This document shows positions 1 through 36,175 of a stretch of DNA of 36,175 bases, piece after piece; the first letter of the stretch is position 1, and every line of letters starts with the position of its first letter. The notes below the pieces were generated by a model that was not told the DNA's origin, did no database searches, and saw only the letters and a program-made list of their open reading frames with translations. The stretch is from Methanobacteriota archaeon (GTDB lineage Archaea > Thermoplasmatota > Poseidoniia > Poseidoniales > Poseidoniaceae): assembly GCA_002715725.1 (NCBI GenBank), contig PAZU01000028.1, positions 1 to 36,175 on the forward strand, written 5' to 3'. A program made the translations under genes and the position numbers.

Positions 1-117
1 TCCTCCATCTTCAATTACCTGACGTGCGATTTGCAAGCCAAGTGTGGTTCCACCACAGGACCCTTCCACAGCCAAATGTATGGAGGAATCATCGAGAGAA
101 GGTTTCCATATTGTCAT
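1..117 (-). CDS. N-terminal fragment of an unrecognised protein, possibly P-loop/RecA-like
   Basis: An open frame runs from an ATG at 117 to the left edge of the window (39 codons, no stop), so only the N-terminus is present. It starts 7 bases after the stop of the CBS-domain gene and is probably its operon partner. Residues 18-27 (EGSCGGTTLG) followed by LQIARQ resemble the P-loop and following helix of RecA/RadA/RadB-type ATPases. The usual lysine of GKT is glycine here, so nucleotide binding is uncertain. The family cannot be fixed from 39 residues, but continuation of the frame and the tight spacing make a real gene likely. Confidence 0.5.
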   Translation of the reverse strand, partial: MTIWKPSLDDSSIHLAVEGSCGGTTLGLQIARQVIEDGG

Positions 118-124
118 TTAATCA

Positions 125-673
125 CTAATCCAGAGAGATCATCGAAGGGACTTCGGTCTCGTCTTCCTCGTCATTGCTTCCTAGGAGTAAGTCAAGGAGG
201 TCTCCTCCTGAATCATCATCCTCGATTTTTTTATCGGTAATCGCTTTACGTGACCTTGAAAGTCTTGCAGCCATCAATAAATGCGCCTCCAGTTTTCGGG
301 TAGCCTCTCTGTAATCTCTTACTGAAAAATACCCAAGGAATTCACCACCTTCATCAACCACAATTACAGCATCAGGAGAAGTAGTGCTCATTATGTCCAA
401 GCCTTTGGAAAGTGGAGTATTTCCCAGCACTGCAAGAATATTTGTTCTCATTATTTTGTCGACTTTTACTTTGGTAGCATTCAAACCTTCAGCCATCTTT
501 GCAAAAATATCTCTAGCTGTAACTACACCAAGTATGTCTTTACCTTTCTTGACGAGAATTGCATGTTCCGGGTTTCTAGAAAGTTCTTGACAAATATCAC
601 TAACCTTTGTCTTAGATTCCACAACAATGTGTTCGTCAGTAATTGACATATCTGCTACTGTTGGCTCTTCCAT
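125..673 (-). CDS. CBS-domain pair protein
   Basis: This 182-residue protein has two tandem CBS domains at about residues 4-60 and 70-130. The pattern of a hydrophobic strand, then ILGVVTARDIF, and later FLGYFSVRDYRE is typical of the family. CBS pairs bind adenine nucleotides or S-adenosyl ligands and regulate a partner, but the ligand and partner are not evident here. The last 50 residues are a basic stretch and then a very acidic tail (DDDSGGDLLDLLLGSNDEEDE). The ATG at 673 is needed to complete the first CBS strand. There is no ribosome-binding site, but an AATATC element lies about 28 bases upstream, as expected for a leaderless message. A possible P-loop-like gene follows 7 bases downstream. 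Confidence 0.8.
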   Translation of the reverse strand: MEEPTVADMSITDEHIVVESKTKVSDICQELSRNPEHAILVKKGKDILGVVTARDIFAKMAEGLNATKVKVDKIMRTNILAVLGNTPLSKGLDIMSTTSPDAVIVVDEGGEFLGYFSVRDYREATRKLEAHLLMAARLSRSRKAITDKKIEDDDSGGDLLDLLLGSNDEEDETEVPSMISLD

Positions 674-757
674 GGTTAAGCGTAATAGTCGAAAGAAGAT
701 ATTGGTTTCCCATATTTAGATGGTAATCCATATGACCCAATTGCCCCTCACACAACC

Positions 758-973
758 ATGGCCGGAGAATTACGCAAGGGCGAAAGGATACCGAGAAGAC
801 CTTTACCGGAGTTTGCTGAAGCAGGAAATATGGCTACTGGACTAAAGCGTGATGGTCTAATTAGTACTGCTCTAGAAGATACTAACGAATTCGGCCCTCA
901 TTCAATGATTCTTTTATTGATGATTGTCGCATCGGTAACCGGTGGAATTCTGCTAGCATTCCGATACTTGTAA
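758..973 (+). CDS. Small tail-anchored membrane protein, possible Sec61-beta (SecG)
   Basis: This 71-residue protein has a charged, proline-containing N-terminus and a single C-terminal hydrophobic helix at about residues 49-68, ending FRYL. That is the layout of a tail-anchored protein. The pattern TGL...GLI, a proline just before the membrane helix, and a short basic end resembles archaeal Sec61-beta, the small subunit of the SecYE translocon. Family members are usually 50-60 residues, so this one would have about 15 extra N-terminal residues. The similarity is judged by eye and could be coincidental. The gene is divergent from the CBS gene across 84 bases, and no strong ribosome-binding site precedes the ATG. 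Confidence 0.5.
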   Translation: MAGELRKGERIPRRPLPEFAEAGNMATGLKRDGLISTALEDTNEFGPHSMILLLMIVASVTGGILLAFRYL

Positions 974-1010
974 TCAGTCCAAAAATCGTCTTTTTGTTTG
1001 ATTAAACAAG

Positions 1011-1023
1011 GGCAATATACAAA
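1011..1023 (+). promoter_or_regulatory. TATA-like promoter element for the 1047 gene
   Basis: The AT-rich element CAATATACAAA is centred about 29 bases before the ATG at 1047. No ribosome-binding site lies between them. The spacing fits an archaeal promoter giving a leaderless or nearly leaderless transcript. Confidence 0.4.
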
Positions 1024-1046
1024 CCCTAGACAATCAACCAGTAACC

Positions 1047-1487
1047 ATGAGTGAAGGTTCGGTTAATGTCGAAAGCCGAACTTCTTCCCAAGATAAACGT
1101 TGGACGATAATGGCTGCATTGCTTGGAACCAATACTGCAGTACTACTTTTCCAAGGTATTGAACAAGAAGCTAATCCTAAATTTTTAAGAGAAGTCGCAT
1201 TAACAGTAATAGCAGCAACAATTCCTTTCCAGGGAATTTATTTCTTAATCTACACTTTCTTGCTTGAAAATAATGGTAAGTTAAGTGAGGAAATGATGGA
1301 TAGGTTGAATCTGGCTTCTGCTCTGTGTCAAGTTATAGCGTATTTTTCCTTACTAGGAATAATTGCTCTATGGTACAGTATGTCTAAAATGGTTGGAATT
1401 GCCTTTACTGTTTCATCATTGGTTGCTATGGTTTTGGTTCGTGTCGCAATGAAACAAACAAATGTGAAAAATGAGACTACTGAATAG
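1047..1487 (+). CDS. Hypothetical four-helix membrane protein
   Basis: The family of this 146-residue protein is not recognised. It has a polar N-terminal segment of about 18 residues. Four probable membrane helices follow at roughly residues 19-38, 50-74, 88-110 and 115-134, then a short charged tail. The loop between helices 2 and 3 is acidic. No catalytic motif or signal peptide is visible. Its 3' end overlaps the convergent purB gene by 11 bases, leaving no room for separate terminators. A TATA-like element at about 1017 and the absence of a ribosome-binding site suggest a single-gene leaderless transcript. Confidence 0.7.
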   Translation: MSEGSVNVESRTSSQDKRWTIMAALLGTNTAVLLFQGIEQEANPKFLREVALTVIAATIPFQGIYFLIYTFLLENNGKLSEEMMDRLNLASALCQVIAYFSLLGIIALWYSMSKMVGIAFTVSSLVAMVLVRVAMKQTNVKNETTE

Positions 1488-2826
1488 CACTGCGTGCTAA
1501 ATCTACAGCTTCATCCACGATTTCACCTGAAACCCCAATGTGGTTTGCTGGGTCGAACATTGCCTCAAGTTCTTCTGCACTAAATGCCGCTGCAATCGCA
1601 GGTGTTCGTGCACAAATATCAATCAATTCTTCTCCTTTATCGATTGCTTCAAATGATGCAGATCTAAGAATTTCGTGCGCTTCATCACGTCCAATTCCAT
1701 GACTAACAAGTTCAATCATTACTTTCTCTGCCATGACCAAGCCTTTCTGACTAGCGATGTTTGCCAGCATTCTATCGCTGTCAACCCAGAGATTAGTTAG
1801 TACGTTAGCAGTCTTTGAAATCACATCCTCGCAAAGAGATGAAGCGTGGGAGAGGGTGAACCTTTCACTACTTGAGTTTGCCAAATCCCTTTCGTGCCAT
1901 AACAAGGCGTTTTCATATGTTGGAATAATGAATGCTCGGACAATTCGAGCTAAACCAGAAGCGTTTTCTGACTTGATCGGATTTTTCTTGTGAGCCATTG
2001 TGGAAGAGCCGACTTGTTTTTTCACATCGAATCCTTCTCCTGCCTCTGCAATTTCCGAACGCTGCAAATTCCGAATCTCTTGGAGAATTTTTTCGCAAGT
2101 ACAAGCAACATTCGATAACCAAGAAATGTATTCAATGTACCTGTCTCTACCGACAACTTGTGTTGTAGCCAATGGAACTTCAAGACCTAAATGAGTTAAA
2201 ATCAACCTTTGAAGTTCACGAGCTCCTTCGCCTTGAGCAGCACCTGTACCTACTGCTCCAAGGAATTTACCAACTGCGATGCGCGGGGTCGCTTCATCTA
2301 ATCGAACCAACTGTCTGCGCATTTCGTCAAGCCAAACTGCAACCTTTAACCCGAAAGTGATTGGAACTGCTGCTTGTCCATGAGTTCTTCCCAACATCAC
2401 AGTATCTCTCTCTCTTTCAGCTAAATCTGCTGTTACAGATATCAAATTACACAGTTCCTTGCGTAAAAGAATAATTGAATCTCTCAATTGTAAACCTACT
2501 GCTGTATCAACAATATCATTTGATGTTGCTCCTAAATGAATACACCAACCGGCTTCACCTGCGGCCTCAGCCATTGCCTTAGTCAAAGCCATAATATCGT
2601 GACGAGTCTCAGCCTCGATCTCAGATACCCTTTCCTTGGTAACTACTGAAGGCACTGCAATATCTGCAACCTTAGCGTAGTCCTCAGCGGAAACCTTGCC
2701 CATTTCTTTGTGAGCCCATACCAATGCCCTTTCAACTTCCAATTGACGTTGGTGTCTACCTAATTCGGACCAAATCTCCTTGAATTCTTGACAGCCATAT
2801 CGATAGTCGAGAGGACAGAACGCCAT
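1477..2826 (-). CDS. purB: Adenylosuccinate lyase
   Basis: The enzyme catalyses two fumarate-releasing steps of purine synthesis: SAICAR to AICAR, and adenylosuccinate to AMP. It is cytoplasmic and belongs to the fumarase/aspartase superfamily. The 449-residue product carries the signature GSSTMAHKKNP in the catalytic loop, LGRTHGQAAVP near residue 145, and the conserved TSNDIVDTA motif. Length is normal for the family. The frame is open further upstream, but the ATG at 2826 (MAFCPLDYRYG) matches the usual PurB N-terminus, and the longer form would overlap the upstream gene. An AATATT element lies about 30 bases before this ATG, which suggests its own promoter. The upstream neighbour encodes diphthine-ammonia ligase; no other purine gene is adjacent. 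Confidence 0.95.
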   Translation of the reverse strand: MAFCPLDYRYGCQEFKEIWSELGRHQRQLEVERALVWAHKEMGKVSAEDYAKVADIAVPSVVTKERVSEIEAETRHDIMALTKAMAEAAGEAGWCIHLGATSNDIVDTAVGLQLRDSIILLRKELCNLISVTADLAERERDTVMLGRTHGQAAVPITFGLKVAVWLDEMRRQLVRLDEATPRIAVGKFLGAVGTGAAQGEGARELQRLILTHLGLEVPLATTQVVGRDRYIEYISWLSNVACTCEKILQEIRNLQRSEIAEAGEGFDVKKQVGSSTMAHKKNPIKSENASGLARIVRAFIIPTYENALLWHERDLANSSSERFTLSHASSLCEDVISKTANVLTNLWVDSDRMLANIASQKGLVMAEKVMIELVSHGIGRDEAHEILRSASFEAIDKGEELIDICARTPAIAAAFSAEELEAMFDPANHIGVSGEIVDEAVDLARSAIQ

Positions 2827-2890
2827 GTTTACCCGCTTAGAGGAGAGGACATGAATATTCCGAGTGGGAAAATATTGCATTTTTGACAAT

Positions 2891-3538
2891 TTAATTGAAA
2901 GAAAGATGGCCTCTAACGCCATCCCAGTGCTTCTCAAAATCTAATTTTAACTCGCCTGACATATGAGGTCCGGCAATTACCAATGTTTCATATTCTCCCC
3001 CTTCACCATCCAAATTAAATCTATATTTCGAAGCATTTAGACTTAGTTGTTGCAAAGATTCATCGTTCAAAACACAACCTAACCATTCACCATCAAGACC
3101 TTCGGTTGAAACGCCAGTAATCATAATCTTGAAACCATTAGCCACAAGATTTGACATATGTGAATCACTTGATTGATGCCATAATGGAGTGAATGACTTG
3201 ATATTCAATTCTTCAGCCATTCTTTCCAAACGAGTTTTTTGATAATCTGAGCGCAATGCTCCGGAAACAATGCCATCGATATCCAATTCGGAAAGTGCAA
3301 ACTTGAGATCTTCAACTTCCTTTTCCGCCTCACCTTGAGTCTTGACAGGTAACCATTCGCAACCACAGAGTTCTGCTTGAAATTTAACAAGTCTTGTACC
3401 AGGTATTTGAAACATCCAAGAGTCTTCTCCTTCGACAATCATTGTCACCAGGTGAGTCACTTCCCATCCCTTACATTGGGCCCACCAAATTGCGGCACTA
3501 CTATCCTTGCCACCACTAGAGAGAACTGCTACCTTCAC
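2891..3538 (-). CDS. dph6: Diphthine-ammonia ligase, ATP-PPase family
   Basis: Members of this family (Dph6, MJ0570-type) amidate diphthine to diphthamide on translation elongation factor 2, using ATP and ammonium. The N-terminal VAVLSSGGKDSSAAIWWA is the SGGKDS pyrophosphate-binding loop of N-type ATP pyrophosphatases. The middle contains GIVSGALRSDYQKTRLE, and near the C-terminus GEGGEYETLV is the family hallmark. The start is taken as GTG at 3538, which puts the P-loop strand at residue 3 and gives a normal 215-residue protein. The frame extends upstream only into the divergent proteasome gene. The target protein, EF-2 with a matching DAIHRG site, is encoded at 13755-15962. Confidence 0.85.
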   Translation of the reverse strand: MKVAVLSSGGKDSSAAIWWAQCKGWEVTHLVTMIVEGEDSWMFQIPGTRLVKFQAELCGCEWLPVKTQGEAEKEVEDLKFALSELDIDGIVSGALRSDYQKTRLERMAEELNIKSFTPLWHQSSDSHMSNLVANGFKIMITGVSTEGLDGEWLGCVLNDESLQQLSLNASKYRFNLDGEGGEYETLVIAGPHMSGELKLDFEKHWDGVRGHLSFN

Positions 3539-3592
3539 ATGTGTCGCATCCCGCCAAGGTTGATAAGACCCCGACCCGGACACCCACCATAG

Positions 3593-4324
3593 GTGGACAC
3601 TTTGCAGCCGAGCGGAAGAGGATATGACCATGGAATTACCACATTCAGCCCAGATGGAAGATTGTTTCAGGTTGAATACGCTAGAGAAAGCGTGAAGAGA
3701 GGAACTACAACTGCTGGACTGAAATTCAGAGATGGAGTAGTTTTAGTATGTGACAAGAGAATTGCTAGTCGCCTAATTATCCCTGAATCAATTGAAAAGA
3801 TGTTCAAGATTGATGGTCACGTTGGTATTGCAACCAGCGGACTTGTTGCAGATGCACGACAACTTGTTGCTCGTGCTCGCGTTGAAGCCCAGATAAACAG
3901 AATCACATATGCGGCTACAGTTCCTGTAGATATCCTGACAAAGAAAATTTGTGATTTCAAACAATCATTCACTCAGTACGGGGGTTCGAGACCATTTGGA
4001 ACTGCTCTACTAATCGGAGGAGTTGATGATAATGGAATCCATCTATTCGAAACAGATCCATCTGGAGCGTACCAGTCTTACCACGCTGGTGCAATCGGCA
4101 GTGGAAGAAACACTGTTATCGACTACTTTGAGAAGAATTGGAAGGAGAACTTAACTCTTAACGCTGCTATGAAACTCGGTCTAGAAGCTCTAAGGAATGC
4201 TAACGACCAAGAGTTGAATCGTGATGCTGTAGAAGTCTCGGTGATCGATTCAGAAGGTTACAGAATTCTCGACAGAGATGAAGTAAACAAGCAAATTGAC
4301 CGTCTCAAACCTCTTGAGGAGTGA
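3593..4324 (+). CDS. psmA: 20S proteasome subunit alpha
   Basis: This subunit forms the outer heptameric rings of the archaeal 20S proteasome, gates substrate entry and docks the ATPase. The 243-residue product begins with a proline- and glycine-containing tail. Then comes GYDHGITTFSPDGRLFQVEYA, the diagnostic alpha-subunit N-terminal helix signature, with RGTTTAGLKFRDGVVL after it. The start is GTG at 3593; no better start lies between it and the signature. The gene opens the exosome superoperon, and its stop overlaps the ribosome-binding site of the SBDS gene. It diverges from dph6 across 54 bases. No beta subunit is in the window. Confidence 0.95.
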   Translation: MDTLQPSGRGYDHGITTFSPDGRLFQVEYARESVKRGTTTAGLKFRDGVVLVCDKRIASRLIIPESIEKMFKIDGHVGIATSGLVADARQLVARARVEAQINRITYAATVPVDILTKKICDFKQSFTQYGGSRPFGTALLIGGVDDNGIHLFETDPSGAYQSYHAGAIGSGRNTVIDYFEKNWKENLTLNAAMKLGLEALRNANDQELNRDAVEVSVIDSEGYRILDRDEVNKQIDRLKPLEE

Positions 4325-4332
4325 AACCGATT

Positions 4333-5019
4333 ATGGTTAGCCTAGACTCTGCAGTCTTGGCACGCTGGGAATACGGTGGAAAGCGATACGAAATTCTCGT
4401 AGATCCAGACCTTGTCGATGCATTTCGCCAAGATCCATCAAGCGTCAATATGGATGACTTTCTTGCAACTGATGAAGTGTGGCATGATGCAAGAGGCGGA
4501 GATCGCCCTACTGAAGAGGCAATTGAGTCAACTTTTGGTACACAAGAAATCGATGAGATTACAGCAATAATTCTCGAAAAGGGAAATATCCAACTGACAA
4601 CAAATCAAAGGAAAGAAATGGTTGAGCAAAAGCGCCAATTGATTATTCAAGAAATTCATTCCACTGCTATTGATCCGAAAGCAAAATCACCTCATCCCAA
4701 AACTAGAATCGAATTGGCTTTGGAGGAAAGTCGATTTTCTGTGGACCCTTTCAAACGCCTAGATGTTCAGGTTAAAGAGGCGATTAATTCGCTTAAATCT
4801 TTGATACCATTATCATTCGAACCAGTTAGAATTGCATTCCGAATTTCTGGTTCTGGTTACGGCAAAACAAGTAAATTTTTGCGACCTTATCTAGACAAAG
4901 ATGAATGGCTTTCTAATGGAGATTGGGCGTGTATTATACAATGCCCCCCTGGCATGGCAGGAAATCTGATTGGTAAGGTAAAAAGCGTTGACAGCGACTC
5001 TGAAGTTAAAGAATTGTGA
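4333..5019 (+). CDS. Ribosome maturation protein SBDS (Sdo1)
   Basis: SBDS helps release the anti-association factor aIF6 from new large ribosomal subunits. In archaea it is encoded beside the exosome. The 228-residue protein opens with MVSLDSAVLARWEYGGKRYE, then EILVDPDLV and FGTQEIDEI, all characteristic of the N-terminal FYSH domain. The central helical domain includes LTTNQRKEMVEQKRQLI, and a ferredoxin-like C-terminal domain follows. An in-frame GTG at 4321 overlaps the GAGGAG ribosome-binding site. The ATG at 4333, about 11 bases beyond that site and at the family's conserved N-terminus, is therefore chosen. It is co-directional with psmA and rrp4. Confidence 0.9.
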   Translation: MVSLDSAVLARWEYGGKRYEILVDPDLVDAFRQDPSSVNMDDFLATDEVWHDARGGDRPTEEAIESTFGTQEIDEITAIILEKGNIQLTTNQRKEMVEQKRQLIIQEIHSTAIDPKAKSPHPKTRIELALEESRFSVDPFKRLDVQVKEAINSLKSLIPLSFEPVRIAFRISGSGYGKTSKFLRPYLDKDEWLSNGDWACIIQCPPGMAGNLIGKVKSVDSDSEVKEL

Positions 5020-5081
5020 CTTGTGAGCCAAGCGTCTGCTTTATCATGGGTTGGCGGGTCGCCCGACACGGAGACAAAGAG

Positions 5082-5768
5082 ATGTCAGGAGCAACAAAAG
5101 GCGCCGAGCTGCGCCTCGTGACTCCTGGAGAGGCCATCGGGGCTTCATCAGGAGTGCGAGCAGGAACAGGTACCCTAATCGTGGGGGACAACATTATCGC
5201 AACCAAAGTCGGTTGGGTAAATAACAAAAATGGAGTCACTTCAGTAGACCCAATTCATTCAGCATACATGCCTAGGTCTGGAGACCTAGTGATCGGCGTA
5301 ATCGAGAGTGTTAGAAACAATCTATGGTTTGCCGATGTAAATGGTCCATTCAATGGATTATTACCGATGTCATTGGCACCGTGGAAAGTTGAATTCGGGG
5401 CTGCGCGTCAACAGATGGATATTGGTGACATAATGTTAGCTAGAGTCCAGGAAGTGGACGAAGCACACAATATAGTACTAACAATGAAGGGTGTTGGACT
5501 TCGTAGATTGAAAGAAGGCATCATGTCAGAAATTTCAATGAATCATATTTCACGTCTAAGAGGAGATGGAGATTCAACTCTAAGACAATTGAAGGAAGTC
5601 AGCGATTGTAGAATAATCGTTGCTGAAAACGGAAGAGTTTGGGTTGATGGTGACTCAGACGGAATCTCATTCATGCGCACAGTACTCGAACTAGTGCGTA
5701 ACGATGGCCACATGGCCACATTCAATGCTTCACTGGAAGCATTAATCGAGGAAAGGAGGAATGCTTGA
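5082..5768 (+). CDS. rrp4: Exosome complex RNA-binding protein Rrp4
   Basis: Rrp4 forms part of the RNA-binding cap of the archaeal exosome and feeds RNA into the Rrp41-Rrp42 ring. The 228-residue protein shows the N-terminal domain (LVTPGEAIG, GTLIVGDNIIATKVG). An S1 domain (GDLVIGVIESVRNNLWFADV) and a KH-type domain (GENGRVWVDGDS region) follow. Several upstream in-frame starts exist from 5016. The ATG at 5082 is chosen because CGGAG lies 8 bases before it and it places the conserved region about 16 residues in. The stop codon overlaps the rrp41 ATG (TGATG). Confidence 0.9.
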   Translation: MSGATKGAELRLVTPGEAIGASSGVRAGTGTLIVGDNIIATKVGWVNNKNGVTSVDPIHSAYMPRSGDLVIGVIESVRNNLWFADVNGPFNGLLPMSLAPWKVEFGAARQQMDIGDIMLARVQEVDEAHNIVLTMKGVGLRRLKEGIMSEISMNHISRLRGDGDSTLRQLKEVSDCRIIVAENGRVWVDGDSDGISFMRTVLELVRNDGHMATFNASLEALIEERRNA

Positions 5769-6505
5769 TGGGCGGATACGGAGATGTACAACTATTACGT
5801 GATGATGGACTGCGATTAGATGGTCGTAAAGTCGATGAAATGAGAGAAGTTAAAGTTGAAGCTGGAGTTCTTCCGGCTGCTGATGGTTCTGCTTGGGTAA
5901 AGCATGGACTGAACGTAGCGGTTTGTGCTGTATATGGACCAATGGAAGCCCACCCTCGTAAGATTCAGAGACAAGACAGAGCAGTTATTGACGTTCGCTA
6001 CAACATGGCACCGTTTTCAACAAGTGATAGAATTCGACCAGGTTTCAATCGACGTTCAAGAGAGATTAGCAAAGTTACTGCAGAAGCTCTAGAGAGTGTA
6101 GTCTTGGTAGAAAGATATCCTCGCTCGAAAATTCGTGTAGAAATCGAAATCCTTGCTGCTGAAGCAGGAACACGATGTGTCGGAATTACTGCTGCTGCTG
6201 TCGCATTAGCAGATGCTGGAATCCCAATGCGTGATTTAATCGTCGGGGTTGCAAGTGGAAAAATCGAGGATACTGTAGTGCTAGATCTTGACAAGGCTGA
6301 AGACAATTACGGGCAGGCTGACCTTCCTATGGGAATTCTGCCTACTACTGGAGAAATCGCTTTCTTGCAAATGGATGGTGACCTCTCGGTTGAAGAATAC
6401 AACACATGTATGGAATATAACATGAAGGCGGCCAAAGAAATTCACGAATTGATGGTGGATGCGCTCAAGCGCAGATATGTCGAGAAAAATGGAGGTGAGG
6501 CTTGA
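5768..6505 (+). CDS. rrp41: Exosome catalytic subunit Rrp41
   Basis: Rrp41 is the phosphorolytic 3'-5' exoribonuclease subunit of the archaeal exosome (RNase PH superfamily) and assembles with Rrp42 as a trimer of dimers. The 245-residue protein has DGLRLDGRKVDEMR near the start, phosphate- and RNA-binding arginines in RIRPGFNRRSREIS, and EDNYGQADLPMGILP near the C-terminus. The last motif contains the catalytic aspartates known for archaeal Rrp41. The ATG at 5768 follows a strong GGAGGA site by 6 bases and overlaps the rrp4 stop. The rrp42 gene overlaps the end in the same TGATG manner, consistent with translational coupling and equal stoichiometry. Confidence 0.95.
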   Translation: MGGYGDVQLLRDDGLRLDGRKVDEMREVKVEAGVLPAADGSAWVKHGLNVAVCAVYGPMEAHPRKIQRQDRAVIDVRYNMAPFSTSDRIRPGFNRRSREISKVTAEALESVVLVERYPRSKIRVEIEILAAEAGTRCVGITAAAVALADAGIPMRDLIVGVASGKIEDTVVLDLDKAEDNYGQADLPMGILPTTGEIAFLQMDGDLSVEEYNTCMEYNMKAAKEIHELMVDALKRRYVEKNGGEA

Positions 6506-7287
6506 TGGTTGAACTAGTTCCAAGTTTGTTGCGACAAGAGCTGACATCTTTGGCAGAAAAGGATGAACGCATAGATGGTAGAGGTCGCTGGGAATCACGT
6601 GACATCGAGTTGGAAACAAACTGTCTATACAATGCAGAAGGTAGCGCTAAAGTCACTTGGGGAGGGACCATAATTTATGCTGGTGTGAAGTTCGAAATGA
6701 GAACTCCATGGCCAGACCGTCCAACTCAGGGTTCCTTGATGTGTGGGGCAGAACTTCGTCCTGTTGCAGGCCGCAAATATGAGCCTGGGCCTCCATCACC
6801 TCAATCCATAGAATTGGGAAGAGTTGTTGACAGAGGAATCAGAGAATCTGGATGTATTGACATGGATGCACTTTGTATTATTCCTGGGGAAAAGGTTCTA
6901 GGAATTATGATCGATATTCACGTACTTTCAGACAAAGGGAATATCTTCGATGCATGTGCTCTTGGTGCAATAGCTGCACTGAGAACCGCAATCGTACCAG
7001 CAGAACGTTTTGACATAGGGGAAGACTATCCTCTTGCAGTCTCAATGACACCGACAATGTGCTCATTCACTAGAGTTGGTGGAAGATATGTTCTAGATGC
7101 TAATGAAGAGGAAGAATTGGGTGGAGATGAGAGAATTCACATCACTTTAGGAGATGAAGGGCACCTACATTCACTTCAGAAGGGGTTAAAGGGAACTTTC
7201 ACGCCGGCCGAATTCGACGAGATACTCGGGGTCGCTCAGCAGCGCTGTGCTGAACTCGCAGAACTGGTCAACTCTAAGGAGGAATGA
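6505..7287 (+). CDS. rrp42: Exosome structural subunit Rrp42
   Basis: Rrp42 is the non-catalytic RNase PH-fold partner of Rrp41 and contributes to the RNA channel. The 260-residue protein contains DERIDGRGRWESRDIE, TPWPDRPTQGSL and LGRVVDRGIRESGCID, all typical of archaeal Rrp42. It lacks the catalytic aspartate pair seen in the adjacent Rrp41. The ATG at 6505 overlaps the rrp41 stop and follows GGAGGTGAGG. The stop at 7287 lies just after the AAGGAGGA site used by the ribosomal protein gene that follows. Confidence 0.95.
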   Translation: MVELVPSLLRQELTSLAEKDERIDGRGRWESRDIELETNCLYNAEGSAKVTWGGTIIYAGVKFEMRTPWPDRPTQGSLMCGAELRPVAGRKYEPGPPSPQSIELGRVVDRGIRESGCIDMDALCIIPGEKVLGIMIDIHVLSDKGNIFDACALGAIAALRTAIVPAERFDIGEDYPLAVSMTPTMCSFTRVGGRYVLDANEEEELGGDERIHITLGDEGHLHSLQKGLKGTFTPAEFDEILGVAQQRCAELAELVNSKEE

Positions 7288-7289
7288 AC

Positions 7290-7649
7290 ATGGCAAAGCG
7301 AACACAGAAGGCTGGCGCAACCGGTCGTTTTGGTGCAAGATATGGTGTTAGCGTTCGACGTAATGCTGGCATGGCCATGAAGAAGAAATCCGCGAGGTAC
7401 ACATGCCCTACATGCCAGTACCGCACAGTTAGGCGCAAGTCTATTGGTATCTGGCACTGTACTAAGTGTGGCTACACATTTGCTGGTGGAGCCTGGGAAC
7501 CTTTTACCCGTGCTTCAGATGCAAATAACAGAATCATTCGCCGCAATGCAGACGGTGCAACCACTGCAGACATGGCGTTCATAGCTCAGCAAGCTGCGAT
7601 CGAATACGAACGCGCAATGAACGCTGGTGAACTAGAAGAAGAGGAGTGA
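7290..7649 (+). CDS. rpl37ae: Ribosomal protein eL43 (L37Ae)
   Basis: This is a zinc-ribbon protein of the large ribosomal subunit. The 119-residue product has a basic N-terminus (GRFGARYGVSVRR), then cysteines at 39, 42, 57 and 60 (YTCPTCQY ... WHCTKCGYTFAGGAW), the complete eL43 metal site. Archaeal and eukaryotic members usually end soon after this motif, at about 70-95 residues. Here some 35 further residues follow, ending in an acidic helix (IEYERAMNAGELEEEE). ATG occurs at 7284 and 7290. AAGGAGGA abuts the first, so 7290 (6 bases away) is preferred. It sits between rrp42 and pcc1, where an RpoP gene is often found but is absent here. Confidence 0.93.
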   Translation: MAKRTQKAGATGRFGARYGVSVRRNAGMAMKKKSARYTCPTCQYRTVRRKSIGIWHCTKCGYTFAGGAWEPFTRASDANNRIIRRNADGATTADMAFIAQQAAIEYERAMNAGELEEEE

Positions 7650-7654
7650 TTCCT

Positions 7655-7861
7655 TTGTGGTCAGTCCGCCTATCGGTGGATTCTCATCATGCTAAATCTC
7701 TAGCATCTAGTTTGTCAAGTGAAGAAGATGTAGCAGTAAACGGTGATAATTTCAGTTTCATACTTGAAGAAAGTCGTGCGAAAGATGCTCGAGCTATGTG
7801 GAATACTAGAATGAGATCTCTTATCATTGCTAGAAAAGTAATCGAAGTGATGGATTCTTGA
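7655..7861 (+). CDS. pcc1: KEOPS complex subunit Pcc1
   Basis: Pcc1 is the small dimerising subunit of KEOPS, which makes the universal t6A modification at position 37 of ANN-decoding tRNAs. The roughly 70-residue protein has a short strand (SVRLSVDSHHAKSLASSL), then VNGDNFSFILEE, and a C-terminal helix (ARAMWNTRMRSLIIARKVIE). That matches the Pcc1 pattern of a D-containing strand, GN/GD turn, and a helix with RA..N..R. Its place between eL43 and prefoldin beta is the known position in archaea. The TTG at 7655 lies 8 bases after GAGGAG. A GTG at 7646 overlaps that site and would add three residues. Confidence 0.75.
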   Translation: MWSVRLSVDSHHAKSLASSLSSEEDVAVNGDNFSFILEESRAKDARAMWNTRMRSLIIARKVIEVMDS

Positions 7862-7885
7862 ACCCCAAGCATGTGAGGACTAAAC

Positions 7886-8194
7886 ATGGAATCAGCTCAG
7901 CAACTACAAATGGTCGTGGCAGAAGTTCAAGGTGCAAGACAGCAAGTTGCTTCATTAAACGCCCAACTAAGAGAATTAGAGGGAACTATTGCGGCTGTAA
8001 AAAATCAGCCCGAGGACATGTCTCTGCACCGTCAAATGGGTTCGATATTAGTAGAAGTAGAAGATAGAGACCAGTTAATTTCCGATTTAGAAACAACCCT
8101 CGAACAGATGAAAGCCGCTGTAGAAACCATGGGTAAGCGAGAAGCTGAACTGGTAGCTACATATGAAAAGCTGAAGCAATCTTTAGAGGGATGA
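7886..8194 (+). CDS. pfdB: Prefoldin subunit beta
   Basis: Prefoldin is a hexameric, ATP-independent chaperone that captures unfolded proteins with coiled-coil arms and passes them to the thermosome. The 102-residue product is the beta type: an N-terminal helix (LQMVVAEVQGARQQVASLNAQ), a central beta-hairpin region (MSLHRQMGSILVEVE, resembling the usual YK.vG.ilv), and a second long helix from about residue 63. Its length is slightly short of the usual 110-120. The ATG at 7886 follows GTGAGG by about 9 bases. The gene overlaps the downstream DHH gene by 4 bases. Confidence 0.88.
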   Translation: MESAQQLQMVVAEVQGARQQVASLNAQLRELEGTIAAVKNQPEDMSLHRQMGSILVEVEDRDQLISDLETTLEQMKAAVETMGKREAELVATYEKLKQSLEG

Positions 8195-9168
8195 ATTTGG
8201 AAGATTTAGCCAACTGGATTGTGAAAGCTGCATCAAACGGTGCAGTACCCGTTCTCACCGGAAGAAACGGTGACATGGACACAATTGGTTCAGCGATTGC
8301 TCTAGCATCTTCAAACCCTAACCTATTGGCTTGTGGTTTACATATTGGAAAACTAGCAAAGAAAATATGTCAAGAACTAGATGCACCATTCAGAAAATTG
8401 GCAAAAGAGCCATCATGGCCGGCAAAAATGGGTGGAATAATCATAGTCGATGCTGCTTCAGAATCTCAAACTGGTGTAGTTTTACCAAAAGATGTGCCAA
8501 TATGTGTAATTGACCATCATGATACATGTGATTGGGAATTTGGAGAAAATGACCTCGAGTTTCGAATTAACGCTCGTGCAACTACACAAATTGTTTTCCA
8601 GTACCTAAAGAAGAATGCACCTGGTGCTCTTACTGATGAAGTACGTAAACTCTTACTTGCTGGGCTGATAACTGATACTGGTAGGTTCAAACATGCAGAC
8701 CAAGCATCTCTAAAATGCGCATCTGAAATCCTTGATGGTGCCGGATTCGAGTATCAAGAATTCGTAGAGCACATCCAATCAGAGGAAATTAATTCTAGTG
8801 AACGTGGAGCTATTTTGAAAGCGCTTTCAAGATGCCAGTCAACTGAATGTGGCAAGTGGAATCTCGTTCACACTTACGCCGGAATACATGAAGGGAAAGT
8901 CGCTGGAATATTGATTCAAGCAGGTGCAGAAATTGCAATTGTATCCAGATATAGAGATGGCGAAACTAGATTGACTGCTAGAGCCACAAGACTTGCAACT
9001 ATCAGTGGCGTTCACTTGGGAGAGATCATGCAAGAACTTTCTCAAACAATCGGTGGAGAAGGTGGGGGCCATGATGGTGCTGCAGGTTGGACCGGGAAAA
9101 GCGACAGAGTGGCTGCAGAGACTGCGTTCATCAATTTATTAGCTAAGACTAGGAGGGACCAGAATTGA
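8191..9168 (+). CDS. DHH-family phosphoesterase
   Basis: This 325-residue protein belongs to the DHH/DHHA1 superfamily (RecJ, NrnA, GdpP relatives), which hydrolyse phosphodiester or phosphate bonds with manganese. Motifs visible are NGDMDTIGSA (residues 26-35), IIVDAAS (84-90), IDHHD (107-111, the name-giving DHH) and the C-terminal GGEGGGHDGAAG of DHHA1. In motif I the usual histidine (HxxPDxD) is missing and the sequence reads TGRNGDMD. The substrate could be oligoribonucleotides or pAp, but this is not shown. Its position downstream of the exosome operon suggests a role in finishing RNA decay. ATG 8191 overlaps the prefoldin stop; TTG 8197 is an alternative better spaced from GAGGG. Confidence 0.8.
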   Translation: MNLEDLANWIVKAASNGAVPVLTGRNGDMDTIGSAIALASSNPNLLACGLHIGKLAKKICQELDAPFRKLAKEPSWPAKMGGIIIVDAASESQTGVVLPKDVPICVIDHHDTCDWEFGENDLEFRINARATTQIVFQYLKKNAPGALTDEVRKLLLAGLITDTGRFKHADQASLKCASEILDGAGFEYQEFVEHIQSEEINSSERGAILKALSRCQSTECGKWNLVHTYAGIHEGKVAGILIQAGAEIAIVSRYRDGETRLTARATRLATISGVHLGEIMQELSQTIGGEGGGHDGAAGWTGKSDRVAAETAFINLLAKTRRDQN

Positions 9169-10196
9169 ATCCAGAAGAAATCATTCATGCTTATGAAAAT
9201 GGTGAAAGGGATTTGCAACCATTACTTGAAAAGATGGGTTGGGAGAGTTGGCTTGGAGTTGCAGAACTTGGTATAGTCATGGATAGTGACATAGTCGAAT
9301 TCTTAGAAGATAAATTGACACCTGCGGAATCCAAAGTACTTGATTTGGTCAAGAAAAGAGTGGCAGGCGAATTAGATTTAGATTCTATAGAAGAAGCCCT
9401 TAAAGTTGCAAGAAGCCCCGAAACAAGAGATTTAGCCCTAGAGGGACGATTGCGAATGGAGAGGGGATTGGTTCATTTTGAAAATGGTCAAACCGAGGAT
9501 GCTAGAGATGATTTGACATGGGCTGAAACTAGATTAAAATCTGTAGCTAAAGCCAGTAGGGATCACGACATATCATTACTCAACAAAGCAGCATTCCACC
9601 TTTCCATTGAAGAGCCCATGATGGCATTACATGTACATGGTGAAATTTCTCGAAATGCGGGACATGCAAATGAAACTATTGCAATATCCAGAATTCAAGC
9701 TGCTAGAATTCATTTAGCATTTGGGCACATTTTCGATGCTGCAAGATGTGCATTCAATGCACATGCTCACGCAATGATTGCTAAACAAATAGAATTGGCT
9801 GTTGAATCAGGAGCTATATTTGTTGAGATTTCATCAGGATTCATAAGTGAGGAGGCCGATAAATTTGCAGACCAAGTTGTAGAATCTAAGCCTCTTTCTG
9901 CAGGCGAATCCCCTCCAATTCTACAAGTACATCCTGATGACATATATGGGGTACTGGAATGGTGTGTAGAAAATACTCATGAAGGATACTCTGGTGAAGA
10001 GAGACCTGACCTTAGAGCGTTAGTTATGCTAGCAAAAAGGCTCAATCGTGCTGAATTATTTGCTGATTTACTTTCATCTCCCCAAGAAGTAGACGATGCA
10101 CTTCTTGCTGCGCTCTGTGCATCATTAAGTGAAGGAAAATCTGCCGAAATTTGGACTGAAAGAGTTACAGAAATAATGACTCTGAAGGAAATCTAA
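9165..10196 (+). CDS. Alpha-helical repeat (TPR-like) protein, unknown function
   Basis: The family of this 343-residue protein is not recognised. It is almost entirely helical, soluble and acidic. It has repeated helix pairs such as LALEGRLRMERGLVHFENGQTED, AAFHLSIEEPMMALHVHGE and AARIHLAFGHIFDAARCAFN, which resemble TPR units (A..Y...G....A). No catalytic motif, membrane segment or cysteine cluster is seen. Translation starts at TTG 9165, supported by AGGAGGG 7 bases upstream, and overlaps the DHH gene stop by 4 bases. It ends the superoperon. Its stop overlaps a convergent TPR gene, and the two may be related scaffolds. Confidence 0.65.
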   Translation: MNPEEIIHAYENGERDLQPLLEKMGWESWLGVAELGIVMDSDIVEFLEDKLTPAESKVLDLVKKRVAGELDLDSIEEALKVARSPETRDLALEGRLRMERGLVHFENGQTEDARDDLTWAETRLKSVAKASRDHDISLLNKAAFHLSIEEPMMALHVHGEISRNAGHANETIAISRIQAARIHLAFGHIFDAARCAFNAHAHAMIAKQIELAVESGAIFVEISSGFISEEADKFADQVVESKPLSAGESPPILQVHPDDIYGVLEWCVENTHEGYSGEERPDLRALVMLAKRLNRAELFADLLSSPQEVDDALLAALCASLSEGKSAEIWTERVTEIMTLKEI

Positions 10197-11167
10197 AGCA
10201 TAGACTGTGCTTTGAGCATCCACTCTTCTGCCCAAGACTCTCCCGAAGTAAATAGGGAGCGGGCCATGAAAAATGCTTCAGCTGCTTCACCTGCTTCGAT
10301 AAGGTCTTGCAACCGCTTCAACTCTAGATTAATTGGCTCGTCTTCAGTCACTTCTTCTTCAGCTACTGGTACTACAGAAACTGTATGTGACAAATTCTGC
10401 ATTCTAGATAGGAAGTCTGCACGTGTTTCTAGAGATGGGCCGCTCCAAGGAACTGCTTTTTCACCATCCATTGCACCCTTAAGCCTAGAAAGGAAAAGGT
10501 CACGAACTAGTTCAGTTGGTCGAATTTGTTGTACATGGTCATAACATAACCAAGCCTGGTCTATTTCCTCTCGACGTTCGTGCAACCTTCCTAATTCCAT
10601 CCACAACTCATGATTTGCAGGTCTATGAGCAAGCAAGTGGTGCACAAGTTCGATGAACATATCTTCATGACCTGCACTCCTAATGCGTTCCAATCTCCTA
10701 CCATAGATTATGTTCGCACGCTGGTCTGTAAAATCTAGACCTTTGCACCTGGATGCAAAATTGTCTAAACTCTCCGCGTCCAATTTGTCAAACCAGATTT
10801 CTGGCTCCAAGGAATCTGTCAGGAATGCTGCCTCTAGTAATTCGAGACCCACTTCCATGTGATCTACGCCTTTGAGTTGCCCTAATTGATTGGCATCGCG
10901 ACCTAATACAACAAACAAATCTTCCAAAACAAGTGACAAGCCTTCCCCATCTTGCCGCATGTGTTTAATTTCTGCTAAACAGCGCCAATTACGTTCATCA
11001 GTAAAATCATGCAAAACCGCTTGTTGTGCATTCTGTTCAGCCCATGCTAAGTTTTCGTCTTTGCGTTCAGGATCCTTTCTTGCCAATTTGACAAATCTAT
11101 CAGCCTGTGAACGGTGTCGACTTCCCAAATTCCTGCGAGGGTGCTGAAGGATGGAAGCACTATCCAT
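10193..11167 (-). CDS. TPR-like repeat protein, unknown function
   Basis: This 324-residue soluble helical protein has TPR-like segments, for example NLAWAEQNAQQAVLHDFTDE, HELWMELGRLHERREEIDQA followed by WLCYDHVQQIRP (about residues 193-227, the clearest repeat), and a C-terminal EAGEAAEAFFMARSLF. The N-terminus is basic (HPRRNLGSRHRSQADRFVKL). Such proteins mediate protein-protein contacts; the partner is unknown. The gene lies 9 bases downstream of the UbiD-family gene on the same strand, suggesting co-transcription. It overlaps by 4 bases the convergent helical-repeat gene. Confidence 0.65.
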   Translation of the reverse strand: MDSASILQHPRRNLGSRHRSQADRFVKLARKDPERKDENLAWAEQNAQQAVLHDFTDERNWRCLAEIKHMRQDGEGLSLVLEDLFVVLGRDANQLGQLKGVDHMEVGLELLEAAFLTDSLEPEIWFDKLDAESLDNFASRCKGLDFTDQRANIIYGRRLERIRSAGHEDMFIELVHHLLAHRPANHELWMELGRLHERREEIDQAWLCYDHVQQIRPTELVRDLFLSRLKGAMDGEKAVPWSGPSLETRADFLSRMQNLSHTVSVVPVAEEEVTEDEPINLELKRLQDLIEAGEAAEAFFMARSLFTSGESWAEEWMLKAQSML

Positions 11168-11176
11168 TGAATCAAC

Positions 11177-12442
11177 TCACTGAACTGACATGAAACCTGA
11201 ACGGTCATAACCCCAAGGTATAGTTGCATCAATACCAATCTTAGCAGTATTTCCATCATTTAGCCGAGATGGGTCAAGGCTCGAACCCTTCTGATTTGAT
11301 AGAATAATTGAATCTGAATCTGGCTGCCATCTTGTCATCATAGCCCATTCCACTCTAACAGGGTCTGTAATGTCAATGTCTTCATCGACAATTGTTACCA
11401 TTTTCATTGAACGATGACCATCTAAAGCGGCTTGAATGGCACGCTTTCCATCGCCTTCATTTTTGACTCGAATCTTGACAACTGCGGCCAACCAACCTCC
11501 TCCTCCTTCAGTCATATGAACATCCAAGCACTCACAAACTTCGCTAACTGCTGATTTGATTGTAGGTGCTCTAGGCAACCCCATCAGGGTCTTGTGTTCC
11601 GCCTCAGCTGGAATCAAAGCATGAAATATCGGGTTTGTTCTGTGTGTTATTCCATCAATTTCTATGACTGGTTCTTGACGAATATCGTCAACTGTACCTG
11701 TGATGTCGACATAAGGTCCTTCGTCATCATTTTCGGTTGTGATGCGGCCCCACATAGCATATTCAGCATTTGCTGGAACTTGGATACCGTTAGGCAATGA
11801 AAGCAATTCTAATGGCTTCCCATACACTTTTTCATGTAGCGCTGATGCTATTGTTAACTCATCGATATTTGTATCAAATGACATTGCTGCTGCAAGTAGA
11901 ACTACTGGATCAGGGGCGTTGATTACTGCAACTTTGACCTGCTCTCCTACAGCTCTAGCTTCTCCAGTCATAGTATGGAGATGCCTTGGGACTATTCGAG
12001 CAACTAGGTGGTTGTCATCTCGCAGAAATTGGCGATGGAATGACATGTTTCTGATTCCACCATATTCAGCAATAATTACGCTTGATGACATGTACCTGCC
12101 TCTATCCTCTCTCCAATGATGAGGAATTGGCAAATCGGTCAGTTTTGGAACGTTTTGGGTATTTTCCATGACCGGTCCAGTTTCAACAATTTTCGGCTCG
12201 CTGGGGTTTTCCATCGCCCAGCCCAGTAAATCAATAAATTCCTCCGGCTCAATCGAAAGTGCCGCACAAAGACGAGGCCTTGTCAGTAGGTTTACTGCAA
12301 TTTTATGCCCGGGTGCTTCGATAATATTTTCAAACAACAAAAGGTCATGACCTGTTGATTTCGATTTGTCAAAAACCCCATGCAGCACGCTTGTTGGTTC
12401 TTCGACAGCAGTGGCTGCTCCCAGCAAATCACGGAATGCCAT
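11177..12442 (-). CDS. UbiD-family decarboxylase, candidate anhydromevalonate phosphate decarboxylase
   Basis: UbiD enzymes are prenylated-FMN-dependent (de)carboxylases. The 421-residue protein matches the family along its length: LTRPRLCAAL, NMSFHRQFLRDDNHLVARI, a central IASALHEKVYGKP, EGPYVDITGT (usually EGPFGEFTGY), and a C-terminal half with DEDIDITDPVRVEWAMMTR. In several archaea a homologue decarboxylates trans-anhydromevalonate 5-phosphate to isopentenyl phosphate, the substrate of the kinase encoded at 18178. That role is inferred from this pairing. Quinone or aromatic-acid decarboxylation are alternatives. The ATG at 12442 has AGGA 7 bases upstream. The perfect palindrome GGTTATAACC at 12458-12467 contains a TATA core but is close to the start. 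A TPR gene follows 9 bases downstream. Confidence 0.8.
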   Translation of the reverse strand: MAFRDLLGAATAVEEPTSVLHGVFDKSKSTGHDLLLFENIIEAPGHKIAVNLLTRPRLCAALSIEPEEFIDLLGWAMENPSEPKIVETGPVMENTQNVPKLTDLPIPHHWREDRGRYMSSSVIIAEYGGIRNMSFHRQFLRDDNHLVARIVPRHLHTMTGEARAVGEQVKVAVINAPDPVVLLAAAMSFDTNIDELTIASALHEKVYGKPLELLSLPNGIQVPANAEYAMWGRITTENDDEGPYVDITGTVDDIRQEPVIEIDGITHRTNPIFHALIPAEAEHKTLMGLPRAPTIKSAVSEVCECLDVHMTEGGGGWLAAVVKIRVKNEGDGKRAIQAALDGHRSMKMVTIVDEDIDITDPVRVEWAMMTRWQPDSDSIILSNQKGSSLDPSRLNDGNTAKIGIDATIPWGYDRSGFMSVQ

Positions 12443-12581
12443 GGCACCGTCCTGTAGGGTTATAACCATGAACATTGGCACTAGAATTCGGCTGCGAGTG
12501 CATCATTTGACCATTGTTTTCCAATCGGCACCATGAAATAGGGGGGGTAGGTCGGCAAGTTGCTTCTCTGGAGTTTTATAC

Positions 12582-13010
12582 ATGGGTCGTGGATTGTTCG
12601 CAGGAACCAAGATGGCAAAGGACCGCCAAAAGTTTAGGTGGTCTGACCGTAGATACAAGAAGCGTATGCTCAAGTCTAGAGCTAAGCACGACCCACTAGC
12701 AGGTTCAACACAAGCCAAGGGTATCGTTATCGAAAAAGTCGGTATTGAGGCTAAGCAGCCTAACTCGGGTATTCGTAAGGCGGTCAAGATTTCACTAATC
12801 AAGAACGGAAACAAGTTGACTGCATTCGCACCAGGCGACGGTGCTATCAATTTCATAGATGAGCACGACGAAGTTATGGTCGAAGGAATCGGTGGACGCA
12901 TGGGACGTTCTTACGGAGATATCCCTGGAGTACGCTACAAGGTAATCCAAGTAAACGGTGTTTCATTAGATGAAATGGTTCGTGGACGAAAGGAAAAGCC
13001 TGTTCGATGA
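12582..13010 (+). CDS. rps12: Ribosomal protein uS12
   Basis: This decoding-centre protein of the small subunit has 142 residues. Motifs include [53 protein letters not shown] and [18 protein letters not shown]. The PNS and GDIPG loops are the conserved decoding-site segments. Similarity to archaeal uS12 begins at GLFAGTK, supporting ATG 12582 over a second ATG at 12612. A TTTTATAC element lies directly before 12582, which would suit a start near 12602, so the start retains some doubt. It leads the str-type cluster with rps7 (15-base gap) and EF-2. Confidence 0.95.
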
Positions 13011-13025
13011 GTTGGAGTGATTGTG

Positions 13026-13652
13026 ATGAGTGACGAAGTCGAAACACAAGAGGAAGAACCTGTCGAAGAAGTAAAGCCAATCGCTGGTATTGGAACACTA
13101 GTTTTCGGTAAGTATGATGCTGCTGAAGTAGTATGCAGAGATCCTGGACTAGCACCTTACATCAATCTCTCAACAGTTGGTGTACCGCACACTGGCGGCC
13201 GACACGCAAATGCATGGTTCGGTAAAGCTCGCTTATCTGTCGTAGAACGTTTCACTAACAAGTTAATGCGCACTGGCAAGTATACTGGTAAGAAAATGGG
13301 TGCTTTGAAGGCGTTTGAGACAGCATTAGATTCAATGGCTGCTAAGAGTGGAGAAAACCCATTGCAAGCATTCGTAGACGCAATTTGTCATGCCGCTCCT
13401 ATGGAAGAGATTACTCGTATCAAGTTCGGTGCGGTTTCTCAGCCAAAAGCAGTTGACAGTTCACCTTCACGAAGGCTTGATGTCGCTCTAGCAAACCTAG
13501 CCAAGGGCGCACAACAAGGTACATCCAAATCTAAGAGAACACTCACTCAATGTATTATCAATGAACTAACCAAGGCTAGTGCTGGAGATGTAACATCTTT
13601 CGCAGTTTCCAAGAAGGAAGAAGTTCAACGTATTGCGGCTAGTGCAAGATGA
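13026..13652 (+). CDS. rps7: Ribosomal protein uS7
   Basis: uS7 nucleates assembly of the 30S head. The 208-residue archaeal-type protein has an acidic N-terminal extension (EVETQEEEPVEEVKP). Then come KYDAAEVVCRDPGLAPYINL, ARLSVVERFTNKLMRTGKYTGKK, the conserved core GAVSQPKAVDSSPSRRLDVALANL, and a C-terminal region ending VQRIAASAR. The frame is open from GTG 13017. ATG 13026 is preferred because GGAG lies about 9 bases before it. The uS12 gene is directly upstream and EF-2 follows after 102 bases. Confidence 0.95.
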   Translation: MSDEVETQEEEPVEEVKPIAGIGTLVFGKYDAAEVVCRDPGLAPYINLSTVGVPHTGGRHANAWFGKARLSVVERFTNKLMRTGKYTGKKMGALKAFETALDSMAAKSGENPLQAFVDAICHAAPMEEITRIKFGAVSQPKAVDSSPSRRLDVALANLAKGAQQGTSKSKRTLTQCIINELTKASAGDVTSFAVSKKEEVQRIAASAR

Positions 13653-13754
13653 TAGCATAATCAGCATACAGCAAACTACTTCGCAAATTTTGTGGAGTTG
13701 ATTTGATAAACCCCTTCAAGGTGGCGAGAACAGACGAGAGTCAGGTGATTCACC

Positions 13755-15962
13755 ATGGGCCGTAAAGAAGACAACATCAAGAAAGCAACTGAAGTTATGC
13801 ACATCCTACCACAGATTCGCAACTTGTGTATCGCTGCTCACATTGACCACGGAAAGACAACACTTTCTGACAACCTAATTGCAGGTGCAGGAATGATGAG
13901 TGAAGATTTAGCTGGTAAGAGCCGTGTTCTAGATTTCGATGAACAAGAAAGTGCTCGTGGAATCACAATCAACGCAGCCTCAGCATCTATGGTTCACTCT
14001 GTTGATGAAACTGACTATTTGATCAACCTAATCGACACACCGGGTCACGTTGACTTCGGTGGTGACGTTACCCGTGCAATGCGTGCTGTTGACGGATGTT
14101 TCATTCTAGCTTGTGCTGTTGAAGGACCAATGCCTCAGACTGAGACTGTTGTAAGGCAGGCTTTGAAAGAGAAAGTAAAGCCTGTATTATTCATCAATAA
14201 GGTTGACCGCTTAATCAATGAATTGAAAGTTACTCCTGAAGACATGTTGAAGAGATTCGAAGAAACTATCAAGAAAGTTAACAAATTAATTCATTCATTT
14301 GCTCCTGAAGGTATGGAAAAGAAATGGCAAGTAAGCGTTCTAGATGGAACTGTTGCATTCGGTTCTGCATACCACAACTGGGGAATTACAATCCCTTACA
14401 TGAAAAAGTCAGGAGTCTCAATGACTGAAATTTTCGAGTACTGTAACAATGAGGACCAGAAGACTCTGGCCAAAAAGGCTCCAGTTCATGAAGTTCTTTT
14501 GGACATGGCTGTTACAAAGTTGCCAGGACCTGTTGAAGCACAACCATACCGTATTCCTAACATCTGGAATGGAGACCTAGAGTCATCTATTGGTAAGGCA
14601 ATGATCAAATGTGACCCTGAAGCCGAACTTGCCATGATGATTACCAAGATTTGGATGGACCCTCACGCTGGTGAAGTTGCAGTAGGAAGACTATATTCTG
14701 GTGCAATCAACCAAGGTGAATCTGTATTCGCCATCGGTGCTGCAAAACCAGAACGTGTTCAGCAAGTGAGCATGATGGTTGGAGGAGATAGAATTCCAGT
14801 ACCAAAGGTAGTAGCAGGAAATATCGCTGCAATAACTGGTATCCGCTCTGCAGCCGCTGGTGTAACATTGTCTCGTGACAAAGATTTCACTCCATTCGAA
14901 GCAATTAGGCACTACTCAGACCCTGTAGTTACCGTAGCGGTTGAGCCAAAGAGTATGAAGGACCTTCCAAAGTTCATCGATGCTCTAAGGTCACTTGCCA
15001 AATCTGACGCTTCGCTTCAAGTTATGACTAATCAGGAAACTGGAGAGGCTCTATTAGCGGGAATGGGAGAACTGCACCTTGAAATCACTGTTTACAGACT
15101 AGAAGAAGAACAGAACATCAAGGTAAAGGTCAGTCCACCAATTGTTGTATACAGAGAATCTGTAGAAGGAAACAACAAGGGACGCTCATTCGAAGGAAAG
15201 TCACCTAACCGACACAACAGATTCATGATCGAATGTGAACCACTTTCCACTGAAGTTGTAACTGCACTAAGAGAAGGACACTTCGGAACTGGAACTGTCA
15301 GGTCTGGAGATGCTAAAGAACTCGGAAGCAAATTCGGTGAATTTGGAATGAACAAAGACCTAATGCGCAAGACTTACGCAATTAATGGAACTAATTTACT
15401 AGTCAATGACACTAAAGGTATTCAAGGACTTCACGAAACTCGTGAATTGATTATCGAAGCTTTCAATGAAGTCTGTAAGAAAGGACCAGTTGCAGATGAA
15501 CCAGTTATGGGAATGATGGTTAGACTAGTCGATGCAAAACTACACGAAGATGCAATTCACCGTGGACCGGCTCAGACTATTCCTGCTGTTAGAAATGCAA
15601 TCAAGGGTGCAATGCTACGTGCACGCACTGTATTGATGGAGCCTATGCAGAGATCCCATGTCAGCGTTCCTAACGACTGGCTTGGTCAAGTCACTCGTGA
15701 AATTACCAACAGAAGAGGTATCATCGAAGATATGCCATCTGAAGGTGAGGCTACAACTGTTATCGGAACACTTCCAGTGGCTGAAACTTTCGGATTCTCC
15801 AACGATATCCGTGCTGCTTCTCAAGGTCGAGCGGTTTGGAACTCGGAAAATATCGGTTTCGAAATGCTACCTCCTCAATTGTTCGGCAAGGTTGTTGGAG
15901 AAATCCGTACACGTAAGGGATTGAAGCCAGAACCAAATCCAGAGTCTTACTACTCTGATTGA
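13755..15962 (+). CDS. fusA: Translation elongation factor 2 (aEF-2)
   Basis: aEF-2 is the GTPase that drives ribosomal translocation. The 735-residue protein has G1 AAHIDHGKTT (27-36), the switch region ESARGITI, G3 DTPGHVD (94-100) and G4 NKVDR (148-152), followed by EF-G/EF-2 domains II-V. Near the C-terminus HEDAIHRGPAQ places histidine 602 at the diphthamide site, the target of the Dph6 enzyme encoded at 2891-3538. The ATG at 13755 follows AGGTGA by 6 bases. The 102-base gap after rps7 contains TTTGATAAAC, a possible promoter. In many archaea EF-1alpha and uS10 follow EF-2; here a MOSC gene follows instead. Confidence 0.97.
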   Translation: MGRKEDNIKKATEVMHILPQIRNLCIAAHIDHGKTTLSDNLIAGAGMMSEDLAGKSRVLDFDEQESARGITINAASASMVHSVDETDYLINLIDTPGHVDFGGDVTRAMRAVDGCFILACAVEGPMPQTETVVRQALKEKVKPVLFINKVDRLINELKVTPEDMLKRFEETIKKVNKLIHSFAPEGMEKKWQVSVLDGTVAFGSAYHNWGITIPYMKKSGVSMTEIFEYCNNEDQKTLAKKAPVHEVLLDMAVTKLPGPVEAQPYRIPNIWNGDLESSIGKAMIKCDPEAELAMMITKIWMDPHAGEVAVGRLYSGAINQGESVFAIGAAKPERVQQVSMMVGGDRIPVPKVVAGNIAAITGIRSAAAGVTLSRDKDFTPFEAIRHYSDPVVTVAVEPKSMKDLPKFIDALRSLAKSDASLQVMTNQETGEALLAGMGELHLEITVYRLEEEQNIKVKVSPPIVVYRESVEGNNKGRSFEGKSPNRHNRFMIECEPLSTEVVTALREGHFGTGTVRSGDAKELGSKFGEFGMNKDLMRKTYAINGTNLLVNDTKGIQGLHETRELIIEAFNEVCKKGPVADEPVMGMMVRLVDAKLHEDAIHRGPAQTIPAVRNAIKGAMLRARTVLMEPMQRSHVSVPNDWLGQVTREITNRRGIIEDMPSEGEATTVIGTLPVAETFGFSNDIRAASQGRAVWNSENIGFEMLPPQLFGKVVGEIRTRKGLKPEPNPESYYSD

Positions 15963-15996
15963 TTCAGTTGATTTGATTGCTCAATGAGGGAAACCT

Positions 15997-16428
15997 ATGG
16001 GCAGGTTGCTGGGGATATTTACCTCGAATGGTGGTGTCCCAAAACTTCCAGTTGATTCTGCACAAATAGACAACAATGGAATAGTTGGTGACGCTTGTAA
16101 CAGCAAAAAGCACCACGGCGGTCCAATGAAGGCAATTTGTATTTTAGAGAATGAACTATTGGTCAAGTTACAATCCGAAGGTCATCCAATCCAAGCAGGT
16201 ACAACCGGCGAAAACATGCTCGTTGAGGGTTACAATTTAGAGGTAGGGAAAGTGTTTGATGTTGGTGAGGTTCGACTTGAGGTTGTATCAGATGCCACAC
16301 CTTGTTGGAAAATAGCAGATTCATTCACTGAAGGAGATTACAGCAGAATGTCCCATCAGAAATATCCAGGGGAAACGAGATGGTATTGCAAGGTATTGGA
16401 AACCGGTAAAATCAGTATATCCGGTTGA
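15997..16428 (+). CDS. MOSC-domain protein
   Basis: MOSC domains are found in molybdenum-cofactor sulfurases and in YiiM/YuaD-type proteins that handle sulfur or N-hydroxylated compounds using the molybdenum cofactor. The 143-residue stand-alone domain shows GGVPKLPV, GIVGD, HHGGPMKAICILENE, GTTGENMLV and ATPCWKI. The cysteine in the last motif is the conserved MOSC cysteine. The C-terminal RWYCKVLETG is also typical. The exact substrate is unknown and no molybdopterin genes are adjacent. The gene lies 34 bases after EF-2 on the same strand, and its last 17 bases overlap the convergent IDI-GGPPS gene. Confidence 0.85.
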   Translation: MGRLLGIFTSNGGVPKLPVDSAQIDNNGIVGDACNSKKHHGGPMKAICILENELLVKLQSEGHPIQAGTTGENMLVEGYNLEVGKVFDVGEVRLEVVSDATPCWKIADSFTEGDYSRMSHQKYPGETRWYCKVLETGKISISG

Positions 16429-18142
16429 GTTGGTAATCTGTCAACTCTCTTAATGCCCTAAGTGCTGGATTATCAGAAATTCGATCTAGACAGTCGTGTG
16501 CTTTACGATGGTAAGATTCAGCCTTTACTTTTGCATATTCAATTGAGCCTAAATCATGCAATGCTTGGTGGCCTCTAGCAACTTGCTCCGCAGTAACATT
16601 CTCACCCTTTCCTAGAACTGCAAGCAAATCATCCTTTGACTGTGAAGGAGGTTGTCTCAGTGCGTGAATTACCATCAACGTTCGTTTTCCTTGAGCTACA
16701 TCACTTCCACTAGGTTTTCCTAAAGTATCTGAATCAGATAAAACATCGATTAAATCGTCCATCAACTGGAAACACAATCCTAGTGCAAGACCCCAGTCAT
16801 GCATACACTGAATCACATCTTCATCCGCACCTGCAAGGTGTGAACCGACTTCGGCACAGGTAAGGAACATTGCAGCAGTCTTACCATGAATCATCTCAAT
16901 GTACTCTTCTTCAGAAACGACTTCACGATTTTCAAATTCGATATCGAGTTGTTGTCCCTCGCTACACTTGCGGACCATTCTACCAATTCGCTTGACTAAG
17001 AATGGCAATAGTTCTGGCTCAATACCTTCTGCAACGGCCATTGCCTCGAATGCAATCGCTAGCATAGCATCCCCTGCATTAATCGCAGTTGGTAAATCAT
17101 AAGCAACATGCACTGCAGGTCGACCACGGCGAACATCATCATCATCCATAATGTCATCATGTACTAGTGTGAAATTGTGAATAATTTCAATCGCTGCTCC
17201 AACATCAAGTAAACCTGAATGAGTATCGCCCACTGCTTTAGCAACTAACCATGGTAATGTTGCTCTTAATCGCTTTCCGCCACCCTCTAAAAGATGCATC
17301 ATAGCGCCAGATAATCGAGTTAATTTGCTGTGGGTTAAAGCACGCTCGATTCGACTTTCGACCAATTCCTTGACTTCAGAAATGCTGGTTGATAAATCTC
17401 CACCAATTGCATTTGGCAACATATGTGAAACATCACCCATGTCATGAATCAAATCATCTGGCTTTACGCAACCAGGCCTCCACCAGTCATCATTCATTAT
17501 TCTAGCAGCAATACAGCGGAACCACGGAGCAATCACATTTTCAGGATCATCTGCAACTAACATTTCTTCCAAATCCTCTTGAGAAACCCATTTGATATCA
17601 CTAACTTCATTCGGATTCGGGTTTACATCAACATCGGTATGAATTACTAAGCAATGGTCTACCTCTCTCTCGATCCAATCTTCATCTTGACGTGCTTGAT
17701 ATCTCATTTTTGTTATAAATTCAAACTTCTCCAAGGGGACCTGTGAAGGATGAATTCCCAATTCCTGTTCCAACTTCCTAACAGCTGCTCTCTTTACCCC
17801 AAGGGCATCTTTCAATTCCATTTCTTCTTCTGAATGGAGTGGATGTGAACAGCAAGAATTGGCCCATACATTAGGGAATGTTATCTTATGAGATGCCCTT
17901 TTCTGAAGCAACAAACGACCAGTTGAATCGAAGAGCATGACGCTGAATGCTCTATGGATTTCACCATTACCATGGTGACTATCAAACTTAGAAATTGGGC
18001 CAACGACCTCGTCACTTTCCGTAACTTGTATCACGGCTTCAGCCATCAATGACTCTTGTACTGAATCAGAACCTGCCAGTGCTTCCGAGGCTTCAGCCTC
18101 GATTTGCATGGTCGGAACATCCTCAATGCCATAGCCTGACAT
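16412..18142 (-). CDS. Fused type I isopentenyl-diphosphate isomerase and geranylgeranyl diphosphate synthase
   Basis: One 576-residue chain carries two consecutive isoprenoid steps. Residues about 45-220 are a type I (Nudix) IPP isomerase: RAFSVMLFDSTGRLLLQKRA, NSCCSHP with the catalytic cysteine near 97-98, and EREVDH with the catalytic glutamate near 160. Residues about 250-576 are a trans-prenyltransferase: GGGKRLRATL, first aspartate-rich motif LVHDDIMDDDDVRRGRP (DDIMD at about 329-333), and second motif QLMDDLID (about 459-466). A phenylalanine five residues before the first motif fits archaeal GGPP synthases. The ATG at 18142 has GGTGAG just upstream; a TTG at 18157 is an alternative. 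It lies 35 bases downstream of the isopentenyl phosphate kinase gene in the same operon. Confidence 0.92.
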   Translation of the reverse strand: MSGYGIEDVPTMQIEAEASEALAGSDSVQESLMAEAVIQVTESDEVVGPISKFDSHHGNGEIHRAFSVMLFDSTGRLLLQKRASHKITFPNVWANSCCSHPLHSEEEMELKDALGVKRAAVRKLEQELGIHPSQVPLEKFEFITKMRYQARQDEDWIEREVDHCLVIHTDVDVNPNPNEVSDIKWVSQEDLEEMLVADDPENVIAPWFRCIAARIMNDDWWRPGCVKPDDLIHDMGDVSHMLPNAIGGDLSTSISEVKELVESRIERALTHSKLTRLSGAMMHLLEGGGKRLRATLPWLVAKAVGDTHSGLLDVGAAIEIIHNFTLVHDDIMDDDDVRRGRPAVHVAYDLPTAINAGDAMLAIAFEAMAVAEGIEPELLPFLVKRIGRMVRKCSEGQQLDIEFENREVVSEEEYIEMIHGKTAAMFLTCAEVGSHLAGADEDVIQCMHDWGLALGLCFQLMDDLIDVLSDSDTLGKPSGSDVAQGKRTLMVIHALRQPPSQSKDDLLAVLGKGENVTAEQVARGHQALHDLGSIEYAKVKAESYHRKAHDCLDRISDNPALRALRELTDYQLNRIY

Positions 18143-18177
18143 ACACTCACCGTACAACCGGTTTCGCGTCCACTACA

Positions 18178-18966
18178 TCAACAGTTCCCTAGAACTATTC
18201 TAGTTCCAATAACGGGAAAACCCTCAATTGCATCACTAACTCTTTGTGGAATCTCACCGTTGACTAAAATCACATCAACTCCTTTAGATGCAATCATCGC
18301 ACCCCTCGCAGCCTTCAATCCAATGCCTCCTGTGACATCTATGTCGACAGCATGCTCACCTTCAAATTCCATTTCGGGATGCCACACTTCGATTAGATCA
18401 TCTGGGCCTGCCTTACTCGGAGGCACACGTAGTATTCCATCAACTTCTCCAATGGCAAAAATAGCCCGTTCAACTCCAGACAGTTCAGTGGCATATCTAA
18501 GCATTAAATCATCTCCAGAAAGGATTCCGAAATCCTTCACATAATCATCAACAACATCACCATAAACCACTGTGACACCATCATGAATTGGTAGATTACC
18601 AGAAAAATTGGGGCCGGTACCTTTAGCCCATTTGTGAGGAGGGAATGATTTCACATCTAGGCCCTTTGCTTGCAAAGCAGTTACTACAATTTGGTTTAAT
18701 TCCAACATGTCATTTCGTACATCTTGAACTGCTTCATCTTGTTCGATTCCTTCAATTCGTCCATCTGCTAAGCGATATTTCTTGGCCTTCATGTGACCAA
18801 ATGACCCCGCACCGTGTACAATTACCAAATTTTTATTTGAGTTTTTACAAACCTCTGCAAGTGATTCAATCACTCCTTGATTGACAGTACACAACTTGTC
18901 TTTGTGGGTGATTAATCCTCCTCCCCACTTGATGACAACCGTGCCGCCCATGCATATGCCACACAT
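18178..18966 (-). CDS. ipk: Isopentenyl phosphate kinase
   Basis: This enzyme phosphorylates isopentenyl phosphate to IPP, the last step of the archaeal variant mevalonate pathways, and belongs to the amino-acid kinase fold. The 262-residue protein shows VVIKWGGGLITHK (ATP site), IVHGAGSFGH with the catalytic histidine (residue 58), SGDDLMLRYATEL, DVTGGIGLK and VDVILVNG. Family length is about 245-260. ATGs at 18966 and 18951 are both possible. The shorter form begins MGGTVVIK, and a weak TGTAAATC element about 28 bases before 18966 favours the longer one. The product feeds the IDI-GGPPS fusion encoded immediately downstream. Confidence 0.92.
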   Translation of the reverse strand: MCGICMGGTVVIKWGGGLITHKDKLCTVNQGVIESLAEVCKNSNKNLVIVHGAGSFGHMKAKKYRLADGRIEGIEQDEAVQDVRNDMLELNQIVVTALQAKGLDVKSFPPHKWAKGTGPNFSGNLPIHDGVTVVYGDVVDDYVKDFGILSGDDLMLRYATELSGVERAIFAIGEVDGILRVPPSKAGPDDLIEVWHPEMEFEGEHAVDIDVTGGIGLKAARGAMIASKGVDVILVNGEIPQRVSDAIEGFPVIGTRIVLGNC

Positions 18967-19019
18967 TTCCTACTAATGTGTGCATTGGATTTACATGGGA
19001 GTCTGGATACGGCACTAAC

Positions 19020-19358
19020 ATGACCGAGTCACCAACAGTGGATGAGTTCATCCGACACATGCAAACTGAATTAGATGCATGTGAAGATATTGTTGACAAA
19101 AAAGAGAGACAAAACCGACAATGGCAAATTGAGTCGTCACTGCTTTTGGCAATTGATTTCGCTAACAAATTCAAGGAATTAGCTAAACTCGGACAAAATC
19201 CAATTCAAATTGTTCAGGCATTGGCAACCCAAGACCCAGATTCAGCAAAAATTGCCAAACAAGTTATCGCTATAGCAACTGGGTTATGCCCGCATTGTGG
19301 CGCAACTATGGAAGCAGATCTCGATTTCTGTCCTAGTTGCGGAAATTATGTGGAATAA
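19020..19358 (+). CDS. Small zinc-ribbon protein, unknown function
   Basis: This 112-residue protein has a helical N-terminal region rich in charged residues (VDEFIRHMQTELDACEDIVD, KKERQNRQWQIESSLLLAID). A C-terminal zinc ribbon follows, CPHCGATMEADLDFCPSCGNYVE in outline, with four cysteines in two CPxCG knuckles. Such ribbons bind zinc and often contact nucleic acids or other proteins; no specific function can be given. The frame is open 42 bases further upstream, but ATG 19020 is the first reasonable start. It is divergent from the kinase gene and ends exactly next to the stop of the convergent Tpt1/KptA gene. Confidence 0.7.
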   Translation: MTESPTVDEFIRHMQTELDACEDIVDKKERQNRQWQIESSLLLAIDFANKFKELAKLGQNPIQIVQALATQDPDSAKIAKQVIAIATGLCPHCGATMEADLDFCPSCGNYVE

Positions 19359-20084
19359 TTACTCTTCTTCCCACATTGCAATCATGTCTTGGATTGAAGG
19401 GTCATCTTCTTCAACATGATACAAGTAGTCTGGAGGCATTTCTTCACAAAGGAAAACTGTCTTTCCAGCACGCCAAATAGTGAATCCATCTGCAATTGCT
19501 CGAGTTGTATCAACTTCCAAAATTGCTGGACGATTAATTCGAACATGCCCTGCTTCCATGGCATTGGAAATTGTCTTTGACAAGTGAACATGCTTTCTAT
19601 CACCTGCTGTTATTCCGTATTCCATGTGAGTTGCAACTGTTTCTGGATCGCATGGCCAGTACAAAGCTTCGGGAATATCATCAGTAGGTAAGTCCAGTTC
19701 TAATTCAATGGAATGTCCGTATGTAGCTCTGATCATTTCACCTTCAACCTGGTATCGACCTTTATCGTCAGCATTTGCTATTGCTTCGAAATGCCAACCA
19801 CGTAACCAGTGGAAATGTCTTCTCTTATTCTGGATTGCTTCGGAGAGTTCACGGGAATTGACCCATCCATTTAGGTCCATCTCAACTCCAAACTTTTCAG
19901 GAGCATGACGTAGCACTAATGCCAACATTCTTCCCAAACTGTTTGCTTCACGGTCGGACATGATGAATTTACCTTCTTCATTACAAACTGGACAATTACT
20001 GCCAGTAAAGTGTCCGTTGTTGATTGCGCAAGAGCGCTTCTTACATTGACGCAACATATCTCGGGCTGACAGCAACCCCTTCAT
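19359..20084 (-). CDS. kptA: RNA 2'-phosphotransferase Tpt1/KptA
   Basis: Tpt1/KptA transfers an internal 2'-phosphate from RNA to NAD+, giving ADP-ribose 1'',2''-cyclic phosphate; in eukaryotes this finishes tRNA splicing. The 241-residue protein has family motifs LGRMLALVLRHAPEKFG, GRYQVEGEMIRATYGHS, KHVHLSKT and ILEVDTTRAI. In front lies a zinc knuckle region with cysteines at about 14, 19, 31 and 34. Catalytic Arg-His-Arg positions are present in the first, second and third motifs. The frame is open from TTG 20099. The ATG at 20084 is preferred because TTTATC lies about 23 bases before it, as for a leaderless message. It is divergent from the thiolase gene. Confidence 0.9.
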   Translation of the reverse strand: MKGLLSARDMLRQCKKRSCAINNGHFTGSNCPVCNEEGKFIMSDREANSLGRMLALVLRHAPEKFGVEMDLNGWVNSRELSEAIQNKRRHFHWLRGWHFEAIANADDKGRYQVEGEMIRATYGHSIELELDLPTDDIPEALYWPCDPETVATHMEYGITAGDRKHVHLSKTISNAMEAGHVRINRPAILEVDTTRAIADGFTIWRAGKTVFLCEEMPPDYLYHVEEDDPSIQDMIAMWEEE

Positions 20085-20102
20085 AATCAGTTCTATCAAC
20101 TG

Positions 20103-20112
20103 AGATAAATTT
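20103..20112 (-). promoter_or_regulatory. TATA-like element for kptA
   Basis: On the minus strand AAATTTATC is centred about 23-24 bases before the ATG at 20084, with no ribosome-binding site in between. The spacing fits a leaderless archaeal promoter and helps choose the start. Confidence 0.4.
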
Positions 20113-20151
20113 CAGGGCAATGATGATGAAAGCAGACCGATTGGACAGTTC

Positions 20152-21291
20152 ATGCGAGCAGTAATTTCAGACTACTTGCGCACGCCTTTCCACAGAGCAC
20201 ACAAGGGCGACCTAGCGTCATTTAGGCCTGAAGACATGTTGGAAGCGACTGTTAGAAATATAATTGAAAGAAATAATATTGATGTGAATGACATTGAAGA
20301 CTTAATGTTAGGATGCGCATATCCAGAAGGCGTTCAAGGATTGAACCTTGGGAGAATCGCCACCTACCTACCTCAACTCCCCAACTCCATTCCTGGAATG
20401 ACAACAAATCGTTTGTGTGGCTCTTCAATGCAAGTTGCACATACTGCAGCAGGCTCGATAAAAATGGGCTCTGGTGAACTTTTCTTGACAGCTGGTGTTG
20501 AAACTATGTCTTTAGTGAAAAGGGGTGGATGGAATAGAGACCTACACCCTGGAATAGAATCAAAATTTCCGGACGCATATATCTCGATGGGTTTGACTGC
20601 AGAAAATCTTGCTAATGATTATTCAATATCTCGAACAGAACAAGAAGAATTTGCCCTTCATAGCCACAATAAGGCACTGAGTGCGCAAAGTAACGGGATG
20701 CTTACTAATGAAATCGTGGCAGTTAAATCTGAAGGAAAAGTTGTGGAAATTGATGGATGCATAAGAGAAACTTCTGTCGAAAAAATGTCTAAACTACCTC
20801 CAGCATTCATAGAAAATGGAACAGTTACAGCTGCAACATCCTCACCATTAACAGATGGTGCTGCTTGCAATCTAATTTGCTCGGAAAAGTATGCTCAAGA
20901 GAATAGTATTGCCAGCCTTGCCGAGATTGTCTCAACTGCAGTTGTTGGAGTTCCACCTCACATAATGGGAATTGGGCCAGTAGAATCTTCAAAGAAGGCC
21001 CTAGCCAGAGCTGGCATTTCAATGGATGACGTAGATGTGATTGAATTAAATGAAGCTTTTAGCGCTCAGTCAATCGCTGTATTAAGAGACTTAGATCTTG
21101 AATCTGATGATAAAAGACTCAATATTGATGGTGGAGCATTAGCAATCGGTCACCCATTAGGTGCAAGTGGTGCACGAATACTCGGCAAAGCCGCATCTTT
21201 ACTGAATAGAATTGATGGCGAATATGCGTTAGCATCAATGTGTATAGGCGGAGGAATGGGAATTGCTACAGTTTTGCGTAAATATGAATGA
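20152..21291 (+). CDS. Acetyl-CoA acyltransferase (thiolase)
   Basis: Thiolases cleave 3-ketoacyl-CoA with CoA in beta-oxidation, or condense two acetyl-CoA in biosynthesis. The 379-residue protein begins MRAVISDYLRTPF and has the acyl-accepting cysteine 89 in NRLCGSSMQ, IELNEAFSAQ, GGALAIGHPLGASGAR with histidine 334, and the second catalytic cysteine 364 in MCIGGGMG. This complete classical triad distinguishes it from the archaeal SCP2-type thiolases that lack it, so a degradative, bacterial-type FadA role is likely. A 3-hydroxyacyl-CoA dehydrogenase is encoded separately at 34668-35519. The ATG at 20152 matches the conserved N-terminus. Confidence 0.92.
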   Translation: MRAVISDYLRTPFHRAHKGDLASFRPEDMLEATVRNIIERNNIDVNDIEDLMLGCAYPEGVQGLNLGRIATYLPQLPNSIPGMTTNRLCGSSMQVAHTAAGSIKMGSGELFLTAGVETMSLVKRGGWNRDLHPGIESKFPDAYISMGLTAENLANDYSISRTEQEEFALHSHNKALSAQSNGMLTNEIVAVKSEGKVVEIDGCIRETSVEKMSKLPPAFIENGTVTAATSSPLTDGAACNLICSEKYAQENSIASLAEIVSTAVVGVPPHIMGIGPVESSKKALARAGISMDDVDVIELNEAFSAQSIAVLRDLDLESDDKRLNIDGGALAIGHPLGASGARILGKAASLLNRIDGEYALASMCIGGGMGIATVLRKYE

Positions 21292-21326
21292 TAACCTTCA
21301 TCATATATCGCATTTGTACCTAAAAT

Positions 21327-22328
21327 ATGGGTATCCGAAAGGGGCGTAAAGAAGCGTTCGAAAATCTAAGCATTAGCGAAGAAGGAGACTGCCCTCGCTG
21401 TGGGGGTGAAAGCCAGCCATCTTCTCTACCGGGTTACCTAAGTTGTGTTAGATGCGGTTATGAATGGAAAGACCCAAACCATGTGGCACAAAAAAGAGGA
21501 CCACCAGAAACTTATCGCCGTGATGCAGAGTTGATCGAAGAGTTCAAACAAGAAATGCAAGCTGGTGATTTGAGCAACGTATTGGGTATTGAAAAGGGTC
21601 TTTCTGGCGAGCAAGAGGCTTCTTTGCAACGCTTGGAAGATAAGTGGATGAGTGGCATGAGTGGCCATTTCAATGCTGCTGCTGAAGAAAGAAAACCACT
21701 TATGATTTCATTTGATGATAATGACAATTTAGTCGACACTACAGTTGGAAGTATAACCATTGTAGCGAATGGATTCGATGGTGGTGAAGAAGTTCGATTA
21801 GAATATCCTGGCCTCGGCACCGAATTCTATGCTTATGATGAAGCAAGCGAAACTGGATGGCGTAGAGGAAGAACTGCTGAAGATACTGCACGTTCAATTA
21901 CAAATGTCATCAACAGATTTTCCAAACTCGTTTATGCCAACCAAGATGGAAGCATGATTTTGCTAGAATTACGTAGTGAAGAACTCAATCCTGATTCGCT
22001 GGTAATATTCGTTGATGACCCTGGCGGCACAGATATAGTGGCTGAAAAGTCTGGAGTATCTATGGATCCAAGAGATGTTCGAATGGTTGAAGATTACAAA
22101 GTAGTAGTTGAAATTTGTTTAGCAGATGGAATTATTTCACCTTCAGAAGACCAAATGCTTTGGGCAATGCGTCAACAACTAGGAATCGATGATTATCTGC
22201 ATGTTCAGATAGTCCAGCAAATTTTTGGTGACCACGCTCTCAAAGAATGCACAATATGTGGGAAGATGGCTGAACTTTATGCCGACTATGCAGCATGGTA
22301 CTGTCAATCATGTGAAAATTGGTGTTAG
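21327..22328 (+). CDS. Double zinc-ribbon protein with a TerB-like segment, unknown function
   Basis: The family of this 333-residue soluble protein is not recognised. It has a zinc ribbon at each end: cysteines 22, 25, 40 and 43 (CPRCG ... CVRCGYEW), and 308, 311, 326 and 329 (CTICG ... CQSCENWC). A helical linker (60-120) leads to a beta-rich middle (125-235). Residues about 253-300 (VVVEICLADGIISPSEDQML, then QQLGIDDYLHV) resemble a TerB/DjlA-type helical unit with its ADG-x-I-s-x-x-E signature. The MamK-like actin gene follows 97 bases downstream on the same strand, so the two may act together, but a separate promoter for the actin is possible. ATG 21327 lacks a clear ribosome-binding site. 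Confidence 0.75.
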   Translation: MGIRKGRKEAFENLSISEEGDCPRCGGESQPSSLPGYLSCVRCGYEWKDPNHVAQKRGPPETYRRDAELIEEFKQEMQAGDLSNVLGIEKGLSGEQEASLQRLEDKWMSGMSGHFNAAAEERKPLMISFDDNDNLVDTTVGSITIVANGFDGGEEVRLEYPGLGTEFYAYDEASETGWRRGRTAEDTARSITNVINRFSKLVYANQDGSMILLELRSEELNPDSLVIFVDDPGGTDIVAEKSGVSMDPRDVRMVEDYKVVVEICLADGIISPSEDQMLWAMRQQLGIDDYLHVQIVQQIFGDHALKECTICGKMAELYADYAAWYCQSCENWC

Positions 22329-22404
22329 TACAGCGAAATATAGATTATATTTTAGAAGTATCTGTAAAGCGTAGCATAGGCATTCTTCATAAGGTGAGAA
22401 CCAA

Positions 22405-22420
22405 TCGCCCAAATAGGCGA
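22405..22420. other. Short inverted repeat before the actin-like gene
   Basis: TCGCC-CAAATA-GGCGA is a perfect 5-base inverted repeat with a 6-base spacer, ending 5 bases before the ATG at 22426. It could be an operator or an mRNA hairpin covering the start. It could equally be chance. Confidence 0.3.
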
Positions 22421-22425
22421 GTATT

Positions 22426-23451
22426 ATGGCTGAAGAAGTACTATACATCGGAATTGACCTTGGAACCTTTCGCTCTGTTATGGTGTCCAGCGATAGTCAC
22501 GAAGAAGAAGAACTCACTGTTATTGGAACACCAAAAGACCCAATTGCAAGAAATTTCCTGAAAAGAGATGTCCTTTTTGGCAATGAAGCATTGAAGAACA
22601 GATTAGCATTGAATCTATTCCGTCCTCTTGAACTTGGTGTGATTAAGGATACACCTGAGGACCGAGAATTCATTGCACATTTCATTACACACCTGATTGG
22701 TTTGTCTGATCCTGAAGACTACGATAGAGTAGTTGCAGTTATCGGAGCTCCTGCTGAAGCAAGTCACGTCGACAAGACCTCGATCTTCGATGCTGCTGCA
22801 GGCTCTGTGAATGCTGCTATGATCATCTCCGAACCTTTCGCAGTTGCTTATGCACTAGACATGATTGAGCACACACTAGTAATCGACATTGGTGCAGGAA
22901 CTACTGACCTTTGCCGTGTATATGGTACAATCCCTGGACCAGGAGACCAGATGCACACAGGATATGCTGGTGACTATGTAGATAACCAAATCATTGTTGA
23001 AGTACAAAAGAAGTACAACGGTGCTCAAATCACCAAGGATATGGCTCGCAGATGGAAAGAGCAGTATTCCTTCGTATCAACTTCGACTCCAGATGACCCA
23101 ATCATGGTAGACTTCTCAATTGAAGGTAAAGCAATGACTCTTGACATCACTGATTGTGTACAATCAGCCTGTGAATCAATCGTTGACCCAATCGTTGAAA
23201 ATGTAAAGCAATTGATTGCAGGTTCAAACCCTGAATTCCATGATGAATTCCGCAGGAACATGGTTTTAGCAGGTGGAGGCTCTGCTATCAGAGGACTTGG
23301 AGCACTTATCGAGCGCCGTCTATCTGATATGGGCGAAGTCAACGTTCACGTTGTAGATGACCCAGTCAGATTAGGAGCAATGGGTGGCCTGAGGCTAGCT
23401 ATGGAAGTTCCAGAAGATATGTGGAAGAACTTGACTCTAGCATCTCGCTGA
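22426..23451 (+). CDS. Actin-like ATPase resembling MamK
   Basis: This 341-residue protein of the actin/MreB/Hsp70 superfamily carries all nucleotide-site motifs. Phosphate-1 is YIGIDLGTFRS (7-17), the catalytic glutamate lies in ISEPFAVAYAL (residue 136), phosphate-2 is DIGAGTTDL (154-162), and the adenosine motif is LAGGGSAIRGL (281-291). From memory the closest named family is MamK, the magnetosome actin. Shared segments include VIGTPKDPIA, FRPLELGVI, VAVIGAPAEAS, GTIPGPGDQ, and EQYSFV. Members polymerise into filaments. No other magnetosome gene is visible, so a cytoskeletal or positioning role is inferred, not magnetotaxis. No membrane segment. It follows the double zinc-ribbon gene by 97 bases, which include AT-rich TTATATTTTA (about 22345) and a small inverted repeat. 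Confidence 0.88.
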   Translation: MAEEVLYIGIDLGTFRSVMVSSDSHEEEELTVIGTPKDPIARNFLKRDVLFGNEALKNRLALNLFRPLELGVIKDTPEDREFIAHFITHLIGLSDPEDYDRVVAVIGAPAEASHVDKTSIFDAAAGSVNAAMIISEPFAVAYALDMIEHTLVIDIGAGTTDLCRVYGTIPGPGDQMHTGYAGDYVDNQIIVEVQKKYNGAQITKDMARRWKEQYSFVSTSTPDDPIMVDFSIEGKAMTLDITDCVQSACESIVDPIVENVKQLIAGSNPEFHDEFRRNMVLAGGGSAIRGLGALIERRLSDMGEVNVHVVDDPVRLGAMGGLRLAMEVPEDMWKNLTLASR

Positions 23452-23453
23452 GT

Positions 23454-24026
23454 TCACTCTTCTTCAGTTCCGCCTAGAACTAAAGGCGAATCACAGTGAG
23501 GGCACCTGTCCTCTCGAGACAGCAACATTGGATTGACTGCTAACACTGCTAAACATGTCGGGCAGGCTGCTAACATTTCGTTTGCAGGTAACTTATGTCC
23601 TTCATCATAGATTGAATATCCACTGTAGCCCATTTTGTAAACTGGATGGAAATGTATTCTAATGAATCTGATAGAGGAAAATATGGCATATCCGATGATT
23701 AATGAGAACACGAGGCTAGTTATAGAACCAGAAAGCATCTGTATAACATTGATTAATAAGATGAAACAGAAAATTGCGGTTAGTGCAGCAATAATCAATG
23801 GAACAAACCAATATGCCCATGCTGCTCTACTGCGATAACCTGCCCATACCGATAAGAAAAATAAACCTGGGACTAGTGCCAAATTTCCAAATATTTGGTA
23901 CACAAAAAATATCACTATCAATGAGTCAACCACGAAAACAAATGAAGTGCGACTATGAAGGGCGTCAATAGGATTAGAATGCTGAGGCCTCGAGCCTGCG
24001 AGAATCATCTCATCCGCATCTGACAT
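23454..24026 (-). CDS. Membrane protein with C-terminal zinc ribbon, unknown function
   Basis: The family of this 190-residue protein is not recognised. After a short polar N-terminus, hydrophobic segments follow at about residues 26-50, 53-62, 70-95 and 98-120, suggesting three or four membrane helices. A soluble tail then contains the zinc ribbon ACPTCLAV and RCPHCDSPLVLGG (four cysteines). The frame is open to 24059, but ATG 24026 (MSDADEMIL) is the more natural start. The 3' end lies 2 bases from the convergent actin-like gene, and the 5' end is divergent from coaBC. Confidence 0.7.
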   Translation of the reverse strand: MSDADEMILAGSRPQHSNPIDALHSRTSFVFVVDSLIVIFFVYQIFGNLALVPGLFFLSVWAGYRSRAAWAYWFVPLIIAALTAIFCFILLINVIQMLSGSITSLVFSLIIGYAIFSSIRFIRIHFHPVYKMGYSGYSIYDEGHKLPANEMLAACPTCLAVLAVNPMLLSREDRCPHCDSPLVLGGTEEE

Positions 24027-24130
24027 GATTACACGAGTGGATATTTGCAATTGAAACAACCGGTCATCTGTGAATATGAATGTGCATTTTCCAGCGAAGC
24101 CGTATTGAAGCAGGGACTTTTCCCCGTATC

Positions 24131-25312
24131 ATGCGTGACACCGATGTTGAGGTTCGCGGCAGTTCACTCAGTGGGCGCCACGTCTTACTCGGAGTAACCG
24201 GTGGAATCGCTGCAGTTGACACGGTTAGGTTGGCTAGGGAATTACGCCGACATGGTGCTGAAGTTTCAGTCATCATGACACAGTCTGCACAGGAGATAAT
24301 CACTCCTATGGCTGTAAGATGGGCTTCACAGGGAGAAGTAATTACAGATTGGGATGGTGATTTATCTGCTCTTTCTGGATTTGATGCTGTTCTAGTAACT
24401 CCTGCTACACGCAATTTGATCGCATCATTCATTCACGGATTGATGAATGGACCACTACTGATGGCCCTTTCTGCAGCAAGAGGTAAAGGATGTCCAATCA
24501 TGATGGTTCCCTCAATGCACAATGACCTAGCAAATGACCCGGTTACTGAAGATTTAGTTGTTCAGTGTGTAAAGCACGGTGTGCAAGTAATATGGGGTGC
24601 CGAAGAAGAGGGTAAAAGAAAAACTGCTAATCATGAAGAAATCGTAGCCAGATTAGGCAATCTAGTCAACAAGAATTCTACCTCAGTAGTAGTAACATTA
24701 GGTGCAACTCGCAGTGCGATTGATGATGTTAGATATGTCCAGAATACCTCAAGTGGAAAGACTGGGTACAAAATTGCAGATGACCTATATCGTCATGGTA
24801 TGGATGTAACATGCGTCAGTGGGGTGACAACTATACAGAAACCTGAATGGCTTCCACTTGACATCAAATGTCCGGATCCTGACCAAATGTTGGATGAATT
24901 AAAGGCGTTAACAAAGGATAAAATCGATGTCTGGATTCATGCTGCTGCTGTATTAGACTACATTATCCCAGAACCAATTGAAGGTAAAATCGCATCGCTC
25001 CAAGGAGACTTGGATATTCAGTTGAAAGAAGGTGCAAAGCATATCAGTGAATTGAAAGATTTGTGCAAGGAAGCAGTTAGAATTGGATTCAAGTTAGAGA
25101 GTGGAATCAAACAGAAGGACCTAGTTCATCGAGCCCACGCTCAAATTCAAACTGCAGGAATGACTGCAACTATAGCTAACAGAATGGAAGATTACGGTAA
25201 AGAAGGGATGCCAAGAGGTTGGCTGGTCGATTCACACGGCGCTCATTTTATTCTAGAAACTGAGAATGACATGTGTAGTGCAATTCGTTCAGTAATCGAA
25301 AACAACAGGTGA
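24131..25312 (+). CDS. coaBC: Bifunctional phosphopantothenoylcysteine decarboxylase/phosphopantothenate synthase
   Basis: CoaBC makes 4'-phosphopantothenoylcysteine and decarboxylates it to 4'-phosphopantetheine for coenzyme A. The 393-residue protein has an N-terminal flavin (CoaC) domain beginning RHVLLGVTGGIAAVDTVRLA, with VLVTPATRNLIASF and MVPSMHNDLAND; the last corresponds to the APAMN loop of bacteria. The CoaB domain starts near residue 185 with TLGATRSAIDDVRYVQNTSSG and GYKIADDLY. Residue GFKLE near 320 is also typical. The frame is open upstream to 24080, but ATG 24131 leaves a normal N-terminus. It overlaps the trmY start by 4 bases, so the two are co-transcribed. Confidence 0.92.
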   Translation: MRDTDVEVRGSSLSGRHVLLGVTGGIAAVDTVRLARELRRHGAEVSVIMTQSAQEIITPMAVRWASQGEVITDWDGDLSALSGFDAVLVTPATRNLIASFIHGLMNGPLLMALSAARGKGCPIMMVPSMHNDLANDPVTEDLVVQCVKHGVQVIWGAEEEGKRKTANHEEIVARLGNLVNKNSTSVVVTLGATRSAIDDVRYVQNTSSGKTGYKIADDLYRHGMDVTCVSGVTTIQKPEWLPLDIKCPDPDQMLDELKALTKDKIDVWIHAAAVLDYIIPEPIEGKIASLQGDLDIQLKEGAKHISELKDLCKEAVRIGFKLESGIKQKDLVHRAHAQIQTAGMTATIANRMEDYGKEGMPRGWLVDSHGAHFILETENDMCSAIRSVIENNR

Positions 25313-25908
25313 TTTTTCTGCGTCGCTTCGTCATTGTTGGAACTCGAGCAATGGCAAAGGGCAAACTTCCTTTGAATGATTTAGCCGGCGGTGCAGGTCG
25401 AATGGACGTCCTAATTAGGGCATTAATGTCATCGATTCTGACAAGTCATGGAATAAGAAAAGATGTAGAATTCACAATGGTTTTGCTCGGTGGGCCAGGG
25501 CCTGCAAGGAGAATAAAATTCGTTTCAAATGAATTGAAAGGAATTCACGCCGAAGAGAGAGCTGTTGCCGGTAAAGTTGCTGCTGTCATCAAAGAGCCTA
25601 TTCCTCCAAGAGGGCACTGGATTGAGCGAAGCCCGGGAATCTATGACGGAGGAGGAGATTTGGACATGACTTTGGATGATTGGAAATGTCCTACAGTCAG
25701 ATTAGAGGCTGATTCTCCAAATCTATATTCTGGAACACTGCCCGATGATTTTTCAATCGAAGACATTGGTTTCATTCTTGGTGACGATAAGAGCCTAGAG
25801 TGCGAGAGAGGCACACCTAGGAGTCTAGGAAAGAACTGGTTGCAAGGTCATACTTGCATAGCGATAGTTCACTTCCTACTAGATGAAGGGGTCAATTTAG
25901 AAATTTGA
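25309..25908 (+). CDS. trmY: tRNA (pseudouridine-54-N1)-methyltransferase TrmY
   Basis: TrmY is a SPOUT-fold methyltransferase that makes N1-methylpseudouridine at position 54 of archaeal tRNAs, where bacteria have ribothymidine. The 199-residue protein matches the family: RRFVIVGTRAMAKGKLPLND, LAGGAGRMDVLIRALMSSI, HGIRKDVEFTMVLLGGP, IKFVSNELKGIHAEERAVAG, and a C-terminal FILGDDKSLECE with the SPOUT knot glycine. The GTG start at 25309 overlaps the coaBC stop, indicating translational coupling. It ends 8 bases before the convergent surE gene. Confidence 0.9.
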   Translation: MIFLRRFVIVGTRAMAKGKLPLNDLAGGAGRMDVLIRALMSSILTSHGIRKDVEFTMVLLGGPGPARRIKFVSNELKGIHAEERAVAGKVAAVIKEPIPPRGHWIERSPGIYDGGGDLDMTLDDWKCPTVRLEADSPNLYSGTLPDDFSIEDIGFILGDDKSLECERGTPRSLGKNWLQGHTCIAIVHFLLDEGVNLEI

Positions 25909-25916
25909 ATATTAGA

Positions 25917-26840
25917 CTAAAGCCAGATTGGCATGCCTTCTATGCTATTGTCTAGAGACCATCCAAGTAGTTGCATATCCATTTCAAGAGGATGAGTTTG
26001 AGGCCAAGATGGCATACAAGTTACACTTGCTACACCTTTGATGTCAGAGTCAACATCGCCTCTATCAACTGCATCTACATCGATTCTAGCAGCTCCGAGT
26101 TGGAAGGTAGATGTATCATTAGAGAATGTGATTGCGCTTCGATACCAACGCATACCCAAGCGAGTTGAAGCGAAATCACCATTCCAACCAGGTGGGACAT
26201 TTAGATTGAGTAACATTTCACCCGCAGCGAATGATTTTCTAAGTGCTGAAATCGGGTCATCCCTCCAAGGCTTACTCGATTGATTTGGCCAAGCAGTAAG
26301 GTGAGGAGCATTCACATCGACATGAGGACGGTTGAGATTTGTTGGTTCATCCGGCAATACCTGCAAAGCCGCTTCGATCAATTGGATTGTTGCATCGATT
26401 GCAACTTCCATACCTTCTGGGTCAAAGGATGACCAAGATGAAGCAATAGCTGGCATGCCATACATTCCCGCCTCCCTTGCGGCAGCGATTGTTCCACTGT
26501 GGTATGCATCTTGAGAGAGGTTTGGCCCTAGGTTAATTCCGCTAACTACGAGTTTTGGCATTATTCCTGGTACTAATTTTTGTAATCCTCCATCCAAGGC
26601 TGCAATTATACAATCACACGGAGTCCCACCAATCGAAAATTGGTGCACATTTTCTCTTGAATCGTCTCTTTTGGTTACAGTGAGTGGTTTACCCAATGAT
26701 ATTTTCATGCTTACAGCAGAGTTATTTTCACTTGGCGCAAATACAATGCAACCATGACCTCGCTCATGTAGTGCACTCACAAGATTCTGCAAACTGTCAG
26801 CTTCTATACCATCATCGTTCGTCAGAAGTATCCATGCCAT
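25917..26840 (-). CDS. surE: 5'/3'-nucleotidase SurE
   Basis: SurE is a metal-dependent phosphatase acting on nucleoside 5'- and 3'-monophosphates. The 307-residue protein has the metal site ILLTNDDGI (residues 4-12), APSENNSAVSMKIS (about 35-48), GTPCDC, and VSGINLGPNLSQDAYHSGTI, all standard. It is longer than most bacterial members (about 250) because of a loop around 160-200 and a longer C-terminus. The ATG at 26840 lies inside the end of the EamA transporter gene (29-base overlap) and follows GGAGG by about 11 bases. It is the last gene of the aIF5A-OPT-EamA-SurE operon. Confidence 0.93.
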   Translation of the reverse strand: MAWILLTNDDGIEADSLQNLVSALHERGHGCIVFAPSENNSAVSMKISLGKPLTVTKRDDSRENVHQFSIGGTPCDCIIAALDGGLQKLVPGIMPKLVVSGINLGPNLSQDAYHSGTIAAAREAGMYGMPAIASSWSSFDPEGMEVAIDATIQLIEAALQVLPDEPTNLNRPHVDVNAPHLTAWPNQSSKPWRDDPISALRKSFAAGEMLLNLNVPPGWNGDFASTRLGMRWYRSAITFSNDTSTFQLGAARIDVDAVDRGDVDSDIKGVASVTCMPSWPQTHPLEMDMQLLGWSLDNSIEGMPIWL

Positions 26841-27738
26841 TTTCAGCGCCTCCTTTAATCACAAACATGATTCCAATAATTAGAATCAAACCTCCAAGCC
26901 AAGTCCACTTTCCTGGAACGTCTTCGTTAAAGAAAAACCATCCAATAAAGGCACCAATAATCGGCTCAAGAGTTACTGCAAATGATATCGTTAGTGGTGC
27001 TAGCCACCTCAGACATGCGTTTAGTCCTGTGTGTCCAACTATACCTGCTAAGAATGCAAGTAATAGGAACCAACCTAGAAGTTCAGATTCAATCCAACCA
27101 AGTGCAGCGGTCTCTTCACCCATGATTATTGAAACCGGAATTAGCAATAATCCTCCAAGTAATGTTACTGGCACTGCATAGACAAACACAGGCATCCACT
27201 CCCTAAGTATGCGTCCAGCAACAATGTATCCAACTACTGTAACTGCGCCAGCAAATGCAAGGAAATCACCCCATAGAGTAACTTCACCACCATCCTTCGC
27301 ATCAAGCAAAGTGATTGCAGCTCCAATCAAACCAATTATTGCACCTGCTGTCTCCAATCGATGTGGCCTGCGAACCAGAAGTGCTGTTCCAGCAACTATG
27401 ATGATCGGGTGGCTGGTAACAAACAATAGTGAATGGGCGAGTGAAGTGTGATCTAGAGAAGTTACCCAAGTTCCAAAATGAGCCGCTAAAGCAACACCTG
27501 AGCCAATTATAATCAGTATTGTTCTGCGTTCTTTCAATCTCTCTCTTGATTTAACATCCATCTGCTTAAATTGCCAAATTGCGAAAGGCAGTAGCATTAG
27601 CACAGTAATTTGTAATCTCCATGATGCCCGCATCAATGGCGGTACTGAATCAACATGTGACAGAATAGCACCTGCTGAAGATACACCTAGAACTCCTGCA
27701 ACTAGCAAACCCCACACTAGTGGTGGAGTGCGTGACAT
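26812..27738 (-). CDS. EamA/DMT-family transporter
   Basis: This 308-residue integral membrane protein has about ten predicted helices and the two-fold repeat of the drug/metabolite transporter superfamily. The first half includes LLVAGVLGVSSAGAIL and SLLFVTSHPIIIVAGTALLV. The second half includes LAPLTISFAVTLEPIIGAFI and LGGLILIIGIMFVI. The LEP motif in the penultimate helix and the short basic-acidic C-terminus are typical. Substrates of the family include amino acids and metabolites; the one used here is unknown. GAGG lies 8 bases before ATG 27738, just past the stop of the OPT gene. An in-frame GTG two codons upstream is less likely. Confidence 0.88.
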   Translation of the reverse strand: MSRTPPLVWGLLVAGVLGVSSAGAILSHVDSVPPLMRASWRLQITVLMLLPFAIWQFKQMDVKSRERLKERRTILIIIGSGVALAAHFGTWVTSLDHTSLAHSLLFVTSHPIIIVAGTALLVRRPHRLETAGAIIGLIGAAITLLDAKDGGEVTLWGDFLAFAGAVTVVGYIVAGRILREWMPVFVYAVPVTLLGGLLLIPVSIIMGEETAALGWIESELLGWFLLLAFLAGIVGHTGLNACLRWLAPLTISFAVTLEPIIGAFIGWFFFNEDVPGKWTWLGGLILIIGIMFVIKGGAENGMDTSDER

Positions 27739-27740
27739 AA

Positions 27741-30134
27741 TCACACCTCGACTAATTCTGCATCTTGGGTTTTACCGCCAATTACACCCGCTCTCTTGAA
27801 GAGCGCATAAATCGCCCATCCAATTAGTGCATTGAGGGCTACAAATCCTCCAAGTCTTGCCATATGCCATTCAAGACTTGAACCAAACTCAGGAGACCAA
27901 AGCGAATCAATGAATGAAAGAATACTGCTCTCAGTTCCGAAGAATGCTTCTCCTGTTAGCAGACCTGCTGCAACCATGAATGTACCAAGTAGAATCAATG
28001 CCCGCTTCTTTTCTGCGACCACAGTTCCTTCTTCCTCCTTGATTGCATCAATACGAGGTTGCAACTTCTTGTCTTCCCATCGGTCACGTGCTACACCACC
28101 AATTAGCATTGGAAGTGTGTGAGGAACGTCAAGATACATTCCCAGACCGAAAGAGGTGCCCATTCCAGTAGCCCACTCTACGAATACACCGAGCATGAAT
28201 CCGAGGAAGAGCAAGGTGAGATCACCTTGACCTTCAGCGAAAATCACTGAGAATGTAGCGAATGCGTTTGCTTGTGGAGCGATTAAATCAATTCTTCCTT
28301 CAGCTAATTCATTTGCTAGGAAAATTGCAACACCGGCACCGATTACAGCACCTGGGACAACTCCCATGATGTTACCCTTGGAAATATGATAAGGACGATT
28401 TCCGATATACAGGCTGTTCTTGTAATCACCAATTACAGTTCCCGACATTGAAATCGCAGAGCCGAATACTGTGGTTCCTACAAGTCCCAATAGTACGGCT
28501 TCCTGAGTGGTAAGACCTAGCGGGTCGGTGAAGTTCAAGAATACACCGAACAACATTAACAATACAATGAACGATGTTCCAGAAACAGGTTCAATTCCTG
28601 TCTCTCCCATGACCCTAACCGCAATTGCTCCAAGAAGGAATGTCGTCATCAAAAGAATCAATGAAAATACAATACTGGCAATTATTGGGAATTCACCAAG
28701 CATGAAAATCACAATCATTGCACCAAATGTTAGAAGCATGAAAATTGGAATATGAGATAATGGCCACTCATACCAGCCCTTACCTTCCATGTATTCTTTA
28801 CCACTATCACCCTTGAATGCCTTACCAATATCGACAAAGATATTTGCGAAAGTCTTCCACATCTTTAGAAGACCGAAAATACCGCCTCCAACAATTGCAC
28901 CGATTGCAATGAATCGAATCGCCTTAGCGAATGCAAACATCTGAACTGCACCGGTCTCATAGCCACATGCACCAGCAGCAACATCAGAAGCAGCGGTAGT
29001 AGCGACGCAAGATGAGTACAAAGCAGCGGGTAGATCTTGTAGAGGGACATTTGCACTGAGTTGGCCTTCATACACTGGAAGGTTGAATGCAACTGCCAAA
29101 GGTACCAAGAAGAACCAACCCACAATCGTTCCTAGATTAACAAGGAAAGCAACACGGGTCTTCATAAACCAACCAATAGCAAACATCGAAGGAGTCAATG
29201 CTACACCAATATATGTGTACATAAACGGATTAAATGCAGTATCGGGATTGAAGTGTGCTGGGCCTTTTGCTACCCCGTCTATGACTTCACCTGGTTGGTG
29301 AATCTTGGCGTGAGAATAGAAGGATGCAAGACCAAATGTATCTCCTGAAAACATCTCTGCCAAGAAATCTGTAACTGCTTGTCGTTTACCATCCATCCAA
29401 ATTAATGGATACTCGATAATGAACAAAGCAACCATAGTTATACCAGTCCATACTCCTATCGTTTTCAGTGAATCACGAGCATGTTCAACCGCTCCCGTAC
29501 TGACATCACTTGCAATGTCCAACATCTTTAGGGTCGCTTCGAAACCAGGTAATGGAAGAGGGTCTTCAACTAACCAAACACGCCTAAAGATGATGAAATA
29601 CATCACACCAAGGAATCCTGCAAACATCGATGCTACAATTCCAACGAATGCTAGACGCATCGTTTCACCAGCACCTAATACGATCAGCGGACCATCAGAT
29701 AACCAATACTGTTTATCGGCTGCCAGTAAGAAAATAGCCGGGAAGGTGAAAATGAATCCTGTAGATGCGTGAGTTGCTCCGGTTGTTGCAGATGTTGCAA
29801 TGTTAACTTCAGAAGGTGACCACTTTAGTGCCATACCTAGAACATAAGCGATGTACCAAGCAGCTGATATTGCCAGACCAAGTTTTAGACCAATGTAAGC
29901 GGTAACTCCGGAGAAAATAGCACCGATTCCGATACCAATCATTACTTTCTTGGTATCCCAGTGGGAAACTTCGAATGCTTCTTCAAGATTCTTTTCTTCG
30001 AGATATTGTTCAAGAACACCTGTGTTCAGGTTGTTGTACATCTCGTCATCTAACCATGTGAGAGTGCCACTTTCAATCGCTTTGAGACCTTCCGGCGTTA
30101 CCGGTTGTCTATACGCCGACTTCTTGACACCCAT
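27741..30134 (-). CDS. OPT-family oligopeptide (or metal-chelate) transporter
   Basis: This 797-residue membrane protein has about 14-16 helices. OPT features include TAYIGLKLGLAISAAWYIAYV near residue 80, SATTGATHASTGFIFTFPA, MGETGIEPVSGTSFIVLL, GDYKNSLYIGNRPYHISKGN, and VEWATGMGTSFGLGMYLDVP. The family takes up oligopeptides or metal chelates by proton coupling. In a marine heterotroph, peptide uptake is plausible, but the substrate cannot be read from sequence. The N-terminal 60 residues are soluble. GTGAGGTA lies immediately before the ATG at 30134. It is 21 bases downstream of aIF5A and joined to EamA by a 2-base gap. Confidence 0.9.
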   Translation of the reverse strand: MGVKKSAYRQPVTPEGLKAIESGTLTWLDDEMYNNLNTGVLEQYLEEKNLEEAFEVSHWDTKKVMIGIGIGAIFSGVTAYIGLKLGLAISAAWYIAYVLGMALKWSPSEVNIATSATTGATHASTGFIFTFPAIFLLAADKQYWLSDGPLIVLGAGETMRLAFVGIVASMFAGFLGVMYFIIFRRVWLVEDPLPLPGFEATLKMLDIASDVSTGAVEHARDSLKTIGVWTGITMVALFIIEYPLIWMDGKRQAVTDFLAEMFSGDTFGLASFYSHAKIHQPGEVIDGVAKGPAHFNPDTAFNPFMYTYIGVALTPSMFAIGWFMKTRVAFLVNLGTIVGWFFLVPLAVAFNLPVYEGQLSANVPLQDLPAALYSSCVATTAASDVAAGACGYETGAVQMFAFAKAIRFIAIGAIVGGGIFGLLKMWKTFANIFVDIGKAFKGDSGKEYMEGKGWYEWPLSHIPIFMLLTFGAMIVIFMLGEFPIIASIVFSLILLMTTFLLGAIAVRVMGETGIEPVSGTSFIVLLMLFGVFLNFTDPLGLTTQEAVLLGLVGTTVFGSAISMSGTVIGDYKNSLYIGNRPYHISKGNIMGVVPGAVIGAGVAIFLANELAEGRIDLIAPQANAFATFSVIFAEGQGDLTLLFLGFMLGVFVEWATGMGTSFGLGMYLDVPHTLPMLIGGVARDRWEDKKLQPRIDAIKEEEGTVVAEKKRALILLGTFMVAAGLLTGEAFFGTESSILSFIDSLWSPEFGSSLEWHMARLGGFVALNALIGWAIYALFKRAGVIGGKTQDAELVEV

Positions 30135-30155
30135 TACCTCACCCCGAAGAGAATA

Positions 30156-30542
30156 TCAGTGATCTCGGATAATCTTGTACAAGCCCAGTGCTTCCATCCA
30201 CATTATTTCCTTGCCTGCATCGATTTCCATTTCATCTTCGAGTGGAAGAATCATCATAGAGTGGTCACGCATGTTCATTGCATGAACTTCCACCCCTTCG
30301 ATGTGAGTGACCATTGCTGTGCCCTTCTCAATTAGTGGGACATGGATTGAATCGGTAACGCTGCCAACATGGGAAATTTTCTGGCCGGTAAAAATGTCGA
30401 CCAATTCCAATCTTGCCTTGGCTGAACCGTGCTTACCGGGCTTTGATTTTGAAATGGAATTAATCTTGTATGCTTTGTCGTCGACACAACAGTATCGACC
30501 TACCTTCAGTGTTCTAATTTCTACACGAGTTGTTCCCGGCAT
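30156..30542 (-). CDS. eif5A: Translation initiation factor 5A (aIF5A)
   Basis: aIF5A relieves ribosome stalling during elongation and carries hypusine or deoxyhypusine. The 128-residue protein has the modification loop SKSKPGKHGSAKAR with lysine 37 as the modified residue, followed by the OB-fold C-terminal domain (ELVDIFTGQKISHVG). Length is normal for archaea. GGGGAG lies 5 bases before the ATG at 30542. TTTATCG at about 30600 could be its TATA box, giving a short leader of about 33 bases. Deoxyhypusine synthase is not in the window. An unexpected feature is co-transcription with two transporters and SurE. Confidence 0.93.
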   Translation of the reverse strand: MPGTTRVEIRTLKVGRYCCVDDKAYKINSISKSKPGKHGSAKARLELVDIFTGQKISHVGSVTDSIHVPLIEKGTAMVTHIEGVEVHAMNMRDHSMMILPLEDEMEIDAGKEIMWMEALGLYKIIRDH

Positions 30543-30596
30543 ATGGCTCCCCGAGTCTTAGGCTATGGTTAGGGCTTATGACCGTTACCATTGAAT

Positions 30597-30604
30597 CGAT
30601 AAAC
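30597..30604 (-). promoter_or_regulatory. Possible TATA element for the aIF5A operon
   Basis: TTTATCG on the minus strand is centred 58 bases before the aIF5A ATG. With the usual 25-base spacing this gives a leader of about 33 bases containing the GGGGAG site. Confidence 0.35.
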
Positions 30605-30692
30605 TACTCACAAGTTACATACATCTAATCTATCACCATTATTTCCTGATTTTCCAATACAGAAACTAATACTTTAGATGCACCTGTGACGA

Positions 30693-30714
30693 GAAAAGTA
30701 CCTTGGATGGTACT
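30693..30714 (-). terminator. Hairpin plus T-run downstream of the surface protein gene
   Basis: On the minus strand AGTACC-ATCCAA-GGTACT is a perfect 6-base inverted repeat followed at once by TTTTCTC. It lies about 28 bases past the stop of the 1290-residue protein gene. A stem followed by a T-run resembles an intrinsic terminator, and archaeal polymerase also stops at T-rich tracts. Confidence 0.45.
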
Positions 30715-30741
30715 GTTGGAATGATTCATTCTTCGATAATT

Positions 30742-33700
30742 TCAATCATCCCAAACCTTGAATCCACCATCTACAGAATACCAATACTTTCCTTCTTTAT
30801 CTTGGTACCAGTTAACTCCATTTTCATCATTAGGTAACCATTCACCCTCTGGCAATTCTTCCCATGTTGAGACGAAGTCGAGTACCTTTCCAGACTCGAC
30901 TTGTTCCATTACTTCTCTGGCTGAGTCCTGAGATACTTGGTCAACATCTGGTTCAGCCTCTGGTTCCAGAGACGGGTGGACCGCTTTGTTAGGCCTGGAC
31001 TTCGTATTTGGCTTCTTACGAATCAATACTGCTATTGCACCAAACAATACCAATACTATTCCTGCACCAGCAATTCCTAAGATAACTGCAAGATTGGATT
31101 CTTCTTCTTCATCTTGAGCAGAATTCTGTTCTTCTTCATCTCCGACTGTCGGCAAACTAGACAAACAACCTTGTGTATCAGAATATAAGAATGCTGAGTA
31201 TTCATTAGGACATCTATCTGGCTGAGTCGCTCCTATCAAGAACTCACCGTATACTCTGGTATCGTTCCATTCAGGATTGTCCCAATTATCGCCAAATCCA
31301 TCATTATCAGTGTCATTCCATTGAGTTGAATCACCGTCATTGAAATCGTGATCATATGACCAACCGTCACCATCAAGGTCATAGCAACCGACTTGGTCAT
31401 AAATTGAAGTTCCTTTCTGAGTTGGACAGTCATCTCCTCCTTCAGCATCTGAATTGTCCCCATAGCCATCGCCATCAGTATCTACCCATTGATACGGATT
31501 ATTGTCATCCCAATCTAGGTCAGATGTTACTGAATCACCATCAGCATCAATCTCTGAAGGGGCACAGCCTACGAAAGGATTAGCAACAGTATTGTCATTA
31601 TCTAAGTAAAGTGTAGTATTAACTAGGGTTGATTGCAATAGTGGAGTATTTGGGCACTGGTCTATGTCATCGGTAAATGAATCATAATCGCCGTCTCTTT
31701 CAGAAGGACCACAACCGTCTGAATTAACCATGGAAATTTCTTCTAAAGGCGTTTCCACACACAAATCATAGTCGCCTGCGGTAGCTGTATCGCCAATGCC
31801 GTCTCCATCGTCATCCCTATATTGCTCGGGATTAGATGGTAAATCATCGATTGAGTCGGCCCATCCATCTCCATCTGAATCGATACATCCGAATAATCCC
31901 TCTTTATGTGAGGTGCCACTTACATTTACGCAATCATCGCCTTCAAGACCCAAATTATTGTCTCCAAATCCATCGCTGTCAGAGTCACTCCACTGAGTTT
32001 CCTCGAATGGGAAAACATCGATATTATCTCCAAAACCATCCAAATCTGAATCTTTCCACTCCGTTGGATCATCAGGGAAATCATCTCCCGAATCAGACCA
32101 ACCATCTCCATCCGAATCAATACAACCTAGCAAATCTTGAGTCGAATTACCAGTTTCGTTTACGCAATCGTCGGAATTATCTCCAAAACCATCCATATCA
32201 GTATCGTTCCATTCCGTATTATCACCAGGATGACTATCATCAGAATCTTGCCATCCATCTCCATCCGAATCTGGACATCCAATACTGCCCAATGTGGATG
32301 TACCTGCTACATCATCACAATCATCGATATCATTGGTATAACCGTCATTGTCATCATCAAGTTGATTTTCAGCACAGCCTTCTAAGTCAACTGACAAACC
32401 TAACGTAGTTTCTGGACACAAATCTTCACCGTCCCATACTCCATCAGAGTCTGCATCTGGCAGCAAATAGGACATGTCGACTCCTAGTCTAGCCCAAGAA
32501 GAATAAAGTCCCCACGCATCAAGTCCTACGAATCCCATTTGCTCCCACTTCAATTGACCTAAATCCGTCAACAGGAATTTCAAGAAATTAAGATTCTTAG
32601 GAATCTCGTCTACTGAAACAAACGCCCGCATATCTGTTTGAAGCGGCCATTCACCAGTGCGTGAAGCATTGATTGATGCATTTACAGCATAACCACCATC
32701 AGCTATTGCGTCACTAGCCCCGTGGGTGAAATTATCTACAATAGGTACAATGTAGACCCCATTGCCATTGTCTAATGAATAAACCATTTCAGTAAATCCA
32801 ATTGAACCTTCTCCCGCTGATGCTGAAACACCTTGTGTTACATCAGACCTAAATTCTCCTGCTATAGCACGGTATCGCGAAGAACTGGAGGAGTATATGG
32901 AATCGGTTTGGGCACAATTTGCACATAGGACCGTTTCGTGTAGAATAGTTGTATCTGACTTATTTTCCCAGCGATGAGACAACACAATCTCGGTATCTGG
33001 GCATGATGAATCAAGATCTATCCATTCAGGTATACCATTTCCATCATCATTTGGAACTACTGAATTCCAATTTAATGCAGGCATTCCACCTTCTGTAGTC
33101 AATGAATTCTTGGTAGAGCCAGACACAATCCATCTAACCTGTGCCATCGATAATCCACCAAGTGTTTGCATACAGGATTCAGTGTTACCGCCTGATTTAA
33201 CCATCAGAGCACCAGCAGTTCTACCATATGGTATTTCCAAAATCTGTCCTTCTGTATACTTGCAATCCCACAACCCAGTCTCGGAATAATTTGCAGCTTT
33301 ATCGGCATATTGTGGACTTACACCATTTGTACTCGAACCAATATAATGCTTTGAATCACATACATCTAAGGTAGATGTTACTCTATCATAATTCCAAACT
33401 CTGACCGATTCGTCAACTGTTGGGTAAGTTGACCTCCAAGGGCTCTCCATTAGCGAGGTGTAGTAAAGGCCATGCACACGTATGAATGCATCTGCAGCCA
33501 TGTGTAGTGAAACATAGCCTCTACGCCAACCGACAGCTAACTTGTCTCCATCTTCATGGAACTCAACAGAATATACTCCTCGATTCTGGCCATTGCTTCC
33601 AAAGCCTTCCATCTCACCAAGAGAAGTCCAGGTGTCTGTTTGATATGCGTACATAGAGGAAGATCTCCCTCGAGCTACCACCAATGTTCCCCCATCTGAA

Positions 33701-34614
33701 GAAAAATCGATATCGTAAACATCGGACCCAGCCGAAATTGTTGCAATAACGGTTTGATTTGAAAGATCAGTAATTTTGACAGAATTGTCGTTTGAACCTG
33801 TTGCAACATACCTGCCATCTGGGCTAACTTTCACAGTACGAATGTATTCGGTATGGCTAGTCATATTGAGGGCCATAGTCCCATTATTGGTCCAATAGCC
33901 ACGCAAATTGTTGTTAGTAGAGAAAAGTAACATGCGGTCATCTGGCGTGGTATCTATTCCACTAATCCAGCCAGGCAGTACTGAGTTGTTTCGAATTTCC
34001 GACCAATCTGTGGTGTTGTACCAAACTACCTTGACGTCCTGTCCTCCAGCAAAAATCATGCTACCGTCGTTAGACCATGCTACCTCGAAGACTCCACTAT
34101 TCGAGGAATTATTCCACAAATCTGCGATTAACGTGCCTGTAGTTGAATCAATAACTCGACAACCACCACCAGCGCTGACCGCCACAAGCATTGTTCCATC
34201 AGGAGAGACATCAATGTCGTAAATGTCGCCGGGCATGTCATACATTTGGGCAATATGATTTCCTAATTCGTCGAATGAATGTACACTGTTGTCTTTACCT
34301 CCTGCGTAGAAGATTGAACCATTAGTAGCCCAAGCTAATCCATATATTTCGTCACCGACTCCACTGAATCCATAATCTAAATTTTCTCTAATGGAATCTC
34401 CCCAATTATGAGTTATTGCTTGTTCAAAATCTGCGAGGCCATCACCATCCGAATCTGGACAACCTAGTCCTAAAGTAGAATTTGCAGAACCTGCTGCAAA
34501 AGGGCAAATATCGACATCATCGTTGATACCATCACCATCGCCATCAGATGCTGATGCATAGGGTGTAAGAGTGACGCCAATCATCAGGATAGACAAAAGA
34601 ATAGCCTTACGCAT
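30742..34614 (-). CDS. Giant secreted/membrane-anchored protein with beta-propeller and TSP3-type calcium repeats
   Basis: This 1290-residue protein starts with a Sec signal peptide (residues 1-22, cleavage near ASA). Two aspartate-rich repeats follow at 24-64. Residues about 88-373 are seven WD40/quinoprotein-like blades (units such as EYIRTVKVSPDGRYVATGSN), enough for a complete seven-bladed propeller. A cysteine-containing region of unknown type spans about 375-715. About fourteen thrombospondin type-3-like repeats (DSDGDGWxDxxDD, DxDxDGFGDNxDDC) at about 720-1108 probably bind calcium. A membrane helix (about 1171-1197) is followed by basic residues and a roughly 90-residue cytoplasmic tail ending in a tryptophan-rich WW-like motif. 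Surface adhesion or polymer binding is inferred. ATG 34614 fits the signal peptide. Confidence 0.9.
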   Translation of the reverse strand: MRKAILLSILMIGVTLTPYASASDGDGDGINDDVDICPFAAGSANSTLGLGCPDSDGDGLADFEQAITHNWGDSIRENLDYGFSGVGDEIYGLAWATNGSIFYAGGKDNSVHSFDELGNHIAQMYDMPGDIYDIDVSPDGTMLVAVSAGGGCRVIDSTTGTLIADLWNNSSNSGVFEVAWSNDGSMIFAGGQDVKVVWYNTTDWSEIRNNSVLPGWISGIDTTPDDRMLLFSTNNNLRGYWTNNGTMALNMTSHTEYIRTVKVSPDGRYVATGSNDNSVKITDLSNQTVIATISAGSDVYDIDFSSDGGTLVVARGRSSSMYAYQTDTWTSLGEMEGFGSNGQNRGVYSVEFHEDGDKLAVGWRRGYVSLHMAADAFIRVHGLYYTSLMESPWRSTYPTVDESVRVWNYDRVTSTLDVCDSKHYIGSSTNGVSPQYADKAANYSETGLWDCKYTEGQILEIPYGRTAGALMVKSGGNTESCMQTLGGLSMAQVRWIVSGSTKNSLTTEGGMPALNWNSVVPNDDGNGIPEWIDLDSSCPDTEIVLSHRWENKSDTTILHETVLCANCAQTDSIYSSSSSRYRAIAGEFRSDVTQGVSASAGEGSIGFTEMVYSLDNGNGVYIVPIVDNFTHGASDAIADGGYAVNASINASRTGEWPLQTDMRAFVSVDEIPKNLNFLKFLLTDLGQLKWEQMGFVGLDAWGLYSSWARLGVDMSYLLPDADSDGVWDGEDLCPETTLGLSVDLEGCAENQLDDDNDGYTNDIDDCDDVAGTSTLGSIGCPDSDGDGWQDSDDSHPGDNTEWNDTDMDGFGDNSDDCVNETGNSTQDLLGCIDSDGDGWSDSGDDFPDDPTEWKDSDLDGFGDNIDVFPFEETQWSDSDSDGFGDNNLGLEGDDCVNVSGTSHKEGLFGCIDSDGDGWADSIDDLPSNPEQYRDDDGDGIGDTATAGDYDLCVETPLEEISMVNSDGCGPSERDGDYDSFTDDIDQCPNTPLLQSTLVNTTLYLDNDNTVANPFVGCAPSEIDADGDSVTSDLDWDDNNPYQWVDTDGDGYGDNSDAEGGDDCPTQKGTSIYDQVGCYDLDGDGWSYDHDFNDGDSTQWNDTDNDGFGDNWDNPEWNDTRVYGEFLIGATQPDRCPNEYSAFLYSDTQGCLSSLPTVGDEEEQNSAQDEEEESNLAVILGIAGAGIVLVLFGAIAVLIRKKPNTKSRPNKAVHPSLEPEAEPDVDQVSQDSAREVMEQVESGKVLDFVSTWEELPEGEWLPNDENGVNWYQDKEGKYWYSVDGGFKVWDD

Positions 34615-34667
34615 GGGTATGCGAAGTCATTCAAGGTCTAAACAGTTAGCCTAAAATGAGTGAAAAA

Positions 34668-35519
34668 TCAAGAGTAGTCGTAGAAGCCTTTACCTGATTT
34701 TCTGCCTAATTTTCCTTGCTCCACCATTTCTATAAGAAGAGGTGCTGGAGCGTATTTATCATCAGACATCCCCTCGTGAAGAACATTCATGATGTGCAAA
34801 ACAGTGTCATTTCCGATAAGATCGGACAATGCTAGAGGACCAATCGGGTGATTCATTCCGAGTTTCATGATTCCATCAATTGCTTCTGGTTCGGCAACTC
34901 CCTCTTGAAGAGTAAGAATCGCTTCATTTATCATTGGGCATAGTATTCTATTGGATACAAATCCTGGAGAATCATTACACATCAAAGGAATTTTTCCCAT
35001 CTTTTCTGCTGCTTCTAAAACAGTAGTAGTCACATCCTCTGAAGTATCCTTTCCGTTGATGACTTCAACCAGTTTCATTATTGGAACTGGATTCATGAAG
35101 TGCATACCAATGACCTTACTTGGTCTTGATGTAGCTGCTGCAATTTCACTGATTGAAATTGAGGAAGTATTCGTGGCTAAAATGCATTCAGGTTTGCATA
35201 TGCCATCAAGTTCAGCAAAGATTGAAAGTTTCAAATCAAGAATTTCTGGAACTGCTTCTACTACAAGGTCAGCATCAGCACAGGATGATCTATCGATTGC
35301 TGTACTAATTCTAGCTCTTGCTGCATCTGCGTCTTCCTGAGACATTCTCTCCTTAGAGACGAGTTTTGCTAATGATTTCTCGATTGTTGCGATTCCTCGA
35401 TCTACAAAATCCTGCTTGATATCTATCATTACAACTTCAATTCCTGCGCATGCTGCCACTTGAGTGATTCCATTCCCCATCTGACCTGCGCCTAATACCG
35501 CCATTTTCTCGATGCTCAT
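34668..35519 (-). CDS. 3-hydroxyacyl-CoA (3-hydroxybutyryl-CoA) dehydrogenase
   Basis: This NAD-dependent enzyme oxidises 3-hydroxyacyl-CoA to 3-ketoacyl-CoA. The 283-residue protein has the Rossmann motif [14 protein letters not shown] (residues 7-20), [13 protein letters not shown], and the catalytic region [17 protein letters not shown] with [12 protein letters not shown]. The C-terminal domain ends [12 protein letters not shown], as in FadB2/Hbd. Length matches stand-alone enzymes. The frame is open to 35561 with other ATGs at 35546 and 35540. ATG 35519 ([12 protein letters not shown]) matches the family N-terminus and has AGGA just upstream. A CAATAAATT element near 35568 would suit the longer starts. 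Together with the thiolase at 20152 it suggests fatty-acid oxidation. Confidence 0.92.
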
Positions 35520-35611
35520 ATCCTGTCCGAACAATTCCATGTTCATGATAATTGGCTTCATAGCAATTTATTGACAAGATGATTCAAATTAGACTCTGAT
35601 TTACCCGAACC

Positions 35612-36061
35612 ATGCGAGAATGGTTAGGCCTCAAACATATTTTGCGAGAAGGATGGGTAAGAGCAGGAGTTGACTCACCAGAAAGTGTAGCAGCCCATTC
35701 ATGGGGCATGTCTGTTCTTGCAATGCATCTGTGCCCTCCTGAACTTAACAGAATGCGTGTGTTGGAAATGTGTCTTGTCCATGATTTGCCGGAAGTTGAA
35801 GTCGGTGACCTCACTCCACATGACGATACCTCGACAAAAGGTGAGGACGAACATCGAGCAATGAAAAGATTAGCACCTCAGTGGTTGGAACTGTTCGAGG
35901 AATACGAAGCGCAAACTACAGATGAGGCAAAGTTTGTCAAATATCTAGACAAACTCGACATGGCTTTAATGGCACGAATATACGAAGATAATCAAGGCTT
36001 AGATTTGTCTGAATTTATTGCTTCTGCTCGTGAAGTGATAGGGGAAACTAACTTGAAGTGA
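35612..36061 (+). CDS. HD-domain nucleotidase, HDDC2/YfbR-like
   Basis: HD-domain enzymes of this family dephosphorylate deoxynucleoside 5'-monophosphates. The 149-residue protein shows LKHILREGWVRAGVDSPESVAAHSW with the first metal histidine (29), CLVHDLPEVEVGDLTP with the HD pair (57-58), and FVKYLDKLDMALMA containing the last aspartate (about 113). It is shorter than the human or E. coli proteins (about 200) but contains the full metal-site set. The ATG at 35612 is divergent from the dehydrogenase gene. A tRNA gene follows 22 bases downstream on the same strand. Confidence 0.85.
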   Translation: MREWLGLKHILREGWVRAGVDSPESVAAHSWGMSVLAMHLCPPELNRMRVLEMCLVHDLPEVEVGDLTPHDDTSTKGEDEHRAMKRLAPQWLELFEEYEAQTTDEAKFVKYLDKLDMALMARIYEDNQGLDLSEFIASAREVIGETNLK

Positions 36062-36083
36062 ATCCTCCACGGCGGACTACCAC

Positions 36084-36156
36084 AGTCCTGTAGTGTAGTG
36101 GTCCATCATCTCGGGTTTTGGTCCCGGGGACGTCGGTTCGACTCCGACCAGGACTA
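36084..36156 (+). tRNA. trnQ: tRNA-Gln, anticodon TTG
   Basis: The 73-base sequence folds as a tRNA. The acceptor stem AGTCCTG pairs with CAGGACT and leaves discriminator A. The D-arm contains AGTGGTCC. The anticodon stem TCGGG/CCCGG closes the loop TTTTGGT with anticodon TTG (reads CAA, glutamine). The T-arm is GTCGG-TTCGACT-CCGAC. No intron is present and CCA is not encoded. In most archaea this tRNA is first charged with glutamate and then amidated. It lies at the right edge of the window, with the final 19 bases empty. Confidence 0.93.
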
Positions 36157-36175
36157 TCTTCTATCAATCCAAGCC

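Follow-up and report, generated by a model that had tools for sequence, protein, structure and literature searches.

Poseidoniales (Marine Group II) are very abundant, uncultured ocean archaea, and a contig of this order encodes a protein that an initial annotation, made from the letters alone, had described as a MamK-like actin. This locus raises two questions: to which branch of the actin superfamily does the protein belong, and what could such a protein do in a marine archaeon? The window, that is, the whole stretch of 36,175 nucleotides that was analysed, belongs to a genome assembly that totals 1.94 Mb, comprises 57 contigs and has an estimated completeness of 76%.

Actin A is related to MamK

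The gene, here called actin A, and its conserved positions are the following:

22426-23451, plus strand: actin A, MamK-clade actin-like ATPase, 341 amino acids (open reading frame, HMM, tree, AlphaFold2, Foldseek)
22450-22467, plus strand: GIDLGT, residues 9-14 of actin A (alignment)
22831-22833, plus strand: E136 of actin A, aligned with MamK E143 (invariant in A and B rows)
22885-22908, plus strand: DIGAGTTD, residues 154-161 of actin A, with D154 aligned with MamK D161 (alignment)
23272-23280, plus strand: GGG, residues 283-285 of actin A (alignment)

The actin nucleotide motifs recognised by the initial annotation are confirmed by the alignment: we take GIDLGT to be the phosphate-1 type motif, DIGAGTTD to be the phosphate-2 type motif and GGG to be part of the adenosine-binding type motif. 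E136 and D154 are invariant in all 25 rows compared (12 of actin A and 13 of its paralogue actin B, see below); the corresponding E143 and D161 of MamK are presumably its ATPase/catalytic residues.

The NCBIfam MamK model NF040964 spans residues 6-337 of actin A (2.2e-107, 359 bits), and the claimed similarity to MamK over the whole length, above that to MreB, is thus borne out: the two NCBIfam MreB models score 93.8 and 83.3 bits. The curated cut-off of NF040964 is 400 bits, and the highest score seen in Poseidoniales is 376.3 bits; because its 359 bits fall below this cut-off, actin A is a MamK-clade actin and not MamK proper. It also stays below the cut-offs of the models for BeeR (213.7 versus 530 bits), MreB (NF010539, 93.8 versus 293 bits) and salactin (NF053533, 61.9 versus 400 bits). 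The Pfam models are more permissive: MreB_Mbl (92.9 bits, cut-off 27), Salactin (54.3 bits, cut-off 27.1) and Actin (32.4 bits) exceed their cut-offs and Volactin (27.8 bits) does not. Crenactin and salactin were compared with actin A through HMM scores only. A sequence search of the PDB puts MamK first (5ljw, 5.1e-74), ahead of BeeR (8r2n, 7.1e-43) and MreB (2e-15). Actin A of the window is 38.6% identical to MamK, with similarity over the full length, 32.8% to BeeR and about 25% to MreB; the means of the 12 A rows are 38.4%, 33.8% and 25.3%, respectively.

The structure prediction proposed by the initial annotation yielded an actin fold (AlphaFold2, 33 aligned sequences, mean pLDDT 88.8, pTM 0.86). 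Foldseek ranks three MamK chains first (5ljv with TM 0.88/0.92 and rmsd 2.3), BeeR fourth, then MamK 5jyg and MreB, followed by eukaryotic actins. The protein begins four residues ahead of the first core strand and has no N-terminal extension of the BeeR type. Judged by HMM score, tree (see below) and predicted fold, actin A falls within the actin superfamily on the side of MamK.

Both nearest relatives are filament-forming: MamK polymerises according to the titles of 5ljv and 5jyg, and so does BeeR (PMC11929497). By analogy, A and B are therefore likely to form filaments. One residue could be read differently, namely as a sign that actin A is a non-polymerising actin-fold ATPase whose role has shifted towards regulation or enzymatic activity: the window's actin A has D where MamK has the A278D site. 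According to the title of 5ljw, A278D is a non-polymerising mutation of MamK; we located it as the position where two MamK chains of the PDB search differ. However, the MreB rows likewise have D in this column, and full-length similarity to MamK as well as the best superposition on both filament and monomer structures of MamK speak against such a drift, to which we give hardly any credence.

In four pairs of actin A genes, dN is 0.015-0.053 and dS 0.98-3.2 (saturated in three of the four); given this low dN against a high dS, selection on actin A is strongly purifying. An artefact or contamination was ruled out because the pair of actin A and the gene upstream of it is kept across 12 genera and the flanks are conserved in the compared loci. 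An origin from phages or plasmids was also rejected: tblastn matches are all at or below 30.2% identity among the best 20 of 53 plasmid and 10 of 16 phage records.

A second paralogue and the actin tree

The initial annotation was correct about the actin gene, but not in treating it as a lone actin: the same genome encodes a second MamK-clade paralogue on another contig, actin B (G000:C12:2706-3698), which is 46% identical to A. About 1 Mb separates the two genes in genome G032, which consists of one contig. The reading frame of actin A in this genome (G032:C1, L153 9891-10603) is broken near residue 153, perhaps through a sequencing error; a truncation by deletion was ruled out.

The actin tree has 33 rows, including five of MreB and one of bacterial MamK; crenactin, Ta0583 and salactin are absent from it. 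Clades are recovered for A (100/99), B (80/77) and MreB (100/100), and the phylogeny, which the initial annotation had suggested as a check against a place within MreB, separates actin A from the five MreB rows with support of 100/100. The A clade stands beside, not inside, a group of bacterial MamK and one archaeal protein from genome G222 (92/84, with a single bacterial MamK row and long branches); the G222 protein itself joins bacterial MamK with 100/98. Topologies uniting A with MamK but not G222 (p-AU 0.002) or A, B and G222 without MamK (p-AU 0.0135) are rejected, while A and B as a single clade are compatible with the data (p-AU 0.163). We are unsure about the deep joins, since the branches of BeeR and MamK are long and only one bacterial MamK is included.

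The G222 protein (L112; phylum Thermoplasmatota as binned) resembles actin A in lying on an archaeal contig and is 43% identical to it. It differs in exceeding the MamK cut-off (435.5 bits) and in grouping with bacterial MamK, and blastp at 1e-6 found neither of the two candidate partners described below beside it. Its contig neighbours are archaeal: Rpb2, a Kae1-like TsaD, diphthamide synthase and DUF531. The gene is at L142 10128-11225 on the plus strand (G222:C140), equivalent to L112 1405-2502; its genome measures 5 Mb and is 7% contaminated.

Relation to magnetosomes and to known actins

The statement of the initial annotation that the window has no magnetosome-specific gene fits our Pfam scans, which found none among the open reading frames covered, a set that does not include every small one. 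The magnetochrome domain PF18509 matched none of 165 Poseidoniales genomes, and the control was likewise unmatched. With MamK (NF040964; 5ljw, 5ljv, 5jyg), actin A shares the best HMM, the best sequence match, the best fold and the aligned catalytic residues; it differs in its score below the cut-off, in its 38.6% identity, in having its own partner genes, in being archaeal and in that none of the scanned open reading frames of the window is magnetosomal. Foreign MamKs have been expressed in a mamK deletion strain of Magnetospirillum gryphiswaldense (PMC10653835). BeeR of Verrucomicrobiota (8r2n) is similar in that its nearest relative is MamK and in that it occurs outside magnetotactic bacteria, with unknown function, but it has a disordered N-terminal extension of 30-50 residues and forms a three-stranded tube (PMC11929497). 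Salactin of Haloarchaea is likewise archaeal, and its authors give MamK as the subfamily nearest to it; in the available part of PMC10746226 it is described in Methanotecta and not in Poseidoniales, and its model gives actin A 61.9 of the required 400 bits. MreB has the same fold and its Pfam model MreB_Mbl matches, but it forms a separate clade at about 25% identity.

An older tree, as far as the accessible sections of PMC2651865 describe it, includes some archaeal sequences on its MamK and ParM branches. Among openly licensed PMC texts, supplements excluded, we found no paper on a Poseidoniales actin or MamK: the words 'MamK', 'cytoskelet' and 'actin' each occur zero times in the MGII genome paper PMC6461757, 'MamK', 'cytoskelet' and 'actin-like' each zero times in the part available of the MGII genome paper PMC6336850, and the single 'actin' in the available text of PMC9258230 is within a reference title. 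Archaeal actins near MamK are thus already known; new are the two paralogues with their own partners.

Distribution and loss within Poseidoniales

We surveyed 165 genomes of the order (164 with a completeness of at least 80% plus the window's own) and found an actin match at 1e-10 in 107 of them: in 96/96 genomes of family f1 and in 11/69 of family f2, the family sizes being read from the order of the genome handles, with 38 genomes without match unlisted. f1 would correspond to Poseidoniaceae and f2 to Thalassarchaeaceae. The f2 genomes with actin belong to the genera g12 (1/1), g14 (2/2), g19 (5/7) and g20 (3/3). All 27 genomes of the window's own genus matched, at least two of them (G006 and G007) to the paralogue only. 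The question of the initial annotation, whether the gene is universal in related genomes, thus has a divided answer: it is general in f1, whereas the crown genera of f2 lack it. Across a sample of the phylum, 96 of 391 genomes match the MamK model at 1e-20 and 94 of these are from the order; the other two are G222 (435.5 bits, over the cut-off) and G325 (6e-22).

Two genomes of g19 have no actin match (G157 and G160). CoaBC, a flanking gene of the A locus, was found in neither, and the gene next to the B locus is absent from G160 and, in G157, lies 84 bases from a contig end; the misses are therefore probably assembly gaps, and a second loss in g19 is unsupported.

A species tree was built from eight concatenated proteins (25 rows, eight of which are less than half filled, without genome G112; SH-aLRT support only). 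In this tree the 14 actin-negative rows form one clade (100) within f2, while g14, and then g19/g20, branch earlier. It replaced a tree based on EF2 only. There, the actin-bearing g14 was nested among the actin-less genera (86/85) and three changes were required, but the G112 row was a wrong open reading frame with a very long branch. As the actin-less f2 genera form one clade, A and B look to have been present in the ancestor of the order and to have been lost once. The distance of about 1 Mb between A and B in G032 means that this shared loss was not one deletion of a linked segment. The single loss in f2 offers a natural comparison between relatives with and without the system.

The listed actin-less genomes are about 1.1-1.7 Mb in size and the actin-bearing ones 1.5-2.3 Mb. 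According to the available part of PMC6336850, the average MGIIa genome exceeds that of MGIIb by about 400 kb, and the two most basal MGIIb clades have genomes of MGIIa size. The co-loss of A, B and their partners could be mere streamlining, and we give it limited weight because it is a single event on a branch where the genome shrank, presumably with the loss of many other genes.

The gene upstream of actin A

A protein of 333 amino acids is encoded directly upstream of actin A, with the following features:

21327-22328, plus strand: 333-amino-acid soluble protein, candidate adaptor of actin A (gene adjacency, joint absence; zinc-ribbon-like ends, beta-alpha-beta module, TerB-like helices)
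21390-21455, plus strand: CxxC...CxxC set, residues 22-43 (missing in members of genus g2)
21741-22049, plus strand: beta-alpha-beta module, residues 139-241 (AlphaFold2 model)
22086-22226, plus strand: TerB-like helical part, residues 254-300 (weak Pfam TerB/ENT matches below cut-off; AlphaFold2 helices)
22248-22313, plus strand: CxxC...CxxC set, residues 308-329 (invariant cysteines)
22329-22425, plus strand: spacer of 97 bases between this gene and actin A (RNA fold)

No Pfam model matches the protein above its cut-off; among 48 members of its family, matches below the cut-off with E up to 1 include TerB in 22 and ENT in 37. Foldseek with the AlphaFold2 model returned nothing at E 0.001 or better, the top match being flagellin at 1.6e-3. 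The RNA fold of the spacer is unremarkable (z -1.78).

The gene lies immediately upstream of actin A in all 77 testable loci (tblastn, which detected actin A in each of 80 loci, three of them too near a contig end). In one locus (L149) the block of thiolase, 333-amino-acid gene and actin is inverted between conserved flanks. The protein is present in 102 of the 165 genomes, 91 of f1 and 11 of f2, the latter exclusively from g12, g14, g19 and g20. Five f1 genomes lack it (G007, G058, G085, G094 and G100), and their actin matches are at the level of B only. Part of the agreement between actin A and this protein across genomes is trivial, as one missing contig takes both genes, and this may apply to the five f1 cases. 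Of 13 stretches taken from actin-less genomes of seven genera, none contains the 333-amino-acid gene or actin A; 11 retain thiolase and CoaBC on either side of the gap, L186 is cut off too soon to show both, and L187 has undergone rearrangement. In the same three pairs, dN of the 333-amino-acid protein is 0.14-0.17 versus 0.05 for actin A; such faster evolution would suit an adaptor.

Two neighbours were rejected as partners of actin A. The thiolase (20152-21291) stays in 12 of the 13 actin-less stretches and adjoins the pair, preceding the 333-amino-acid gene, in only 9 of 67 loci. A 201-amino-acid protein (23454-24059, minus strand), which has no Pfam match, hydrophobic stretches and a CxxC tail, has a relative that stays in 6 of the 13.

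The actin B locus

We fetched 22 B loci and found actin B in 19. A subtilase gene lies immediately upstream of B in 18 of these 19, at distances between an overlap of 17 bases and a gap of 122 (the stretch of L234 is too short). A hydrophobic segment close to the C-terminus, present in all five subtilases examined, suggests that this protease is membrane-anchored. Downstream, a gene for a coiled-coil protein, here called the coil, follows B within 99 bases in 16 of 19 loci; in the others the distance is 526 (L223), 1464 (L227) and 3137 bp (L234). In three loci of genus g2, the coil is present without an adjoining B.

The coil has matches in 115 of the 165 genomes. The 101 strong ones (E 1e-29 or better) are all from f1, g12, g14, g19 and g20; the 14 weak ones (2e-12 to 3e-6) are from the actin-less genera g15, g16, g21 and g22 and extend over about the first 190 residues only. 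Five loci with weak matches, from g16 and g21 and picked for these matches, were inspected. They are at the syntenic B locus, where neither actin B nor the subtilase was matched, and encode homologues of the N-terminal core of the coil of just 152-164 amino acids (profile E 1.6e-21 to 6.6e-14; 0 of 307 other open reading frames matched the core profile at E up to 10):

L199 9193-9687, plus strand: short coil homologue, B locus of an actin-less genome (profile search)
L200 9083-9577, plus strand: as above
L201 9364-9822, plus strand: as above
L202 9125-9592, plus strand: as above
L203 3931-4392, plus strand: as above

Among 22 coil sequences, the mean pairwise identity is 0.81 for residues 236-312 versus 0.52 for residues 30-170. 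The block 236-312 is near-invariant and arginine-rich and lies in the part that is missing from the short coils. The best-conserved part being gone in these five loci that lack actin B, this block, at about 236-312, may be an actin-binding segment; it is the strongest hint of our study, a correlation on one branch.

Possible functions

We propose that A and B, bound to ATP, would form cytoplasmic filaments of the MamK type that position or segregate a cargo and do not set the shape of the cell. Actin A would be a filament-forming ATPase that binds a dedicated soluble adaptor, the 333-amino-acid zinc-ribbon/TerB-like protein, and actin B would bind the coil, whose block at about 236-312 accompanies the presence of actin B. 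The adaptors may couple the filaments to membrane-bound surface machinery, such as the subtilase, or to the nucleoid; this subtilase, anchored in the membrane and encoded beside actin B, is one cargo candidate, and the two actins may cooperate. We assign a probability of about 0.5 to this reading, two MamK-clade positioning filaments, A with the 333-amino-acid protein and B with the coil. Points against it are the coils of g2, L223, L227 and L234 that do not adjoin B, the below-cut-off domain matches of the 333-amino-acid protein and the D of actin A at the A278D position. If it is true, a conserved MamK-clade pair with partners means that positioning filaments of the MamK type reach well beyond magnetosomes. 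Two ancient actins with partner genes hint at an unstudied internal skeleton, and the two actins, their two candidate adaptors and the conserved block of the coil are concrete targets for work in laboratory hosts.

The initial annotation had offered a compartment, the chromosome or the cell shape as what the filament might organise, and our data narrow this choice a little, at the expense of shape. Archaeal and bacterial actin homologues often affect shape, and MamK and BeeR are followed by MreB both in HMM scores and in Foldseek; an MreB-like cytoskeleton of cell shape or envelope nevertheless seems improbable. Actin A is split from the MreB rows in the tree, and the accessible sections of PMC6864105 describe the vast majority of detected cells as coccoid and smaller than 1 µm, with MGIIa, the actin-bearing family, and MGIIb thought to be alike. 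Because both are coccoid and the MGIIb cells would be actin-less, control of shape is disfavoured.

Movement of DNA is a further function known from this superfamily, as plasmid actins segregate DNA. In a ParM-like segregation of chromosome or plasmid, the zinc-ribbon protein or the coil would be the DNA adaptor, and judged by their sequences both zinc ribbons and an arginine-rich coil could bind nucleic acid. However, both actins are missing from viable relatives, so that any such role is dispensable, and matches to plasmids do not exceed 30.2% identity among the best 20 of 53; we therefore regard segregation as quite unlikely.

The filaments might instead place the archaellum, its cap or an adhesion machinery. 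The archaellin domain PF01917 is found in 113 of the 165 genomes and in 91 of 96 in f1, and a 167-amino-acid homologue of the C-terminal part of the 333-amino-acid protein is encoded near archaellins, ahead of a 1670-amino-acid Ig-like protein (L144 14881-15384, minus strand, G000:C3). Over the same 165 genomes, however, the mismatches run in both directions: actin occurs without an archaellin match in g20 (3/3) and g12 (1/1), and archaellin occurs without actin in six genomes of g17 and eight of g22. A strict partnership was therefore rejected, and positioning of this machinery has in our view a small chance of being the function; a looser tie through the homologue in the archaellum locus may exist.

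The two positioning filaments with their adaptors can be extended to a more specific picture, which we consider rather unlikely. Ancestral Poseidoniales would have had a system of two actins and two adaptors, A with the zinc-ribbon/TerB protein and B with the coil, beside a membrane-anchored exoprotease, that organised a membrane-associated patch for degradation or adhesion or another compartment; the coil would have arisen by adding an ultra-conserved actin-binding part to a shorter, self-sufficient protein, and all of this would have been discarded as the crown Thalassarchaeaceae streamlined. Such a system would be an organising skeleton of the MamK type with a non-magnetosome cargo in Archaea.

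Other genes of the window

Several further genes of the window deserve mention. A protein of 1290 amino acids (30742-34614, minus strand) is a WD40 beta-propeller protein (Pfam WD40, 65 bits, and many propeller models) and is large for an archaeon. A fused frame of 581 amino acids (16412-18157, minus strand) combines a NUDIX type-1 isopentenyl-diphosphate isomerase (TIGR02150, above cut-off) with a polyprenyl synthetase; the gene after it (18178-18966) belongs to the amino-acid-kinase family and is perhaps an isopentenyl phosphate kinase. Between 3593 and 7649 on the plus strand, consecutive genes encode proteasome alpha, SBDS, Rrp4, two RNase PH-type subunits and L37ae, an arrangement that resembles the known exosome superoperon.
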